Of a stretch of 64,000 bases of DNA, positions 1 through 64,000 are shown one piece after another. The DNA is from Exiguobacterium mexicanum. GTDB lineage: Bacteria > Bacillota > Bacilli > Exiguobacteriales > Exiguobacteriaceae. Position 1 is the stretch's first letter; the number at the start of each line of letters is the position of its first letter. Position numbers and translations under genes: made by a program. The notes under the pieces are model-generated. The model saw only the letters and a program-made list of their open reading frames with translations, ran no database searches and was not told the DNA's origin. Where the stretch lies: assembly GCF_005960665.1 (NCBI RefSeq), contig NZ_CP040675.1, forward strand, positions 1 through 64,000, given 5' to 3'.

Positions 1-3000
1 ATGCAAACTTTAATGGACTTAACTAAAGTATCTACCTCTTTCCCTATGCAGAGAGACAAAATGGTTAAACGAGTCAATATTATTGAATTAATAGAGGAAC
101 AGTTAACTGTGGCAAATATAGTATTGCTTAGTGCAACCAGTGAGAGTGGAAAAACAATGACTATGAAGGAATACTGTGAAGAAAACTCTATGACCTCATT
201 ATCTACATTTGTCAATTTTACATCGCCTTATGGATATGATTATGAAAATATTAAAATGAATTTATCTAACCAAATCAATTGGATTGTAAATAAAAGAGAA
301 CTTACAGTGGAAGAATTAGAGAATGCAAATCTAACTAACCTTATCTTCCAACTGGTTAGATACGGGAAAATAAATAATAAGAATTTCACTTTTGTAATTG
401 ATGGATTAGAAAATGCAGATTTAGAAATGCAAAATACTGTAGAAAACATATTGGAAAACATCTTTCCGCTCCAACAACAGACGTTTAATTTTTTGATTAC
501 AGATAACTTAAACGGAACAATAAATAAAATTTTAACAAAAAAGAAATTCAAATTTAAAGAAGTTAGCCTTCCAGGGATGACTGTAGATGAGACAACTTTA
601 ATGTTTCAAGGAACTTCGATGTCAGTCGAAAACCTAGAAGATGTTAGGAAAATGACTAAAGGAAAGCCTGGGCTTTTGAGGAATTTTAAAAGACTACTTG
701 AGAGTGGTGCTGAAATTGATTTTTTACTTACCGATCCAAATACTCTGCCTGATTTTTTCAATCTAGAATGGGAAGAAATCAAAGAAGACTTCTTATTAAT
801 TAGAATATTGTCCATACTTACTTTTGATAAAAGGCAACATACGATTACTAGTGTTTCTAAATTTATAGGAGAAGAATACTCTAAGGTGGAAAATTGTATT
901 TTGGAAAGTAATCTAGTGTTAACGATAAGTGGAAATTTAGAACTTTATAGTAGACAATTTAGAATGTTTTTAGAAACAAAGTTAGAACATTTAAAAAGTA
1001 AAGTGATTAATGAATCAATTGAATCAATTCTGCAACATGAAGCCTATGATATTCAAATAAAATTATTGCCCGAATACTATTTAGAAGCAAATAAACATAA
1101 AGATTTTTTGTCTTTGTTAGACACTGAAGAACACTATTCGATAATAGAGAAAACTCAATCAATGTCCCAACTCAGTAAATTAACGGAACTAGGTTATGTC
1201 ACTTCCAAACAAATTGGAGAAGATATTAAATCGTTTAGATTTTCTATTCAAAATTCTATTATTCTACAAAACTATCAGTCTAAAGTTTGGAATTCAGAAA
1301 TCCGGACATTAATTGCTTTAAATGATTTTAACAAAGCAATTAATATAGCAAATCGCAATGGTTTAATTGAAGATAGATTACACATGCTCTCAATAATCGC
1401 AAAGGAAATGAGTGAAAAGGATTTATTGGTTGATGGTGAGATAAAAAATCAAATTGAAAGTCTTTATCAACAATTAGATGTAGTGAATATTGAAGAAAAG
1501 GCAATTGAAATAGCATCACAACTAATTTATACCGATGTTGAGTTGGCGATAGAGCTTATTGAAAAGTCTGTAGGGATTAAAAAGGGGGAGAATGCTTTCG
1601 ACTACGCAGTTGCTAAAGTATCTCTTGCTGCCATGGACGAAGAAAATCTAATAGATAATAACGACTTTGAAAAAATTAAAGAAAAAGTAAAGAATCCTAG
1701 TATTAAAAATTTCTTTGAAGAGTTTTATTTATTCGTAAAAAATCAAAGTTCTTTAGAAATTCTTTCGGCAATTGATAAGTTTGAATCTCAGACGGATAGA
1801 ATTACTATTCTGGCTAATTGGTGTGTAATGAACAAATTAGTCAATGAAGGATATGAAATAGTAAGGAAAACTTTTGAAATCATAAACTTAACGTCAAACT
1901 ATTCTCCCAATGCAGGAGTATACCATAAACTTTCCAACCAATTAAATTACATTAAATCAATTGAAAATTTTGAAGAGTTGTATGATCTTTTCGAGAGCCA
2001 AGAACTGAATATTGAAAAATCAGGACCAAGAATTGAATATATAAAAATGAAAATCAACATAATCAAAGGTTTAAATAACATTAATTCCATAAAATTGTAT
2101 GAAGAAATTGAAAAGTTGTATTTGTATATTAGTGAGTTAGATGAGCTTACATTAAAAAGTGAAGGTTTATCTTTAATGTATTCTATGTTAGAAAATTTAA
2201 GTCTAATTGAAGAAATCGAACAATGTTTAATTATAAAAGAATTAATTAAAGTTGAATTAGAGGAATGTATTGCAATCATAATCCGAGAATCAGCAAACCA
2301 TTTTGAAGAATTAAAAATAATTATTAATTCACTAGCTCCAATCGATCCAAAGTATGTTTTAGATATAATTGGTAATATCAATACATCTCTGAATAGAGAA
2401 AAAAGTTATTATGAATTTTTAATTTCGATTACAGAATTAGAGAAACTATCGGAGAAAACAGATCATATAATTTTCGCACTGAATTCAATAAAAAATGATA
2501 ACGACTTGTTCAGTGAAGGATTATTAAAAGTAATAAAAAGCATTAAAACTGCAAATGAAGAGAATGTTTTTTCACTTTACAATGAAATCTTCAAATTGAT
2601 TCCGAAAGTAGAAGAAGTAGAAATTAAATGCGAAATTTACGGTAATCTATGGCAAATAGCATCTAGTGATAATAAATATTATGGATTAAAACAATCTTTT
2701 AAAAAAGATTTAACGGCTTGCTGGGATTCCATAGACATTGGATGGAGAAAAATTGATGTCGGATTTAGGATTTCAACAATGCTCTCGGAAGTTTCGTTTG
2801 AAGCTGCCCGAGAATTTATTAAGAAAGTAGAAGAATGCAGAAAAGAATTGAATTTTTATGATTCTAATTTCTCCTCTAGCTATGTTGTACTTCTTAGATT
2901 GTTAATCAAAACATATAGCGCTTTGGTTGAAATAAATGCAGATACAGAGGCAGATTATTTGATAATGAGAAACCTTATAGAGTCAATACCATCTTATGGA

Positions 3001-4917
3001 GAACAAGCTATATTGTGGAGTGAGATGGCATACATCTACTTTAAAAAAGAAAATCAAGAGCAGGCAAAAATAATTGTACGTAATCACGTGTACGAAAATA
3101 TTCAAAAAATTGAGGATGAAGATGCAAGGTATAAATATCATGTTGTTTCTATTGTTGCGCCGTCACTATATTTGTGGCATAAAGAATTGACCTTGGAAAT
3201 GATAGACGGCATAAATTATGATTTTAGAGAAATTGCTCTGCATAATATATCTACATTTATTTTCACAAAGCATTCTGTACTTGAACCTTATGATAGACAA
3301 CTTCACAAAGGATTCGTTGTAAAATACGAAGAGCTTTTAGATGTGTGTAAAATAGTCTCGCTTGTAAAACACGATAGTTCAGCGATGGTGAAAATTATCG
3401 ATGTACTTGAGAGCCTCGAACATAGAAACTCAAAATTAACACAACAACAAGTTGCTGATATAAGAAGCAGAATTGAAAAAATAATAAACTTAAATTTTCC
3501 AATGGCAGAACATATTATTCATGAAGGGTACAAAATTGTATGCTTAAGTTATTTGTACAAAACAGGCAATAATAAAACCAAAGCTAATGACTGGAATAAA
3601 CTTCTTGAACGAGCTAATGCAATTCCAAACACTTCTGATAAGATTTTTACTAAAATAGAAATCGCAAGTAACATTCCAAGTAAACATTCTGAACTACTTT
3701 CAACAGTGATAGAAGAAATTGAAATGGAAATTCAACAAATACCAATGATTCTAGATAAAGTATCTAAGTATGAACATCTTGCTAAATCTTTAATCTCAAG
3801 GAAAAATAATAAAAGTAAAAAATACCTAAAAGATGCTATGCAATTAACATTGAATAATGAAAATGAATATGGAGATAATTACGTAGAAATACGAAAAAAC
3901 TTGATTGATTTATCTTACAGAATTAACTCTGAATTTGCTGAAAGTCTGGTTTCTCTTACGGATGATGATCCGGTTAGAAAGAAGATGAAAGAGGAGATGG
4001 ATGAGGAATTATTAATACTAGAGTTAAAGAATGAAATGAGCAACGAGAAAAGAAATCATGAAATCAAAGGGCCTCATTCAAAATACTCCTATGCTTCTTG
4101 GAAGCTATTGGCCTCTCTAAATGCTAACAGAATTAACGCGCTATCTATTGAGAAAAGTATGTATTATCTTAATGTGGCTTCAAAAATGCCTCTAAGTAAG
4201 GCGTATCCCATTTATAGTTGGATTGTATCAAATGCTAAACTTAAGAATATCTCCAAAAAAGATGAGAGTTTCGTTCATGAATTGTTTAGATATATGACAG
4301 TTGTTTCGAAATTTTCTTTGAGTCTAAATGCAAAAAGTAAAGTTATACTTAATGATTTTAATGATGCCTATCAAAGAGAACATGAAGCCAGTGTTCTCAT
4401 TAGAGTGGGAGATAGAGATAAAGCCATTAATTATATTACAGAATGGTTTGAAAATGAAGTGGATGAATTTGTAGTTATTTGCGATCCGTATTTCGGTCCG
4501 AATGAACTTGATGTTGTAAATATAATGTATGGCATTAAAACAGATGTTGAGTACATTATTTTAACTAGTAAGAAACATCAAAAGCAAGAACATTTAGATG
4601 TTGCGCTTGATGAAGTGTATTATGATCATTGGAGATTTAAAATTTCAGATCAAGATCCGCCAAACATAAAAATTAATGTTTTAGGAACTCGGAAAACAGG
4701 TGACATGCCTTTACACGATCGATGGTTATTAACAAAGAATTCAGGTTTAAGATTAGGAACTTCACTAAATTCTATCGGCCTCAGTAAGGAATCTGAAATT
4801 TCTAAACTGAGTCAAGATTCAGCGAACATGATTTTCAATCAATTAGCTGGATATATATCAGGAAGCGAGAAAGAGCACAAGGGAGACAGATTACTCTATA
4901 ATACGTTTACAGTGTAA
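1..4917 (+). CDS. Giant STAND-like NTPase with C-terminal PLD-like domain
   Basis: A 1638-residue protein whose first codon is at base 1, so an extension upstream of the window cannot be excluded. A Walker A-like motif SATSESGKT lies at residues 44-52 and a Walker B-like FVIDGLE at 131-137, followed by over 1000 residues of leucine- and acid-rich helical sequence that looks like alpha-solenoid/TPR repeats. Near the C-terminus, VVICDPYF (about 1490) and a LHDRW...GTSLN motif (about 1571-1585) resemble divergent phospholipase D-like nuclease domains. An NTPase, repeat sensor and terminal effector is the plan of STAND immune proteins (Avs and relatives), although known Avs usually carry the effector at the N-terminus. 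The AT-rich composition agrees with horizontal transfer. Role in phage or plasmid defence is inference. Confidence 0.7.
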   Translation: MQTLMDLTKVSTSFPMQRDKMVKRVNIIELIEEQLTVANIVLLSATSESGKTMTMKEYCEENSMTSLSTFVNFTSPYGYDYENIKMNLSNQINWIVNKRELTVEELENANLTNLIFQLVRYGKINNKNFTFVIDGLENADLEMQNTVENILENIFPLQQQTFNFLITDNLNGTINKILTKKKFKFKEVSLPGMTVDETTLMFQGTSMSVENLEDVRKMTKGKPGLLRNFKRLLESGAEIDFLLTDPNTLPDFFNLEWEEIKEDFLLIRILSILTFDKRQHTITSVSKFIGEEYSKVENCILESNLVLTISGNLELYSRQFRMFLETKLEHLKSKVINESIESILQHEAYDIQIKLLPEYYLEANKHKDFLSLLDTEEHYSIIEKTQSMSQLSKLTELGYVTSKQIGEDIKSFRFSIQNSIILQNYQSKVWNSEIRTLIALNDFNKAINIANRNGLIEDRLHMLSIIAKEMSEKDLLVDGEIKNQIESLYQQLDVVNIEEKAIEIASQLIYTDVELAIELIEKSVGIKKGENAFDYAVAKVSLAAMDEENLIDNNDFEKIKEKVKNPSIKNFFEEFYLFVKNQSSLEILSAIDKFESQTDRITILANWCVMNKLVNEGYEIVRKTFEIINLTSNYSPNAGVYHKLSNQLNYIKSIENFEELYDLFESQELNIEKSGPRIEYIKMKINIIKGLNNINSIKLYEEIEKLYLYISELDELTLKSEGLSLMYSMLENLSLIEEIEQCLIIKELIKVELEECIAIIIRESANHFEELKIIINSLAPIDPKYVLDIIGNINTSLNREKSYYEFLISITELEKLSEKTDHIIFALNSIKNDNDLFSEGLLKVIKSIKTANEENVFSLYNEIFKLIPKVEEVEIKCEIYGNLWQIASSDNKYYGLKQSFKKDLTACWDSIDIGWRKIDVGFRISTMLSEVSFEAAREFIKKVEECRKELNFYDSNFSSSYVVLLRLLIKTYSALVEINADTEADYLIMRNLIESIPSYGEQAILWSEMAYIYFKKENQEQAKIIVRNHVYENIQKIEDEDARYKYHVVSIVAPSLYLWHKELTLEMIDGINYDFREIALHNISTFIFTKHSVLEPYDRQLHKGFVVKYEELLDVCKIVSLVKHDSSAMVKIIDVLESLEHRNSKLTQQQVADIRSRIEKIINLNFPMAEHIIHEGYKIVCLSYLYKTGNNKTKANDWNKLLERANAIPNTSDKIFTKIEIASNIPSKHSELLSTVIEEIEMEIQQIPMILDKVSKYEHLAKSLISRKNNKSKKYLKDAMQLTLNNENEYGDNYVEIRKNLIDLSYRINSEFAESLVSLTDDDPVRKKMKEEMDEELLILELKNEMSNEKRNHEIKGPHSKYSYASWKLLASLNANRINALSIEKSMYYLNVASKMPLSKAYPIYSWIVSNAKLKNISKKDESFVHELFRYMTVVSKFSLSLNAKSKVILNDFNDAYQREHEASVLIRVGDRDKAINYITEWFENEVDEFVVICDPYFGPNELDVVNIMYGIKTDVEYIILTSKKHQKQEHLDVALDEVYYDHWRFKISDQDPPNIKINVLGTRKTGDMPLHDRWLLTKNSGLRLGTSLNSIGLSKESEISKLSQDSANMIFNQLAGYISGSEKEHKGDRLLYNTFTV

Positions 4918-5680
4918 ATAAACAAAAAAAATTAATAAGGAGTACTGTTATAAATTGCAAAAACGATTCAAGTTCGTCTTTTCATGTTCAAATAGCTCAA
5001 GGTGCTTTAAACATGAAAATGAAGAAAAACTATGTAAACGGTTATTTGGTTGGGCAACTTTTCACGTTTTGGGGTATGAAAACCAGATTGGTGCGCTGGA
5101 CTTTTACGCCCCTTAGACAAAAAGTGAAATGGAGTTCATTCAAACTCTTTCGCGATGTCGGCCAGCTGGATGTGTTTTTTGAGAGTTTTTGAGAAATAGA
5201 CTTTTCTGACAGATGGAAAGCTAGAAGATATAGTCGTAAAGTACTTGGACGAACCAATTTGAGTATATTCAGTTAAGCTTTTCATCCCCCGTCATCCCAT
5301 TGGGCCCTTTCTTCTCGTTAAATAAATCGCCAGATGAAGATTATTCCGGGAAGAGGAGGGCCGGCAATTTTGGGTCGCGTTCATCAAGGAAGCTCGTTAT
5401 ACGCAATATGTTTCAGTACTCCCAGTTTAAATGCTATCTAATGCACTGTATAGGACGGACTGAAGGTTGTCTATTCCCGTCTATGCATATTCTTGAAATC
5501 ACCCCGGACGCATCTCCTAACGTAGTGTAAACTTCTTTACCTGTCAAATGTCGTTCAGTGATTTATATTTTCAACGCTTTTGTAAATTCGGCAAAAAAAA
5601 CTTGTAAAAGTTGGATATAAAATTCAGCTTTTATGGGGTGTTCACTTAAGTAACTTTGTTGTTCTTAAACAAGTGTCGAT
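4918..5680. other. Gene-poor stretch with possible gene remnants
   Basis: About 760 bases between the giant NTPase and the recombinase with no convincing complete gene. Short open fragments read like protein C-termini without starts: plus strand 5195-5265 (ending KYLDEPI), plus strand near 5350-5430 (ending YVSVLPV), and minus strand near 5145-5200 (ending DIAKEFE). None could be assigned to a family. The area may be a junction left by insertion and deletion next to the recombinase gene. Confidence 0.4.
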
Positions 5681-6706
5681 TTACTCAAATGGCAAGTCCA
5701 AATTAGATAGGTTTGATAATTGATCAAGAGATTGCAAATATCCATTCGTTGTATTAATTGATTCGTGGCCGACCAATTGCATGACCCCAATCAACGAATT
5801 TCCTTTCGCCAGGAGCTTTGTGATGTAGGCCCGGCGGAACCAATGGGGCGGGGTCTTCTCTTCGTGCGCGACATGGTCGACCGCCTGATGAGTTATCAAG
5901 CGGAGGGCTTCATAAGTGATTGCCTTGTTGGCTTTTTTCGTACTAAAAGCGATGAAAGGGGATGACACCTCCTCGATCATCATCAATGTCTGCAGTCGAT
6001 TCACGAGATGGGTCGCTTTCTCGGTAAGCGGGATGCGGCGCCATTTGTCGCGTTTCCCCTTCACCTCGAGGTAAGATGTATGCTGATTTCGCTTCACATC
6101 GGTGAACTTGATTGACAACAGTTCTGCAGCTCGCATGCCTGTCGTCAACAACAAATACCCGATCGTCTCGTTCCGGAGCTCCATGAGCTCCTTTTTTTGA
6201 GCCCTTTTGACGGTATATCGGAACGACTCGGCAATCCGCTCAATCTCGTCGAAATCGACCTCACGCCGAAGCAACTCAGGGCGCTGCTGGTTTTTCACAT
6301 GGAAGGCCAGATTATATAGATGATACTGGTTGACGTGGAGATAGGTTAGGAGACGCTTTAGCATATGATTCTTCCGCTGCGCCGTGCGTGGGGCATACTG
6401 TTCGTTCACCTCGAATAGGTAGCGATGGATGTCGAGCACGGTCAGGTCTTTTAACCCGTCGGTCTTCATCATCACAAAATTTAGGATGAACTCGAGGTCC
6501 AGTTTATATGCGCGCCGCGTGTGCGTGCTCTTGTCCGCATAGATCGGGAACAGTTCCGTCGCCCAGAACAATTCGATGATTTCGAGGTCAGTCAATGTTT
6601 TTAGATCGATATGGCTCTTCTTCAACGCCTCGGCCAATTTTGGATTCGCCCCCGTCAGTTCTCGCAACGCTACTTCGAACGACTTCTGCTTTTCCTCAAG
6701 CTCCAT
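5681..6706 (-). CDS. Tyrosine recombinase (phage integrase family)
   Basis: 341-residue site-specific recombinase of the XerC/XerD type. The catalytic set is visible: Arg192 in TTGMRAAELL, a candidate Lys216 in VKGKRDKW, His288 and Arg291 in HWFRR, His314 in LVGHES and nucleophile Tyr323 in NGYLQ. The N-terminal part (about 45-140) matches a core-binding SAM-like domain. ATG at 6706 is preceded by a GGGAGA ribosome site. It stands alone, between two AT-rich accessory genes. It could resolve plasmid multimers or could have mobilised the neighbouring island; no attachment site was recognised. Confidence 0.93.
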   Translation of the reverse strand: MELEEKQKSFEVALRELTGANPKLAEALKKSHIDLKTLTDLEIIELFWATELFPIYADKSTHTRRAYKLDLEFILNFVMMKTDGLKDLTVLDIHRYLFEVNEQYAPRTAQRKNHMLKRLLTYLHVNQYHLYNLAFHVKNQQRPELLRREVDFDEIERIAESFRYTVKRAQKKELMELRNETIGYLLLTTGMRAAELLSIKFTDVKRNQHTSYLEVKGKRDKWRRIPLTEKATHLVNRLQTLMMIEEVSSPFIAFSTKKANKAITYEALRLITHQAVDHVAHEEKTPPHWFRRAYITKLLAKGNSLIGVMQLVGHESINTTNGYLQSLDQLSNLSNLDLPFE

Positions 6707-6865
6707 GCTTCTCCCTCTTTTCGCTATATATTTTTAAATCAAAATCCTTATTTTATGAAATATACAATAAGATTATGTAATACGTATGTAGTTAAATTCA
6801 AAATACAAGTGTAATAAAATTGATTAGCTGAATATAAATGTATTACTCTCTTGGTATTAGATAGA

Positions 6866-6920
6866 ATTAAAATTCATTAACTTGTGATAATCCTATATTA
6901 TCACAAGTTATAATTTTAAT
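6866..6920. repeat. Long inverted repeat
   Basis: Arms AACTTGTGATAAT (6879-6891) and ATTATCACAAGTT (6897-6909) are perfectly complementary around a 5-base loop, and weaker AT pairing continues outward to 6866 and 6920. It lies upstream of the minus-strand recombinase gene and downstream of the HEPN gene. It could be an operator, a recombination site or a terminator; no T-run follows directly. Confidence 0.6.
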
Positions 6921-6942
6921 CTTAGTTATAGTTTTTGGTAAA

Positions 6943-6978
6943 TAAAACTGCCACTTACATTACTAAGTAGCAGTTTTA
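6943..6978 (-). terminator. Terminator after HEPN gene
   Basis: Stem arms TAAAACTGCCACTTA and TAAGTAGCAGTTTTA pair with one G-T mismatch around a short loop. On the minus strand the hairpin is followed by a T-rich stretch, fitting an intrinsic terminator for the DUF262-HEPN operon. Confidence 0.7.
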
Positions 6979-7019
6979 TGAATAGGTTTATAGTTTGACT
7001 AAATTGTCAGGTCAACATT

Positions 7020-7553
7020 TCAATGAGATTTAAAGTGGTTTTGTAAGAACGAAATGAAAAGAGTAGCAGATTGATACTTTGTATAGAGCTCTGCAGCTGT
7101 TTTATCTACAAATTGCGTAGCGATATTTTTATGAATCAGATGATTTCTAAGTCGACCAATTTCTAAGAAATCTCTCATACCGGTAGATAAATCTTCGTTA
7201 CTTTGTATGATTTTCGTGATTTCATCTTTAAACTCGCTCCCAAACAAACCAAAGAAAGTATTACAATTTTTAGCATCTTCCCAATTGAAAAGTGTATGAT
7301 ACTGCCTTTTCAACGCCTTATTCTCTAAAAAACTTACTATAGCTTTACCTTCTGACTTTCGAACAAAAAAATCAACCATCATTTGTGTTACCGCTACTTC
7401 GAAATAACTCGCTGAAGAAAGAACAAAGAATTTTTTTAATTGATCGTCTAAAGTGACGACAAAAGAAACTTCACTTGCTTCAGTTAAATAGTGTAGTATT
7501 TCACTTTGTTGACTATAAATCTCTTCAATTGGATTGATTATTTTGTCATTCAT
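7020..7553 (-). CDS. HEPN-domain protein, partner of DUF262 protein
   Basis: 177 residues from the ATG at 7553, which overlaps the DUF262 gene stop (7546-7548) by eight bases and indicates translational coupling. A GTG/TTG-type start a few codons earlier is possible. The protein is mostly helical and holds an RNHLIH motif at about 136-141, matching the R-x4-6-H signature of HEPN ribonucleases and nearest in feel to MAE_28990/RiboL-PSP HEPN families. Those families are known neighbours of DUF262 proteins. Likely one half of a two-gene defence or toxin system; RNase activity is inferred from the motif only. Confidence 0.75.
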   Translation of the reverse strand: MNDKIINPIEEIYSQQSEILHYLTEASEVSFVVTLDDQLKKFFVLSSASYFEVAVTQMMVDFFVRKSEGKAIVSFLENKALKRQYHTLFNWEDAKNCNTFFGLFGSEFKDEITKIIQSNEDLSTGMRDFLEIGRLRNHLIHKNIATQFVDKTAAELYTKYQSATLFISFLQNHFKSH

Positions 7554-8703
7554 TGAAAGCACTCTCTGCAATTTTAATTCTTGCTAATACATTTTCTTTA
7601 TTTCCTGTAGCTTCAGATGTTGCTTTCTGAAAATCAGAATTACTTTTCAAACCTGTGTATGTTTCTTGGGAACATACCTTAACTAAAGAAGTGTCTCTGT
7701 GGATAAGAGCATCATTACAAGACGCATAAAATATGGATTCAAAAACTGAAATAGTGAATTTAGATTGGCTCACTAAGAAAATGTCTCTGTTTAGTTCTTT
7801 GATTTTATCAAAGAATGTTATGAACAACTCTTCTATAAACTGATTTTCTTCTTGTTCAAACTTGGCGAATTTCCCAGCAGATGCATTCAAGAAACTTGCC
7901 ATAGGTGGTTTATAGTCTTGTGAATAAAATAAAATAGAAGCCGATCTTAAAAGCATTTCCACGTCTTTTAGCCTTAAGTCTGGTTCAGTTTGTCCTATTA
8001 AATTTCTCCAGTTTTCATTCAAATTGACCCGCTTTAACATTTTATCGAACTCTGAATGGTATAAACTCGAACGAATCTCTTGGGGTCTTAAGTTTAAAGA
8101 TCCTGTGTTAAGTCGATTAAATATTTCAAAAATCGAAGTATGATTATCATCGGGTTGAGTTTGTTTGATAATTATATTTCGAATTGTACATAAATCAAAA
8201 CTGCTCTTGAGTTCTCCTAGGTCACTATATGTCAGGGAATTCAGAGGAGTTGAGTCATCTAATTGTAATTTGAATGGACGGAAATACTGTCCGTCATTAA
8301 GGACTTTTTCTGGTATATATCCATGTTCATCAAATATTCTCCCTAATTCAACCCGCTTTTCTTTTCTGGGAAACCTTTGTTTAATGAAATAATAAATAGT
8401 CATTAATCTTTGTTGACCGTCAATAATTAAAAATTTATTTCGCGCTTCTTCATATAAAAAGATTTGTGGAATAGGCAGACCAATTATTAATGATTCAATA
8501 AGTTTAGATGCTCGTTTAGCATCCCAAACATAATTTCGTTGAAAGTCTGGAATTTTAACAACTCCCGATTCCAAAAAATTATATAAGGTTAAAATGTTAA
8601 AGTCATTAGGTGATGAAGTAATCTCATATTCTTTTATACTTATATCAGCCTTCTCACCACTATTTTCTAACTCATCTTCATACCATAAAATATCATTAGT
8701 CAT
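7546..8703 (-). CDS. DUF262 (GmrSD-like) ParB-fold protein
   Basis: 385 residues from ATG 8703, which has an AGGAG site seven bases upstream; longer in-frame starts lack one. The N-terminal part shows the DUF262 hallmarks: IPDFQRNYVW at 51-60, a GLPIPQIFLYE segment, and FLIIDGQQRL at 91-100. DUF262 domains are ParB-related NTPase/nuclease modules found in GmrSD (type IV restriction) and Brx-associated proteins. The C-terminal half (about 200-385) is helical and was not assigned; no clear HNH motif is seen, so it is not a full GmrSD fusion. It lies in an operon after an XRE regulator and before the HEPN gene, suggesting a defence role. Confidence 0.85.
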   Translation of the reverse strand: MTNDILWYEDELENSGEKADISIKEYEITSSPNDFNILTLYNFLESGVVKIPDFQRNYVWDAKRASKLIESLIIGLPIPQIFLYEEARNKFLIIDGQQRLMTIYYFIKQRFPRKEKRVELGRIFDEHGYIPEKVLNDGQYFRPFKLQLDDSTPLNSLTYSDLGELKSSFDLCTIRNIIIKQTQPDDNHTSIFEIFNRLNTGSLNLRPQEIRSSLYHSEFDKMLKRVNLNENWRNLIGQTEPDLRLKDVEMLLRSASILFYSQDYKPPMASFLNASAGKFAKFEQEENQFIEELFITFFDKIKELNRDIFLVSQSKFTISVFESIFYASCNDALIHRDTSLVKVCSQETYTGLKSNSDFQKATSEATGNKENVLARIKIAESAFNE

Positions 8704-8805
8704 TATATTACTCCTAATTATTGTATTTAATATCATTAATTATAAATAATCTATTTCTTGATTTCACTTGTTTTGTTGATTGAAATGTATTTTTCGTAAG
8801 AATAG

Positions 8806-9060
8806 TTAAAAGAAGCGTTCATCATTAAAAAAATCATTCAAAGAAATATTTAAACCATTACAGAATTTTTGTATAGTGCTTACTTTAGGATGTTTCGTAC
8901 GTCCAGTCATTAGTTCTGAGATAGTTGCCTGATTCAATCCACCTTTTTGTATGACTTGATGGATTGTCATATTTCGTTCCGCTGCGAGCTCCTTCATTCG
9001 CTCGATGATTGCCTCGTTCAACTCCACTTGCTCACCCCACGATCTTAGTACTCTCTTCAT
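8806..9060 (-). CDS. Small XRE-family HTH regulator
   Basis: 84-residue Cro/C1-type helix-turn-helix protein: MTIHQVIQKGGLNQATISEL reads as the HTH, followed by TGRTKHPKVSTIQKFCNGLN typical of the domain. It lies about 100 bases upstream of the DUF262 gene on the same strand, so it probably controls the DUF262-HEPN operon. No strong ribosome site precedes the ATG at 9060, and an internal start is possible. Confidence 0.85.
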   Translation of the reverse strand: MKRVLRSWGEQVELNEAIIERMKELAAERNMTIHQVIQKGGLNQATISELMTGRTKHPKVSTIQKFCNGLNISLNDFFNDERFF

Positions 9061-9363
9061 CTTTATTCTTTATGAACTCTTCTATTCCTCTAGCCTACCG
9101 TAATCTCTTGAAATCAAAATAATTGTCATTATTTTCTATACTTAAAGCGTTATTTTTTTACAGTTGTGCTACAAAACCAAAAATATTGAGTTACTGTTGC
9201 TCTCTATCCCTTGTATACAGCGGATTCGACAAGAGTCGTCAATTGTAAAATTTCTGACATATCAGAAAACTGATGATTTTTAGGCTTAATCCTGATATAT
9301 TGGAACCAACAAAAGGAAACATCTGTTTGGTCGCCGCTCTGGTCTACAGAAAGGGGAAGGCTT
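9061..9363. other. Divergent intergenic region between two XRE regulators
   Basis: 303 bases, AT-rich, between minus-strand and plus-strand XRE genes. It holds the dyad described separately at 9251-9268 and marks the sharp change from AT-rich sequence on the left to GC-richer sequence on the right. No gene is seen. Confidence 0.6.
9251..9268. promoter_or_regulatory. Dyad operator candidate upstream of XRE gene
   Basis: TTTCTGA and TCAGAAA flank four bases (CATA), a perfect 7-bp dyad about 95 bases before the XRE start. Related partial copies (CTGATGA, CCTGATATA) follow within 45 bases. This pattern fits an autoregulatory operator; binding is inferred. Confidence 0.5.
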
Positions 9364-9852
9364 ATGTATCGATTCGGGGAGTGGTTGAAGGAGAACCGCC
9401 GGCTCTCGGGCTGGTCACAGGTCGAACTATCGGAAAAGACATTCGGAGAGATTTCACAGCCCGCCATCAGCCAATATGAGCAAAACCGTTCGGTGCCGTC
9501 GATCGCGGACATCGATCATCTGGCCCGCGCGTTCGGGCACACGCTCGCTACGGTGCCTTGGGACGCCATCGACTTCGGATACGGGGCGAAGCGTTCCGTC
9601 ACGAAGCTGGAGCGACGTCGGTTCGACCTGAAGGAGTTGCCGCAGGCCGACTCGGTACGGACGTTCGATGGAAAAACGTATGAATTGCACGGTTTCATCG
9701 GAATCGAGAAGGCGAGCGGCGAAGCGGTCCAGTTGACCCAACTCTACTATCGGATCCGGACGGTCGTCTGTGACGCCCACGTGCTCGCCAAACGCAGGAA
9801 CCCAGATGACGAGCTCATCCATGTCAAGAAGCGAAAAAGAGTCCGACAGTAA
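9364..9852 (+). CDS. XRE-family regulator at head of transfer region
   Basis: 162 residues with an N-terminal XRE helix-turn-helix (about 5-60; LSGWSQVELSEK, then ISQPAISQYEQNRSVPS). The C-terminal 100 residues are basic and not recognised. It precedes the long conjugation operon in the same direction, the position held in pLS20-type plasmids by transfer regulators such as Rco, so control of transfer is a reasonable inference. Codon use is GC-rich, unlike the genes to its left and like the transfer genes to its right. Confidence 0.85.
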   Translation: MYRFGEWLKENRRLSGWSQVELSEKTFGEISQPAISQYEQNRSVPSIADIDHLARAFGHTLATVPWDAIDFGYGAKRSVTKLERRRFDLKELPQADSVRTFDGKTYELHGFIGIEKASGEAVQLTQLYYRIRTVVCDAHVLAKRRNPDDELIHVKKRKRVRQ

Positions 9853-9865
9853 TCGACATCGACGT

Positions 9866-10115
9866 AGCAGCACATCCTTAAGGATGGTCTAATCCAATCA
9901 CATACCGGCGTGTCCCTCACCAGTGACCGGGTGGGCGGGATCTACGCACAGATGGTTCGGCGAGAGTCGCCTAAAACTCGCCACAAGGTCACCGCATCGT
10001 TCCGGGTCATCGAAAAACCCTGTACAGCTCCTTAGATTCATGAGGAGCGGAGTTCGTGGGAGAACGGCTAGAAACCCACCGCACCGAATCCGACTGTCCT
10101 TAATGATGTGCTGCT
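9866..10115 (+). ncRNA. Candidate structured RNA upstream of transfer operon
   Basis: A 250-base stretch without a convincing gene is closed by 19-nt arms, AGCAGCACATCCTTAAGGA (9866-9884) and TCCTTAATGATGTGCTGCT (10097-10115), complementary at 18 of 19 positions. Inside are further hairpins: GGCGA-GAG-TCGCC, GCTCCT with AGGAGC, GTGGG with CCCAC, and a possible TGACC/GGTCA pairing. It lies between the XRE gene and the first transfer gene. pLS20-family plasmids have an RNA-dependent antitermination element in a comparable place, so a leader or antitermination role is possible but unproven. The strand is inferred from the neighbours. Confidence 0.55.
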
Positions 10116-10150
10116 GCACATCACGAGATCAAGGGAAGGAAGTGTGTACT

Positions 10151-10333
10151 GTGGCATCAAAAGAACAGAAACAGAACCGTAGCTTCGCCGAGAAACTCTT
10201 ACGCATCCGTGGGAAGGACTATGAGGAGTGGCTCGACGAACAACATCAGCAGGTCATCCAGGACAACCAGGAACTCATTTTGGAGGCGCTCGAGGCGAAG
10301 CTCAGCTTCAAGTCGCCAGCGCACCAGGATTAA
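10151..10333 (+). CDS. Small charged protein, first transfer-operon gene
   Basis: 60 residues, very hydrophilic (KEQKQNRSFAEK ... EEWLDEQHQQV). GTG at 10151 is chosen because AGGGAAGGA sits about ten bases before it; GTG at 10142 is too close to that site. It ends 13 bases before the pilin-like gene, whose ribosome site overlaps this stop codon. Not recognised; a small cytoplasmic helical protein. Confidence 0.65.
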   Translation: MASKEQKQNRSFAEKLLRIRGKDYEEWLDEQHQQVIQDNQELILEALEAKLSFKSPAHQD

Positions 10334-10346
10334 GGAGGAGAACGAC

Positions 10347-10571
10347 ATGGGACTCAATGAGACAGGGCTCAGCTTGCTTCAGTTCTTCCAGGGACTCGCC
10401 GTCATCGCCGCGGCTATCGCCTTCGCGATCGGGGGCTTCTACTTCATTTTCGGCGGGGATCGCGGACGCTCGAAGGCCGTCGGGTGGCTCGTCGGGGGCG
10501 CCGTCGGCCTGATCATCGTCATGGGCGCGTTCACGCTCGCCGAGATGGTCGACCAGAACATCAAATTCTAA
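10347..10571 (+). CDS. TrbC/VirB2-like small membrane protein
   Basis: 74 residues with two hydrophobic segments (about 13-36 and 46-66) around a short polar loop GGDRGRSKA, and no soluble domain. ATG 10347 follows AAGGAGGAG at ideal spacing. Size, two transmembrane helices and position before the VirD4 and VirB6/VirB4 genes match TrbC/VirB2-type pilin-like or channel subunits of Gram-positive type IV secretion systems. It lacks an obvious signal peptidase site. Function by analogy. Confidence 0.7.
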   Translation: MGLNETGLSLLQFFQGLAVIAAAIAFAIGGFYFIFGGDRGRSKAVGWLVGGAVGLIIVMGAFTLAEMVDQNIKF

Positions 10572-10637
10572 TGCACACCATCGTAGCGTTCCAATCGGAA
10601 GGCTTTTTTTGTTGCTTGAAATGAGAGGAGGAACGAG

Positions 10638-11738
10638 ATGCTGTTTGTACGATTCACCGACGTGCCGGACACACGGATCCAGAACTATGAACGGCTCACC
10701 TTCGCCGAGGCAGTCATCGCGACCCATGAGCTGCACCAGGCACACAGCGAGGAAGGGACGAGCTGCTCCGGTGATTTCCGGCTCTTCGACCAGAAGGATG
10801 AACTGCTCTATCGAGGCACGTTCACGTTCGGGACTGGAGGCACCTATCCGAACCTGTATCATCAAGTGAATGACCGGGTGCAACGGATCCGGACGAAGAA
10901 AGAGGATAATGCGAAGAAGATGTGGCTCCTCGACGAGATCGAGTCCGAGACACCGGAAGACTATAAGCACCCGTCCACCAAATCGAACCCGATTGTGTCG
11001 TCGACCTATCAGTCACGGCTGACCCGCTTGCAGCGCCGCCTCATCTACGGGGTTGCCACGGCCGGGCTTTTATTCACCTCCCTGTTTACTGCCGCGCAAT
11101 GGTTCATCGACAAGGAGGCGCACGCCGAACAGGTGACCGGTGTCGAACAGACATGGCTGGATGCTTATGAACAGGCGCTCCAAGGTGAGGAATCCTCGCT
11201 CATCGATTTACTGGAACGGAAAGACCGGTCCGAAAAAGAGGATGCCCTACTGGTCGATCTCTATCTAGCGGAAGGAGAAGACCAAAAAGCGCTCGAGTTC
11301 ACGGATGACCCGATCCTAATCGAGACGAAGCTGGCCGGACTTGACCTATCCGATAAGGAAAAGTTGGAACGGCTTCGGGAGTTCCAAGCATCACATCCGA
11401 CCGATGAGGGCACGTTCGATATCGCCGTACTAGAACGGGATCGTGAGACCGTGGCCAAGACGGATGACGTGGAGTGGACCGCTCCCCGCATATCGGCGAA
11501 AGTGACTGCCTACCTCTATCTCGGGGACATCGAATCCGCGAAGGAATGGGCGTCCAAGACGAACAATCCTGCCGTGCAAGATAAGATTGAGAAGTATCAG
11601 GACAACACGGCTACTATCGACGAACTGAAAGAGAAATTGAAGAAAACCCCTAGCAAGGACACTTCAGATCGTGAGAAAATTCAAGCCGCTATCGCTACTG
11701 AAGAAGTTAACCTAGAAACGATTCTTTATTCAAATTGA
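10638..11738 (+). CDS. Single-pass membrane protein of transfer operon
   Basis: 366 residues. Residues 1-90 are a mixed domain rich in aromatic and acidic residues that recalls the small LPD-type domains of mobile-element proteins. A linker leads to one transmembrane helix (about 135-157, YGVATAGLLFTSLFTAAQWF). The remaining 200 residues are acidic and helical with TPR-like spacing, ending in KLKKTPSKDTSDREK. The arrangement resembles EssB/YukC-like scaffold proteins in outline only; no family is claimed. Base composition turns AT-richer in the last 100 bases. Probably a structural part of the transfer apparatus. Confidence 0.65.
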   Translation: MLFVRFTDVPDTRIQNYERLTFAEAVIATHELHQAHSEEGTSCSGDFRLFDQKDELLYRGTFTFGTGGTYPNLYHQVNDRVQRIRTKKEDNAKKMWLLDEIESETPEDYKHPSTKSNPIVSSTYQSRLTRLQRRLIYGVATAGLLFTSLFTAAQWFIDKEAHAEQVTGVEQTWLDAYEQALQGEESSLIDLLERKDRSEKEDALLVDLYLAEGEDQKALEFTDDPILIETKLAGLDLSDKEKLERLREFQASHPTDEGTFDIAVLERDRETVAKTDDVEWTAPRISAKVTAYLYLGDIESAKEWASKTNNPAVQDKIEKYQDNTATIDELKEKLKKTPSKDTSDREKIQAAIATEEVNLETILYSN

Positions 11739-11752
11739 GGTAGGTGAAATAA

Positions 11753-14116
11753 TTGAGAACTCAGTCTCTATCGCCACGATTCCCGATACGTCTGATCTTC
11801 CCCGCCCTGTTCTGCCTGGTAGGTCTGCCGGCCGGGATTTTTTATCTGCTGAACGGGGTCTACAACATCACTCGACAAATCATGACCCCGATAATTCAAG
11901 ACGGGCTGTTGGCCGGGGCGACGATTCCGACGCTCTCACCCTCCTTATTCTTGGAGGTGAGTCTTCCGTCTTCGACCGTCTTGCTCGGACTGATGGCGTT
12001 CAGTCTGTTCATCGGACTGGTCGTGTTCGGCAAGGTGTGGCTGAACTTCCGGGACCTGCGGAAAGATCAGAAAGGGAGCGCCCGCTTCACCTCATTCGAT
12101 GAACTGAAGCAACAATACCGTCGTGTCCCAGACCGGAAGAAGCGCTATGACGGATTGGGTGGTGTCCCCGTCGGACGGGTCAAAAACGAGCTGTTCATCG
12201 ATGATTCGCCCGTCAACAACCTGGTTATCGGGACGACCCGTTCCGGGAAGGGCGAGACGTTCGTGTTCTCGACGATCGACCTGTACAGCCGGGCAAGTGA
12301 CCAGGCCAGCCTGATCATCAACGACCCGAAAGGCGAGCTTTTCGCCGCCTCGAAGGAGACGCTCGAGCAACGCGGCTATCAGGTCGAGGTGTTGAACCTG
12401 ATGAACCCGCTCCAATCGATGTCGTACAACCTGTTGCAGCTGACGATTGACGCGTTTTTAGAAGAGAACTACTCGCTCGCCCAACAGTATGCACGTTCGG
12501 TCGCGTTCATGTTGTACCATGACGCGAAGGCTCGGGACCCGTTCTGGGCCAACTCGTCGATCGACCTGTGCACGGCGCTCATCCTCGGTCTCTGTGAGGA
12601 GGCAAAGGACACGCCGGAGAAGATCAACATGTACAACGTCGCGCTCATGCTCTCGGACCTCGGTTCCCGGACGGTGGTCACGCGACAAGGACAGGAAATC
12701 TCCGCGCTCGACGAGTTCTTTCAGCGATTCCCGGAGAACCATCCCGCCCGACTCCAGTTCGCGACGCTCCACTTCTCCGGTGGCCAGACACGGGCGAGTA
12801 TCTTAGCCAATACGAATGCGAAACTCGGGATCTTCACGTTGAACGGGACCGGGAAGCTGACGTCGATGAACTCGCTCGACATGCGACGCATCGGATTCAA
12901 CCGCTGGATCAGTGGACGGACTGAACCTTTGACACGACTCACGTTCACGTTTCCCGATGGGACGACCCATGCGCTCACGACAGACGACGATGGCAGCTTC
13001 ATCGTGTACCACGCGTCGTCACTTAGAACCGGAGACGCCGTTCAAATCTCGACCGACTCAAGCACTGCGACGATCCAGCTAGAAGCGCATGACGAGGAGA
13101 GTGGACGTTTCCGTTACGCAATAGATGAGATGATACAGATTCGTGAGGTGATGCACCAGCTCCGTCCTGTGGCGGTGTTCCTGATCGTCCCAGACTATGA
13201 CCCGACATTCAACGTCATCGCGTCGCTCTACATCAAACAGGTATACACGGCGCTCGCCCGGGTCGCCTCGCAGACGAAACAAGGCAAATGCGAGCGCCAA
13301 GTCGTCTTCTTACTCGATGAGTTCGGCAACATGCCACCAATCGAGGGTATGGCCAACATCATCACGGTCTGTCTCGGGCGCAACATGCGCTTCAACCTCG
13401 TGATCCAGGCCTACTCTCAGCTCGAGAACCTATACGGTGAGGATTGGAAGACGATTGACGGCAACTGCGGGAACACACACTATCTGTTGACAGCGGACGA
13501 GTCGACCGCCGAACTAATCTCGAAGAAGCTCGGTGAGGCGACCATCGTCACGAAATCGCGGTCCGGTCAGACGTTCTCGCTCAAAAAATCGAAGACGGAG
13601 AATGTGGACGGCCGCCGGCTCATGACAGCGACCGAGGTCATGGGACTCAAAGAGGGCGAGATGCTCATCATCCGTGTCATCAAGCGTCAGGACACGAAGA
13701 AACGACGTATCCAGTCGTATCCGATCTTCCTGAGCGGCAAGACGGCGATGAAGTACCGCTACGAATACCTGGCGGACGACTTCGACACGGACCGCTCCCT
13801 GCATGACATCGACATCCCCTGCCGTCACGCCGGTCTCGACTTCGAACAGATCCGCGTCCGTTTCGCGAAGCAAGAAGACGAAACGGATATCAATATTCCA
13901 TCGAATCAGGAAGATAAGTCCTTGACGGTACGAGATGTGCTGCAGGACAGCATCCTCCGCTCCATGTTCGAAGGACATGACATCGGCGGGATGTCCCTCC
14001 CCGAGTTCGAGACGAACCTGAACCTAGGAGTTTACGACGTCACCGACAGCCAGAAGAGCTTTTTGAGCACGATGATCGCGAAGCGACTCGAGAAACTGAA
14101 GCAAGGTACACCGTAG
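11753..14116 (+). CDS. VirD4/TraG-type coupling protein
   Basis: 787-residue type IV coupling ATPase that would bring the relaxase-DNA complex to the channel. Two N-terminal membrane segments (about 12-37 and 76-96) precede a Walker A GTTRSGKGET (160-169); Walker B QVVFLLDEFGNMP is near 515-527, and the FNLVIQAYSQLENLYG segment follows. Start is TTG 11753 after a weak ribosome site. Unusual feature: between the conserved TSMNSLDMR and LRPVAVFLIVPDYD blocks lies an extra segment of about 80 residues (roughly 382-465), beta-rich and Thr/Asp-rich, not expected in the family. The C-terminal 100 residues are an acidic tail. Confidence 0.95.
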   Translation: MRTQSLSPRFPIRLIFPALFCLVGLPAGIFYLLNGVYNITRQIMTPIIQDGLLAGATIPTLSPSLFLEVSLPSSTVLLGLMAFSLFIGLVVFGKVWLNFRDLRKDQKGSARFTSFDELKQQYRRVPDRKKRYDGLGGVPVGRVKNELFIDDSPVNNLVIGTTRSGKGETFVFSTIDLYSRASDQASLIINDPKGELFAASKETLEQRGYQVEVLNLMNPLQSMSYNLLQLTIDAFLEENYSLAQQYARSVAFMLYHDAKARDPFWANSSIDLCTALILGLCEEAKDTPEKINMYNVALMLSDLGSRTVVTRQGQEISALDEFFQRFPENHPARLQFATLHFSGGQTRASILANTNAKLGIFTLNGTGKLTSMNSLDMRRIGFNRWISGRTEPLTRLTFTFPDGTTHALTTDDDGSFIVYHASSLRTGDAVQISTDSSTATIQLEAHDEESGRFRYAIDEMIQIREVMHQLRPVAVFLIVPDYDPTFNVIASLYIKQVYTALARVASQTKQGKCERQVVFLLDEFGNMPPIEGMANIITVCLGRNMRFNLVIQAYSQLENLYGEDWKTIDGNCGNTHYLLTADESTAELISKKLGEATIVTKSRSGQTFSLKKSKTENVDGRRLMTATEVMGLKEGEMLIIRVIKRQDTKKRRIQSYPIFLSGKTAMKYRYEYLADDFDTDRSLHDIDIPCRHAGLDFEQIRVRFAKQEDETDINIPSNQEDKSLTVRDVLQDSILRSMFEGHDIGGMSLPEFETNLNLGVYDVTDSQKSFLSTMIAKRLEKLKQGTP

Positions 14117-14132
14117 AGAGGAGGCCGAACCC

Positions 14133-14375
14133 ATGGCCGAGAGTGCGAGAGAGAAGCGAATCCAGAACGAATTGCGTGTCGTCGCGAGGATCATCGAGAC
14201 GCAACGCGTCCGCCTCGAACGGGGCGACGTGCTCAATATCCAAACGACCGATGGCTTTCTGACCGTCTATCAGGACGACACCTCAGACACCCCGAAAACT
14301 GTTACACTAATAGATAAGTTCGACTTCCGCGTCAACTTAAAAGTCGCGGATCTATTGAAGGGGAAAATCGTCTGA
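14133..14375 (+). CDS. Small conserved-type transfer-operon protein
   Basis: 80 residues, soluble, starting at ATG 14133 behind GAGAGGAGG. A helical N-terminus (REKRIQNELRVVARI) is followed by a beta-rich part (LNIQTTDGFLTVYQDD). Not recognised. Its location directly after the coupling protein with tight spacing makes it part of the operon. Confidence 0.7.
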   Translation: MAESAREKRIQNELRVVARIIETQRVRLERGDVLNIQTTDGFLTVYQDDTSDTPKTVTLIDKFDFRVNLKVADLLKGKIV

Positions 14376-14391
14376 CGGAGGGGTAAACGTT

Positions 14392-14808
14392 ATGAGGAAA
14401 CTACTTGCGGGTACTTTAGGAATCAGCTTGTTTTTACTTGGAGCTTGCTCAAATTCCAATGAGTCTTTGGTTCAACGTGATATTGAACACGTTGAGAAGG
14501 TCATGACAGCCGAAGAGGATGATTATTTGCTGATTGTAAAAGAAGAAGATGGTGAATTCGAAGAGTTCGTTGAATTCGTAAAAGAGGTAGCGAACGAAGA
14601 GAGTCAACAAGTCACGCTCTATAATACGTTTCAGCCAGATGGCGAGGAACTTGTCGATCGTGGTAACTTTGAATACACTGACGAACTAAAAGGTGCCGTT
14701 CTATACTCGATTCAAGATGGAAACGTCACAGATGAAATCAATGTTGGAATGTTGACGGCGGATAATTACGAACAACAGTTAGCAGACTTCTTTACTAGGA
14801 CTCAGTAG
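14392..14808 (+). CDS. Lipoprotein, cystatin-like fold candidate
   Basis: 138 residues with a clear lipoprotein signal: MRKLLAGTLGISLFLLGAC, lipobox LGAC, Cys19 as lipid anchor. The mature part is acidic with alternating helix and strands and recalls the small cystatin-like lipoproteins (DUF4467 type) of Gram-positive transfer regions. It would sit on the outer face of the membrane, for instance in channel assembly or exclusion. Its codons are AT-richer than the flanking genes, suggesting a recombined segment. Confidence 0.7.
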   Translation: MRKLLAGTLGISLFLLGACSNSNESLVQRDIEHVEKVMTAEEDDYLLIVKEEDGEFEEFVEFVKEVANEESQQVTLYNTFQPDGEELVDRGNFEYTDELKGAVLYSIQDGNVTDEINVGMLTADNYEQQLADFFTRTQ

Positions 14809-14823
14809 ATTGGGGGTCTTTCA

Positions 14824-16725
14824 ATGGCTGATTCCGATTTAATCACCAAATTACAGGAATACGAAGATGTACTCCAAATAAGTAGTATGGTCAATGACGC
14901 ACTGCGCTCAATGGGATGGATTCTTGTCAGAGGACTATCAGTCTTGATTGACGGCCTTGAATCAATCACAAATCAAATCCTATTAACCAATACATTCTTC
15001 AATAATGAACAAGTGGTTGAATTCGTTCTTACGATTCAACCTTTTTTGTATGTTCTTTTAGCAGGAAGTTTCTTGTTCACTGGGTACTTGTTGATTTTCC
15101 AAAAGAAATTTGAACGTGAGAGTTTTTTGATCAACCTGTTCATCACACTATTGATCTTAGGTTTACTTTCACCAACTATGAGCCGAATTCAGGAGTTCTC
15201 TGATGAGGCAATCGCAGAAATCGGAACAGACTCGCTTTACGACGGAGAAGCCTCATTATCTGAGAGTATCTTAAAGCGGAATGTACATGATTTGATTGAG
15301 CACGATTCGAAGAATTTTGATGCTAATACAGGCGAATCATTAAATGCCATTCCGACTGAGTTGATTGATAATATCCGAATTAATGAAATTTTCGACAAGA
15401 ACAACTATGACTTATCGGCAACCGGAAACAAATTGGCCGATTCCTATATTCTATGGAACGGAAAAGAGACAAGTCTCGGTAAACTCGATCAAAGTGGCGT
15501 CGAATGGAACAACCAGTATTACTACCGCTATCAGCCGAACTGGTTGACCATCTTCGTGACACTCGGAATCATGGGCTTCACGCTGTTCTCGATCGCCTAC
15601 AAACTGGCTCGTCTCTCGTTCGAGCTTGCCTTCAACTATGTCTTGGCAATCCTCGTCGCACCGGCCGATCTGCACAGTGGTCAAAAGACGAAAAAGGTCA
15701 TCCAAAGCATTTTGAACACGTTCCTCGTGATCATTCTGATCTTCGTCTCCATCAAATTGTACACGATCGGGACCGCCTATCTCGCAGAGACGTTGGACGG
15801 GTTCGCCTACCTGATCGCCCTCATCGCCTTCTCGGTCGCATTGATCGATGGGCCAAACATGGTCGAGCGGCTGTTTGGGATCGATGCCGGGCTTAAACGG
15901 GGCTGGGGTGTCGCTCTCGGTGCCTATGCCGCCGGGAAAGGCGTGACCTCGGTAAGTGCCCACGCGGTCTCAAAGGTCGCACGTGCCACACAAGGCGCAC
16001 CGAAGATGCCATCGCTCCATGAGGCCGCGACGACTCGGATGGATACAAACTCCGTTCCTCAGAATGGTTCACCGCTTAATGCGGCGAGCCAAACTCCACA
16101 AAGGATGGACAATGAGCGACAGATTGATGCGAATGAGTTCGCCCAGGCGAATCAAACCGCCAGTCGCACGCAGGCCGATCAAGAGAATCCGACAATTCCG
16201 AAGGACGTTGCGCAACCAATCAGTGGTCAAGAATCAGAACCGGAATCGCAAGGCTCTACACACGTGAAGGAAGCGGCAGGTCGCACGTCTCCCGAATCGA
16301 TTCATGCGACGAACCCGGAATCGATTCGCGACCATTCAAGTTCTGGTCATTCTCCAGTCCCTGCTTCGTCGACTATCGAACCGGTTACCGGGTCCATTGA
16401 TGCCGTGTCTGGACCAGACCACCGTCACAACGAATCGGTAGCCCGAAACGACGTGACGTCACCGACACCTTATGAGGCACCACATTCAAATGACTCATCC
16501 TCGTCTTCATCATCAACGATGGATTCGAGTGATGCGGCAACAGCGAAACATCAAGGACGCGCCCGACGGACCATCCATCAAGACACCGTGCTCGACGTCG
16601 AGACCGAGGTCATTGAACAGGTGCGTGAGAATCATACGCACCGTCATAGCCAGAATCATGAAGAAACGCGACGGATTTATCCGACCTCGCCGCCTAAACC
16701 TGACAACATCAAGAAGAAGGAGTGA
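14824..16725 (+). CDS. VirB6/TrbL-like polytopic membrane protein
   Basis: 633 residues, close in layout to the pLS20 p028 conjugation membrane protein. Several transmembrane helices are visible: about 72-97 (FLYVLLAGSFLFTGYLLIF), 100-120, 238-258, 265-282, 295-315 and 325-345. An extracellular region at 125-237 contains many acidic residues. From about 390 a roughly 240-residue low-complexity tail, rich in Ser, Gln, Thr, Pro and His, is presumably cytoplasmic. The first 680 bases are AT-rich and the rest GC-rich, with the change near 15500, which points to a recombination joint within the gene. Probable inner channel component. Confidence 0.8.
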   Translation: MADSDLITKLQEYEDVLQISSMVNDALRSMGWILVRGLSVLIDGLESITNQILLTNTFFNNEQVVEFVLTIQPFLYVLLAGSFLFTGYLLIFQKKFERESFLINLFITLLILGLLSPTMSRIQEFSDEAIAEIGTDSLYDGEASLSESILKRNVHDLIEHDSKNFDANTGESLNAIPTELIDNIRINEIFDKNNYDLSATGNKLADSYILWNGKETSLGKLDQSGVEWNNQYYYRYQPNWLTIFVTLGIMGFTLFSIAYKLARLSFELAFNYVLAILVAPADLHSGQKTKKVIQSILNTFLVIILIFVSIKLYTIGTAYLAETLDGFAYLIALIAFSVALIDGPNMVERLFGIDAGLKRGWGVALGAYAAGKGVTSVSAHAVSKVARATQGAPKMPSLHEAATTRMDTNSVPQNGSPLNAASQTPQRMDNERQIDANEFAQANQTASRTQADQENPTIPKDVAQPISGQESEPESQGSTHVKEAAGRTSPESIHATNPESIRDHSSSGHSPVPASSTIEPVTGSIDAVSGPDHRHNESVARNDVTSPTPYEAPHSNDSSSSSSSTMDSSDAATAKHQGRARRTIHQDTVLDVETEVIEQVRENHTHRHSQNHEETRRIYPTSPPKPDNIKKKE

Positions 16726-16731
16726 TGACCT

Positions 16732-17031
16732 ATGCGCAACTACCGAATCCCGAACGAGGTCACGACCGAGCTCAAGATCAACAAGATGCTCTATCTGCAT
16801 GACTTCCTGTTCCTCGTCGGGCTCATCGTGCTCCGCCTCGTGACGCTCCCGTTCATCCCGTCCTTGCTACACATCCCGTTCACGATCTTCCTCGTCGTCT
16901 TCGGGCTGTTCATGGTGCTCCGACCGGCGACGAATCCGCAGAAACGGATGGTTCACGCGCTCTACTACGCGCTTATCAAACGGAAAGATACCTATCTCGC
17001 GCTCGACGCGCAGACGAAAGGACGTGATTGA
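16732..17031 (+). CDS. Small membrane protein (DUF5592/PrgI-like)
   Basis: 99 residues with a soluble N-terminus (YRIPNEVTTELKINKML), two adjacent transmembrane helices (about 22-40 and 45-62) and a basic C-terminus. This is the shape of the DUF5592/PrgI/TcpE group encoded just before VirB4 in Gram-positive transfer operons, and it is in exactly that place here. Six bases follow the previous stop. Likely anchors the ATPase complex at the membrane. Confidence 0.7.
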   Translation: MRNYRIPNEVTTELKINKMLYLHDFLFLVGLIVLRLVTLPFIPSLLHIPFTIFLVVFGLFMVLRPATNPQKRMVHALYYALIKRKDTYLALDAQTKGRD

Positions 17032-17032
17032 A

Positions 17033-17653
17033 ATGGCGTTCATCGAAGACACACTACAGGAACCGAGACGCACAGGCACCTGGTTCGACGAACAGGACGT
17101 GGTCGAGAAACGGAAGGTCAAAGACAAGGTCGTCATCAAACCGACGGTCGCCGAGCTGATGCCGGTCGTCGACATCACCGGGACCGAGTCGTTCGAGATG
17201 CGCGACGGGACCTATCTCGACATGGTCCAGCTCACCTCAAAGGACATCTATTCATTGAATGAAGAGGAAAAGGACCATGATGTGTTCTCGCTCGCCTATC
17301 TCCTGCAGGCGTACACGCACCCGCTTAAGGTCGTGCCGATGAACACACCGCTCAGTCTCGAACGGCAGAAGATCGGCATCGAACGACAGATTCGACATAA
17401 TCACACACCGGCCTATCTGCCCTTCTTGTTGAAGAAGAAGCAGGAGCTTGAATACCTCGAGGAGCATCGCACCAATCGCGATTATCTCCTCTTTTTTTAT
17501 GCCGACGACGAGCGGACGCTACGGGAGCGAAAGACGCAACTCTATAAACTGCTCCGTCGCTCAAACCCGATGCGCGAGCTGACGCTCGATCAGAAGGTGC
17601 ATGTGCTCTATCAGCTGAACAACCCGAACACGAAACCGCAACTCGACGCCTGA
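17033..17653 (+). CDS. TrsD-like protein, N-terminal part of a split VirB4
   Basis: 206 residues from ATG 17033, chosen over the in-frame GTG 17024 because AAAGGA lies about ten bases upstream. The sequence (DITGTESFEMRDGTYLDMVQ; later NRDYLLFFYADDERTLRERK) resembles the N-terminal region of VirB4/TrbE-type ATPases rather than the ATPase core. The core is encoded by the next gene, 17 bases downstream. Staphylococcal TrsD/TrsE and related systems have the same split, so the two products probably act together. No Walker motif is present here. Confidence 0.7.
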   Translation: MAFIEDTLQEPRRTGTWFDEQDVVEKRKVKDKVVIKPTVAELMPVVDITGTESFEMRDGTYLDMVQLTSKDIYSLNEEEKDHDVFSLAYLLQAYTHPLKVVPMNTPLSLERQKIGIERQIRHNHTPAYLPFLLKKKQELEYLEEHRTNRDYLLFFYADDERTLRERKTQLYKLLRRSNPMRELTLDQKVHVLYQLNNPNTKPQLDA

Positions 17654-17670
17654 AGAAAGGAGTGACGCGC

Positions 17671-19623
17671 ATGTGGCAGCGCCTGCGTGACAAGTTATCC
17701 AAACAACCGGACCCGGAGACCGTCAAGATCGAGAAAGGCTACAATCCCGACGTCATCGCTAAGATCCAGCCGCAGGGCGGTGTTAAGTTCGACGCCAATT
17801 TCGTCCGGCTCGGGGACGGCTATCTGTCGTGCCTCCACGTCTATAAATATCAGTCGCTTGTCTATGACTACTGGCTCGAACCGATCCTGAACATGCCGGG
17901 CGTTTTGACGACGCTCGACATCGGGACGGCCGACAAGCGTGAGATCATCCAGACCATCAACAAATCGATGGCCGAACAGAACACACGCTTTGAGAACGCG
18001 AAGGACAACATCGACCGCATCGACGCCCGAGAGACATATAAGGAACTGAACGAGCTCTACGAACAAATCACCCAGGGTGAGACGATGAAGTATCTGCATC
18101 TGCGCCTCTACGTGAAGGCGAAGACGCTCGACGCGCTCGAGGTGAAAGTGCAGGAAATGATGGAAGAGCTCGAAGCCCGGAATTTCCGCTCGACAATTTT
18201 CCTGAACGAACAGGAATGGGAGTGGCAGAGCCTGTTCACGAGCTATGACCAGCAACAAAAGCTCCCGAACCGGCGCCGTGGGAAAGAGATCCCGTCCCTC
18301 TCCATCGCCGGCGGCTACCCGTTCCACTTCACGTCGCTCCAGGACGCGACCGGCACGTATTACGGGACGACCGACACGAACGGTAGCGTCATCTTTGACC
18401 TGTTCCATAAGGACAAACAGCGCAAGTTCTATAACGCGCTCATGATCGGCAAGATGGGGTCCGGCAAGTCGACGCTCCTCAAAAAGACCGTGCTCGACCA
18501 GGCGATTAAGGGCAACAAGATACGCATCCTCGACGTCACGGGCGAGTTCTCCGACCTCGTGCGTCAGCTTGGCGGGAAAGAAATCGCGCTCGACGGGTCG
18601 GCCGGGCTCATCAATCCGCTCCATGTCTATAAGACGGTGACGAATAACGACGGCAGTGCCAACGAGGCACTCTCGTTCATGCAGCATCTCTCGAAGATGG
18701 CCGTATTCTATCACTACATCAACCCGGCGGCGACGCAGGAAGAGACGAACGAGTTCGAGATCCTGCTTCGCGATTTATACGTTCGGCACGGACTCTGGGA
18801 CGAACAAGGCGAACTGCCGATCACGACGCACCCGGCGAACCGGTACCCGACGTTCTCGGACTTCTTAACTCTCGTGCGGCGCGAGCTCTATACGGATGAC
18901 ACGCGCACCTCGATCAAGGATGCGATCAGTCCGAACCGGGTCCGGCGCCTCGAGAACATCGAACTCGCCGTCACGAACCTCGTCCATAACTACGGCAACA
19001 TCTTCGACGGACACTCCTCGATCGACCGGTTCGACGAAGAGCTCATCGTGTCGTTCCCGCTCCGGAACCTGACAAGCCTACGGGACGAGGTGTTCCAGGC
19101 GCAGGTGTTCTCGCTCATGAACATGCTGTGGGACGGGATGATTGCCAACGGCTCGAGTCAACTGAAAGCCTATAACCAGGGTGTGCTCCGGACCGAGGAG
19201 GCATGCAAGTACCTCATCGTCATCGACGAGGCGCACCACTTGATCAACACGCGCGACATCGCCCAACCGGCCATCCTGTATCTGCAACGTTGTATGCGCG
19301 AGGCACGCAAGTATTTCGGCGGCATCTTCTTCGTGTCGCACTTGATCACCGACTTCGTGCCGGCCGGATCGAAGTCCGAGAACGCCGAGAACGTCAAGTC
19401 GCTCTTCCAATTGACGCAATACAAGATTATCGGCGAGCAGGACGCGGAGAGCATCCCGATCATCCAAACGGTGTTTGATGGCCAACTCTCAAATTCCGAG
19501 ATGCGCATCATCCCCTCGCTCGAGACGGGGCGTGTCGTCCTCAGCATTTCCGGCGTGCAGAACCTCATCTTTGACGTCGATGTCGCGCCCGAGGAGCTCG
19601 CCCTGTTCGGTGGAGGTGCCTGA
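17671..19623 (+). CDS. VirB4-type conjugation ATPase
   Basis: 650 residues from ATG 17671, eight bases after AAAGGAG; GTG 17662 overlaps that site and is less likely. Walker A is GKMGSGKST (about 260-268) and Walker B is YLIVIDEAHHLI (about 512-523). The N-terminal 220 residues are a VirB4-type domain with helical hairpins; the C-terminal ATPase domain is RecA-like. It powers substrate transfer or pilus assembly at the membrane. The gene ends in TGATG, overlapping the start of the wall hydrolase gene, so the two are translationally coupled. Confidence 0.95.
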   Translation: MWQRLRDKLSKQPDPETVKIEKGYNPDVIAKIQPQGGVKFDANFVRLGDGYLSCLHVYKYQSLVYDYWLEPILNMPGVLTTLDIGTADKREIIQTINKSMAEQNTRFENAKDNIDRIDARETYKELNELYEQITQGETMKYLHLRLYVKAKTLDALEVKVQEMMEELEARNFRSTIFLNEQEWEWQSLFTSYDQQQKLPNRRRGKEIPSLSIAGGYPFHFTSLQDATGTYYGTTDTNGSVIFDLFHKDKQRKFYNALMIGKMGSGKSTLLKKTVLDQAIKGNKIRILDVTGEFSDLVRQLGGKEIALDGSAGLINPLHVYKTVTNNDGSANEALSFMQHLSKMAVFYHYINPAATQEETNEFEILLRDLYVRHGLWDEQGELPITTHPANRYPTFSDFLTLVRRELYTDDTRTSIKDAISPNRVRRLENIELAVTNLVHNYGNIFDGHSSIDRFDEELIVSFPLRNLTSLRDEVFQAQVFSLMNMLWDGMIANGSSQLKAYNQGVLRTEEACKYLIVIDEAHHLINTRDIAQPAILYLQRCMREARKYFGGIFFVSHLITDFVPAGSKSENAENVKSLFQLTQYKIIGEQDAESIPIIQTVFDGQLSNSEMRIIPSLETGRVVLSISGVQNLIFDVDVAPEELALFGGGA

Positions 19624-20729
19624 TGTGGGCGGCCGCGAAACGGACGGCGCGCTTCGCCATCACAGCGAAATGGCAGCTCGTGACGCTCAAGTGGCGACTC
19701 ATCCTGCTCGGCATCGCGGCACTCGTCTTGTTCCTTGTCATCCTCGTCGTCGGCATCCTCGACACGCTCACAGGTGTCCAGAACGAACTACCGACCGACG
19801 TCACGTTCGACACGGCGGGCGGTCTTCAAGTGAGCGACCAGGTGCTCCAATATCGAGCCTTGGTCGAATCGGAACTGTCGAAGCACGGACTGGCCGAACA
19901 AACGAACCTCGTACTCGCGCTCATGATGCAGGAGAGTGGCGGACGCGGGAACGACCCGATGCAGGCGAGCGAATCGAAGTGTGGACGCATTGGATGCATC
20001 ACCTCCCCCGAGGAGAGCATCGTCTACGGCGTCGAACATTTCGCCTCCGTCTTCGAACGGGCGAACCGTGACGTGCAGCTCACGCTACAGAGTTACAACT
20101 TCGGAGGCGGCTTTATTGACTATGTGCAACAGAACGGAGGACGGTACTCGAAAGAGCTCGCCATCTCGTTCTCTCAGATGATGTACCAACGCGTGAAACA
20201 TACCGATGTCTATCGTTGTCATCGCCCGAGTGCGGTCCAGCACGGCGCCTGTTACGGGGACATCGAATACGTCGACGCGGTGTTGAAATACCTCGCGCCG
20301 GTCGCCGTCGCCGATGGGATTATCACGAAAGAACTGTTGTCGGGGTTACGTTCTCCGCTCTCCATCCCGCTCAACGTGACATCGCGTTTCGGGTGGCGCG
20401 TCGTCTTCGGACAACGGGACAACCACACCGGGATCGACTTCAGTTGCACCCCGTCCGACACGATCCACGCGGTCAAGAGCGGCACCGTCATCTATAGCGG
20501 GAACCGCGGACCATACGGCAATCTCGTCCAGGTCCAGCACGACAATTACATTACGGCGTATGCGCACCTGAGTCGTCTTGGCGTCCAAACGGGTCAACAG
20601 ATCGACGCTGGGCAAGCGCTCGGGTACTGCGGCACGACCGGCCGTTCGAGCGGGAACCATCTGCACTTCGAGATCAAGACGGCTGAATGGTCCGGTCATA
20701 TCAATCCCGCCCCGGTCTTCGGATTATAA
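19623..20729 (+). CDS. Bifunctional wall hydrolase (TM, lysozyme-like, M23)
   Basis: 368 residues. One transmembrane helix at about 24-47 anchors the protein. Residues 75-215 form a lysozyme/transglycosylase-like domain with catalytic Glu in LMMQESGGRG (near 103), in the style of CwlT or phage-type Slt domains. Residues 250-365 form an M23 endopeptidase (LytM) domain with HTGIDF (near 268) and HLHFEI (near 346) as zinc ligands. Such two-domain enzymes (VirB1 analogues, for example Tn916 Orf14 and TcpG) open the cell wall for the transfer channel. Start overlaps the VirB4 stop. Confidence 0.95.
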   Translation: MWAAAKRTARFAITAKWQLVTLKWRLILLGIAALVLFLVILVVGILDTLTGVQNELPTDVTFDTAGGLQVSDQVLQYRALVESELSKHGLAEQTNLVLALMMQESGGRGNDPMQASESKCGRIGCITSPEESIVYGVEHFASVFERANRDVQLTLQSYNFGGGFIDYVQQNGGRYSKELAISFSQMMYQRVKHTDVYRCHRPSAVQHGACYGDIEYVDAVLKYLAPVAVADGIITKELLSGLRSPLSIPLNVTSRFGWRVVFGQRDNHTGIDFSCTPSDTIHAVKSGTVIYSGNRGPYGNLVQVQHDNYITAYAHLSRLGVQTGQQIDAGQALGYCGTTGRSSGNHLHFEIKTAEWSGHINPAPVFGL

Positions 20730-20759
20730 GTCATGCATGTATGAAAAGGAGGAGGAAGA

Positions 20760-21338
20760 ATGAACTTCACCGCACGTCACCTCGCATATCTGTTCGGGGT
20801 ACTGCTCCTGATTTCGATCGCAGCGAACGTCTTTTTCTATCAACAAGCGACGGCTGTCACGAGTACTTCAGACACGAGCGAGACGAAAAATGAGAGCGTC
20901 ACTCACTCTGAATCGGCAACCTCCGAAAATACGCCGTCAGACACTGCACCAGTCGTCGCTTCGACGGAGACGGAACGAATGGAAGAGCTGGTGACACGCG
21001 CGACGCGCTTCATCGAGTATGCCTTTACCATCACGAAGGACAGTTACACGACCCAGAAACGACAGGCGAAAGGTGTCATGTCCGAGGAACTCGCGGCCAC
21101 GCTCTTCGCCGCTGACGGCAGTGACGTCGGCACGTTCGAGACGATCGTCCGCGACATCGAGGTGTTCCCTTCTGTCTCCGGAGAAGATTGCCTCGTGCGA
21201 TTCGAACAAGACCTGTTGATCACCGAGACGGGTTATGAAGAGACGACGCAAGAACTGTTGGCCCTGACGTTCGAGTCCATCGACGGACGTTTGGTCGTCA
21301 CAGAAATGGAAGATCTGACACCGAAAGGAGGGATCTAG
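20760..21338 (+). CDS. VirB8/TcpC-like membrane-anchored protein
   Basis: 192 residues: an N-terminal transmembrane helix (about 8-28), a Ser/Thr/Glu-rich linker (30-65) and an outer domain (70-185) with a long helix followed by strands (VFPSVSGEDCLVRFEQDLLI) that fits an NTF2-like, VirB8-type fold. ATG 20760 follows AAAGGAGGAGGAAG. It abuts the next gene without a gap. Assignment rests on layout and position, not on a conserved motif. Confidence 0.6.
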   Translation: MNFTARHLAYLFGVLLLISIAANVFFYQQATAVTSTSDTSETKNESVTHSESATSENTPSDTAPVVASTETERMEELVTRATRFIEYAFTITKDSYTTQKRQAKGVMSEELAATLFAADGSDVGTFETIVRDIEVFPSVSGEDCLVRFEQDLLITETGYEETTQELLALTFESIDGRLVVTEMEDLTPKGGI

Positions 21339-22178
21339 ATGCGACGACAAACGCGACGGCGTCTCACCCAGAACGTCTCCCGGTTCTACCTCGGACTCGG
21401 CGTATTCTTTGTCATCGGCTTCCTCTTTTTCGGTACTTCGTCGTTCTTCTTTGCTGAAGAGGCACCGGTCAATGAGACGCCGATCAACGAGGCAATCCGA
21501 CTCCCGAACGGGGAGACCGTGACGCTCCACGCGTCTAGTTACGATACGAAGACGAAGACAATGCGCATTCGACTCTCACTCGATGAAGCACCAGGTAACA
21601 CGAACGATCATCTCTTCCGCTACGTCTATAAGGCACGTCCTGATTCCGAGAAGGAAGTCACATCGCTGTATGAACGGAACAATCAGTACGTGCTCGAATT
21701 GAAGGACGTGCCGAACGACTTCGACCAGCTCGCCATCCGAATCTATGGGGTGGACGAGTCACAAGCAATCGAATCACTCACACCCGAGGAACGAGAGAGC
21801 AGTCTGTTGACGTCCCTCTATGCCGACCGTCGGACCATCGAACAGGCGAACCATACCTCATCTGACGAGACAACTTTCACGAGACTATTCGTCGAGGATG
21901 AGCTCGCGGAGACCGAACGACAGGTGGAAACGACGCAACAATCAGTCGAGGCGCAGCGGCAACAGATCGAGCGACTCGACCGTGACAAAGAGGAACTTGA
22001 AGACGAACTTCCCTACCTCTCGCTCGACGAACAGGTCGAACAGGAGAACGAGATCTTCGACCTCGTCCGGAAGCGTGACGAGCTCACACTAGAACTTGAA
22101 AAGCTCGAACAGTCGGTCCAAGCGCTCGAAGAAAAGCACGACAAATTGCGCGTCCGGCTCCGGGAACTATCGATTTAA
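21339..22178 (+). CDS. Membrane-anchored coiled-coil protein
   Basis: 279 residues: a transmembrane helix at about 17-39, a beta-rich domain (48-150) and a long coiled coil at about 185-277 (ETERQVETTQQSVEAQRQQI, then heptad-like Leu/Glu/Lys pattern). GGAGGGATCTAG forms its ribosome site within the end of the previous gene. Last gene before the oriT-like region. Likely a wall-side scaffold of the transfer machine; family unknown. Confidence 0.65.
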   Translation: MRRQTRRRLTQNVSRFYLGLGVFFVIGFLFFGTSSFFFAEEAPVNETPINEAIRLPNGETVTLHASSYDTKTKTMRIRLSLDEAPGNTNDHLFRYVYKARPDSEKEVTSLYERNNQYVLELKDVPNDFDQLAIRIYGVDESQAIESLTPEERESSLLTSLYADRRTIEQANHTSSDETTFTRLFVEDELAETERQVETTQQSVEAQRQQIERLDRDKEELEDELPYLSLDEQVEQENEIFDLVRKRDELTLELEKLEQSVQALEEKHDKLRVRLRELSI

Positions 22179-22370
22179 GTGGCACATTTCGTGCCAAATC
22201 GCTGGTTTTACTGGCACATTTCGTGCCATTTTCAGACTTTTGGTGATATCACGGAAACCCCAGGCTCTGCCTGGGCTATCACGACAAGTGATAGCAGTTT
22301 CCCCTTATGCTCTTTGAACGAACTTTTAGGACCTCGGCAATATACAGCCTCTAGAAAGGTGGTCAGGCAG
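22179..22370 (+). other. Putative oriT region
   Basis: About 190 non-coding bases directly upstream of the relaxosome genes. Two copies of TGGCACATTTCGTGCCA (22180-22196 and 22212-22228), each itself a dyad, are spaced 32 bases apart, three helical turns. They are followed by a perfect hairpin CTATCAC-GACAA-GTGATAG (22276-22294) and then CAGTTTCCCCTTATGCTC. Tandem binding sites plus an inverted repeat next to an RHH gene and a relaxase are the layout of oriT regions. The nick site is likely just 3' of the hairpin; this is inference. Confidence 0.75.
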
Positions 22371-22622
22371 ATGGATCTGTTACTCCGCGACATCGACCCC
22401 GTCATCGTGAAGCAAATCGATGAATGGGCGAAGGAACACAACCGCTCCCGGCAACAATACTTGAAAGAACTGCTCGCCTCCTGGTGTGCGAACGGCATCC
22501 AATCGACGCAGGTCGAGCGGCTCGAACGACAGCTCGAGGCGAACACGCTCCACCTGAAACGGAGCGCAGACGAGCTCGCCGAGGTGACCCGTTTGTTGAA
22601 CGAGGTGATGCAGGATGCGTGA
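22371..22622 (+). CDS. RHH relaxosome accessory protein
   Basis: 83 residues. The N-terminus, DLLLRDIDPVIVKQIDEWAK followed by NRSRQQYLKELL, reads as a ribbon-helix-helix DNA-binding domain; the rest is helical and probably coiled. ATG 22371 lies ten bases after AAAGGTGG. It overlaps the relaxase start by eight bases. Probably binds the paired dyads in the oriT region and recruits the relaxase, like TraY or MobC-type proteins. Confidence 0.85.
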   Translation: MDLLLRDIDPVIVKQIDEWAKEHNRSRQQYLKELLASWCANGIQSTQVERLERQLEANTLHLKRSADELAEVTRLLNEVMQDA

Positions 22623-23769
22623 GACACCGGGCGTCGTCATCAAGTCGAAGTTCAAGGTGCCGAGCACAAAAAAGAAGTCACGTCGCTACACGACATACCT
22701 CGATTACATCAATCGACCGGATGCGAAAGACAGCCCCGATCAGTTCGAGACGTATCACGACTATATGGAAGACGAGACGAAATCGAGCGGTCTCTTCACA
22801 CGCGAGGACGACCGGTTGGACCAAGAAAAGCGTCGCACCGTCCGTGACATCTTCAAACACGCACAAGCGGACGGGAGCATCCTCTGGCAGGACGTCATCT
22901 CGTTCGATAACGCCTGGCTACGGGAGACCGGTGTGCTCCACGATGACCTCGTCGACGAGAAACGGTTGATCCAGGCGACACGGAACGCGGTCGAGGCGAT
23001 GCTCCAAAAAGAAAAGATGGTCCATGCCTACTGGACCGGCGCCGTGCATTACAACACCGACAACATCCACGTCCATGTCGCCATCGTCGAGACGAGCCAT
23101 ATGCGCGAGCGCGGCAAACGCAAACCAAAATCGATCGAGCTGATGAAGTCGAAGGTCATCCATTCCCTCGCCGACCGGACGAAAGAACAGGAGAAACTGA
23201 ATGCGTTCATAAGAGACGAACTGGTCACCCATAAACGAAACCGGAAGATTCAAATGCTCTCGAACCGTGTCCTGCATCCCGAACTCGTCCGTCAATTCAA
23301 GGACATCTATGAACGGTTGCCGGAGGACAAACGTCAATGGCGCTACAACATGAACGGGATGCAGCCACTCCGTGAATCGCTCGACCGCTTGACCGACCGC
23401 TACATCGACATTCACTTCAAATCAGAGTTCCAGGCCTTCAACGAGCGGCTCGAGCAAGAGGTGTCGTTCCATCGTCGTAGCTACGGCGACACGGAGAAGG
23501 CCGAGCGGTACCGGACGACGAAGCGACAGGACCTCTACACGCGGATGGGGAATGCCATCCTCTCCGAGATGTGCGACTTGTCAAAAGAACAGGTGATATT
23601 CGAGAAAAATAAGACCCCCAAGCATCCGGTCCGACGTGCGTTCAAACAACAAAAGATATTCAACGAATCACTCTACCGGATTGAGCGGCACATGAACGAC
23701 GAGTTCGAACATTTGAATAACCAACGCGCTTTCGAACAGCTGGAGCGGGACATCGAATATGGAAAGTGA
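22615..23769 (+). CDS. MobL-family relaxase
   Basis: 384-residue conjugative relaxase resembling the MobL (RelLS20) family of Firmicutes. The histidine metal motif is seen in NTDNIHVHVAIVET (HVH at about 152-154), and candidate catalytic tyrosines lie in the N-terminal RRYTTYLDYI and YHDYMEDE segments. It would nick oriT and stay attached to the transferred strand. The C-terminal half is basic and helical. The start overlaps the RHH gene, indicating co-translation. No helicase domain is present. Confidence 0.88.
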   Translation: MRETPGVVIKSKFKVPSTKKKSRRYTTYLDYINRPDAKDSPDQFETYHDYMEDETKSSGLFTREDDRLDQEKRRTVRDIFKHAQADGSILWQDVISFDNAWLRETGVLHDDLVDEKRLIQATRNAVEAMLQKEKMVHAYWTGAVHYNTDNIHVHVAIVETSHMRERGKRKPKSIELMKSKVIHSLADRTKEQEKLNAFIRDELVTHKRNRKIQMLSNRVLHPELVRQFKDIYERLPEDKRQWRYNMNGMQPLRESLDRLTDRYIDIHFKSEFQAFNERLEQEVSFHRRSYGDTEKAERYRTTKRQDLYTRMGNAILSEMCDLSKEQVIFEKNKTPKHPVRRAFKQQKIFNESLYRIERHMNDEFEHLNNQRAFEQLERDIEYGK

Positions 23770-23778
23770 GGGAGGACG

Positions 23779-24228
23779 ATGGAAGAGTTGAGACAGATCC
23801 GTCTTCGATTGAAACCGGAGACGGTCGCGTATTTAGAAGAGTTCGCCGACGACAAACGCTTCGGCCACCTCGGTCAGGTCATCGACCATATCGCAGAAGA
23901 ACGTAGAAAACTGGCCGACGAGAAGTGGGACATGCAGTTCCTTACCCGCTCGATCAGCACGCAGGTCTCCCGTCATATCGAGGAAATGATGAATGAACAG
24001 GTTTCAACGGAACTCGAGCGGATTCGGCTCGCCGCGAACCGTTCTGACCGTCACGGACAGATCCTGACTGAGCTCCTGCAGGCGCTCATGCAGACCGAGG
24101 GAATCGAGGACATTATGACGACGGACCAGTTCAAGCCGACGTTCCTCGCGACGGCAGAACGTATCGTCCAGGAACGCATCGAGCATCAAAAACAGAAGAA
24201 GGACACACTAACTTTCGAGAGAGGATGA
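23779..24228 (+). CDS. Helical accessory protein after relaxase
   Basis: 149 residues, almost entirely predicted helix. The opening EELRQIRLRLKPETVAYLEE could be an RHH-like or related DNA-binding element. GGAGG precedes ATG 23779, nine bases after the relaxase stop. Not recognised; probably a mobilisation accessory protein. Confidence 0.7.
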   Translation: MEELRQIRLRLKPETVAYLEEFADDKRFGHLGQVIDHIAEERRKLADEKWDMQFLTRSISTQVSRHIEEMMNEQVSTELERIRLAANRSDRHGQILTELLQALMQTEGIEDIMTTDQFKPTFLATAERIVQERIEHQKQKKDTLTFERG

Positions 24229-24233
24229 ATCTT

Positions 24234-24521
24234 ATGCGACCACTTGAACGTCCCTTCACGATGGGACAACTGTTGACGCTTCAACCGAAAACCGTCACGG
24301 TCCTCATCTATGGAAAACGGTACGACATTCTGATATCAATGTCTGAGCATCAGCTTTTAACCGCCATCGCGCAAGACGAGATCGTCTTGCTTCCCGTCAA
24401 TTTCGAACGGACACGGCTGTTACTCGACATCCCGGAAATGTCGCCACAACTCGAACGTGAACTGAACGAGTTTACGGATACTGAAGACTCTGTCACCGAC
24501 TTGTTGAAGGAAGGAGTCTGA
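24234..24521 (+). CDS. Small soluble protein in mobilisation operon
   Basis: 95 residues from ATG 24234; the in-frame ATG at 24225 sits directly on the GAGAGG ribosome site and is less likely. A beta-rich first half (VTVLIYGKRYDILI) is followed by an acidic tail. Not recognised. It lies between the helical accessory gene and the ArdC-like gene with very short gaps. Confidence 0.65.
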   Translation: MRPLERPFTMGQLLTLQPKTVTVLIYGKRYDILISMSEHQLLTAIAQDEIVLLPVNFERTRLLLDIPEMSPQLERELNEFTDTEDSVTDLLKEGV

Positions 24522-24525
24522 CACG

Positions 24526-25962
24526 ATGGCCAAGATGAAGACGAACGAAGAACGGAAAGCCGAGCTCGAGGCTTTGACGGAACAGATGGAAAAACAGATC
24601 GACAGCTACTTCGAGAGCCCAGAAAAGATTCGAGAACATCTACAGTTCCTCGGTAAGTTCCATCAATACTCGATGCGGAACGCGGTCTTGATCGAGTCCC
24701 AATTTCCTGGTGCGGTCGCGGTCGGCTCTTATCCGTTCTGGGAGAAGCAAGGCGCACAGGTGCAAAAAGGCGAACGTGGCATCAAGGTGTTCGTCCCAAG
24801 TCCAGTGACGTACGCCCTGCATAAGGACGAATGGGTACCGCTCAGTAAGGCACCGAAGCCGATCAAGGACGGTGTGAAACAAGGACGCATCCCGTCACGC
24901 AAGATGATGTACTTCAAGATTGGTCACGTGTTCGAGTACACGCAGACCGATGCGCGTGAAAAAGGAATCGAGGTCTCGGACATCTTCAAACGGTATCACC
25001 GGGACGGCGGGCTCGAGAACGAACAAGACATCCGTGACGCCTTGACGACGCTCGCGGATGCCCGGAATGTGACACTATTGGAGGAACCCCTCGACGAGAT
25101 CGGGACGGCGAAGGGCTGTTACTATCCGGAGCTACATGCAATCGCCTTGAACCCACGAAACACGTCGATCGAGGACATCAGCGTCCTGATCCACGAGCTC
25201 GCCCATGCGGAGCTGCACAACCAGGAGCGGAATTTTGAACGAGACCAACCGCTCACGGCACCCGAGAAGGAGTTCCAAGCCGAGATGGTCGCCTATGTCG
25301 TCTCGCATCAACTCGGGTTCCCGACGGACGACTTCTCGCTCTCCTATCTGGCCGGTTGGACGAAAGACAAGGAACTTTTAGACAAGGAACAATTGTTGCA
25401 GGAAGTCCATCAGACGTCCGCGACCTTTCTTGACCATATCGAGTCACACTTAGAAAAAGTACACACCTTACAACAGGAGAAAGAACAGAGCCCTCTTGAT
25501 TACCTTGAACAGCTGGAGCGGCGAATGGGATGGAAAGACGCTGACCTCAGTCTTTATGAACGGGTGCATGCCGTACAAAGTGTGTTCCCCGAGGAGGTGG
25601 AGCCCTATCTGAACGCAAAAGCGGCCCTCGAGACGAACCTGAAGATGGATCGCGTCGATGAGCCGCTCATGTATATTCATGGTAGGGGTCTCGGGTTTCA
25701 GCAGTTCGGCATCGCCAATAATCATGACTTCAGTGAAGATCAGCTTGTGGCTTATACAATCGCATTACCGAATCAACCATTGGTCAGTGGTCACTTCGTC
25801 CCGGAAAGTGCCGTACATCCTTTACACCATCTTGAAAAAACCAATCGTTTGGAGAGACCGGTCCTGAAATCGCTTGAAAATCACTGGCATGACGTGTTGT
25901 TAGATGAAGAACAAAAGTCCCTTTCAAGAATTTCATTGTTTAACATCGAAAGACTCTGGTGA
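24526..25962 (+). CDS. ardC: ArdC-like antirestriction protein with zincin motif
   Basis: 478 residues. The N-terminal 130 residues (HQYSMRNAVLIESQFPGAVA, later GIKVFVPSPV) match the ArdC single-strand-DNA-binding domain. A metallopeptidase-like part follows with HELAH at about 223-227 (HExxH) and a downstream EFQAEMVAYVV that can supply the third ligand. The last 150 residues form an extra domain not seen in short ArdC proteins. ArdC shields incoming plasmid DNA from host restriction, fitting its place at the leading end next to oriT. GGAAGGAG precedes the start. Confidence 0.85.
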   Translation: MAKMKTNEERKAELEALTEQMEKQIDSYFESPEKIREHLQFLGKFHQYSMRNAVLIESQFPGAVAVGSYPFWEKQGAQVQKGERGIKVFVPSPVTYALHKDEWVPLSKAPKPIKDGVKQGRIPSRKMMYFKIGHVFEYTQTDAREKGIEVSDIFKRYHRDGGLENEQDIRDALTTLADARNVTLLEEPLDEIGTAKGCYYPELHAIALNPRNTSIEDISVLIHELAHAELHNQERNFERDQPLTAPEKEFQAEMVAYVVSHQLGFPTDDFSLSYLAGWTKDKELLDKEQLLQEVHQTSATFLDHIESHLEKVHTLQQEKEQSPLDYLEQLERRMGWKDADLSLYERVHAVQSVFPEEVEPYLNAKAALETNLKMDRVDEPLMYIHGRGLGFQQFGIANNHDFSEDQLVAYTIALPNQPLVSGHFVPESAVHPLHHLEKTNRLERPVLKSLENHWHDVLLDEEQKSLSRISLFNIERLW

Positions 25963-25969
25963 CATTCGT

Positions 25970-26002
25970 GGGTATGATGATTTAAAAAATCATACCCTTT
26001 TC
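25970..26002 (+). terminator. Terminator of transfer operon
   Basis: GGGTATGAT (25970-25978) and ATCATACCC (25989-25997) form a perfect 9-bp stem followed by a run of T. It ends the long plus-strand operon and faces the convergent macrolide gene. Confidence 0.9.
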
Positions 26003-26031
26003 AATTTCAGAGCGCTGCCATTGCTTTTACC

Positions 26032-26922
26032 TCATACATTTTGTGTAAGCATATGAGCAGCTGTTTCACGCATATCTTGTAGGTCAGATATCTCTGCGAA
26101 TTCAGCTACAGTTATTGCGCTGGTTGTTAACAACTCAATTATATGCTCATCCATTCTTGGCCATGTTCTTCCGCCTGCATTGTCGTAAGCATCGAGTAAC
26201 TTTGTCAAACCATCCTTACCAAACAGTAATAGATGTGATAGAAAATCCACAGATGTGTCCGCAATACTAATTTCTGTCCAATCTATCAAACCAGAGACCT
26301 CAAAATTCTTATTTATTAATATGTGGCCAGGGTGTAAATCCCCGTGGCTTACACCTACATGCGATGGCCATAGCGAATCATTCGCCAACCATTCTTGCCA
26401 ACGCTCCCATAGCTCTGAATTCACATGATACTTCTGTCTCACCTTCTCCATCCGTATCTTCATTGAACTGTTTAAATCTCTAGCATATAGAGTTTTGATA
26501 CCGATTTCTTTGAAGTGTCGATGTGGTAATGTGTGTAGTTCTGCCAACACTTTACCTAATGACTGATAGTAAGATTGTGGTGTATTCTCTTTGTCAAAAC
26601 TCCAGATGTAATCTTGTTGCTCTACATCAATTGTTGCAACCGGAACACCATCTAATTGCTTATACGCAATTAGTTCATCATCAAAAATTGACCAATTTGG
26701 AACTTGAAAACTCACATGTTCTTCCATAATTTCTAGTGCCCCCTTTTCTTTCAAGGCGCTCCTCATCGAATCTAATCTTCGAGGAATTCTTAGTATCCAC
26801 TTGCTACCAAGCGTATCTTTTGCATAAGCAACTTGAAAATCAACACCCGATTCATTTACCACAATGCTATTCTCTAACACATCTAATCCTTTATTTTTTG
26901 CAAGCCGTTTAAATTCGTTCAT
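26032..26922 (-). CDS. mph: Macrolide 2'-phosphotransferase
   Basis: 296-residue cytoplasmic kinase that would inactivate macrolides by phosphorylating the desosamine 2'-hydroxyl. The catalytic loop is HGDLHPGHILIN (His at about 193) and the DFG-equivalent is GLIDWTE. ATG 26922 follows GGAGG; the TTG start 15 bases earlier overlaps that site. The exact Mph class cannot be assigned from memory, although the AT-rich Gram-positive style is compatible with Mph(C)-like or Bacillales chromosomal types. It is preceded by a leader peptide and an intrinsic terminator, so induction by transcription attenuation is likely. Confidence 0.92.
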   Translation of the reverse strand: MNEFKRLAKNKGLDVLENSIVVNESGVDFQVAYAKDTLGSKWILRIPRRLDSMRSALKEKGALEIMEEHVSFQVPNWSIFDDELIAYKQLDGVPVATIDVEQQDYIWSFDKENTPQSYYQSLGKVLAELHTLPHRHFKEIGIKTLYARDLNSSMKIRMEKVRQKYHVNSELWERWQEWLANDSLWPSHVGVSHGDLHPGHILINKNFEVSGLIDWTEISIADTSVDFLSHLLLFGKDGLTKLLDAYDNAGGRTWPRMDEHIIELLTTSAITVAEFAEISDLQDMRETAAHMLTQNV

Positions 26923-27030
26923 GATTTGTTCCTCCAATTTTTATGTTGTGCGATAAGCAAGTGAAATGTATGCATTTTTAATACTTTTTCATTTCAATCT
27001 TTTCTAATTAGACTTAACTAAATGAAGTCA

Positions 27031-27063
27031 TAAAAAAATCACAGACAAAATGGTGTCTGTGAT
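27031..27063 (-). terminator. Attenuator terminator upstream of mph
   Basis: ATCACAGACA and TGTCTGTGAT form a perfect 10-bp stem (27038-27047 and 27054-27063), followed on the minus strand by seven T. It lies about 110 bases before the mph start and downstream of the leader peptide, so readthrough would be needed for expression. Confidence 0.88.
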
Positions 27064-27244
27064 CAAGAGTAAATGAGCTACAACCAAGAAGCGTCCATTA
27101 TCAAAAATAAAAGGACACGACAAAAAGAGTTGTAAATCTGCTATGTTTGTAAGTGTGTGGTTTCTTCGTCAAAGATTTATAAAAATGTGCAGACTACTCC
27201 CATTTACTCTGTTTTATGAAAACAGAGCCTTTGAACATATTCAA

Positions 27245-27292
27245 TTAGCCATTGTTCAAAGTGTGGTGGCGTAATCTCCCGGCGTGCATCAT
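27245..27292 (-). CDS. Leader peptide of mph
   Basis: Fifteen codons, MMHAGRLRHHTLNNG, starting at 27292, ten bases after a perfect AGGAGG (27303-27308). The 3' part of the reading frame lies inside a stem formed by CTTTGAAC and GTTCAAAG (27229-27261). A second hairpin, CTCTGTTTT/AAAACAGAG (27207-27227), and then the terminator follow. This is the classic arrangement in which a macrolide-stalled ribosome changes RNA folding. The first ATG pair allows a start one codon later. Confidence 0.75.
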   Translation of the reverse strand: MMHAGRLRHHTLNNG

Positions 27293-27327
27293 TCTTAACA
27301 ATCCTCCTAGTGAATATTATGCTGTTG

Positions 27328-27356
27328 ACTTTATATCAGTTTTTATTCAATGTCAA
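27328..27356 (-). promoter_or_regulatory. Promoter of mph leader transcript
   Basis: Minus-strand TTGACA (27356-27351) and an AT-rich TATAAA (27335-27330), 15 bases apart, lie about 40 bases before the leader peptide start. The -35 is a perfect consensus; the spacing is slightly short. Confidence 0.6.
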
Positions 27357-27460
27357 TCGAGCTTTATATTTAGATAAAAATTATTTGCCGATTTGTCTTT
27401 ATTAAAAAATACTGATTTGTAAGTTTTAAAAATACAATCATGAATAATTGATACTCGTTT

Positions 27461-27685
27461 TTAATCTTCCCAAAGCTCATCCATCAACTCATCGATATCA
27501 CTCGATAATCGTTTGCGTTCCTTGGCGTCCACTTCAACTTTCCCATCTTCATAAAACCAAAGCACGTCACCAGGTTGAACCGTGTCTGGAAGTCGTGACT
27601 TTGGAATATCCTCCATCACTTCTCCGAATTCGACGACAGCCAAGTCCCCTTCAAATCGATCGATGATACCTCTCCGTCGCTTCAT
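27461..27685 (-). CDS. DUF3006-family protein
   Basis: 74 residues, RRGIIDRFEGDLAVVEFGE at the start, a small beta-rich domain typical of DUF3006, then an acidic helical tail. Its ATG overlaps the stop of the upstream metallo-beta-lactamase-fold gene by four bases. DUF3006 genes commonly accompany secreted ComEC-like hydrolases, as here. Exact function unknown. Confidence 0.85.
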   Translation of the reverse strand: MKRRRGIIDRFEGDLAVVEFGEVMEDIPKSRLPDTVQPGDVLWFYEDGKVEVDAKERKRLSSDIDELMDELWED

Positions 27686-28524
27686 CTTGATTTCTTTACG
27701 GCATAACTTGAACCGTTCCCTGTAATGATGATCGTGCCATTCTTATCTGTGCGAAGCGTGTTCGTTTTTTGACGCTTCAAGTTCGTCACCACTTCGGAAG
27801 TCGGATGGCCGTAGCTGTTCTTCCCGACACTGATGATAGCATGCTTCGGTTTGACCGTGTTCAGGAACGTACTGCTTGTCGACGTCTTGGCACCGTGATG
27901 TCCCACCTTTAAGACATCTGCACGGAGCGTCTGCTTCTTCGCCATCATGTCCTTCTCAGAAACGTGTTCCGCGTCTCCCGTGAACAAGAACGTGTTCTTC
28001 TTGTACGTTACATGAAGGACTGCACTCCAGTTGTTCAAGTCACTGTTCGAGTAGGATTTGACCGGACCCACAAACTTCGCACTGACGCCTTTGATCGGTA
28101 GCTTCACGCCGGCCTGTGCCGTTTTGATGGTCTTCCCTTCCCGTTTGACGGCTTGCAGAAAATCTTTGTAAGCCTGGGTCGTGTGCTTCACTTTCGGCGC
28201 GTAGACGTTCTCGACACGATAGGCATCTAGGATTTCGTCTAATCCACCAATATGATCCGCATCCGGATGCGTCGAGATCAATACCTCGATATCGTCAACT
28301 TTTTGCTTTTTGAGGTAGGCGACGATGGCATCGCCCTTTCCTTTGTTACCCCCGTCGATGATGACGTCCTCACCGCTCGGCATCTTGATGTAGATGGCGT
28401 CTCCCTGTCCGACATCGATGTAATGGACTTTAATGCTCGTAGCGGCTGATGCTTCCCCGTATGGTGACACCAATAGCGCTCCACTAAATAGAACGGCACT
28501 CCCAATCTTGATCAATTTATTCAT
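27682..28524 (-). CDS. Secreted ComEC-like metallo-beta-lactamase-fold hydrolase
   Basis: 280 residues with a signal peptide (about 1-27, LIKIGSAVLFSGALLVSPYGEASA). The mature part is an MBL domain: HYIDVGQGDAIYI, metal motif STHPDADHIGG, TGDAEH and VGHHGAKTS. It corresponds to the soluble C-terminal domain of the competence protein ComEC, a likely DNA-degrading enzyme, but here is a free exported protein. It forms an operon with the DUF3006 gene. Substrate is not shown by the sequence. Confidence 0.9.
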   Translation of the reverse strand: MNKLIKIGSAVLFSGALLVSPYGEASAATSIKVHYIDVGQGDAIYIKMPSGEDVIIDGGNKGKGDAIVAYLKKQKVDDIEVLISTHPDADHIGGLDEILDAYRVENVYAPKVKHTTQAYKDFLQAVKREGKTIKTAQAGVKLPIKGVSAKFVGPVKSYSNSDLNNWSAVLHVTYKKNTFLFTGDAEHVSEKDMMAKKQTLRADVLKVGHHGAKTSTSSTFLNTVKPKHAIISVGKNSYGHPTSEVVTNLKRQKTNTLRTDKNGTIIITGNGSSYAVKKSR

Positions 28525-28667
28525 CTTCTATCACTCCACTTTAAAATTATTGTAAAATTATCCAACACACCTTTATTATAATCCGCTATTTGTTAAATAG
28601 CTTCTAATTCCTGCGGTTGACCACATACATAAATAGGTAAGGTGTGATGATAGGAGGAGTGAGAGAA

Positions 28668-28949
28668 ATGGATTTACGAAAACCAATCGCAATAAACAAG
28701 ACGTATAAACCGGTCCTGATTTTTAAAGACGGGGTAGAAGTAAAGGAGTGTGTCTCCATTCAGGAAGCTGCACACTATCTGAAGGGATACACGTTATGTA
28801 CCGCCATGCCGTATCGCCACATTATGAATGGCATTATCCTTGATGAGACCTGGATCCATGAGGGAAGCAGCTATCGGTTCACCACTGATCCTGATGTGAA
28901 AAAGGCAAAGCTGGCAGAGATGGAGGCTCAGAACAAAGTCCGTTTTTAA
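28668..28949 (+). CDS. Small protein with NUMOD1-like motif
   Basis: 93 residues from ATG 28668, eight bases after AGGAGGAG. The segment YKPVLIFKDGVEVKECVSIQ followed by EAAHYLKG resembles the NUMOD1 DNA-binding module of homing endonucleases, in which a short strand pair leads into a Ser-x-x-Glu-Ala-Ala helix. No nuclease domain is attached. It may be a stand-alone DNA-binding relic or regulator. Confidence 0.6.
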   Translation: MDLRKPIAINKTYKPVLIFKDGVEVKECVSIQEAAHYLKGYTLCTAMPYRHIMNGIILDETWIHEGSSYRFTTDPDVKKAKLAEMEAQNKVRF

Positions 28950-29073
28950 GGAAGGACAGAATTACGAAATCGAACAAGTCTCATGTGCGGCACCTTACAT
29001 ACGCTGTACACGACTTCGTCACTGTTTGTTAAAACCCTACGAGGTACACTTGAACTAAAAAGGGGTTCTCCTC

Positions 29074-29454
29074 ATGCGACTTCAAGAATGGATCCAGCAA
29101 TATCACGGTACAGAGTTACTGCGCTTTGATCACCTCTGCGAGTACTTAGATGCGACACCGTTTGAAATCAAACACCACCTTGATGGAATCAGTCCTGAGA
29201 TAACCGGCGTACTGAAGTCAGAAGAGGGTATTGGTGACGACGCGTTCATCACGAAGCTGGAACATCATTTGCTGAATCGATTCAACAAACGAAGAAAAAA
29301 AGTGAAAGTCACGATTGAGGTCGAACTGCCATTACCGGAAGAAGCCTACAACTTTTGTCAGCGCGAACGATTTAGAATGATCGAACGCGTCACTCAACAT
29401 ATGGACGAACAAAACGTGAAGGATTGGCGCATCGTAAACATGCGGAGGATATAA
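29074..29454 (+). CDS. Hypothetical protein
   Basis: 126 residues, charged and probably helical (LQEWIQQYHGTELLRFDHLC), with a basic stretch NKRRKKVKVTIEVELP in the middle. AAAAGGGG lies before ATG 29074. No family recognised. Its codons match the neighbouring nuclease genes rather than the AT-rich islands. Confidence 0.65.
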   Translation: MRLQEWIQQYHGTELLRFDHLCEYLDATPFEIKHHLDGISPEITGVLKSEEGIGDDAFITKLEHHLLNRFNKRRKKVKVTIEVELPLPEEAYNFCQRERFRMIERVTQHMDEQNVKDWRIVNMRRI

Positions 29455-29510
29455 TTGAACATAGATCGTATTGACTCATCTACATATATACATGCTATAA
29501 GGAGAACAAA

Positions 29511-30452
29511 ATGAAATTTACCTACTTAGCCTTGCCTTTGGCCATCCTGCTGATGGCCGGTTGTACCAGTGAAAACACCCCTTCTACAAATGAGAAAGCA
29601 GAGGAGCCTGCTACTCAAACAGAAGAAGTCGTCGAGACGACCGAAACGAGCACAGACGACGCAAATACGGAGACGACTGCAGAAGAACCTGCAACAGCCG
29701 AAGAAACGGTCACAAATTCGGATAACAATCAATTCTCCGGCTATAAACTGATCAATGTTGATGGTGGGGACTTGTCCGGGTACCGTGAGGCGAACGTCGT
29801 CGTCGATATCGGATATGGAGATCGCGAGTATTGGGCGTTCACGAACGAACATGGTCAATTGATTCGTGTCATCGCCGATCAGATCATCTTGCAGGATGAT
29901 GATTCGGAGGATGTGACCTCGGATGGCCGTTACTATCATGACGAGGCGAAGGTCTCAGGCGTCGAAAACAGTGATCTCGATGAAGGCCACGTCATCGCTG
30001 ACTCGCTCGGGGGCGTCTCGAACGCCTACAACATCACACCACAAGATAGCACGCTCAACCGCTACGGGGACCAGGCCTATATGGAGGACGTCATCCGTAT
30101 GGCCGGCGGCGCGACCGACTTCGAGGCGATCATTACCTATCCGGATACGAAAACTTATATTCCGTCACACTACCAATACACCTATACGGTCAAAGGAAAT
30201 GTCGTCACCGATTCCTTCGACAACGTTAACCCGGATGAAGTGAATGCAGCACTCGGCCTAACAGAAGGTGAACCGGAACCCGCAGCTGCACCTGAGGCCA
30301 CAGGCGATGTCTCGAGCGTAGATACGAATGGCAACGGTCAGGTGACGATCCAGGAAGCGAAAGACGCCGGTTTCACGATGCCGATCATGAGCGACCATTG
30401 GCTCTACCCCTATATGCGTGATAACGATAATGACGGAATGGTAGGGGAATAA
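29511..30452 (+). CDS. Lipoprotein DNA/RNA non-specific endonuclease
   Basis: 313 residues. A lipoprotein signal with lipobox MAGC (Cys18) is followed by a Thr/Glu-rich linker to about 75. Residues 80-235 form an endonuclease domain of the NS/Endonuclea_NS_2 type with EGHVIADSLGG and a downstream NITPQDSTLN motif, the counterparts of the His-Asn catalytic pair. The C-terminal 45 residues (SVDTNGNGQVTIQEA, MRDNDNDGMV) are calcium-binding, Excalibur/EF-hand-like. A surface nuclease that could process extracellular DNA. AAGGAG precedes the start. Confidence 0.88.
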   Translation: MKFTYLALPLAILLMAGCTSENTPSTNEKAEEPATQTEEVVETTETSTDDANTETTAEEPATAEETVTNSDNNQFSGYKLINVDGGDLSGYREANVVVDIGYGDREYWAFTNEHGQLIRVIADQIILQDDDSEDVTSDGRYYHDEAKVSGVENSDLDEGHVIADSLGGVSNAYNITPQDSTLNRYGDQAYMEDVIRMAGGATDFEAIITYPDTKTYIPSHYQYTYTVKGNVVTDSFDNVNPDEVNAALGLTEGEPEPAAAPEATGDVSSVDTNGNGQVTIQEAKDAGFTMPIMSDHWLYPYMRDNDNDGMVGE

Positions 30453-30486
30453 AAATAGAATCATTTTAATACAAGGAAAATTGCAA

Positions 30487-30530
30487 ATAGGAAGGCAGCA
30501 TTTTTTTCAAGTGCTGCCTTCCTATTTTTT
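30487..30530. terminator. Bidirectional terminator
   Basis: AGGAAGGCAGCA and TGCTGCCTTCCT are complementary arms around a T-rich loop, followed by ATTTTTT on the plus strand. It ends the nuclease gene and also lies at the end of the convergent peptidase fragment. Confidence 0.88.
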
Positions 30531-30917
30531 CAGCTATTTTGTTGAATCAGACGATGACTAAGGACTGTTTCGACAAGTACCACCGTCTCAAATGTTGCAC
30601 AATAGTCAACTTCCTCGAAGTCTGTATGCTCGTCACGGTAACCGATGGATAGATTCACAGACGGAATACCGAATTCCGCAAATACTTTTGCATCACTTGA
30701 TCCCCCGTTGCGCGTCGCCTTCCAGTCGTTCATTCCGACCAATCGCCCCGCTCTTTCGAACAGTTCTCCATAAGACGCTTCACAAAAATCGAACATGCCT
30801 CGACATCCGGTGACAATGTCGCGTGTGCCCCGACGGTCCAACACGATGGTTGCATCCACGTCATGGATAAATTCTTGATCGATGCCACGCGCACCACATA
30901 ACCCTGTCTCTTTATAA
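30530..30917 (-). pseudogene. C-terminal fragment of an M20-like peptidase
   Basis: An open frame reads from the IS left end: KETGLCGARGIDQEF, later NGGSSDAKVFAEFGIPSVN, EEVDYCATFETVVLVETVLS. These match the C-terminal third of M20/M42-type metallopeptidases (tripeptidase-like GSDANVFN region). The N-terminal two thirds are missing; the frame breaks where the IS3-family element begins at 30918. The rest of the gene is not found on the far side of the IS, so a deletion accompanied the insertion. Confidence 0.8.
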
Positions 30918-30964
30918 TGGACCCAAGATTTCAGACACGAAAAAGGAGATGTTAAGGTAGGTAT

Positions 30965-31261
30965 ATGAAACGAAAAAGATATACACCCGAATTCAAAACT
31001 CAAGTTGTGTTGGAAATCTTGAAGGAAGAAAAAACAATGAGCCAGATTGCTTCCGAACATGGCATCCATGTGAACCAGCTGCATAAGTGGAAAACACATT
31101 TCCTGTCAGAGATGCCACAAGTGTTCAAGAAACAGAACAAGGACCAAGAGAAGATGAGAGCCGACTATGAAGAGAAACTGGAAAATCTCTATGCAGAAGT
31201 CGGAAAGTTAACCACGCAGCTGTCGTGGATCAAAAAAAAATCTGGCATCTACCACGATTAG
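30965..31261 (+). CDS. IS3-family OrfA (HTH protein)
   Basis: 98 residues: KRYTPEFKTQVVLEILKEEK followed by SQIASEHGIHVNQLHKWK is the transposase_8-type helix-turn-helix, followed by a leucine-rich coiled segment. Near the end, a run of nine A (around 31240) in the WIKKKSG codons is a typical -1 slippery site. Shifting there joins the frame of OrfB to make the full transposase. Confidence 0.92.
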   Translation: MKRKRYTPEFKTQVVLEILKEEKTMSQIASEHGIHVNQLHKWKTHFLSEMPQVFKKQNKDQEKMRADYEEKLENLYAEVGKLTTQLSWIKKKSGIYHD

Positions 31262-31277
31262 ACAGGAACGGGTAGAG

Positions 31278-32084
31278 ATGATGGAATGGGGAAACAGTAA
31301 ACTTCCTGTTTCCCAACAGGCCGATCTGCTTGGGCTCAATCGTTCCAGCCTTTATTACAGGCCGGTTGCCCCTTCGCCTGAAGAGGTTGCCATCAAGCAT
31401 AGGATTGATGAGATCTACACCAAATATCCGTTCTACGGGTCACGCAGGATTGCCGAAGTATTGAAAAATGAAGAGGTGAATATCAACCGCAAGAGGGTCC
31501 AGCGTCACATGCGCGAGATGGGCATACAGGCTCTCTATCCAGGCCCCAATCTGAGTAAACGCAACCTGCAGCATCGCATTTATCCATACCTACTGAAAGG
31601 GGTGAACATTACCCGTCCCAACCAGGCTTGGGGCATTGATATCACGTATATCCGCCTGCAGGATAGCTGGATGTATTTGGCAGCCATCATCGATTGGCAC
31701 TCCCGGTATATCATCAGCTGGGAACTGGACCAGACACTGGAAATAGGTTTTGTCCTGGATGCCGTCCGGCGGGCTTTCACGATCGGGCAGCCGGACATCT
31801 TCAACAGTGACCAGGGTAGCCACTTCACCAGTTCCAAATATATCCACCTCCTGAAGGAACAGCCTGCCGTCCAAATCAGCATGGACAGCAAGGGTCGGGC
31901 ACTGGATAACATCATGATCGAACGTTTCTGGCGGAGCCTCAAGTACGAAGAGGTCTATCTGAAGGACTACGGGACACCAAGAGAAGCGAGACAGAACATC
32001 CGTGACTACATGGAATTCTATAACTGGGAACGTCCCCACCAGTCATTGGGTTATAGGACACCGGCATCCATCTATTTTCAGTAG
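31278..32084 (+). CDS. IS3-family OrfB transposase
   Basis: 268 residues with an HTH_21 segment (HRIDEIYTKYPFYGSRRIAE) and an rve-type DDE integrase core: WGIDITYI (first Asp), NSDQGSHFTS (second Asp) and IERFWRSLKYEEVY (Glu). The open frame continues upstream to the A9 slippery run, supporting an OrfAB fusion by frameshift. It appears intact. Confidence 0.95.
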   Translation: MMEWGNSKLPVSQQADLLGLNRSSLYYRPVAPSPEEVAIKHRIDEIYTKYPFYGSRRIAEVLKNEEVNINRKRVQRHMREMGIQALYPGPNLSKRNLQHRIYPYLLKGVNITRPNQAWGIDITYIRLQDSWMYLAAIIDWHSRYIISWELDQTLEIGFVLDAVRRAFTIGQPDIFNSDQGSHFTSSKYIHLLKEQPAVQISMDSKGRALDNIMIERFWRSLKYEEVYLKDYGTPREARQNIRDYMEFYNWERPHQSLGYRTPASIYFQ

Positions 32085-32093
32085 GTTACTGTC

Positions 32094-32270
32094 CTTGCCA
32101 TCTCGGAGCAATTATCTTTCCCATCCCAGGACCTGTCAAGGGAAAATACGCCCTTGACAGAACCTGGCATAGGAAAGGCTGGGTCTGCAAGATGGGACAA
32201 GGACAAGAAGAATGACTGTTTTCACCTTATTATTATAAAATTAGTGTTTTGACAATGGGATCCACTTTAG
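32094..32270 (+). repeat. IS3-element right end, copy 1
   Basis: The 177 bases from just after the OrfB stop to beyond the IS end (TTGCCATCTCGGAGC ... CCACTTTAG) are repeated in the same orientation at 37217-37393 with about four differences. The stretch holds an internal inverted repeat near CCTGTCAAGGG and CCCTTGACAG. Confidence 0.9.
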
Positions 32271-32749
32271 AACGCTTTATCAAAGTCAGGAAATTCAACT
32301 GTTCTTTCTGAAATGTGACGTTTGAAAGTCTGACGACCTCTTTTCTCATGATGACTGTTAGGTTTTCTTTTCCCTTTCATCGGAAGTGAGTGAACAGGAA
32401 GAATATCTTCTCTGAACATTCTGTACAGAATTTTAACAGAACAGCTGATAGATTCTTCATTTCTGCCTATGATGGTGTCAGGTGTCCAGCCGTCGGCTAT
32501 CCTTTTTTGAATATAACTGATCTGATGCTTAGGAAGGACGATTCTACGTCTTCTGCAAAGAGATTTTCTTTTCTTATCGTTCTGATAGAATTCCAGTACA
32601 GATATACCTGCTTTGAGTGCATTAATTACATTATAGACGATCTCTCTTTAACGCTTAATTCTCCGGCAGATCTCACTGACCGAAATTTTCTGGTGGTAAT
32701 ATAATTCTATGGACGCAAGTTCATCCGTGGTAAGGTGTGTATAGGCCAT
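32271..32749 (-). pseudogene. Truncated IS30-family transposase
   Basis: Read on the minus strand from 32749: MAYTHLTTDELASIELYYHQ, then KISVSEICRRIKR, an in-frame stop, then IVYNVINALKAGISVLEFYQ and further ADGWTPDTIIGR and LPMKGKRKPN. These are hallmarks of IS30-family transposases (IS6770/IS1252-like). It is broken by a stop near 32648 and lacks its catalytic C-terminus, cut off by the IS3-family element. The sequence TTCTGTGCTAAACTTAATAT (about 32790-32810, minus strand) may be its terminal repeat. Confidence 0.85.
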
Positions 32750-33035
32750 TTGTGCTAACTCCTTAATGTTTTCTTTGGTCGGAAATACATATTAAGTTTA
32801 GCACAGAAGGCTTTTTTAGTTGTCTAGCTTAATTTTACAATCTGCGTACATTTAAATTTTTTAAAGCACACCGTAGGTGGCTAACTTGATTATAGAATTT
32901 CCCTAAATTTTTTAATAGAATATAATCGGAAATTCAGCTAAAAATTTGGAACTTTAAAATTGATACTTATAAACTTATTTCTCGTTAAAAAGGTAAAAAA
33001 TATAAATATATTTAATTATGGAGAGGAAGTTTGGG

Positions 33036-35291
33036 ATGAAAAATATCATCATCAAAGGTGCACGACAAAATAATTTAAAAAATGTTTCGTTAAGTCTTCC
33101 AAAGCATCAATTGACCGTTTTTACAGGAAAATCAGGATCTGGAAAATCTTCATTAGTATTTAGTACGATTGCAGCTGAATCTGAGCGTCTACTCAATGAA
33201 ACTTATTCTACATATATACAGAATCAATTAACTCATTATGAGAAACCTGATGTAGATTCCATTCAAAATCTTCCTGTTTCAATGGTCATTGGTCAGAAAA
33301 GACTTGGTGGTAACTCGCGCTCTACAGTAGGTACAATTTCCGACATTTATTCTGCTGTTCGTCTACTATGGTCTCGTATTGGTCAACCATTTGTCGGATA
33401 TTCAAATGAATTTTCATTCAATAATTCGGCAGGAATGTGTGAGAGATGCCAAGGCTTAGGATATGTCGAGGAAATTGATATCGATGAATTGCTGGATTAT
33501 GACAAATCTTTAAACGAACATGGAATTAATTTTCCTACATTCGGACCAGATCACTGGCGTGGTAAAAGCTATACGCATTCGGGTCTATTTGATAATGATA
33601 AGAAGCTGAAAGAGTATTCGAAGGAAGAGATGCATCAATTACTTTATTTAGAGCCGACCAAACTGACCAATCCTCCTGAAGAATGGCCCCGTACTGCAAA
33701 ATATGAAGGGGTCGTCTATCGATTCAGGCGACTGTTTATTATTAATGATGGCTATGAAAAAAGCAGGTGGCCGGATGAATATGAGCGTGTTGTAACGACA
33801 ATGGTTTGTCCTAACTGTCACGGAAAACGTTTAAATCAACGTATTTTAAGCTGCAAAATTAACGGTGCAGATATTGCTGATTTTACAAATCAAAGTATCG
33901 TAGAAAATATCCTGTTTTTAGACTATCTTACTGATAAAACAGCTGCATATATTGTAAAGCCGCTTAAACAGCAACTTCAATCTCTAGTTGATATTGGACT
34001 TGGTTATTTGACACTTGGTCGAGAAACACCTACATTATCAGGTGGTGAATCTCAGCGTATTAAGCTTATTCGTCATTTAAGTAGCCCACTGACCGATCTC
34101 GTATACATTATCGATGAACCGAGTGTTGGACTGCATCCTGAAGATATTGAAAATATCAATCGCATAATTATGTCTATTCGGGATAAAGGAAATACAGTTA
34201 TTGTGGTTGAACACGATCCTGATATTATTAAGATTGCAGATCACATTGTTGACGTAGGACCAGGTGCCGGTAAAAATGGGGGTAGAATTACATTTGAAGG
34301 AACATACGATCAACTTCTCGACTCCCACACTGCGACTGGACAAGAACTCAAAGAAAAACATCAACTAAAAGTTCCAAGGTCATCTCAAGAAATGATTCAT
34401 ATCGGTCCAGTTACAAAAAATAACGTCAAAAATGTTGAAGTGTATCTCCCTAAAAATGCTATTTCTGTTATTACAGGGGTTGCTGGTTCTGGTAAGAGTA
34501 CGCTCATAAAAACTGGGTTTAAACAGATTAAAAATGTTATATTCATCGATCAAAAAGCTATTAATGTTTCAAATCGTTCAAATATATTAACTTATACCAA
34601 TACATTTGATGAATTACGAGCATTTTTCAGTAAGGAGACAGGGCTAAAGAAAAGTATGTTCAGCTATAATTCTGAAGGTGCTTGTCCAAACTGTAAAGGA
34701 AAAGGAATTCTTAAAACAGAACTTGCGTTTATGCCTGATTTTTCACAAGTTTGTGAAGTATGTCATGGAACACGTTATAGACAGGAAGTTCTAGATGCTA
34801 AAGTAGATGGTTACTCTATTGCAGATGTCTTACAATTAACGGTGGAAGAAGGAATAAATTACTTCAATACACATCATAAAATTCTGGAGATATTAAAATC
34901 CCTCGCTGCCACTGGTCTAGGCTATATGACACTTGGACAATCATTGGACACACTTTCAGGTGGAGAAATTCAACGTGTAAAGCTCAGTGAGTATTTAATC
35001 AATCAAGTGACTGACCACATCTTTATTTTTGATGAACCAACAACAGGGTTACATGAAAGGGATATCCATGTGCTGATCGAATTATTTAATCAATTAGTGG
35101 ATGAAGGTAATACCGTCGTTCTAATCGAGCATAACTTGTCAATGATGACAGAATCAGACTGGTTAATTGATATGGGACCAGCTGCTGGTCAACAAGGAGG
35201 AAGATTATTATACAGTGGTTACCCAGAAGGTGTCCTTAGCATACAAGATAGCGTAACTGGGAAACATTTATCTAATTACATTCAAAAATAA
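33036..35291 (+). CDS. UvrA-like ABC ATPase (short class)
   Basis: 751 residues from ATG 33036, nine bases after GGAGAGG; the ATG 18 bases earlier sits before that site. Two ABC modules are present: TGKSGSGKSSL (about 30-40) with signature TLSGGESQR, and TGVAGSGKSTL (about 482-492) with TLSGGEIQR. Zinc-finger pairs CERCQG/CPNCHG and CPNCKGKG/CEVCHG are kept. At 751 residues it is about 190 shorter than housekeeping UvrA and seems to lack the UvrB-binding insertion, as in UvrA2/DrrC-type proteins linked to drug tolerance. AT-rich and IS-flanked, so acquired. Confidence 0.9.
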   Translation: MKNIIIKGARQNNLKNVSLSLPKHQLTVFTGKSGSGKSSLVFSTIAAESERLLNETYSTYIQNQLTHYEKPDVDSIQNLPVSMVIGQKRLGGNSRSTVGTISDIYSAVRLLWSRIGQPFVGYSNEFSFNNSAGMCERCQGLGYVEEIDIDELLDYDKSLNEHGINFPTFGPDHWRGKSYTHSGLFDNDKKLKEYSKEEMHQLLYLEPTKLTNPPEEWPRTAKYEGVVYRFRRLFIINDGYEKSRWPDEYERVVTTMVCPNCHGKRLNQRILSCKINGADIADFTNQSIVENILFLDYLTDKTAAYIVKPLKQQLQSLVDIGLGYLTLGRETPTLSGGESQRIKLIRHLSSPLTDLVYIIDEPSVGLHPEDIENINRIIMSIRDKGNTVIVVEHDPDIIKIADHIVDVGPGAGKNGGRITFEGTYDQLLDSHTATGQELKEKHQLKVPRSSQEMIHIGPVTKNNVKNVEVYLPKNAISVITGVAGSGKSTLIKTGFKQIKNVIFIDQKAINVSNRSNILTYTNTFDELRAFFSKETGLKKSMFSYNSEGACPNCKGKGILKTELAFMPDFSQVCEVCHGTRYRQEVLDAKVDGYSIADVLQLTVEEGINYFNTHHKILEILKSLAATGLGYMTLGQSLDTLSGGEIQRVKLSEYLINQVTDHIFIFDEPTTGLHERDIHVLIELFNQLVDEGNTVVLIEHNLSMMTESDWLIDMGPAAGQQGGRLLYSGYPEGVLSIQDSVTGKHLSNYIQK

Positions 35292-35613
35292 GAGGAGTGT
35301 ATTTAGTGGTGAAAAAAGTAAGATATTTTTAGTGATGGTAAAGTAAAAGCAAGTATATGTAATAAGAAGATATACTAAGCTGATACTTCATTTGGGCAAT
35401 ATGAGCCCCTATCCTTAATAAAGATAGTGAATTAATAGGTATTCACATAGCTGATAAATCTTTCGATAATTAAGAAGTAAAATTAAATAAATAGTTTGTT
35501 GAATATTTAATCTTGTGTAAAGGTAATAATATATGTATAAAGGTTTTATCATTTAAAATTAGGGGTATTAATAATGTGTTATACAGATATTATATAATAA
35601 AGGAGTAATGTGT
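35292..35613. other. AT-rich spacer with possible gene remnant
   Basis: 322 AT-rich bases between the UvrA-like and dehydrogenase genes. GAGGAG near 35292 precedes a very short frame, and a frame near 35328-35380 reads SDGKVKASICNKKIY, perhaps a relic. No complete gene is seen. AAGGAG at 35600-35605 serves the dehydrogenase. Confidence 0.45.
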
Positions 35614-36765
35614 ATGAAGGCTGTAACATTTCAAGGTAAAAAGAAAATGAAAGTAAAAAAAGTTGCAGATCCAAAGATTATTGAACCAACTGACGCAATT
35701 ATTAAGATTACTGCTTCAGGTATTTGTGGATCAGATTTACATTTATATCATCAAGGCGATATGTTTATGGATAAAGATTTTGTTATCGGACATGAACCAA
35801 TGGGGATTGTTGAAGAAGTTGGTAAAGAAGTTAAGAATCTAAAAAAAGGTGATCGTGTCGTTATTCCTTTTAATATTGGTTGTGGCGATTGTTTTTACTG
35901 TAATAACCAAATGGAATCACAATGTGATCAATCTAATGAAGAACCTGCAAACTGGAAGATGGATAACGGTGCGTTATTTGGATTTGGAAAAATGCATGGG
36001 AATTTTTGGGGTGGTCAAGCTGAATATTTAAGAGTTCCATATGCTGATTTTTCTTCTTTTGTTGTGCCAGATAGTGATTTAAAAGATGAACAAGTATTAT
36101 TTTTATCTGATGTAGTACCTACAGCTTATTGGAGTGTCGAACATGCAGGTGTGAAGGCTGGGGATACTGTTATTGTATTAGGATGTGGTCCTATAGGTTT
36201 AATGGCACAAAAATTTGCGAAACTAAAAGGTGCCGAACGTGTTATAGCAATCGATAATGTCGAACATAGACTAGAGCATGCTAAAAAATACAATGGTGTT
36301 GAAGTTTATAATTTCGATAAAGAAAAAGAAATTGGTAAGTTATTGAAAGAAAAAACTAGTGGTGGTGCTGATGTAGTTATTGACTGTGTTGGTTTTGATG
36401 GCGCACAATCAAGTCCAGAACCAAAACTTTCAAAAACATCTCAACAAAGAGGAACAATTAGTCCGATTATTACAGCCGCTGAATCAGTCCGTAAATTTGG
36501 TACAATTCAACTGACTGGAATTTATGGTACACCAGCTGATAACTTTCCACTTGATTTAATATTTAATAGAAATGTTCGTTTAACAACTGGTCAGGCACCA
36601 GTTATTCATTTAATGCCTAAATTATATGAAATGATTAAAGATGAAGTATTTGATCCTACTGAAATTATCACACATACTTTTCCTTTAGAAAAAGCCGATG
36701 AGGCTTATAAAGTATTTGATGAAAAACGAGATAATAATATTAAAGTCGTATTTAAACCGGAGTAA
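35614..36765 (+). CDS. Zinc-dependent alcohol dehydrogenase, formaldehyde dehydrogenase-like
   Basis: 383 residues from ATG 35614 (AGGAG eight bases upstream). Catalytic zinc region CGSDLHLY and GHEPMGIV; structural zinc cysteines in CGDCFYCNNQMESQC; Rossmann motif VLGCGPIGLMAQ near 190. The family is MDR-type dehydrogenases of the glutathione-independent formaldehyde dehydrogenase-like branch. It shares the plasmid with a full formaldehyde oxidation module 10 kb away, so aldehyde or formaldehyde turnover is attractive, but substrate is not fixed by sequence. AT-rich, staphylococcal in style. Confidence 0.9.
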   Translation: MKAVTFQGKKKMKVKKVADPKIIEPTDAIIKITASGICGSDLHLYHQGDMFMDKDFVIGHEPMGIVEEVGKEVKNLKKGDRVVIPFNIGCGDCFYCNNQMESQCDQSNEEPANWKMDNGALFGFGKMHGNFWGGQAEYLRVPYADFSSFVVPDSDLKDEQVLFLSDVVPTAYWSVEHAGVKAGDTVIVLGCGPIGLMAQKFAKLKGAERVIAIDNVEHRLEHAKKYNGVEVYNFDKEKEIGKLLKEKTSGGADVVIDCVGFDGAQSSPEPKLSKTSQQRGTISPIITAAESVRKFGTIQLTGIYGTPADNFPLDLIFNRNVRLTTGQAPVIHLMPKLYEMIKDEVFDPTEIITHTFPLEKADEAYKVFDEKRDNNIKVVFKPE

Positions 36766-36901
36766 TTATTCATAAAATTAAACGTTTAAGTAGTTTGATA
36801 TAACTGAACAATATATTTTTAATGTGTATATATTAAAGGTAAAATAGAATTATAGTTCTCACATATGGATGAAATTTCTAATTTGAGGAGGAGATAGAAA
36901 A

Positions 36902-37204
36902 ATGGTTAATGTAGCGCTATTGGTTCGACTTGAAGCAAAACCTGGAAAAGAAGCGGAAGTTGAAAGCTTCCTACGTGGGGCCCTACCTGTGGTTCAGGAG
37001 GAGTCAGAAACGATTGCATGGTTTGCAATCCGACTTGGACCTACGACATTCGGAATCTTTGACGCATTCCCGGACGACACAGGTCGTCAAGCACACCTTT
37101 CTGGTCAAGTGGCTGCGGCATTGATGGAGAAAGCTCCTGAACTTTTCGTAGAGCCACCAGTGATTGAAAATATTGATGTCCTTGCTTCCAAGCTTCCTAA
37201 ATAA
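36902..37204 (+). CDS. Antibiotic biosynthesis monooxygenase-like (ABM) protein
   Basis: 100 residues forming one ABM ferredoxin-like domain: VALLVRLEAKPGKEAEVESF, then TIAWFAIRLGPTTFGIFDAF. Such proteins are small dimeric oxygenases, quinone-detoxifying or unassigned. GGAGGAG precedes ATG 36902. GC content is clearly higher than in the dehydrogenase before it, so the two have different origins. It ends 13 bases before the IS right-end copy. Confidence 0.9.
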   Translation: MVNVALLVRLEAKPGKEAEVESFLRGALPVVQEESETIAWFAIRLGPTTFGIFDAFPDDTGRQAHLSGQVAAALMEKAPELFVEPPVIENIDVLASKLPK

Positions 37205-37216
37205 AGTCATATTATC

Positions 37217-37393
37217 GTTGCCATCTCGGAGCAATTATCTTTCCCATCCCAGGCCCTGTCAAGGGAAAATACGCCCTTGACAGAACCTGGCATAGGAAAG
37301 GCTGGGTCTGCAAGATGGGACAAGGACAAGAAGAATGACTGTTTTCACCTTATTATTATAAAATTAGTGTCTTGACAATGGGGTCCACTTTAG
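37217..37393 (+). mobile_element. IS3-element right-end remnant, copy 2
   Basis: About 177 bases nearly identical to 32094-32270, without any transposase sequence. Its terminal TGGACCCCATTGTCAAGACA (inverted) is a better match to the left end of the element than copy 1. It marks the far border of a block carrying the IS30 remnant, UvrA-like, dehydrogenase and ABM genes, and so could derive from a former composite transposon. Confidence 0.85.
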
Positions 37394-37488
37394 TCACCAC
37401 TCTGTGTCGTGCTGACGATTTTCTTAAGAGTGAAGTCTAATCTTTAGAAATATAGGTGCAATCTTTCATTTAATACAACAACAATTGC

Positions 37489-37527
37489 AAAAGGTGTATT
37501 CTCAATGTTAAAGAGAGTACACCTTTT
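37489..37527 (-). terminator. Terminator of HTH gene
   Basis: AAAAGGTGTA (37489-37498) and TACACCTTTT (37518-37527) form a perfect 10-bp stem downstream of the minus-strand gene that ends at 37540. The U-rich arm follows the stem on the minus strand. Confidence 0.8.
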
Positions 37528-37539
37528 CATTAGAAGCGT

Positions 37540-38178
37540 CTAAATCTTGAATTTATTTACACTAGATTCATTTGTATATTTTCCGGACTTTGCATTCATA
37601 CGAACGTGTTCAATCAATGCCTGCATGATTTGATCTTCTTTGATATCAAAACCCTTGTGAAATGGCACCCGCTCTTCTTCAAATAAGAACGCATCAACCA
37701 AATAAAGGACACGTGGTTTTTTTCGTGGGGCACTGTTCTTAAGACACCTTTCCCAAACCAGCTGTTCAAATTCTTTTGAATAACGTCTATGCGCGACCGC
37801 GTTCCGCACCATCCTACGACTGATCTCAAAATCGCCTTCCCACAGCCAGCGGCCGGCCACTTGATGCCACATTTCAATCCGCCCCTGCTCTTTGATTGCT
37901 TCCACGTCGATTTCGACGTGATATGGGGCCACGTCCTCACTCTTGACGACCTCCCGAGCATCTCCTGTCACCGACTTTGGATACATCTCCCATCCTTCAG
38001 GCATCCGTTTTTTGATGAACTGCTCGAGAGCCTCCTCGCTGATTCGATAGCCTTTTTTACGGGACTCGAGCGGTTCCGCCTGTATCACGCCTTTTCGTAC
38101 CCAGTTCCGGACGGTTTCCTTGTGGGTCGTGAGCTTGGTCTTCGATAGAATCTCAAATGCTTCATCAATTGTATACAT
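37540..38178 (-). CDS. Helix-turn-helix protein of unknown role
   Basis: 212 residues. The N-terminal 60 residues (TIDEAFEILSKTKLTTHKET, VRNWVRKGVIQAE, KKGYRISEEALEQFI) form a MerR/excisionase-type winged helix. The remainder has a helical segment with Trp-rich WHQVAGRWLWEGDF and no known domain. AGGAGG lies before ATG 38178. Possibly a plasmid regulator. GC-richer than the LRAT gene upstream. Confidence 0.75.
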   Translation of the reverse strand: MYTIDEAFEILSKTKLTTHKETVRNWVRKGVIQAEPLESRKKGYRISEEALEQFIKKRMPEGWEMYPKSVTGDAREVVKSEDVAPYHVEIDVEAIKEQGRIEMWHQVAGRWLWEGDFEISRRMVRNAVAHRRYSKEFEQLVWERCLKNSAPRKKPRVLYLVDAFLFEEERVPFHKGFDIKEDQIMQALIEHVRMNAKSGKYTNESSVNKFKI

Positions 38179-38350
38179 GACGGACCTCCTTTTAACACAA
38201 TGATGTTCTCATTAAATAATACCATGTTCATTGTATTAAAAGCGAGAGAAATCCTTCATAAAACGAATACACTCGATTCATAGGTAGATGATCACTCCAT
38301 AACCCTATGTTATCTATCTATCGATGTAGTCGATTGAAGATTTGGCCATC

Positions 38351-38923
38351 CTAATTTAAATACCACTTCCAGCGAACCCAAACAATGTTAGATTCCTCTA
38401 CACTCAAGAATTTTGAAAACTCTTCTTTGACCATAAACAAAAAATTACAATCATTTTCAAGGTTCCCTATGATACAGCCTGCTACAAATTGATGACAGTT
38501 ATCATCAAGAAGATTGTATTTTCTTCTTTCTGACAGATTTTTAAACGCTTCTTTTGCTATGTTTTCATCTCCTAATGGCCACATTGCATGCTTCATTACT
38601 GGAATAAAAATGTCTTTATCTGTACTAAGGATGTTACCAGTGAATTCTTTCAGACTAACTTTTTTAATTTCTCCTTTTCGATTTAAGTCGATAACATTTT
38701 TATTTCCTATGTATACACCCGAATGTTCTGCTGTACCTAATTGGCAATAAATCAATGCACCAATAGCAGGCTCTTGCATAAAATTGTATGATTTATTCAA
38801 AAGTGAGGAATGCCTATGAATTGAAGTTTTTTCTCGTGCCCATAACATGGGAGTAACGATATTTTTTAGTACTTTTTTGTTAGATGGCGTGACTTTAATT
38901 TTGTCTAAAAATCTATTTTTCAA
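38351..38923 (-). CDS. LRAT-like (permuted NlpC/P60) protein
   Basis: 190 residues. HSGVYIG (His67) and NCHQF (Cys143) are the two signature elements of the lecithin-retinol acyltransferase family, a circularly permuted papain-like fold. No signal peptide is seen. Bacterial LRAT proteins may be lipid acyltransferases, hydrolases or conflict-system effectors. It is very AT-rich, preceded by about 520 non-coding bases with a long palindrome, and stands alone on the minus strand. Confidence 0.8.
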   Translation of the reverse strand: MKNRFLDKIKVTPSNKKVLKNIVTPMLWAREKTSIHRHSSLLNKSYNFMQEPAIGALIYCQLGTAEHSGVYIGNKNVIDLNRKGEIKKVSLKEFTGNILSTDKDIFIPVMKHAMWPLGDENIAKEAFKNLSERRKYNLLDDNCHQFVAGCIIGNLENDCNFLFMVKEEFSKFLSVEESNIVWVRWKWYLN

Positions 38924-39442
38924 CTGTATATCTCCAATCTTTTTTTCTTTGTATCAAATATCATTCAAAAATTAAGATGTCGAATTCTTTACAAAATAAA
39001 AGTATAAAGATAAAAAACTAAGATTAATTAACAGGAAAAATTATACTATATTTTTATCGTATTACCTATGAATAAAATTGTAAGGGGATTATTATCATTT
39101 GTTAATTTGGTAGATGAATGACTTTATTCTCCGATACTGGTATAGCCAACAGATGATTCGCCACCATTTCACGTTTTGTGAAGTTGTTCGTAATAGATAT
39201 TCGTTTTGCCTCTTTCATGTCGAGAGACAGGAGTGTCCTGCTTAAACACTTTTGGAATAGTGGGTAAAACGAGTATGTATACGTTTCGACATCGAAATAT
39301 ATACATGCTCGTTTAAGATGGTCTGATTCATTCTTTCATGGCCTGTTCGATTAAAAAGATTGATATCTTTCACGTTTAAAAATCTAGACATCTTGACCAT
39401 TGATCAAGAGGTGTCAGGACATCAGTTGTTTCATGACCATGC
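38924..39442. other. Non-coding region with long palindrome
   Basis: About 520 bases without a supported gene. It contains the 42-base palindrome at 39270-39311 and the small inverted repeat CTTGACCATTGATCAAG near 39393. The left half is AT-rich and probably carries the LRAT gene promoter. Confidence 0.6.
39270..39311. repeat. Long palindrome, variant of the TTCGACGTCGAA element
   Basis: Arms CGAGTATGTATACGTTTCGA and TCGAAATATATACATGCTCG flank CA; they pair at 17 of 20 positions. The core TTTCGA-CA-TCGAAA with outer TATAC half-sites matches the elements at 56675 and 61969, so one DNA-binding protein probably recognises all three. Confidence 0.75.
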
Positions 39443-40051
39443 TTATGATGGAACCAAACCGATCTCGGTCAACAACCGGAAGCCTAGGATACGAGCAGAC
39501 AGATAAGCGATCAGTGCGTCCTCCGCACTGAATAGACGGTCTCTCGATTCGTCTTGGTTCACCTCATGTTTCGACATGTTGTACAAACGTACGAATACAA
39601 GTAGGCTCTGAATCGTCTTTTCATCTATCGTTCGTAGCTTGGCGATTTGATGGACCGCTTTTCCTAAGGTGGACTGGGAGTGTCGAAGCGACCCGAGCTT
39701 TTGCGATCGCATCAAATATTGACGTGTCACGGCCTCCAGGTGCATGCCTGCATATTGAACGATGTATCGCGCCCCATGCGCTACGTCCCGCTCTAGTTCG
39801 CTCGCCGCATACTGCAACGGCCTATATAAAGTTCGTTCCATTCCGCCGGGAAACGGATTTTGTATCGGGTTTTTAGGAAGCTGGTATCCGCCGATCCCTC
39901 CGATTTCCGCGTCCGTCTCCCATAACTGTGCTACGAATTCCGCTTGCCCGTGCATAGGGCATTTAGCCGCAAAGTCATCGACAGCGGTCTGTTGCCCATG
40001 GTTCAAAAGTTGTTCATATAGCCAACGTGTGTCCGGTAAGGCATGTTTCAT
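39443..40051 (-). CDS. Unclassified protein with HEPN-like motif, partner of caspase gene
   Basis: 202 residues, all-helical in appearance apart from a Gly/Pro-rich segment (GGIGGYQLPKNPIQNPFPGG, 51-70). RLYNMSKH at 155-162 resembles the R-x4-6-H motif of HEPN ribonucleases. It follows the caspase-like gene by 60 bases on the same strand and is likely co-transcribed. No family recognised; the HEPN reading is a suggestion that needs structure prediction. Confidence 0.65.
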   Translation of the reverse strand: MKHALPDTRWLYEQLLNHGQQTAVDDFAAKCPMHGQAEFVAQLWETDAEIGGIGGYQLPKNPIQNPFPGGMERTLYRPLQYAASELERDVAHGARYIVQYAGMHLEAVTRQYLMRSQKLGSLRHSQSTLGKAVHQIAKLRTIDEKTIQSLLVFVRLYNMSKHEVNQDESRDRLFSAEDALIAYLSARILGFRLLTEIGLVPS

Positions 40052-40111
40052 CTGGCCTCTCCGCCTTCTCTGATTTGATGGTCTTTCGCTTACTCATGTA
40101 CGCGGATCGTA

Positions 40112-41551
40112 TCAATAGTCCAATGAAAAATGTACCGGTTCGTCCACTGACACTATTGACGGATTGACGTTCGAGTAGACGCGGGGCCGCCTACCTTCGA
40201 TGGTAATCCTCGTGATGGCACCGCGTTCGACAAATAAATGCAATGAGCTCACTTCAGACACAATTGATTTGAATACAAGGACCGCTATGAGGTGTAGTCT
40301 GATACATTCCAGGGTGACATGCTGATCAAGCAAATCCGGGATTAACCGATTGGACACCTCATAGTCGGATGGATTCCCGTAAATGAGTGTTTCCGAATGA
40401 TCCATTCTGACATGTCTTGGAACTTCTTTGTTGAATAGATAGTGATCGATTCTCAGCTTAGCGATTTCATCGGGTTTAATACCATTGACTGTCATTTCAC
40501 TAAACATATGACTGCCATGTCTGTCTTCACTCGAGACCAGCTTGAGGTTGATTGTTTTTTCACCCCCGACCACTTCCACATTCACCTCGGCCACGCGGAC
40601 ATATTCAGCCGTATCTTCAATCGCGAAAGGTTGCTCAGTTTTCCACATCTGCTTGAGCACCTCCTCGACCCCTCTCGAGTTGTCTTCGGCCTTCAAGATC
40701 AAGCTGTATGCCTTGTCAGAACTGTTGTAGCGATAGGAGAAGTAACGTGCGCTCGAACTTCCCAATAGAAACCAGTCTCCAGAATTGTCGATCACCCGTT
40801 GTCCACCGTCAAAGAGTGGTGACAAATTCGACTCGGCCTGTCTCGTCTTTACATTCTTGATGATGACAGGTGGACCGGAGAGCGTGCTGTTTAAGACAGG
40901 ATGTTGATTCTCGAATTCTTTCGAGAGAGCCCGGCTGACGTAAGCATAGAGCGTGTAGATATCAATCTCCCCGCTCGGGTTCGCCGCCCCACCTTCTAGG
41001 CCACGGATCAAATGATCTGTGAAGGCTCCATGCCCGTTTCGATCCCAAGCAAACTGATTTTCCGTGCACGCTGCGATGACGAACTTACCGAACCCTTTAA
41101 TTTCAAGCCCTCTCTCCATCAGATTGTCGATTGATCGCATGAGCGCACCGCTATGACACGTATCAAAAAAGCTCAAGACTGTGCGGGCCTTTGTTTGATC
41201 GATATGGTCTCTGACATCGGACATGTTGATACTGGTGTCACCTATGGCATGAATACCTGCATCATATGGAATGAAATACGCATTGGTTTGACTGAATCCC
41301 CCGTGGCCTGCCCAGTAGAGAAATAAGACATCATTTGGAGACGCATCTCCAAAAAAACTATGTAATGCATGATCTAACATTGACTTGGTGGTCAAATTCC
41401 CATATAAAATCTGGACGTCAGATTTATCGAATACGGCGGGCTCTTCTGTCAATAATCGATTGATTTCTCTTACGTCGTTTAACGTATTCGGAAGAGCGGA
41501 TATCTCATGGTCACGTTGCTCATTGACTGCAATTAATATAGCTTTATACAA
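40112..41551 (-). CDS. Caspase-like cysteine protease (peptidase C14)
   Basis: 479 residues. The N-terminal caspase domain (1-225) shows YWAGHGG (His83) and SFFDTCHSG (Cys132), the catalytic dyad, and the core strands ILIAVN and VLFLYW. The C-terminal 240 residues are a beta-rich region of unknown type. No signal peptide or membrane segment is present. Bacterial caspase-like proteases often work as suicide effectors in defence systems, here perhaps with the downstream helical partner. Short upstream region contains AT-rich promoter-like sequence near 41570-41600. Confidence 0.88.
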   Translation of the reverse strand: MYKAILIAVNEQRDHEISALPNTLNDVREINRLLTEEPAVFDKSDVQILYGNLTTKSMLDHALHSFFGDASPNDVLFLYWAGHGGFSQTNAYFIPYDAGIHAIGDTSINMSDVRDHIDQTKARTVLSFFDTCHSGALMRSIDNLMERGLEIKGFGKFVIAACTENQFAWDRNGHGAFTDHLIRGLEGGAANPSGEIDIYTLYAYVSRALSKEFENQHPVLNSTLSGPPVIIKNVKTRQAESNLSPLFDGGQRVIDNSGDWFLLGSSSARYFSYRYNSSDKAYSLILKAEDNSRGVEEVLKQMWKTEQPFAIEDTAEYVRVAEVNVEVVGGEKTINLKLVSSEDRHGSHMFSEMTVNGIKPDEIAKLRIDHYLFNKEVPRHVRMDHSETLIYGNPSDYEVSNRLIPDLLDQHVTLECIRLHLIAVLVFKSIVSEVSSLHLFVERGAITRITIEGRRPRVYSNVNPSIVSVDEPVHFSLDY

Positions 41552-41739
41552 TATAATTCCCTACCTTCTCATCATTTACATATATTGTATTATACAATGT
41601 ACACATGCTCCAAACTTGAATAGAAAAATCAATCACTCGATTCAGAAGACATGTCGACGCAGACTCTTTCATTCTCAATCCTTATTCTAAGAACCATTGA
41701 TAAACAGCTGATTTGAAAAGTAAAGTGCCTCTAGGTAAA

Positions 41740-41765
41740 AACAAAAAACCATTCGACTGAATGGT
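41740..41765 (-). terminator. Terminator of the candidate RNA
   Basis: Minus-strand ACCATTCAGTCGAATGGT hairpin (7-bp stem, 4-base loop) followed by six T, then GTTTTT. It is well formed and faces away from the candidate RNA and the gene at 41964. Confidence 0.85.
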
Positions 41766-41963
41766 TTCCCTCGCTTGTCGATCGACAAGCCCACGTTCTT
41801 GCTTTTAGTGTTGTTCTTACGCTCCGTGCCTCCCGTCAGAAAGGGCCAGGAACATAGAGATGCGGCGGTGAACCAGCAGCTCTTGTTATCGGGCCGTCAG
41901 GGAGGCAGCGGTGCGATGAGCGACTTCGCCACAAGGCGTTAGACGCTCACGCATGAGCCCGGA
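41740..41963 (-). ncRNA. Candidate structured RNA ending in a terminator
   Basis: A non-coding stretch of about 220 bases rich in pairings. TGCCTCCC (41827-41834) pairs with GGGAGGCA (41900-41907); TGAGCG and CGCTCA enclose CGCC-ACAA-GGCG (41917-41949); GCTTGTCGATCGACAAGC (41773-41790) is a perfect 18-base palindrome. On the minus strand it ends in ACCATTC-AGTC-GAATGGT followed by TTTTTTG, an intrinsic terminator. It starts right after the stop of the gene at 41964 and may be an independent RNA or a structured 3' region. No Rfam class was recognised. Confidence 0.5.
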
Positions 41964-42347
41964 TCACCATTCCTTCTCCCATGCCCCGTCTTCAGACACG
42001 CCCCAATCCTCGAAGCGATACTTGATGAGCCAATGGACATGCATCACTTCATATTCGAATATATCCTTCGATAGCTCTGAGACGACGAAACTGACGTCTC
42101 CATCCGCCACCACCCATGTTCCATATTGATATACGCTCTTGATCGGACGCTCTTCCGCATCCAGATAGATCACTACGCGAAAGTAAGGCGAGTTCCGTCC
42201 CTCATCGAACCGGACGACCTTCTCGACGCAATGTTCCCTGTCGACGACACGCATCCACTCGGGATGTTCCATCAGTTCCGAGAAGACCGTCCGGACGAAC
42301 GGATCCAACCCTTCGAACGCATAGTCATCAAGCAGTCCCTCGTTCAT
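41964..42347 (-). CDS. Hypothetical acidic protein
   Basis: 127 residues from ATG 42347, preceded by GGGGGGAG; a GTG one codon earlier is an alternative. Acidic with a mixed pattern: EWMRVVDREHCVEKVVRF, VIYLDAEERPIKSVYQYG, and a Trp-rich end. No family recognised. Soluble and cytoplasmic in appearance. Confidence 0.65.
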   Translation of the reverse strand: MNEGLLDDYAFEGLDPFVRTVFSELMEHPEWMRVVDREHCVEKVVRFDEGRNSPYFRVVIYLDAEERPIKSVYQYGTWVVADGDVSFVVSELSKDIFEYEVMHVHWLIKYRFEDWGVSEDGAWEKEW

Positions 42348-42447
42348 CACGTCTCCCCCCCTTCTGGTCCTCTCTAAAACGACTCCCCCTCCAGAGCCAG
42401 TTCAGTCCTTGTTCATGAACCTACAGAAATGAAGACTTTTTAAAACT

Positions 42448-42502
42448 GTATACACATATACATGTATACACGTATACAAATCTACATGTATACATGTATA
42501 CA
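42448..42502. repeat. Cluster of GTATAC palindromes
   Basis: Within 55 bases there are four GTATAC-type sites, including the perfect 14-base palindrome GTATACATGTATAC at 42488-42501. The half-site matches the outer arms of the elements at 39270 and 61969. It lies between two small minus-strand genes, upstream of the gene at 41964, and may be an operator. Confidence 0.65.
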
Positions 42503-42516
42503 ACCATTCCTTTTTC

Positions 42517-42723
42517 TTATGTACGACGATTCCGTCGAATCATATTGGTATTGAAAAAGACGGTGAGGTGGGTCAAGCGCTCTCCTTCCTTCACATCACA
42601 AAGAAGATCCATGCTCACAAGTTTTAAGTCGTCAAAATCTTCTTGAAGCCGGTCAGGAAGGCGTCGAAGCAATACCTCCGTCATCTCGTCCATCGTCTGT
42701 TGATCTAGTTGGTAGCTGTCCAT
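42517..42723 (-). CDS. Small hypothetical protein
   Basis: 68 residues from ATG 42723; the ATG at 42732 overlaps the AGGAGAGG ribosome site. Helical and acidic start (SYQLDQQTMDEMTEVLLRRL), then a beta-like part with LTHLTVFFNTN. Not recognised. Followed by the GTATAC cluster. Confidence 0.6.
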   Translation of the reverse strand: MDSYQLDQQTMDEMTEVLLRRLPDRLQEDFDDLKLVSMDLLCDVKEGERLTHLTVFFNTNMIRRNRRT

Positions 42724-43114
42724 CTGAATCATCCTCTCCTGTTGTTAGCCTCATGATACCTCGCATCCAAGCAGGCAACATCTCAGGATATTTCACGTAA
42801 GCTCTGGTGTTGTTTCAAACAAGCCCTAGGGCTTGTTTCGAAAACATGGTCATTTTCAATAAACAAACCGTGTTTTCACTTCTACTATTTCATCAAACAA
42901 TCTTCTTACGAGACAGACCAAAATAACGTCCAACCTTCACACACGAACCATCTCGTTTTCGTCATGCGAAAACGGACCTTTTCCCGGATCCCGCTCTATG
43001 GATCCAGGCGAGAGCAACGCGAGTCGCCCGTCTCTTCAAAGAAAAACGTATGTTTTTCGTCCTTGCCCTTACCGGACGGACCGGGACCGGTCCCCCGGCC
43101 CCACTCCATTCCAT
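42724..43114. other. Non-coding region with palindromes
   Basis: About 390 bases without a supported gene. AAACAAGCCCTAGGGCTTGT continues into a perfect 22-base palindrome (42817-42838). GAAAAAC-GTAT-GTTTTTC (43041-43058) and the GC-rich GGGACCGGTCCC near 43083 lie downstream of radC and may end its transcript. Confidence 0.6.
42817..42838. repeat. Perfect 22-base palindrome
   Basis: AAACAAGCCC-TA-GGGCTTGTTT, complementary throughout, in a non-coding region between a small gene and radC. As it lacks a loop it is more likely a protein-binding site than a terminator. Confidence 0.7.
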
Positions 43115-43570
43115 TCAACCCATGTAACCTCGCTGTTTCATACTGACGTATGACTCGTCCGCACCGAGGATGAGATGGTCGAGCACGGGGATGCCGATGA
43201 GGTCGCCTGCTTCATGTAAGCGCTCGGAGACGAGGATGTCCTCCCGGCTCGGGGTCGGGTCCCCGCTCGGATGTTGGTGACAGACGATGAGGCATGAGGC
43301 ATTGTTCAAGATGGCGCATTTGAAGACTTCCCGTGGGTGGACGACGCTCGAGTTGACGCTCCCGACATGCGCCCGGTGGACGCCGATGACCCGGTTTTTA
43401 GTATTCAACATGATGACGAGGAACACTTCACGGTCGTCGTCCCCGATGAACGATGACCCGATTTGTCTGGCACTGTCCGGCGAGTGGATGATGGCATGCT
43501 CGAGGGCGACCATTTCCTCGCGAACCTCTTGTTTGATACGGATGACCTCGATGATGGCGGATAGTTCCAT
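43115..43570 (-). CDS. radC: RadC-like JAB/MPN-domain protein
   Basis: 151 residues from ATG 43570, preceded by AAAGGGG. The JAMM motif HQHPSGDPTPSREDI provides the metal ligands, and LNTKNRVIGVHRAHVGSVNS is the typical RadC core. It lacks the N-terminal helix-hairpin-helix part of chromosomal RadC, as is usual for plasmid and prophage copies. Role in mobile elements is not settled; a DNA-related metalloenzyme is likely. The upstream region contains a candidate structured RNA. Confidence 0.92.
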   Translation of the reverse strand: MELSAIIEVIRIKQEVREEMVALEHAIIHSPDSARQIGSSFIGDDDREVFLVIMLNTKNRVIGVHRAHVGSVNSSVVHPREVFKCAILNNASCLIVCHQHPSGDPTPSREDILVSERLHEAGDLIGIPVLDHLILGADESYVSMKQRGYMG

Positions 43571-43622
43571 GATGGTTTGTCCCCTTTCAGATAGAAAAGC
43601 TGTCCTCAGAACGAACACCGTT

Positions 43623-43854
43623 GTGCGTCCTGTTGACGGAAACGAAGCGAGCGTCGGGAGACGGTGCAAGGGCGACCGCAGGGAGAGCCTCAAAAAAATG
43701 CGTAGAGCGCACATAAGTCCAGGCTTACGTAGCCAACGAGCGAAAAGCCTCGCTTTGAGCCTAAAGCGAAGGAAGACGGGCCGGAGGGCGCGTCATTTTT
43801 TTGACGTCCCTTGCACCGAAGACCAGCGAGCTAGAGTACGGAAACAGGACGCAC
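43623..43854 (+). ncRNA. Candidate structured RNA between radC and yolD-like gene
   Basis: 232 bases closed by a perfect 12-bp pairing, GTGCGTCCTGTT (43623-43634) with AACAGGACGCAC (43843-43854). Inside, GGTGCAAGGG (43663-43672) pairs perfectly with CCCTTGCACC (43808-43817), and CGCTTT-GAGCCT-AAAGCG forms a hairpin near 43750-43767. Purine-rich single-stranded parts such as GGGAGACGG and GGAAACGAAGCGAGC suggest the plus strand. No gene covers it convincingly. Class not recognised. Confidence 0.6.
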
Positions 43855-43908
43855 GGATTACCAATCACGAAAAAGGCTGTTCAAACGGGACAAATCGGGT
43901 ATAAAATA

Positions 43909-43922
43909 AGAACAAACGTTCG
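43909..43922 (+). promoter_or_regulatory. LexA (SOS) box
   Basis: AGAACAAACGTTCG matches the Gram-positive LexA/DinR consensus CGAACRNRYGTTCG at 13 of 14 positions. It sits directly after a TATAAAAT -10-like sequence and 24 bases before the YolD-like start, so the gene is probably induced by DNA damage. Confidence 0.82.
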
Positions 43923-43945
43923 TTTTATTGAGAGGGGTAATTATT

Positions 43946-44287
43946 ATGACGATGTATCGCGATCGGGGCGAATTGAAATGGATCCCATTCCTCATGCCCG
44001 AGCACAAGGCGCTACTGACGAAATACTATAAAGAGATTCAAAAAATTGAGATGCCAGATATCGATGAACAGGTCCTATCGGTCTACGAGAATGTGCTGAA
44101 CGACGCGATCTTCAGCGGAGATTTGGTAGAGGTAAAATATGTGGAGAAGCGGGAGATGAAACGATTCAAGGGTTTTGTGCACCGGACGAACTATATGGAG
44201 CGGACCGTCGAGCTGGCCAATCAGCGGGACGGGATCATCCATGTGCCGTTCGAGGCAATCATTCACGTGGAACAATCAATGGACTAA
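43946..44287 (+). CDS. YolD-like family protein
   Basis: 113 residues from ATG 43946, eight bases after [27 protein letters not shown] and later [17 protein letters not shown] match the YolD-like family. YolD proteins are usually encoded beside a Y-family polymerase (UvrX/YqjW); none is present here, so the partner was lost or replaced. A LexA box upstream supports an SOS role. Confidence 0.85.
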
Positions 44288-44352
44288 CGCCCTAGCGGTT
44301 GTTCGAAGTCTGCGTCACGAAACGAAGTTTCGCTCCTCGACTTTTCAAAAAA

Positions 44353-44374
44353 GGAAGAGTAATTATACTCTTCC
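44353..44374 (+). terminator. Terminator hairpin split by IS1182 insertion
   Basis: GGAAGAGT and ACTCTTCC form a stem directly downstream of the YolD-like gene, but instead of a T-run the IS left end begins at 44375. IS1182 elements often target hairpins, so this seems a terminator cut from its tail. Confidence 0.6.
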
Positions 44375-44500
44375 CAGACTGTAGACAAAACATTGTCTGC
44401 AGTCTTTTTTATTTGCCCGACCGGGCATCAATCCCTCTTTTCGTACCGTCGTCGCTTTTTTATAATGAGAGATATAGAAACAATTATGGAGGCGAATCGG

Positions 44501-45862
44501 ATGATCAGGAAATCAACAGAATCGGAAACCAATCGGACACAACTGGAGATGGTCACGCTCGACGAGCTTGTGCCAGCAGACCATCTGGTCCGAAAAATCG
44601 AGGCGGTGATCGACTTTGAGTTCATCTATCCGTTCGTGGAGAACTTATATTCTGAGGACCGTGGCCGGCCAAGCGTCGACCCTGTCGTTCTGATCAAGAT
44701 GGCCTTCCTTCAGTACCTGTTCGGTATCCGATCCATGCGACAGACAATTCGTGAGATCGAGACGAACGTCGCATACCGTTGGTTTCTCGGGTTCGGATTC
44801 ACGGACAAGGTGCCACATTTCTCGACGTTCGGGAAGAACTATGTGCGTCGGTTCCAGTACACGAGCTTATTCGATGACATCTTCTATCATATCCTTGAAC
44901 AGGCTGCGGACGCAGGGTTCATCGATCGCGCCGTCCTATTCGTAGACTCGACACACGTCAAAGCGAACGCAAACAAGCGGAAGCTCGTCAAGAAGACCGT
45001 CCGGCAAGAGGTGAAACACTATCAGGAACAACTCGATGCCGAGGTCGAGCGAGACCGCGAAGAAAGTGGAAAGAAGCCCTTAGGGCCAAAAAAGAATCAG
45101 GCGGAGGAGACGAAGGAAATCAAGGTCAGCACGACAGACCCTGAGAGTGGATATTACGTAAAAGGTGAGCGTGAGAAGCAGTTCGCTTACTCTGTCCATG
45201 CGGCGAGCGACGCCCATGGGTTCGTGCTCGGTGCTATCGTCACACCGGGTAACGTGCACGATAGTGTAGCGTTCCCCGATCTGCTCGACAAGGTCTCCGA
45301 CCGCCTGATTCAACCGTTCGCCGCCGACTCCGCCTATAAAAATCCGGCCATTGCCAAGCTGCTGATTGACCGTGGGATCCTGCCGGTCTTCCCATACACT
45401 CGCCCGAAGGGTAAGAAGGGCGCCTTCAAGACCAAGGATTTCATCTACGACGAGCACCGTGACGTCTACATCTGCCCAAACAACGAGTTATTAACGTACA
45501 GTACGACGATGCGCGAGGGGAAACGCAAGTACGTCTCGAATCCCGCGGTTTGTGTGAACTGCCCGCTGCTCGAGCAGTGCACGAAGAGCCAGAAGCACCA
45601 GCGGATAATCGAGCGACACCTCTGGCAACCCTATATGGACGAGGTCGAAGACCTCCGCCACACGGAATTGAACCGCAACATCTATGACCGTCGTAAACAG
45701 ACGGTCGAGCGCGTGTTCGCGGACGCAAAAGAGAAGCATGGCATGCGTTGGACCCGTTATCGGGGACTTGAAAAAGTTTCAATGCAGGCGATGCTTACTT
45801 TTGCTGCCCTCAATCTCAAGAAGATGGCGGGCTGGGCATGGAAGAACGCCCAGCCCGCCTGA
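44501..45862 (+). CDS. IS1182-family transposase
   Basis: 453 residues from ATG 44501, eight bases after GGAGG. N-terminal DUF772-type domain (DPVVLIKMAFLQYLFGIRSM) and a DDE core: VDSTHVKAN, FAADSAYKN and VERVFADAKEKHGMRW. Typical length for the family and no stops, so it may be active. The cysteine cluster CVNCPLLEQC lies at about 385. Confidence 0.95.
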   Translation: MIRKSTESETNRTQLEMVTLDELVPADHLVRKIEAVIDFEFIYPFVENLYSEDRGRPSVDPVVLIKMAFLQYLFGIRSMRQTIREIETNVAYRWFLGFGFTDKVPHFSTFGKNYVRRFQYTSLFDDIFYHILEQAADAGFIDRAVLFVDSTHVKANANKRKLVKKTVRQEVKHYQEQLDAEVERDREESGKKPLGPKKNQAEETKEIKVSTTDPESGYYVKGEREKQFAYSVHAASDAHGFVLGAIVTPGNVHDSVAFPDLLDKVSDRLIQPFAADSAYKNPAIAKLLIDRGILPVFPYTRPKGKKGAFKTKDFIYDEHRDVYICPNNELLTYSTTMREGKRKYVSNPAVCVNCPLLEQCTKSQKHQRIIERHLWQPYMDEVEDLRHTELNRNIYDRRKQTVERVFADAKEKHGMRWTRYRGLEKVSMQAMLTFAALNLKKMAGWAWKNAQPA

Positions 45863-45900
45863 AAAGGGGCGCGGGCAGAGCGCCTAAAGGCCCGAAAACG

Positions 45901-45939
45901 ACAAAGTCACGTTTCAGTTCGCCTGAAACGTGACTTTGT
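45901..45939. terminator. Long hairpin at IS1182 right end
   Basis: ACAAAGTCACGTTTCAG and CTGAAACGTGACTTTGT form a perfect 17-bp stem around TTCGC and overlap the right inverted repeat. It can stop transcription across the IS boundary. Confidence 0.75.
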
Positions 45940-45949
45940 CTACAATCTG

Positions 45950-45987
45950 AGCGGATTTCATTTTACTGAAATCCGCTTTATTTTATT
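45950..45987 (+). terminator. Terminator hairpin at IS1182 right border
   Basis: AGCGGATTTC (45950-45959) and GAAATCCGCT (45968-45977) form a perfect stem followed by TTATTTTATT. It may end hxlR on the minus strand or be half of the original insertion target. Confidence 0.75.
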
Positions 45988-46012
45988 CAGCTATTTTTAA
46001 ATACCTACTAAC

Positions 46013-46366
46013 TTAGTTGTTTTCTATTTGCTGATCCAAGTTTTGCTCGATGTATTCTTTGCCCCATTCGTACATGGAATCAAGAATTGGAATAAGGCTT
46101 CTTCCTTGTTCGGTAAGTGAGTACTCCACTTTCGGCGGAACCACAGGGTATACTTCCCGGTGGACAATCAAATGATCTTCAAGTTCACGCAATTGATTCA
46201 CGAGCATCCGTTGCGTGATGCCTGGCATAAGACTTTTTAATTCCCCAAAACGTTTAGTTCCTTCTTTTCCTAAATGCCATAGCACTAGCATTTTCCACTT
46301 TCCTCCGATGATGGAAAGTGTCAGCTCTTTTTCACAATTAAAAACTTTCTCTCCTAAATTAGGCAT
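46013..46366 (-). CDS. hxlR: HxlR-family transcriptional regulator
   Basis: 117-residue winged-helix regulator of the HxlR type: [40 protein letters not shown], then [17 protein letters not shown]. In Bacillus subtilis HxlR activates hxlAB in response to formaldehyde, and here hxlA and hxlB lie 3 kb away. GGAAGG precedes ATG 46366. The region upstream contains the same element found before hxlA and zwf, suggesting autoregulation or activation of the neighbouring broken oxidoreductase gene. Confidence 0.92.
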
Positions 46367-46399
46367 CTATTTTCTTTCCTTCCTTGTTATATTTCTATC

Positions 46400-46441
46400 G
46401 TATACTTTTCGATACTATGTGATAAAAAAGTCAGTACTATA
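46400..46441 (+). promoter_or_regulatory. HxlR-type operator, copy 1
   Basis: GTATACTTTTCGATACTATG followed by TGATAAAAAAGTCAGTACTA aligns with the elements before hxlA and zwf (shared pattern GTATACTTTT, TATGTG, AAAGT, GTACT at the same spacing). It lies between hxlR and the Gfo/Idh/MocA pseudogene. Confidence 0.7.
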
Positions 46442-46560
46442 ATTAATGTAACTTACTAATTGTACTAGATATAGAATGGTTAGTAAATTTTTTTAGCATT
46501 GGAATAATGTCTTTGCAATTGTGGGCGATAATGCAATAAAAACAGAAAAGAGGATAAAAA

Positions 46561-47547
46561 ATGATACGAATCGGCATAGTGGGTACTAATTGGATTACAG
46601 AAAGATTGCTTGAAGCGGCAAAAGAGATTGAGAATTTTAAATTAGCAGCCGTTTATTCCCGAACGTTGGAAAGAGCAGAGGAATTTGCCAGTCAATAAGG
46701 AATAACTAAAATTTTTACTGACTTGGAAGAAATGGCAGTCAGCGATGAAATCGATGCGGTTTATATTGCCACACCCAACTCATTCCATGCTGACCAAGTC
46801 GTCTTGTTTTTTAAAAACTCCAAACATGTATTATGTGAAAAACCGATGGCTGCCAATGCAGCAGAAGCAGCGAAAATGATTCAAGAAGCGAAAGATCATA
46901 ATGTGCTGCTTATGGAAGCGATGAAATCTACGTTGCTTCCAAACTTTAAGGCCATTCAAAATAATCTGCACAAAATCGGCCCTATCCGCAGATACTTTGC
47001 TAGCTATTGCCAGTACTCATCGCGTTATGATGCATACAAAAAAGGAACAGTATTAAATGTATTTAATCCAAATTTTGCGAACGGTTCATTGATGGATCTG
47101 GGCACCTACTGTTTATACCCGCTCATTTTACTGTTCGGCGAACCAAAAGAAATAAAGGCCACAGGTCTTATCCTGGATTGCGGTATAGATGGCGAAGGAA
47201 GTGTCCTATTGAAATATGATGACAAAGATGCGGTTATCATTTATTCAAAAATCACAAATTCCACTTTACCAAGCGAAATCCAAGGGGAAAAAGGAATTAT
47301 GGTGATTGATAAAATACATTCAGCCGAAAAAGTGGACATTCATTACAACGATGGCACTGTTGAATCAGTGACAGTAGGACAACCTCAGCCCGCTATGTAT
47401 TATGAAGTGAAAGAGTTTATCGATTTAATCAGCCAAAAGAAAACGGAGTCACTTGTTAATTCGTTTGAAAACTCCTATACCACCATGTGCGTAATGGATA
47501 AAGTCCGCCAAGAAATCGGCCTGTCCTATCCAAGTGATTCCAAGTAA
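46561..47547 (+). pseudogene. Gfo/Idh/MocA-family oxidoreductase with internal stop
   Basis: The frame begins MIRIGIVGTNWITERLLEAA (NAD-binding), runs to FASQ, meets TAA at 46696-46698 and continues in the same frame with GITKIFTDLEEMAVSDEIDA and then the complete catalytic domain (SKHVLCEKPMA, LMDLGTYCLYPL) to 47547. The homologous residue at the stop is usually Lys or Arg before Tyr/Gly, so this is a nonsense mutation. A later ATG at 46723 could yield 274 residues lacking the cofactor-binding start. Probably non-functional. The family oxidises sugars or related compounds. Confidence 0.85.
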
Positions 47548-47562
47548 ACGGTCTTCAATTGA

Positions 47563-48414
47563 TCAGGCCGTCGGAAGCGAATCAGAATTTTTTTCTTCTA
47601 TATAATTGGAAGTATTCACTGGCTCTAAAATAAACTTTTCTAATACGTGAAGCACCCCTTCTTCATTGTTCGTAAAGGTCGTATAATCAGCCATAGCTTT
47701 CACTTCCTTTACGGCATTTCCCATTGCTATACCGAGACCGGCTGTCTCAATAAGTTCGATGTCATTATAGTTGTCACCAATACCGATTATTTCTGAACGG
47801 TCTATACCAAGTTTTTTCGCTAAGCATAATAGGGCACTACCTTTGTTTGCCTCGGGATGGGTGATTTCAAGGTAGTGTTTTTTTGATTTTGCGATGTGAG
47901 CATACTTGCCGAATAAGGTTTGCAATTCATTTTGTAAGTAATCGAGGACGATTGGTTCTTCGATAAAAAGTAGTTTTGTCACGCCTTTTTGGGCAAGCTT
48001 GATGAGATTGGGCTCTATCCGATAGGGCACTTTAACTGCTTCAGAATAAGCAATCAGCTTGTCATTTTCTACGGCACTGTAGAGAATATCATCTTGGTAT
48101 ATTTGTAGATGTAATTTTTTCTCACGAGAAATTTCGATTAACTTTTGTGCAATATCGGGAGGAACAGTGCGCTCATATATTACTTCTTTTTCATTAACAT
48201 CCTTGATCAATGCACCTTGATAAGTGATGAGCGGTACATTTATACCCAACTGCAGGGCAATGAGTTTCGCAGAGGAAAACATGCGGCCCGTAGCAATCGT
48301 AACAATTGTCCCCGCTTCCACCGCTTTTTTAATAGCGGTTACTGTATTTGGTGAAATCATTAAATCGTCTGTGAGCAATGTCCCATCGAGATCGATCGCG
48401 ACCAATTTATACAT
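47563..48414 (-). CDS. Cof-type HAD phosphatase
   Basis: 283 residues with the HAD motifs DLDGTLLTDD (8-17), TIATGR, and GIGDNYNDIELIETAGLGIA. The Cof (type IIB) cap domain lies between them. Such enzymes dephosphorylate sugar phosphates and flavin or cofactor phosphates. It is convergent with the broken oxidoreductase gene and lies 60 bases after the cyclase-family gene, so the two may share a transcript. A link with sugar phosphates of the RuMP cycle is possible. Confidence 0.92.
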   Translation of the reverse strand: MYKLVAIDLDGTLLTDDLMISPNTVTAIKKAVEAGTIVTIATGRMFSSAKLIALQLGINVPLITYQGALIKDVNEKEVIYERTVPPDIAQKLIEISREKKLHLQIYQDDILYSAVENDKLIAYSEAVKVPYRIEPNLIKLAQKGVTKLLFIEEPIVLDYLQNELQTLFGKYAHIAKSKKHYLEITHPEANKGSALLCLAKKLGIDRSEIIGIGDNYNDIELIETAGLGIAMGNAVKEVKAMADYTTFTNNEEGVLHVLEKFILEPVNTSNYIEEKNSDSLPTA

Positions 48415-48474
48415 AGGCTCTCTCCTTACAATTATGTTTTATCTTTCATGGAAAAATGATTGAAACAGAAAAAT

Positions 48475-49092
48475 TCAACTTAATCCTTCAAACAACAATA
48501 CTCGCGCAGGTGAAGCCTCCGTACCTACTAATTTCAAAGGCGCGGCAACCATAAAGTATTGTCCTTGCTCCACTTCCTTCAATCTCAGGCCCTCTATGAT
48601 GATGATGTCATTTGCAAATAAGGTTTTATGCGTCGGATGCCCTTCTTGGCTTCTTTCAATTCCAAGCGCATCTATTCCAACCCCGCGAATCCCTAACTCA
48701 GCAAGATAGCTTGCTCCATCTTTTGCCAGATAGACAAAATCAAAATTAAACTTTTCCTCAAACGAGTTTTTCGTTTTTAATAAAATAAAATCTCCTTTTT
48801 GAAGCTTGAATCCTTCTAAGTCCGTTTTTGAAATTCCGTTCTTTACTGCCGTCAAATCGAGAACTTGACAAGGCCCTACAAGACTGTCCAGCGAAAGCGA
48901 TTCGAATGTCTCTCCATCCACATTCATATGAAGCGGCGCATCGATATGCGTTCCGGTGTGCACATCCAGATCCAGCCGCGTTTCCGTAACATAGCCGTTT
49001 GTCTGCTGATTGATTTTTGGCTGTTTTTCCGGTTTGTCCTTGTAAACGGTCATGCCTTCATAGATCGCCCCTGTTACATCATACATTTTCAT
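48475..49092 (-). CDS. Cyclase-family (kynurenine formamidase-like) hydrolase
   Basis: 205 residues from ATG 49092, nine bases after GGAGGG; a longer reading frame upstream lacks a ribosome site. HTGTHIDAP at about 45-53 is the metal-binding HxGxHxDxP motif of the family, which includes arylformamidases and cyclases. GVGIDALGIE and HKTLFANDIIIIEGL are also typical. Substrate unknown; amide or lactone hydrolysis is typical, so a lactonase-like role beside the pentose phosphate genes is conceivable but unsupported. Confidence 0.88.
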   Translation of the reverse strand: MKMYDVTGAIYEGMTVYKDKPEKQPKINQQTNGYVTETRLDLDVHTGTHIDAPLHMNVDGETFESLSLDSLVGPCQVLDLTAVKNGISKTDLEGFKLQKGDFILLKTKNSFEEKFNFDFVYLAKDGASYLAELGIRGVGIDALGIERSQEGHPTHKTLFANDIIIIEGLRLKEVEQGQYFMVAAPLKLVGTEASPARVLLFEGLS

Positions 49093-49215
49093 GTAATCCA
49101 ACCCTCCATTAGTAATATTGTCTTCAATGATACCTTCACCTTCGCATGCCATTTATACAGTTGTCCAATGAAAATACTTTGGTGCAAAAAAGTTCAAGCT
49201 TGATAAACAATTAGA

Positions 49216-49255
49216 AATAAGCTTGAGCTTAAAAAATCTTAAACTCAAGCTTATT
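49216..49255 (-). terminator. Terminator after hxlA-hxlB
   Basis: AATAAGCTTGAG (49216-49227) and CTCAAGCTTATT (49244-49255) form a perfect 12-bp stem, with more pairing inside, followed on the minus strand by TTTCT. It separates hxlAB from the cyclase-family gene. Confidence 0.8.
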
Positions 49256-49262
49256 CGTTGTT

Positions 49263-49817
49263 CTATTCTAAATTCGCATGTCTGCCATACATGACATCGG
49301 ATTTGAGTCCCTTTTTATCCATGAATCTCAAAATCACCGCGTCATAAAACACAAGAAGCGACTGTTCAAACAATGATCCCATCGGTTGAATCGATTTGCC
49401 ACTAGTGCCCTCCCCTTTTGCTTGTGCCGGTATTTCAATTCGAATATCCGCCAGTTTGCCTATTGTAGACTCAGGGTTTGTAGTAACAGCCACTATGGTT
49501 GCACCGATGCTTTTGGCTTTCTTCGTCATGGCTGCGAGGCTTTGGGTCTCCCCGGAACCAGAACCGACAATGAAAATATCATCGACTTCCAGGTTCGGTG
49601 TCACCGTTTCTCCAACCACATACGCATCCAGGCCTACGTGCATCATACGCATCACAAATGCCTTAGCCATAAAGCCGGATCGGCCCCCGCCTGCCACAAA
49701 TATTTTCTTTGCACGCAGGATGCCGTCCACTGCCTTTTCGGCTTCCTCATCATCAATGAGAGCAGTGGTCCGCTTCAATTCAGCCAGTATTTCGTCTGTA
49801 TAGCCCGCCGTGTTCAT
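49263..49817 (-). CDS. hxlB: 6-phospho-3-hexuloisomerase (PHI)
   Basis: 184-residue SIS-domain isomerase that turns hexulose 6-phosphate into fructose 6-phosphate. GGGRSGFMAKAFVMRMMHVG and VGSGSGETQSL are the sugar-phosphate-binding loops; the end (MGSLFEQSLLVFYDAVILRF) matches HxlB closely. Start ATG 49817 was chosen by comparison with HxlB; GTG 49832 overlaps the hxlA stop. It directly follows hxlA and would be translationally linked to it. Confidence 0.95.
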   Translation of the reverse strand: MNTAGYTDEILAELKRTTALIDDEEAEKAVDGILRAKKIFVAGGGRSGFMAKAFVMRMMHVGLDAYVVGETVTPNLEVDDIFIVGSGSGETQSLAAMTKKAKSIGATIVAVTTNPESTIGKLADIRIEIPAQAKGEGTSGKSIQPMGSLFEQSLLVFYDAVILRFMDKKGLKSDVMYGRHANLE

Positions 49818-49818
49818 A

Positions 49819-50460
49819 TTACGCCGTGACACTTTCTTTCATCATCTTTTGAATTTTTTCCGCTTCCGCGCCCTTGTTCTCTTTGCTTGTAATTCCACCG
49901 CCGACAATGATTAAATCCGGTTGTGCTTTAATGACTTCCGGCAATGTCTCCAGTTTGATGCCGCCTGCAATAGCAGTTTTGGCATTTTTTACGACGCTTT
50001 TGATTGTACGAAGATCTTCGAACGAATCTTTCCCTTCCGCTTGCAGATCGTAGCCTGTGTGGACACAGATATAATCCGCGCCAAGTTCATCAAGCTCTGC
50101 GGCCCGTGTTTTGATATCTTTTACGGCGATCATATCCACCAGGATTTTCTTACCTTGTTTTTTCGCTTCTTCAACTGCGCCCTTGATGGATGAGTCTTCT
50201 GCCTGAGCAAGAATCGTAACAATATCTGCTCCTGCAGCAGCAGCATTTGATACTTCATAAGCTGCAGCGTCCATAATTTTCACATCTGCAAGAACTTCCA
50301 GGTTAGGGAAAGCTGCTTTTATTTCTGCGACAGCTTTAAGACCTTCTTTATTGATGACTGGCGTCCCGATTTCAACGATGTCGATAAACGCCTCTACTTC
50401 TTTAACCACTTCGATTGCTTGTGGAATGTTTACTAAGTCTAAAGCTAATTGTAATTTCAT
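49819..50460 (-). CDS. hxlA: 3-hexulose-6-phosphate synthase (HPS)
   Basis: 213-residue TIM-barrel enzyme of the OMP decarboxylase superfamily that condenses formaldehyde with ribulose 5-phosphate. LQLALDLV at the start and the LADVKIMDAA motif (Asp59, Lys61, Asp64) are diagnostic, as is VDMIAVKD. AAGGAG precedes ATG 50460. First gene of hxlAB, with an HxlR-type element and a spaced promoter upstream. Confidence 0.96.
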   Translation of the reverse strand: MKLQLALDLVNIPQAIEVVKEVEAFIDIVEIGTPVINKEGLKAVAEIKAAFPNLEVLADVKIMDAAAYEVSNAAAAGADIVTILAQAEDSSIKGAVEEAKKQGKKILVDMIAVKDIKTRAAELDELGADYICVHTGYDLQAEGKDSFEDLRTIKSVVKNAKTAIAGGIKLETLPEVIKAQPDLIIVGGGITSKENKGAEAEKIQKMMKESVTA

Positions 50461-50499
50461 GTGTCATTCTCCTTGTTGTCGTATTTTTGATTCTGACTT

Positions 50500-50569
50500 A
50501 GTGTAAAACCTACAAGCATTGTTGTGAAGTACGCACTTTAATTTCACATACTGACAAAAAGTATACTGT
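50500..50569 (-). promoter_or_regulatory. hxlA promoter with HxlR-type operator, copy 2
   Basis: On the minus strand, the element ACAGTATACTTTTTGTCAGT (from 50569) continues through AAAGTGCGTACTT and leads into -35 TTCACA (50528-50523), a 17-base spacer and -10 TACACT (50505-50500). An operator placed immediately upstream of the -35 fits activation by HxlR. Confidence 0.75.
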
Positions 50570-50937
50570 CGGCGGCTATCACAATGGTAATCTGTTTAAT
50601 TTCATATATATGCATTTATTTCTTAATGTATCTGATTAACTTTATAGTTTTATTAAGACCGCTTTAAGATAATCCAATTACTTTTTCCTTTTCACTAAAC
50701 ACTCAACACGACTTATCCAGTTTGAAAATCAATTACTTGTTTCTTATCCGAATGAGCTATTGTAACTTTTTTGCAATGAATTACTTTCGATAATGGGATT
50801 TAACCTTTGTTATTTCTCCCTCAAAAAATCCTAAATTCCTTAACTTCTAAAAAATATTTCATGATAGAGATATTTTGTATATCAGATAAGTTTTTAAGAA
50901 CCGGATCCCTGGTGAATTTCCTCCTCTTTCCCTTGCT

Positions 50938-51007
50938 ACAGTATACTTTTTGTAAGTATATGTTTATAAAGTGCGTACTTACATAAAAAACTTTGAGTCA
51001 TTATACT
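50938..51007 (+). promoter_or_regulatory. zwf promoter with HxlR-type operator, copy 3
   Basis: ACAGTATACTTTTTGTAAGT (from 50938) continues through AAAGTGCGTACTT and into -35 TTACAT (50979-50984), a 17-base spacer and -10 TATACT (51002-51007). Architecture and sequence are nearly the same as at hxlA, so the two divergent operons should respond together. Confidence 0.78.
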
Positions 51008-51072
51008 AAAACCTGTTGCGATTATCAGTCATGCCAGAGACACATGATTTTAAGAGTAGGAGGTTTTAACAT

Positions 51073-52590
51073 ATGCACACCGAGAATCTGCTTGAAGAAT
51101 TTAATTTTCAAAATGATTTATTTGAATTTAAACAAGAACGGCCCCTGCAAAACATGACATTTGTCTTGTTCGGAGCAACAGGAGATTTAGCACAACGCAA
51201 GTTATTTCCTGCTCTGTACAATCTATACCTGGACGGGAAGTTACCCGAAACCATCTCGATCGTTGGTTTGGGGAGAAACTATTGTTCAGATGAAATATTT
51301 CAGTCTAAAGTGGAAAAAGCACTTTACGCATATTCCAGAAGGTCCATTCACGCTTCATCTTTGCCAGCTTTTTTAGAGAAATTTCGGTATTGCAGCTTTG
51401 ATGCGACAGAAAAAGAGTCTTACTACAAACTGCGCGAACTTATTGAAAACAGGGAAAACGAGTTGGGTATTCCTCAAAATCGGCTGTTTTACTTGTCTGT
51501 GGCCCCCAGCTTAATTGATATTATCACGTCCCACCTTAGTAAAAGCGGAATCAGTCAAAACAACGGGTGGAAACGCCTCATTGTTGAAAAACCGTTTGGA
51601 AACAGCCTAAAAACAGCCAGAAAATTAAATGAGAATTTGAGCAACGTGTTCCGTGAAGAGGAGATCTACCGAATTGATCACTACCTAGGGAAACCTATGG
51701 TACAAAAACTAAGAACCTTGATCTTGGCGAATCCGATCTTGGAATCTTTGTTGAATCATAAACAAATTTCAAATGTCCAAATTACAGCAAGTGAGACTGT
51801 AGGTGTAGAAAACCGGGCTGATTATTATGATAAGGCAGGAGCCATCCGGGATATGGTTCAAAACCACCTTCTTCAGTTGGTCACAATGACAGCTGTCTAT
51901 CTTTCGGATAACTTCATGGAAAATAAGGGCCGGGTGAAAAAGACAGACATTATTGCCTCTCTCCAACCCATCCGGAAAGAAAAAGCATACCAAAGCGTTG
52001 TCCGCGGCCAGTATGGTCCGGGAGAGGTTCAGGGCAACCCCGTCATTGGCTACAAAGAGGAGCCGGGGGTTAATGATTCCTCAACGAATGATACTTTTTT
52101 TGCGGCACGCCTATCTATCAACCATCCATCCTGGCAGGGGATTCCCTTTTATATACGAACAGGCAAACGGATGAAACTGAAGTCGACACAGATTGTCATT
52201 GAATTTGAAAACAAGGTGATGGATTTAAATACACAGTTAGGAAGCTCTCCAAATTTAATGATTCTTGAAATTAGTCCAAATGAAAGCATTTCGTTGCGCG
52301 TAAATTTAAAAGATCCATCCAGCACTCGATACAAACCTGTTTGGATTGATTTCTCAACCAGCTCAGAAAATCAGCCGGAAGCATATGAACTTCTGCTCTA
52401 TGATGCACTGCGCGGCGATTCAACGTTCTTTGCCGATTGGAGAGAAGTGGAACTATCATGGAAGTGGATTCAACCACTATTAGAAGCTTACCAAGAGGAG
52501 TTATTGCCTTTATATTCTTATCCAGCCGGTTCAACAGGTCCAGAAATGGCAAATGAGTTATTGCTGACGGATCAATCGAAGTGGTGGTAA
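51073..52590 (+). CDS. zwf: Glucose-6-phosphate 1-dehydrogenase
   Basis: 505 residues. Cofactor site GATGDLAQRKLFPALYNLY (about 34-52), active-site RIDHYLGK (about 199-206) and EKPFG. It oxidises glucose 6-phosphate to the lactone with NADP+. GTAGGAGG precedes ATG 51073. First gene of zwf-pgi-gnd, a set that together with hxlAB regenerates ribulose 5-phosphate while releasing formaldehyde carbon as CO2. Confidence 0.96.
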   Translation: MHTENLLEEFNFQNDLFEFKQERPLQNMTFVLFGATGDLAQRKLFPALYNLYLDGKLPETISIVGLGRNYCSDEIFQSKVEKALYAYSRRSIHASSLPAFLEKFRYCSFDATEKESYYKLRELIENRENELGIPQNRLFYLSVAPSLIDIITSHLSKSGISQNNGWKRLIVEKPFGNSLKTARKLNENLSNVFREEEIYRIDHYLGKPMVQKLRTLILANPILESLLNHKQISNVQITASETVGVENRADYYDKAGAIRDMVQNHLLQLVTMTAVYLSDNFMENKGRVKKTDIIASLQPIRKEKAYQSVVRGQYGPGEVQGNPVIGYKEEPGVNDSSTNDTFFAARLSINHPSWQGIPFYIRTGKRMKLKSTQIVIEFENKVMDLNTQLGSSPNLMILEISPNESISLRVNLKDPSSTRYKPVWIDFSTSSENQPEAYELLLYDALRGDSTFFADWREVELSWKWIQPLLEAYQEELLPLYSYPAGSTGPEMANELLLTDQSKWW

Positions 52591-52642
52591 AAAATAGTTC
52601 ATTCAAAAGGAGAGAGATTACATGACCGTTTCATTTGATTTC

Positions 52643-52662
52643 ACCAATGTATACCAATGTAT
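52643..52662 (+). repeat. 10-base tandem duplication at pgi start
   Basis: ACCAATGTAT occurs twice in direct tandem. The standard start ATG 52622 (with AAAGGAGAG upstream) reads MTVSFDFTN and then stops at 52679 because of the extra ten bases. Removing one copy restores [20 protein letters not shown] in frame with pgi. Confidence 0.9.
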
Positions 52663-54005
52663 TATCGTTTATGACGAATAGCGAGTTTGAAAATATTAGC
52701 GAATTTGTCAAACAAGCGCATAACCAACTTCACCAGCAGACAGGACCGGGTTCTGACTACTTGGGGTGGATCGACTGGCCGATTAACTATGATAAAGAAG
52801 AGTTTCTCCAGGTGAAACTGGCTGCCGAAAGAATTCAGCAACAGTCAGATGCGCTGATTGTGATTGGCATCGGCGGCTCTTATCTAGGCTCCAAGGCAGC
52901 AATAGAAGCCTTATCACATACATTCCATAACCAAGTTAAAGGGAATACGGAAGTTTATTTTGCTGGACATAACATTAGCCCAACTTATATCACACATTTG
53001 CTTCAGCTACTGGAAGGGAAAGACATTTCCATCAATGTGATCTCCAAGTCCGGCACAACCACTGAACCCGCTTTAGCCTTCCGGATCTTCCGTACCCTTT
53101 TGGAAAAAAAGTATGGAAAAGAAGAAGCTAGAAATCGAATTTATGTCACAACCGACCGGAGCAAAGGTGCGCTTCGGAATCTTGCAGTTGAAGAAGGATA
53201 CGAAACATTTGTCATTCCTGATAATATCGGAGGACGATACTCCCTTTTGACTCCAGTCGGTTTACTTCCGATGGCTGTAGCCGGGCTTAATATCGACCAA
53301 GTGATGCAGGGGACAAAAGCTGCTTACCACAAATACAACAATCCCGTACTCGCTACAAACGAAAGCTACCAATATGCTGCAGTAAGGAATATTTTTTATA
53401 ATAAAGGAAAATCGATTGAACTGTTTGTAAGCTACGAGCCTGGCCTGCTTTCTACAGCAGAATGGTGGAAACAACTTTTCGGGGAAAGTGAAGGAAAAGA
53501 TGAAAAAGGACTCTTCCCCGCTTCTGTCAATTTCTCCACTGATTTACATTCAATGGGGCAGTATGTGCAGGAAGGGCGCCGTCTATTCTTTGAAACAGTT
53601 TTGCAAGTGAAGAAACCTTCCCTCGATCTTGTCATACAAGAAGATCCAGCCAATATGGATGGGTTGAACTTCTTAGCAGGAAAAACGATGGATGAAGTGA
53701 ACAAAAAAGCGGCACTTGGAACTTCCCTTGCTCATGTCGATGGAGGTGTGCCGAATCTGGTCATTGAGCTAGACGAACTCAATGAATTCACCTTTGGCGA
53801 AATGATTTATTTCTTCGAAAAAGCCTGCGCGATCAGTGGCACTTTACTCGGTGTCAATCCATTTGACCAACCAGGAGTAGAGGCATATAAAACCAATATG
53901 TTTGCATTGCTTGGCAAAGAAGGATTTGAAAAAGAAAGAGAAAAGCTGGAAAATCGGCTGTTGCCGTCTGGCAACTCACAAAACGATGAGGTGAAAATAC
54001 AATGA
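52647..54005 (+). CDS. pgi: Glucose-6-phosphate isomerase, start frameshifted
   Basis: From ATG 52647 the gene encodes 452 residues; ATG 52671 is another choice and overlaps the stop of the out-of-frame leader (52679). GPI signatures are intact: [34 protein letters not shown] and [14 protein letters not shown]. The normal N-terminus encoded from 52622 is out of frame owing to the 10-base duplication at 52643-52662. Only about nine residues are lost, and restart at an internal ATG could still give active enzyme at lower level. It converts fructose 6-phosphate to glucose 6-phosphate. Confidence 0.9.
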
Positions 54006-55414
54006 AGCAGCAAATTGGAGTCATCGGTTTAGGGGTAATGGGAAAAAACTTAGCCCTGAACATGGAGAGTAAAGGTTATTCTGTATCTGTCTATGATTAT
54101 TGGACAGACCGAATCGACGAATTAGCTGAAAAAGAAGCACAAGGAAAAAAGATTTTGGGAGCATACAGTGTTGAAGAGTTTGTCCTTTCATTGGAAACCC
54201 CCCGCAAAATCTTGTTGATGGTGAAATCTGGAGACACGACGGATTCGGTCATTGAATCCCTCCTTCCCCACCTTCAATCAGGGGACATTCTATTAGACGG
54301 AGGAAATTCGTTTTTTGAAGACACGAATAGGCGAACAGCAAAATTACAAGAAGCAGGCTTGCACTTTCTAGGCGCCGGAATTTCCGGCGGAGAAGAAGGT
54401 GCCCGCAACGGTCCTTCCATCATGCCCGGTGGACCGAAAGAAGCATATGAACAAGTCAAACCTATTCTGGAAGCAATTTCGGCAAAAGTAGATGACACTC
54501 CTTGCAGTGCCTATATGGGTCCTGATGGAGCTGGCCATTATGTAAAAATGGTTCATAATGGCATTGAATACGGCGATATGCAATTGATATCCGAAGCCTA
54601 TTTCATCATGAAACACGCGCTTGGCCTTTCTGTCCTAGAAATGTCCACTATATTCTCGGATTGGAACAAAGGGGAGCTTGACAGTTACCTTGTCGAAATT
54701 ACCGCCGATATTTTGAACAAGCGGGATGAAGATACCGGGAAGCCGCTTGTTGATCAGATTTTGGATGTGGCCGGACAGAAAGGGACTGGGAAATGGACAA
54801 GCCAAAACGCGTTGGATTTAGGTGTTTCCCTTCCAATCGTCACAGAGTCCGTTTTCGCAAGGTTTATTTCCTCGGTCAAGGAAGAACGGGTCGCGGCAAG
54901 CAAAATTCTGCAAGGCCCTGAACCGGAAAAACAGGCAGGCGACTCCCAAGAAATGATTGAAGCCATCCGCAAAGCCTTATACATGAGTAAGATTTGCTCG
55001 TATGCCCAAGGTTTTGCCCAAATGCGTGCGGCATCTGAAGAGTATGGCTGGAATATTCCTTACGGGGACGTTGCCATGATCTTCCGTGGAGGATGTATCA
55101 TCCGGGCGCAATTCCTGCAAAAGATCAAAGAAGCATTTGACGGCAATCCCGAACTGCCTAACTTATTAATTGATCCATATTTCCAGGAGATTATAGGGGA
55201 GTATCAGCATTCTCTACGAAAAGTGCTGACGCTGGCCATTCAGCAAGGAATTCCGGCGCCCGCTTTTTCAAGCGCATTGGCTTACTATGACAGCTATCGC
55301 TCTGAGACATTGCCAGCCAATTTAATCCAGGCACAGCGGGATTACTTTGGTGCCCATACGTACCAGCGTGTAGACAAAGAAGGTTTCTTCCACACCGAGT
55401 GGCAAGTAAAATAA
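54002..55414 (+). CDS. gnd: 6-phosphogluconate dehydrogenase, decarboxylating
   Basis: 470 residues. Cofactor site [15 protein letters not shown] (7-21), substrate loop [13 protein letters not shown] and catalytic [17 protein letters not shown] (Lys near 182). It releases CO2 from 6-phosphogluconate and gives ribulose 5-phosphate, the acceptor for HPS, closing the cycle. ATG 54002 overlaps the pgi stop by four bases, and GATGAGGTG upstream is its ribosome site. Confidence 0.97.
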
Positions 55415-55470
55415 CCAGAAACAATAAGTATGTAGAAGCTTGTTAGAACATCACGTAATCAGACTAAAAG

Positions 55471-55508
55471 GCCTGTTGGAAAAAGAAAGTTTTCCAGCGG
55501 GCTTTTTT
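55471..55508 (+). terminator. Terminator of zwf-pgi-gnd
   Basis: GCCTGTTGGAAAA and TTTTCCAGCGGGC pair with minor mismatches around a short loop and are followed by TTTTTT. Placed 57 bases after the gnd stop. Confidence 0.85.
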
Positions 55509-55797
55509 GAATACATTGCAGCCTCCATGCTCATTGACGCCTTCTTCAATAGATTTTAATTGTCGATAAACAATTATCTGGAATCTGGATCCTTCAGGAA
55601 AATCATCTTTTTATGTTTGAAACTTTAACTCTATGAAAAAATTCTACCGTTAAAAGGGGCGGAATCCCTAAAAGAACCAATCTGCTAAAGGGTATGCTAT
55701 TTTGATTATTTTTAAGTTGATAAACTACCGCAGATCTAAAATGATAGCACTCGCTCGATGCATTCTTACAAGAGCAAGCGAACCGGTAAATTCGGAT

Positions 55798-55867
55798 CGA
55801 GTAGGAGGGAGCGATTAACTCCCGACCTCTCACACCACCGTACGTACCGTTCGGTATACGGCGGTTC
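55798..55867 (-). mobile_element. Group II intron 3' end (domains V-VI), remnant
   Basis: On the minus strand GAACCGCCGTATACCGAACG, then GTACGTACGGTGGTGTGAGA and a GGGAGTTAATCGCTCCC hairpin read as domain V and domain VI of a bacterial class C-like group II intron. The 5' domains and the reverse transcriptase are missing from the window, so it is a fragment. Confidence 0.78.
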
Positions 55868-55914
55868 AATTAAGATATATGACGCAAAGTTTCATAACGT
55901 GCTATCAAACTTTT

Positions 55915-55952
55915 GAGCCCTTGGGAACTCCAGTAGGAGTTTCCGAGGGCTC
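55915..55952. repeat. Long imperfect hairpin beside intron relic
   Basis: GAGCCCTTGGGAACTCC (55915-55931) and GGAGTTTCCGAGGGCTC (55936-55952) pair with two G-T steps around AGTA. Class C introns insert next to terminator hairpins, so this could be the target, or an inner intron stem. Confidence 0.6.
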
Positions 55953-55970
55953 TATGCAATACCGGACTAT

Positions 55971-56549
55971 TTGAAATTCGCCTGGCTCATGGGAGAGTTC
56001 AAGACACGCGATGATGTCGTCAAACTGTTCATCGCCCGTGCCAAAGAGATTTCGGAGACCAATCACTCTTATCAGGCGACCACTCTATTGGCCATCTACT
56101 CTGCGAAAGTGTTCGCCCGGCCAGAACTCGCCGCAAGTAGTGAGTCCGCTTTCTTCTTGCATCTTCTGTCACAAGTGAATGACAACGACCTTCGCCATTT
56201 TGAACTCATCTATGACCACGCGGCTGCTCTCGAGCATAAATTTACTCCACTTTACGCTTGTGACGCCTATTATCAATCAATCGGTAATCCAGTCTTTCAA
56301 CAACTTCCCCCTCAAGAACGGGAGGCTGCTCTCTTGGCGAGGCTAAGCGACGACCCGGAATTCATATCGTTTTACACGAGTACAGACAAGCTGACATTCC
56401 TGGGTGTGTTGATGCAGCGTTCGTTCAGTTACGGAAGCATCGGACATACTCAAATCTCATTGAACCCATATAGCGATACGTTAAAAGAACTGTTAGAAGA
56501 GTCCCGGTTGTTAGAAGATTCTTTGAGGCGTTCATCGAGCCCTTCGTAA
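55971..56549 (+). CDS. Hypothetical protein, possibly 5'-truncated
   Basis: 192 residues if started at TTG 55971, but no ribosome site precedes it and the intron relic lies directly upstream, so the true N-terminus may be lost. An internal ATG exists at the MGEF codons (55989). Helical: TRDDVVKLFIARAKEISETN, FFLHLLSQVNDNDLRHFELI. Not recognised. Confidence 0.5.
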   Translation: MKFAWLMGEFKTRDDVVKLFIARAKEISETNHSYQATTLLAIYSAKVFARPELAASSESAFFLHLLSQVNDNDLRHFELIYDHAAALEHKFTPLYACDAYYQSIGNPVFQQLPPQEREAALLARLSDDPEFISFYTSTDKLTFLGVLMQRSFSYGSIGHTQISLNPYSDTLKELLEESRLLEDSLRRSSSPS

Positions 56550-56674
56550 CCTCAATTCCGTACCGCCTAGTCTCGATAAGTACGCCTCATGATTAATCTA
56601 GAGTTTTTGTATACAGAGTACTTGACATATGGTCATATCTAATCAAAAGTGACGAGAACACTTTAAAATGTATA

Positions 56675-56692
56675 CATTTCGACGTCGAAATG
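56675..56692. repeat. Palindrome CATTTCGACGTCGAAATG upstream of RHH/coiled-coil gene
   Basis: Perfect 18-base palindrome, preceded by TGTATA, about 90 bases before the start of the coiled-coil gene. Shares its core with the sites at 39270 and 61969, and a further GTATAC lies at about 56609. Likely operator or centromere site. Confidence 0.75.
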
Positions 56693-56783
56693 GATTAGGC
56701 TTGTCAGCAATGCCTCGTCTTGTGTTTACGTAGTAAATACGCGAAAATGGAAGTGAGATGAATGCGAGTCAACATGCGTTCAA

Positions 56784-57566
56784 ATGAGAAATCTATCAAA
56801 TGGTAAAGTGGTGAATGCTGTGCAGTCTAATGAAACCAAAGTGACCTCTTTTCGAGTCTCCCAAGAGGTAAAAGAACATATCCAGCGATTGTCGGAACAG
56901 CGGCAACTGTCGACAAATCAATTGTTTGAAGAACTGATCACCTTGGCTGATAAACAGGTGCCAGACCCATTGATCAGTGAGGAGAACGATGCTCTCCAGG
57001 CGGCACTGAATCAGGTGCTAGCCCTTTTCAATGAACGTGCCACGCGGCTCGAGCTTCAAACAAAGGAGCACGAACGAATCCGTTCGCGCTATCAAAAGAC
57101 GATTCATGACCTTGAGCAAAGCATCATCATAGAGTCGGAACAGCTCAAAGAGGACTATGAGCGTCAAGTCGCGGCCCACGACCAGGAATTAATTCCACTT
57201 CAACATCAAGTGGAGCTCCTATTCGCCGAGAAACAGAACGCTCAGGACGCCCTCGAGACCGAACGTGCTTCTTTCAAAGAAGAACTAAAGGCCCAGAAGA
57301 AGTTGGTCTTTAATTTAGAAGAAGACGTCAAGAAGCTCGAGCTAGAGCGCAGCCAGCTCAATCGTCAAAACCAGAACCTGATGGACACGCTTGACGATTT
57401 GAAGGCACGAACGCGACGAAACGACCAACTCGAAGAGGAGAACCAAAAACTTCATTTGGAAGTGCAGCTCCTCCGTCGTGAAAAAGAGGCGTTCGAGAAC
57501 CGGTTACAGGAACAGGTCGAGCTCGCGGTCCTGCGGGAGCGGAACACCCAACAAAATAAACAATGA
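56784..57566 (+). CDS. RHH-type DNA-binding protein with long coiled coil
   Basis: 260 residues from ATG 56784; a later GTG near 56820 is an alternative since no strong ribosome site is clear. VTSFRVSQEVKEHIQRLSEQ, then LSTNQLFEELITLA is a ribbon-helix-helix-like domain at about 20-55. Residues 75-255 are a nearly unbroken coiled coil rich in Glu, Gln, Lys and Leu. The plan recalls KfrA-type plasmid proteins (DNA-binding head, long coil) that support partition. A palindromic site lies just upstream, suggesting autoregulation. Confidence 0.72.
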   Translation: MRNLSNGKVVNAVQSNETKVTSFRVSQEVKEHIQRLSEQRQLSTNQLFEELITLADKQVPDPLISEENDALQAALNQVLALFNERATRLELQTKEHERIRSRYQKTIHDLEQSIIIESEQLKEDYERQVAAHDQELIPLQHQVELLFAEKQNAQDALETERASFKEELKAQKKLVFNLEEDVKKLELERSQLNRQNQNLMDTLDDLKARTRRNDQLEEENQKLHLEVQLLRREKEAFENRLQEQVELAVLRERNTQQNKQ

Positions 57567-57572
57567 TACGAA

Positions 57573-57617
57573 AAGGGTACTAGATTGAGTCAACCAGTGA
57601 CTAAATCTAGTACCCTT
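57573..57617. terminator. Bidirectional terminator
   Basis: AAGGGTACTAGATT (57573-57586) and AATCTAGTACCCTT (57604-57617) form a perfect 14-bp stem followed by an AT-rich tail. It ends the coiled-coil gene. Confidence 0.85.
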
Positions 57618-57753
57618 ATATTTATTACAAAGTAAGGATTTTACGGTTTGAAGAAATCGCCTGATACATGTTCCATGATTTGACCAAAAAAGCTCCATTT
57701 ATACGTAGAATCATAACCTCATGAGAGTATAAAAATGACTCGACTTGGTCCAA

Positions 57754-58104
57754 TTAAGATTTCACCCGCAATCCACGCTTCTTGAATCGATTACGCTTTT
57801 CTTCTAATTTCACTTTCATATCTACCGAGAACGTACTTTCAGGAGTGTTGTAGGCGCGCCGTGCTGCCATACTAAGCATTTTAGCCACATCCTCTGCCCG
57901 ATCGTCCTGTAAATCAAGCAGTGAAGATCGAACATACTGGCGAGCCATTTCTCGGTCACGTAGCGATTCAGGGACCGATACATGACGACTTAATGCCAGA
58001 GCCAATTGAGCCGTCTCTAAGCGATAGCTTGTCCCACCTGCCTGCATACGATTCAGTTCATCCGCTAGCTCGCTTTGCAGAAGTACATGATTACTGTCCG
58101 TCAT
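57754..58104 (-). CDS. Small protein downstream of nucleotidyltransferase-like gene
   Basis: 116 residues, helical; LLQSELADELNRMQAGGTSY and the basic end KLEEKRNRFKKRGLRVKS stand out. It follows the gene at 58137 by 32 bases on the same strand, so it is probably its partner. Could be the antitoxin or target-binding part of a toxin-antitoxin-like pair. Not recognised. Confidence 0.65.
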   Translation of the reverse strand: MTDSNHVLLQSELADELNRMQAGGTSYRLETAQLALALSRHVSVPESLRDREMARQYVRSSLLDLQDDRAEDVAKMLSMAARRAYNTPESTFSVDMKVKLEEKRNRFKKRGLRVKS

Positions 58105-58136
58105 CGGTCACCCTCCTCTACTCTTCTTTTGATTTA

Positions 58137-58694
58137 TTATATACCCTTTTCCTGAAAAATTCGACTCAAGTCGTGCACGTTACAAAATGGATCGTCCCAC
58201 GTCATGTTCGCTTTATATTCCTCTACAAGTTCGAGAAGTTTGTCTTTATCGCAAAGTTCCAATAGGTTCGTCTTTTCGAGATCCTCTAAGTCCTTTTGGC
58301 GAGAGGAGAAGATCTTGGTACATGCTAATAGTTCAATGTCAGGGACATACACATCAATCGCCTCGAATAGACCTTCGATCTTATGACGGAATTCATTTTC
58401 TCTAAAGTCTTCACGGGGTGGGAACTGAATGACCCCTTCGACAATTTCAATTTCATATTCATGAAGTGCCTCTTTTAATTCAGGTGTCACAACGCCCTCC
58501 GTCACGCGAATGTCAATATCTCGCGTCGGACGATACTCGGCATCTTTATTCATCATTTCAATGAAGAGAAGGATCCCCGAGGCGCCAACCACAACAAACT
58601 CGACTTCGATGTTTCTTGAGGCGCAAAAGGTATCAAGCACGAGCAAGGTATCGATGATACTTTCCACGTCCTTGTATTGATTAGAGTAAGTCAT
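58137..58694 (-). CDS. DUF6036-like nucleotidyltransferase-fold protein
   Basis: 185 residues. FVVVGASGILLF followed by RPTRDIDIRV fits the G-S...D-x-D pattern of minimal nucleotidyltransferases in the AbiEii/DUF6036 group. AGGAGGG lies before ATG 58694. Such proteins are often toxins paired with a small partner. A downstream helical gene could be that partner. Enzymatic activity is not proven by these motifs. Confidence 0.78.
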   Translation of the reverse strand: MTYSNQYKDVESIIDTLLVLDTFCASRNIEVEFVVVGASGILLFIEMMNKDAEYRPTRDIDIRVTEGVVTPELKEALHEYEIEIVEGVIQFPPREDFRENEFRHKIEGLFEAIDVYVPDIELLACTKIFSSRQKDLEDLEKTNLLELCDKDKLLELVEEYKANMTWDDPFCNVHDLSRIFQEKGI

Positions 58695-58780
58695 GTATGT
58701 CCCTCCTGATGAAAATGACCCACTCTGATTCGGTATGTTAAGAATCTTCGTGGGCCATGATGTATTTCGCTTCTCTCAAT

Positions 58781-59584
58781 TTAATTCGTATTTAAATAGG
58801 CACTGAGAGCCCGCCGGATAATCTCATCTTCTGACACATGTTCTTTTTGCGCGGCTTGCGTTAATCCGACGTATAAAGGATCTGTCAGATCAGCAAAGCG
58901 AATCTGTACACGCATGGGTTTCACAGATTTAGTTTCGACTTCGAGCACGCGTTGTTCCTGACGTTCGATCAACATCCGTTTCACTTCACGGAGTTCTTCA
59001 CGTGTCATCTCGTACACCGTCTTGTCTCCTGAAGCTGTGTAGTACTTCTTATTCTCGAGTAGCGCGAGCTTCGGATCTTCTGGCCACGACAACAACTCAG
59101 CAAGCTTCGTTGCACTGAAATCTTGCTCGAGCGTCTTCTCTAAGATGTTCGGACCAAACGTATTCCAAAATGAGACAAATCGATTCACTTGAGAATGTGA
59201 CATGCCAATTTTGGCTAAGAAGTCTTTCCAATTGCCTTCTTCTTGTTTGAACTCTTTCTTCGTCTCAGGATCACGGAACAGACTATTTGCGTGTGCAAGT
59301 ATACGACACTTTTCGACAAAGCTAGTCGCTTGAATCGCGTCGATGTGGTTGTAATATTGAACGATTCCGTCCATATCCTCAGGGAGCTTCTTGGTGATGA
59401 TACGTGACAACCCCGTCGCCGGCAGGGCCTGATAAGGGTTCGACACGGTCGTCGTCGCCGAGAATTCTTTCACGGCATCGACTTGTTCCGTACGGCTATC
59501 CGTCGTTTGTTGATTCTGATTCACCGGAAGGTTGGCACTGAATGTCGAAATCTTCGGTGTATGTTTCTTTCGGTTGCGTGTCAT
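58781..59584 (-). CDS. Partition partner protein 2 (RHH C-terminus)
   Basis: 267 residues. A basic, Ser/Thr-rich N-terminus (1-60), a helical middle part (FVEKCRILAHANSLF ... GMSHSQVNRFVSFWNTFG) that reads like the HTH region of ParB-like or DUF3102 proteins, and a C-terminal ribbon-helix-helix (MRVQIRFADL ... VSEDEIIRRALSAYL). Its start overlaps the stop of the ParA gene by four bases (ATGA). It is the fourth gene of the operon and a paralogue in layout of the product at 60354. Confidence 0.8.
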   Translation of the reverse strand: MTRNRKKHTPKISTFSANLPVNQNQQTTDSRTEQVDAVKEFSATTTVSNPYQALPATGLSRIITKKLPEDMDGIVQYYNHIDAIQATSFVEKCRILAHANSLFRDPETKKEFKQEEGNWKDFLAKIGMSHSQVNRFVSFWNTFGPNILEKTLEQDFSATKLAELLSWPEDPKLALLENKKYYTASGDKTVYEMTREELREVKRMLIERQEQRVLEVETKSVKPMRVQIRFADLTDPLYVGLTQAAQKEHVSEDEIIRRALSAYLNTN

Positions 59585-60357
59585 AACGACAATACCTCCT
59601 CAGCAAGTTGTAAATAGGCATCGGTTGCCGGGCTCTTGTGATCAATGACAGGACGAGACTCTCGTTGTAGTGTCTGAACCTTCACCGCATAAGGAATCGT
59701 CGTCAAAACCGGAATACCGACTTCTTTCCCAAGTTCTTCAAGTTCTTCGACTGTCGTGACATCCCCTTTCGAGCGAGCACTCACCATCGTCGGGATGAAG
59801 GCAGCGATATGGATGTCTTCCCGGAAGCGCTTCATCTCTTCAAGCTCTTCTGGAGCCGAGTAGACGGCATCCATTGAGAACTTCTGCATCTGTACAGGCA
59901 TCACGATGCGGTCCTGCGCGACGAGTGCGCAGCGAGCATAAGGGTTAAGCGCTGAAGTCGATCCTGGGCAATCGATGAGACAGATGTCAAACAATTCGTC
60001 GATTTTGGCGAGTTCTTCGCTGAGGCGATATTCATATCCGATTTGACTCGTTAAGTCACTGGGTGAGGCCGAACGTCTGGTTGGCACAAGATAGACGGTA
60101 CCTGTCTCATACTCGCATGTCACAATGACCTGTTCGATTGGTGTGTAGAATGGGTCATTCTCTTCTAGTAGACAATCGAGTAAGACTTTTCCTTCGTAAT
60201 CGTTCGTGAGACCGAGTCCATTCGTCGAAGACGCCTGATCGTCCGCGTCGATGACGAGGACACGTAATCCGTCACGAGCATAAGCATGCGCCAAGTTGAT
60301 GGTCGTCGTCGACTTCCCGACGCCGCCCTTTCGATTGTACAATGCGATTTTCTTCAT
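59581..60357 (-). CDS. parA: ParA-type partition ATPase 2
   Basis: 258 residues. Deviant Walker A KGGVGKSTTTINLAHAYA (about 9-26), Walker A' region VLVIDADDQASS and Walker B ICLIDCPGS. It lacks an N-terminal HTH, so belongs to the small ParA (type Ib) group. ATP-driven plasmid positioning on the nucleoid with the gene product downstream is the expected role. Coupled by ATGA overlaps on both sides. Confidence 0.93.
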   Translation of the reverse strand: MKKIALYNRKGGVGKSTTTINLAHAYARDGLRVLVIDADDQASSTNGLGLTNDYEGKVLLDCLLEENDPFYTPIEQVIVTCEYETGTVYLVPTRRSASPSDLTSQIGYEYRLSEELAKIDELFDICLIDCPGSTSALNPYARCALVAQDRIVMPVQMQKFSMDAVYSAPEELEEMKRFREDIHIAAFIPTMVSARSKGDVTTVEELEELGKEVGIPVLTTIPYAVKVQTLQRESRPVIDHKSPATDAYLQLAEEVLSL

Positions 60358-61043
60358 GATTCGTCTCCTCGCTTCTCGTCTGTGACGTCGATGATATTGT
60401 CGTTCACGGTCCGCTCGATGATTTCCGTCAACAGTTCACTCACACTCCGATTTTGGGCATGTGCATACTGTTGGAACTGATCGGACAGGTCGGACGGGAT
60501 TCGCGCCGAAAGGACGGCAGATGGTTTCTTTGTTTTTTGAAACGGGCTGACCTTGACCTGTTGCACAGATTCACGGGTCTTACGCGCCGCACGAATCTGT
60601 TTGACCGTTAATTCGTCAACACCTCGAGACTCGCCGTCGATATAGAGTCCCTGTTCGACGACCTCTTCGACGTTGTCGAGATACATCAGTTCAAACAGTT
60701 TGGAAGCCGGTAAGCTCGCAAGAGATGCTTCGAGTGGATGTAACGTCTCGTAGGCTTTGACGTACCGGGATGCAAGCGAACTCGACATCGATACGGCCTC
60801 GAGGAACCCCATCCATTCTTTTTTGTCGTGCATCTCAGAACGGGCGATGACGAGCCGTTTCCCGATCTCGAATACTGAAATCGTTTGAACTTTTGAAAGC
60901 TCATTAATTTCATGAACAAGGTCCTCGACTTCTTTAGAGACCGGAAGTTTTTGGACAAGCGAGCTGATATTCGTCAAACCACTTTGATACGGGTGCTGCT
61001 CACTCGGTTTGATTTTATGAATATTACGGTTCCGTGCCTTCAT
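60354..61043 (-). CDS. Partition partner protein 1 (RHH C-terminus)
   Basis: 229 residues. Middle part VFEIGKRLVIARSEMHDKKE, then VSMSSSLASRYVKAYETLHP resembles DUF3102-like/ParB-like helical DNA-binding regions. The C-terminus (AVLSARIPSDLSDQFQQYAH, NRSVSELLTEIIERTV) is a ribbon-helix-helix. It is encoded between the two ParA genes with four-base overlaps at each end and would bind the centromere, perhaps the TTCGACGTCGAA element at 61969. Confidence 0.8.
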   Translation of the reverse strand: MKARNRNIHKIKPSEQHPYQSGLTNISSLVQKLPVSKEVEDLVHEINELSKVQTISVFEIGKRLVIARSEMHDKKEWMGFLEAVSMSSSLASRYVKAYETLHPLEASLASLPASKLFELMYLDNVEEVVEQGLYIDGESRGVDELTVKQIRAARKTRESVQQVKVSPFQKTKKPSAVLSARIPSDLSDQFQQYAHAQNRSVSELLTEIIERTVNDNIIDVTDEKRGDES

Positions 61044-61822
61044 GATGTCTCACCTGCTTGTTCGACGACTTGCTTGGCCAACAGTCGAAACGGTTCAGCG
61101 AGCACCTTTGATTCCTTGGAGCGGTACTGGATGACACTCTTTCCACTATCGGCAGCTTTCTCGATAAATGTGGATTGCTTGATCATCGGAAGAATCTCTA
61201 ATGCCTCTTCATTTGCGATGACTTCCATCGCCTCATAATATTCTTTATCTGCCTTTAAAGAGGCATCCATGGCGACGGGAAGTATCCCTGTGATGACTAG
61301 GTCTGGGTTATAGAATTTTTTCACTTTTTGTACGGTTCGGACCGTGCTAGAAAGTTGGTCGAACACGAGCTTTTTCGGCATGAACGGGATGACCGTCATG
61401 TTTGACGTCGAAAGCACGACTTTCGAGAGTTCGTTGATTGATGGGACCGAATCTAAGATGATCCAATCAAACTCATCCTCGAGCGGTGTAATCATGTCCT
61501 TTAATAAGAAGAGCTTGTCTTGCTCGGAGATCAAATTGATCAACCTGGCATTTCGTTCATTCGAAGGGAGAAGACTCACGTGATACGTTTCATCATCAAA
61601 CAGGACTTCTTTGATATCGAGATTACGTGTATGTACATCAAACATCGTCATGTACTTGATTGTGTCGGACTCTTTTAACATCAGTTTACTTAGAGAGCCT
61701 TGAGGATCTAAGTCAATGATCAAGACCCGTTGTCCCAGCTCACCCAATGCGTACGCCATATTCAAAGAACAGGTCGTCTTGCCTGATCCACCTTTCGATA
61801 TATAAAACGTGAGTATGTTCAT
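61040..61822 (-). CDS. parA: ParA-type partition ATPase 1
   Basis: 260 residues, first gene of the operon. Deviant Walker A KGGSGKTTCSLNMAYALG (about 11-28), VLIIDLDPQGSLSKL and Walker B WIILDSVPS. Without N-terminal HTH. The intergenic region upstream contains the palindromic GTATAC/TTCGACGTCGAA element. Distinct in sequence from ParA 2, so the two are not a recent duplication. Confidence 0.93.
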   Translation of the reverse strand: MNILTFYISKGGSGKTTCSLNMAYALGELGQRVLIIDLDPQGSLSKLMLKESDTIKYMTMFDVHTRNLDIKEVLFDDETYHVSLLPSNERNARLINLISEQDKLFLLKDMITPLEDEFDWIILDSVPSINELSKVVLSTSNMTVIPFMPKKLVFDQLSSTVRTVQKVKKFYNPDLVITGILPVAMDASLKADKEYYEAMEVIANEEALEILPMIKQSTFIEKAADSGKSVIQYRSKESKVLAEPFRLLAKQVVEQAGETS

Positions 61823-62519
61823 CTTCTCTCCCCTTTCTCTCTCATATCATGTCATAATCTTATTTTCCTTACAACATAAAAACGAGTGTAAATCGAATAA
61901 ATGCTAATTTAATTTGTATACATTAAAATTGAGTCGTTGTATACGATATTTACTAGTCAATAGATGCTGTATACGTTTCGACGTCGAATTGTATACATTT
62001 TTGTATTGGTAGCTTTCACAGAAACTGATTGAACAAGAACAAAATTGATTCCTAAATCTCTTATTGAAGAAAGACGTCATATAGTTGGATCTGGCTTAAA
62101 TAATAGAAGAAGATATAAAACCATATTCTTCTGAGTTTAATAAATATAAATAGATTATAGAGAGTTAAATAAAGATTAATAGAATTGGAAAATGTGGAGA
62201 ATCACTAAACCCAGTCATACCAGTCGTTCTGACAGTTTAAGTGAAAAGAGAAACTTCGAGGAGATTACTGTTTCTTTCATCATAGCTTTTTTTATTTCAC
62301 TAAAAATTTGGGATTTAAGAAACAAAAGATGATTTACTTCGATGAATACTTGATTAAGTGGTTAGTGTACTTGATTTTTTTCCTAAAATTAAAAATAGGG
62401 CAGTCGATACCCATTGACTGTCTAAGAGTACAGTTGCGAATAACATACAGACAGAAACTACCTGCAAAAATGAGTCATTTTCATATCTTTTTTCAAAAAT
62501 GAGCACGACTAAAAGACCA
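61823..62519. other. Non-coding region upstream of par operon
   Basis: Nearly 700 AT-rich bases between the par operon and the initiator gene. The part near parA (61910-62000) contains three GTATAC-type sites and the main palindrome; the rest (62010-62510) shows no supported gene. AGAGTACAG and T-rich runs near 62480-62500 may end the initiator transcript. Confidence 0.6.
61969..61996. promoter_or_regulatory. Palindromic parS/operator candidate upstream of parA
   Basis: GTATAC half-sites at 61969-61974 and 61991-61996 flank the core TTTCGACGTCGAA; arms match except two positions. Additional GTATAC copies lie at about 61917 and 61939. It sits about 150 bases before the par operon start, a usual place for a centromere or autoregulatory operator. 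Confidence 0.75.
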
Positions 62520-63587
62520 TCATACGATAGCCATTTTCGCCTGGGTCTCTTTTAGTTGTTGATGAAGATAGAAAATCGGTTCCTCAAAGAACAGTTTATG
62601 GGTGCTCGAGTGGACCAAATCCTCACGATGGTGAAGGAATGCTTGTTTTAACTCTTCGACGACCTGTTTGAACGTTTCGGCCCCGAATGTATCGCTCATC
62701 GAGAAGAGTGAGTCACGGTTGACCTTGAGTGCGTCAAAGTCGAAGAACTCCCCTACTCGCTTGCGCAATTCGAACCAAAGGAGCTGAACTTCAGTGCGAT
62801 CTTTCTCTTTGATCTGCTTACTGTCTTGCGCAGCCGATAGCTGGACTTTAAGTAAGAGCGGTCGTGTCACGTCTTGAACACGTTTCTTGAGCGAAATATT
62901 TTGTTTCACCATGTTCAAGAAACGCTTACTGTCCTCGACAAGCGAGACCTGAAGGAATGTAAGACCAGACATCATCTTTTGGATGGCGAGTTTATGGCCA
63001 CAGTATTTAGGAAGGAATCCTTTGATCTCATCGTAGGTCAGAATGGCCTGTTTATTTGACTGGACATGAACATCTTTTTCAACTTGAACGATTGTCCGTA
63101 GCGCGAGTCGTAACGTATTTACGTTATCGAGTGCGATTAGCTCGGACAATAGACCGTGCCAAACAGACGTATACCCGGTCTTCGAATCGACCGTAGCACC
63201 GTCTACAAACAAATCACGATAGTTTTCAAGGTAATCCGTCAATTGGATTGAGATCACTCCTGGGAAGTGACGGACGACCGTCATAAGACCATTCTGTTCG
63301 AAGATCTTCAAATTGTTATGTAAGGAGCGGACCGACGTACATGCAAAATCCGCGACCATATGGTCTTCGATGAATTCAATCTTCCCTTGATCGTCAGCGT
63401 AGGCGAGAATAGAGAGAATATGGCGGATCCGAGACTTGGTCCATTTGAAGGCTGTGAAACAGGCCGGGATGTTATAGTGATGTTGCTCGTAGCGATAGTG
63501 ATCTGCGCGCTTCGTCCAACGCGTCAATCCGCTCATCGCAACCAACAGCTTGTTCGCGACCAAAATATGTCGATTCGTCTCCATCAT
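62520..63587 (-). CDS. Putative plasmid replication initiator
   Basis: 355 residues, not matched with certainty to a Rep family. Residues 35-120 (NIPACFTAFKWTKSRIRHIL, VADFACTSVRSLHNNLKIFE, QNGLMTVVRHFPG) look like a winged-helix DNA-binding region, as in RepA_N/Rep_3-type initiators; the rest is helical. GGAGGTG lies nine bases before ATG 63587. The strongest evidence is context: an array of 28-33-base iterons lies immediately upstream. It would bind them and open the origin. Confidence 0.72.
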   Translation of the reverse strand: MMETNRHILVANKLLVAMSGLTRWTKRADHYRYEQHHYNIPACFTAFKWTKSRIRHILSILAYADDQGKIEFIEDHMVADFACTSVRSLHNNLKIFEQNGLMTVVRHFPGVISIQLTDYLENYRDLFVDGATVDSKTGYTSVWHGLLSELIALDNVNTLRLALRTIVQVEKDVHVQSNKQAILTYDEIKGFLPKYCGHKLAIQKMMSGLTFLQVSLVEDSKRFLNMVKQNISLKKRVQDVTRPLLLKVQLSAAQDSKQIKEKDRTEVQLLWFELRKRVGEFFDFDALKVNRDSLFSMSDTFGAETFKQVVEELKQAFLHHREDLVHSSTHKLFFEEPIFYLHQQLKETQAKMAIV

Positions 63588-63656
63588 CTCTTCTACACCT
63601 CCCCTATCCTAAAATATGCTAGTTTCAGTATCTTGTTCTTTCCAGGTGGTGTCAAA

Positions 63657-63949
63657 GTGCGGTTTCGGTACGACGATTTGCGACCAAATTTAAGAAAGTG
63701 TTGGTGTTGAGCCATTTTCACAGAGGAAATAGGCGTCATTTCAGTACGACGGTTTGCGACCAAATTAAGATGAACGGCTTCATCAAGCCATTTTGAGCTT
63801 ATTCAGAGTAGAATTTTCGTCATAAAAGAGCAGAAAATGTCGTTTCAGTACGACGGTTTGCGACCAAATTGATGAAAGTGTCGTTTCGGTACGACGGTTT
63901 ACGACCAAAACCATCAAAAATGTCGTTTCAGTACGACGGTTTGCGACCA
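63657..63949. repeat. Iteron array, probable replication origin
   Basis: Five direct repeats with core TTTCAGTACGACGGTTTGCG followed by ACCAAA, at 63657-63690, 63733-63766, 63838-63870, 63878-63910 and 63921-63949. Copies 1 and 4 read TTTCGG, and copy 1 has GACGAT. Spacing is uneven, about 76, 105, 40 and 43 bases between starts. Such arrays are initiator-binding iterons. The frame crossing them on the minus strand is an artefact of the repeats. The array may continue past the window end. Confidence 0.88.
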
Positions 63950-64000
63950 TTTTTAAGAAATGGCAACTCAAAAATTTTTTAGAAAACCCATCAAAAAAGT

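Follow-up and report, generated by a model that had tools for sequence, protein, structure and literature searches.

The window, i.e., the whole 64,000-nucleotide stretch of Exiguobacterium mexicanum DNA that was analysed, carries hxlA (49819..50460, minus strand), encoding a 3-hexulose-6-phosphate synthase, and hxlB (49263..49832, minus strand), encoding a 6-phospho-3-hexuloisomerase, with matches above the cut-offs of TIGR03128 and TIGR03127, respectively. On the same strand, an intrinsic-terminator-like hairpin lies 3' of hxlB (49215..49256; 19-pair stem, -22.8 kcal/mol for 49195-49262), and two further genes encode a putative cyclase or arylformamidase-like hydrolase (48475..49152; PF04199, with TIGR03035 below cut-off) and a Cof-type HAD phosphatase (47563..48414; TIGR00099 above cut-off). 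The plus strand carries zwf (51073..52590), pgi (52635..54005) and gnd (54002..55414), for glucose-6-phosphate dehydrogenase, glucose-6-phosphate isomerase and 6-phosphogluconate dehydrogenase (TIGR00871, NF010697 and TIGR00873, all above cut-off). These three genes had been described as extra copies, which is true of pgi, the second copy in the genome, but not of zwf, which is the genome's only copy, or of gnd, which is its only long form. Across the family, zwf was found in 2 of 38 genomes and in none of the other 36.

The gene set of the dissimilatory ribulose monophosphate (RuMP) cycle, i.e., hxlA, hxlB, pgi, zwf and gnd, is thus complete in the genome, all five NCBIfam models being above cut-off. 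A search for 6-phosphogluconolactonase covered one of two lactonase families, the 7-bladed PF10282 and not the sugar-isomerase-like one; PF10282 does match in a B. subtilis control but has no match in the genome, so that it leaves opening of the lactone unaccounted for. 6-Phosphogluconolactone is able to open unaided.

The regulator gene hxlR (46013..46366, minus strand) encodes a predicted formaldehyde-responsive activator of the DUF24/MarR type (PF01638, 132.9 bits). In B. subtilis HxlR, formaldehyde cross-links Cys11 and Lys13; this pair is present in the window HxlR and is kept in 92 of 92 HSPs from relatives, near-copies counted. Aligned with the HxlR of PDB 7bzd, the window protein is identical at 80 of 106 residues, and it falls within the HxlR-type winged-helix family. 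According to passages of PMC7835342, formaldehyde causes B. subtilis HxlR to gain DNA binding and to activate hxlAB, and a table in a 2022 review lists HxlR as the Hps-Phi regulator (PMC8879981).

Three matching predicted operator elements

Three predicted 40-bp operators, E1 to E3, were delineated. E1 (46400..46439, plus strand) lies between hxlR and gfo and also occurs in the hxlR/gfo intergenic regions of relatives. E2 (50527..50566, minus strand) is located upstream of hxlAB, as expected of an HxlR operator, and its assignment draws on its matrix score, on relatives and on a crystal half-site, while that of E3 (50941..50980, plus strand), ahead of zwf-pgi-gnd, draws on its matrix score and on a comparison of zwf loci (see below). 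As the earlier note had claimed, all three share the blocks GTATACTTTT, TATNTG, AAAGT and GTACT at equal spacing. The GTATACTTTT block starts at 46400 (+), 50566 (-) and 50941 (+); the first of these positions had been given correctly, while the previous values of 50569 and 50938 counted an ACA ahead of E2 and E3. Alignment of the three sites, which had been proposed as a check, requires no gaps and gives identities of 30/40 (E1-E2), 29/40 (E1-E3) and 34/40 (E2-E3); the runner-up ungapped match within the window is E3 against its own opposite strand, at 25/40.

A 39-base pattern allowing up to three mismatches retrieves exactly E1, E2 and E3 from the 2.69-Mb genome, and its reversed control nothing; since the pattern was derived from these very elements, the search demonstrates their uniqueness and not their independence. 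A search of a plasmid collection returned no near match. A scoring matrix was also built from 60 hxlA-upstream sites at other loci, chosen via a seed made of E1-E3 (only sites scoring above 30 with the seed were taken) and without L005, L024, L025 and L104-L107, which hold the window's element or near copies of it. E2, E3 and E1 score 64.7, 54.1 and 31.2 with this matrix, the best of 4.0 million simulated Markov positions reaching -16.7.

A link to HxlR itself comes from structural work, in which the DNA crystallized with the protein joins CAGTATCCTC to the reverse complement of that same sequence (PMC7835342). This half-site recurs as the hxlA operator's outer arm in two genomes that encode an HxlR close to the B. 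subtilis one (96% and 90% identity). The outer arm of E2, CAGTATACTT, agrees with it at 8 of 10 positions, and so does that of E3 (8/10). Five of the 11 distinct outer arms on the zwf side agree at only 2-4 of 10 positions, and the matrix gives the two B. subtilis-like hxlA operators scores of no more than 15 and 17. HxlR binding sequences were reportedly footprinted by Yurimoto in 2005 and called BRH sites.

Promoter geometry at hxlA and zwf

The promoters previously read at hxlA (minus strand; -35 TTCACA at 50528-50523, -10 TACACT at 50505-50500) and zwf (plus strand; -35 TTACAT at 50979-50984, -10 TATACT at 51002-51007), each with a 17-base spacer, proved correct, and at both the 40-mer shares its final two bases with the -35 hexamer. 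When distinct promoters are compared, the -10 occupies element positions 62-67 in 67 of 68 cases at hxlA, 21 of 22 at zwf and 8 of 9 at gfo, while the -35 varies. Such a fixed -10 distance combined with a variable -35 is the arrangement of a sigma-70 promoter with an activator placed over the -35, and leads us to propose that bound HxlR recruits RNA polymerase. The geometry of activation suggested for hxlA and zwf is in this way well supported by a -10 that is fixed to the base, and positions 62-67 would provide a base-precise promoter rule for finding further HxlR targets. A general promoter scan of the region yielded 10 promoter-like sites versus 13.5 in shuffles, and thus supports nothing by itself.

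E1 and the hxlR/gfo intergenic region

Of note, the promoter frame of hxlA and zwf also exists at E1 in the gfo direction (plus strand), with a -35-like TATAAT at 46438-46443 and, at the equal place, a -10-like TGTACT at 46461-46466; this frame was absent from the earlier note. On the minus strand, a consensus scan, which yields as few such sites as shuffled sequence does or fewer, places the likely hxlR promoter at 46459..46487 (-35 TTTACT at 46487-46482, -10 TACAAT at 46464-46459), and its -10 overlaps that of gfo in a bidirectional -10. A reverse-strand TATAAT stands at the place of the hxlR -10 in 9 of 12 aligned rows.

The gfo gene (46561..47547, plus strand), for a Gfo/Idh/MocA oxidoreductase, has an in-frame TAA at 46696-46698, while relatives hold intact copies, and its TGTACT is devoid of the position-2 A found in relatives. 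Hence, of the claim that three operator-promoter elements are present, the operator match of E1 stands, but its standing as a third equal promoter does not, and the stop codon and weakened -10 suggest that E1 more probably serves the (auto)regulation of hxlR. That E1 is instead a working gfo activator site like E2 and E3, in a regulon with three functional arms, would fit the finding that 8 of 9 gfo-side promoters in relatives keep both the operator and the -10 frame. We consider this improbable in view of the same two defects, and because the hxlR-adjoining site is kept in three loci without a neighbouring gfo (L026, L042 and L050).

The operator in relatives and its association with zwf

Of 295 relatives, the best 80 were kept. 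The operator is found at 78 of 82 hxlA matches in relatives, these loci having largely supplied the training sites of the matrix. It is also present in 42 of 42 genomes, all selected for holding hxlA, with no hit for the reversed control. Two zwf fragments of G068, from a search with 56 zwf matches, were left unscored. At least the promoter-proximal half of the operator precedes 32 of the 36 zwf genes near hxlA and none of the 32 located elsewhere, i.e., more than approximately 10 kb to either side of any hxlA retrieved; under this definition a second nearby hxlA is possible. A full site above 10 bits, a limit that was also applied to the hxlA matches and is slightly below the best null value of the zwf test (11.8), is found in 22 of the 36. 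The four hxlA-near genes that fail the proximal-half test are those of L029 and L036, the second copy in L042 and a housekeeping-type copy in L072; the L036 gene passes only with the full site. A tree-aware test of zwf linkage versus operator gave 4 independent pairs on well-supported branches, none of them contrary (p = 0.25), too few for the association to be significant by independent evolutionary events.

Taken jointly, two propositions appear somewhat favoured: that the HxlR operator marks, across Bacilli, the members of this zwf lineage that lie near hxlA while being absent from zwf genes scored elsewhere, and that a plasmid brings the sensor, the operators and the dedicated zwf lineage, as a transferable formaldehyde-burning module, to hosts with no other such enzyme. 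If true, glucose-6-phosphate oxidation by this route would take place in such hosts only as a response to formaldehyde. A plasmid zwf placed under the operator would also explain how a zwf-less genus could run the RuMP cycle.

A proposed formaldehyde regulon for capture and disposal

Altogether, we are confident that E1-E3 are HxlR operators of a plasmid formaldehyde regulon in which hxlAB and zwf-pgi-gnd are co-activated for a dissimilatory RuMP cycle. Through three matching switches, a single formaldehyde sensor very probably controls the capture enzymes together with those that burn formaldehyde to CO2. The earlier reading is upheld in part: cross-genus conservation, the fixed -10 and the crystal half-site match lend good support to a single HxlR regulon with activation geometry at hxlA and zwf, but the extra status of zwf and the equality of E1 are not supported.

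In the proposed mechanism, the regulon would reside on a mobilizable plasmid, and formaldehyde would cross-link Cys11 and Lys13 of HxlR. The activated protein would then bind the 40-bp element at hxlA and zwf, probably as two dimers, and recruit RNA polymerase there. The joint switching-on of hxlAB and zwf-pgi-gnd would establish the cycle, in which formaldehyde and Ru5P are converted into F6P, then G6P and 6-phosphogluconate, which gives back Ru5P with release of CO2. Since the host has no other zwf, E3 would put a missing glucose-6-phosphate dehydrogenase, and not an extra copy, under the formaldehyde sensor. E1, which closely follows the likely hxlR start, may limit hxlR while activating gfo, a branch of the regulon that would be decaying in the window. 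The comparisons establish the shared operators and their conservation, the constant promoter geometry, the operator ahead of hxlA-near zwf genes, the single zwf and the agreement with the crystal half-site, while we infer HxlR binding, induction, the two dimers, the direction of the E1 effect and the flux. As the operator also precedes genes that regenerate Ru5P and form CO2, capture of formaldehyde and its disposal appear to be under one and the same sensor, here and in many relatives, and such a naturally coordinated formaldehyde module is of interest to synthetic methylotrophy.

Another DUF24 paralogue, of the HypR or YodB kind, might read E3 in addition to or instead of HxlR, in which case zwf-pgi-gnd would respond to electrophile or oxidative stress and mainly supply NADPH. 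The genome does encode three further clear DUF24 (PF01638) proteins besides HxlR, and allicin also induces the HxlR regulon in B. subtilis, as indicated in part of PMC6943732. In addition, a sister class of sites sharing the end block (GTATCYTTTT...AAAGTGCGTACTT) precedes redox genes in other genomes and species, i.e., azoreductase-like, luciferase-like, nitroreductase-like and pirin genes (three identified with Pfam, the nitroreductase by eye); by its target genes only, this class would belong to HypR-like regulators. The putatively HypR-type middle block of that class, TATACTATACCACTT, is however not found in E1-E3, whose middle is of the hxlA type. Moreover, the full operator pattern has no other match in the genome and, among the relatives scored, zwf carries the operator only when near hxlA, so that control of E3 by a paralogue is doubtful.

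It is more unlikely still that HxlR represses at E1-E3 and that formaldehyde lifts this repression. The location of E1 downstream of the likely hxlR -10 is of the repression type, but B. subtilis HxlR behaves in the opposite way upon formaldehyde exposure in the account of PMC7835342, and a variable -35 with a good, fixed -10 at hxlA and zwf denotes an activator requirement. Finally, chance likeness, ruled out by the genome uniqueness of the pattern and the matrix null scores, which lie far below those of E1-E3, and the recent copying of one promoter, which the E2-E3 identity could suggest, deserve almost no credence, as zwf-side sites with flanks of their own recur in Planococcus, Sporosarcina, Paenisporosarcina, Domibacillus and others.

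Comparison with known systems

A limited literature search brought up no description of an HxlR operator ahead of zwf, and no HxlR-zwf link appears in passages from some of the papers naming both. The reaction set of the window, Hps-Phi-Pgi-Zwf-Gnd, is identical to that of the dissimilatory (cyclic) RuMP pathway of methylotrophic Bacillus and Actinobacteria, for which clustering and lateral transfer of C1 genes have been described (passages of PMC5023230 and PMC7511216). Unlike in these methylotroph RuMP systems, no methanol or methylamine oxidation gene is present among the ten proteins scanned, and the operators of one sensor join the RuMP genes, an arrangement not described for methylotrophs in those passages.

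HypR and other DUF24 regulators (PMC6943732, in part) belong to the same family as the window HxlR. The sister operators putatively assigned to HypR-like regulators have the end block in common with E1-E3, but differ from them in their middle sequence and redox targets.

The closest known system is HxlR-hxlAB of B. subtilis (PDB 7bzd, 7bze and 7bzg; PMC7835342), which is alike in having an HxlR with Cys11 and Lys13 and hxlAB as target. In the two genomes whose HxlR is close to that of B. subtilis, hxlR is divergent from hxlA, whereas it is not in the window. In contrast to the B. subtilis system, the window cluster lies on a plasmid-like contig, with E1 at the hxlR/gfo promoter and a second operator ahead of zwf-pgi-gnd.

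Predicted operators and their promoters

Three 40-mers in the window are predicted operators of HxlR, a DUF24 regulator that responds to formaldehyde in B. subtilis: E1 at 46400 (plus strand), at hxlR and the oxidoreductase gene gfo, E2 at 50566 (minus strand), at hxlAB, which encode formaldehyde-fixing enzymes, and E3 at 50941 (plus strand), at zwf-pgi-gnd. They align without gaps, with 29 to 34 identical positions, confirming the three matching elements described in the earlier note, and are the sole matches at ≤3 mismatches in a pattern search of the 2.69-Mb genome (reversed control, 0). A matrix trained on 60 distinct hxlA-upstream sites from other loci, the window's own element being excluded, scores E2 at 64.7, E3 at 54.1, and E1 at 31.2, against a best of -16.7 among 4.0 million simulated positions; the training sites were picked via a seed built from E1-E3, which introduces a mild circularity.

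Exactly positions 62-67 of the element hold a TANNNT -10 at nearly every distinct site (hxlA, 67 of 68; zwf, 21 of 22; gfo, 8 of 9), while the hexamer at positions 39-44 is variable (TTCACA, TTTTAA, TTCTTT, TTACAT, and others). A -35 that varies, at the operator end, combined with a constant, good -10 is the layout of a polymerase-touching activator, and the activation geometry previously proposed for hxlA and zwf thus holds at the level of predicted promoter layout. Since a strong terminator-like hairpin (49215-49256) separates hxlB from the putative cyclase gene cyc, cyc and the phosphatase gene cof may lie outside the E2 transcript, read-through excepted.

E1 lies 33 bases ahead of the hxlR start codon. 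A minus-strand -35/-10 pair, TTTACT-17-TACAAT (46459-46487), overlaps the gfo -10, where 9 of 12 aligned rows have TATAAT on the reverse strand; hxlR and gfo therefore seem to have one bidirectional -10 in common. HxlR bound to E1 would be located upstream of gfo, on the downstream side of the hxlR start. The window has TGTACT as its gfo -10, and its gfo carries an in-frame stop (46696-46698), common to L024 and not found in L025, two loci of relatives; in L026, L042, and L050, the site adjoins hxlR without a neighboring gfo. We take E1 in the window to be mainly an autoregulatory site. Contig C27 of G014, a genome of the same genus (locus L024), aligns from window position 46462 onward, just short of E1, and no hxlR was found in G014 at the search threshold used.

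Conservation in relatives

In a set of 80 loci taken from titled genome records, 78 of 82 hxlA hits, the main source of the matrix, are preceded by a site of >10 bits, as are 22 of 36 zwf and 8 of 20 gfo hits. At the same threshold and in the same loci, none was found upstream of pgi (0/26), gnd (0/12), adh (0/15), cof (0/25), cyc (0/18), hxlB (0/79), or same-strand hxlR (0/75). The pattern is present in each of the 42 whole genomes searched, all chosen for having hxlA (reversed control, 0). HxlR-type sites also precede a carbon-nitrogen hydrolase gene in L193 and, in Domibacillus iocasae (L194:1262-2652), that of an iron-containing alcohol dehydrogenase, a possible further member of the formaldehyde regulon.

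For zwf, the promoter-proximal 26 bases alone were scored against the best of 2,000 random 600-base stretches; 32 of 36 zwf near hxlA pass, versus 0 of 32 elsewhere. Several hxlA-linked zwf, such as those of the near-identical copies L088-L096, retain the proximal half alone. The four failures comprise two with degenerate sites (L029 and the second L042 copy), the L072 zwf, which is of the housekeeping type, and that of L036, for which the full site passes. When 69 zwf proteins are placed on a tree, they split with full support into a RuMP type (46 rows) and a housekeeping type (23 rows), with the operator on 34 of 37 hxlA-linked rows (window counted) versus none of the 32 unlinked ones. The association, strong by raw count, is weak once independent events are counted, because only four independent pairs fall on well-supported branches (none opposite in direction; p = 0.25).

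The only zwf of the genome

The zwf-pgi-gnd genes had been described as extra, which does not apply to zwf: the genome has no zwf other than the window copy, so that E3 places the sole glucose-6-phosphate dehydrogenase under a presumed formaldehyde operator. Two further gnd-type genes are short forms (frames of about 300 residues), and a second pgi is on contig C4. Of 38 family genomes, two carry the G6PD_N domain of zwf, the host and G014; the other 36 gave no match, a notable gap in central metabolism. Together, zwf, hxlAB, pgi, and gnd would allow cyclic oxidation of formaldehyde. For the lactone step of this cycle, the one lactonase family searched, PF10282, gave 0 matches in the genome and is present in B. 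subtilis (control); the lactone also opens without enzyme.

A probable mobile module

Contig C3 (68,746 bases, the first 64,000 forming the window) encodes a MobL relaxase, a VirD4/TraG-type coupling protein, and a ParA-type ATPase, and is therefore probably a mobilizable or conjugative plasmid. The 9.84-kb segment 45956-55795 is 98.5% identical to L025, a contig attributed to an uncultured Planococcus with uncertain binning, and the two zwf group together within a Planococcus/Planomicrobium clade (SH-aLRT 97, protein tree). These observations indicate recent movement of the module between the host lineage and Planococcus lineages. As just two of the 19 host-genus genomes have hxlA (in G014 at 424-1062 of the 4,424-base C27), Planococcaceae would most simply be the source of the module.

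L088-L096 (Bacillaceae and Paenibacillus records) carry almost identical hxl-zwf-gnd-pgi blocks, and zwf has an internal stop codon in G075 and G076, hosts of two of them, and in G069 and G078; this suggests a mobile unit that is both spreading and decaying. C3 also carries a macrolide 2'-phosphotransferase-like gene (26032-26937; closest to MphL, 486 bits, below the cut-off of 612), a gene for a caspase-like protein of the EACC1-associated type (40112-41551; under the curated cut-off), and a zinc alcohol dehydrogenase gene (35608-36765), whose top NCBIfam match, glutathione-independent formaldehyde dehydrogenase, is below the curated cut-off (193 bits) and near which a pattern search of the window found no operator match.

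Link to HxlR

The genome encodes further DUF24 proteins, and in other genomes a sister class of 40-bp sites, GTATCYTTTT...AAAGTGCGTACTT, precedes redox genes: pirin (L198), a flavodoxin-fold reductase (L199), luciferase-like genes (L202 as scanned, L200-L201 alike by eye), and, by eye, a nitroreductase-like gene (L203). Cross-talk is therefore possible; the sister sites are probably operators of HypR-like regulators.

The assignment of E1-E3 to HxlR draws on the B. subtilis protein. In PMC7835342, the HxlR-DNA crystal oligonucleotide is CAGTATCCTC joined to its reverse complement. In two genomes with an HxlR close to that of B. subtilis (96% and 90% identity), hxlA is divergent from hxlR and the intergenic element starts with exactly CAGTATCCTC, with low matrix scores (15.2 and 17.3). 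E2 and E3 match this half-site at 8 of 10 positions, a level that about 0.03% of random positions in the window reach; E1 matches at 6 of 10. Among distinct arms in relatives, 15 of 16 on the hxlA side match at 6-9 positions, 5 of 5 on the gfo side at 6-7, and 6 of 11 on the zwf side at 6-8, the other five at 2-4. These matches tie the predicted outer arm to HxlR, two dimers of which would, we infer, occupy each 40-bp element. The functional steps proposed here draw on the sequence and on work on B. subtilis HxlR, with which the 46013-46366 protein shares 80 of 106 residues, including Cys11 and Lys13, the formaldehyde cross-link pair.
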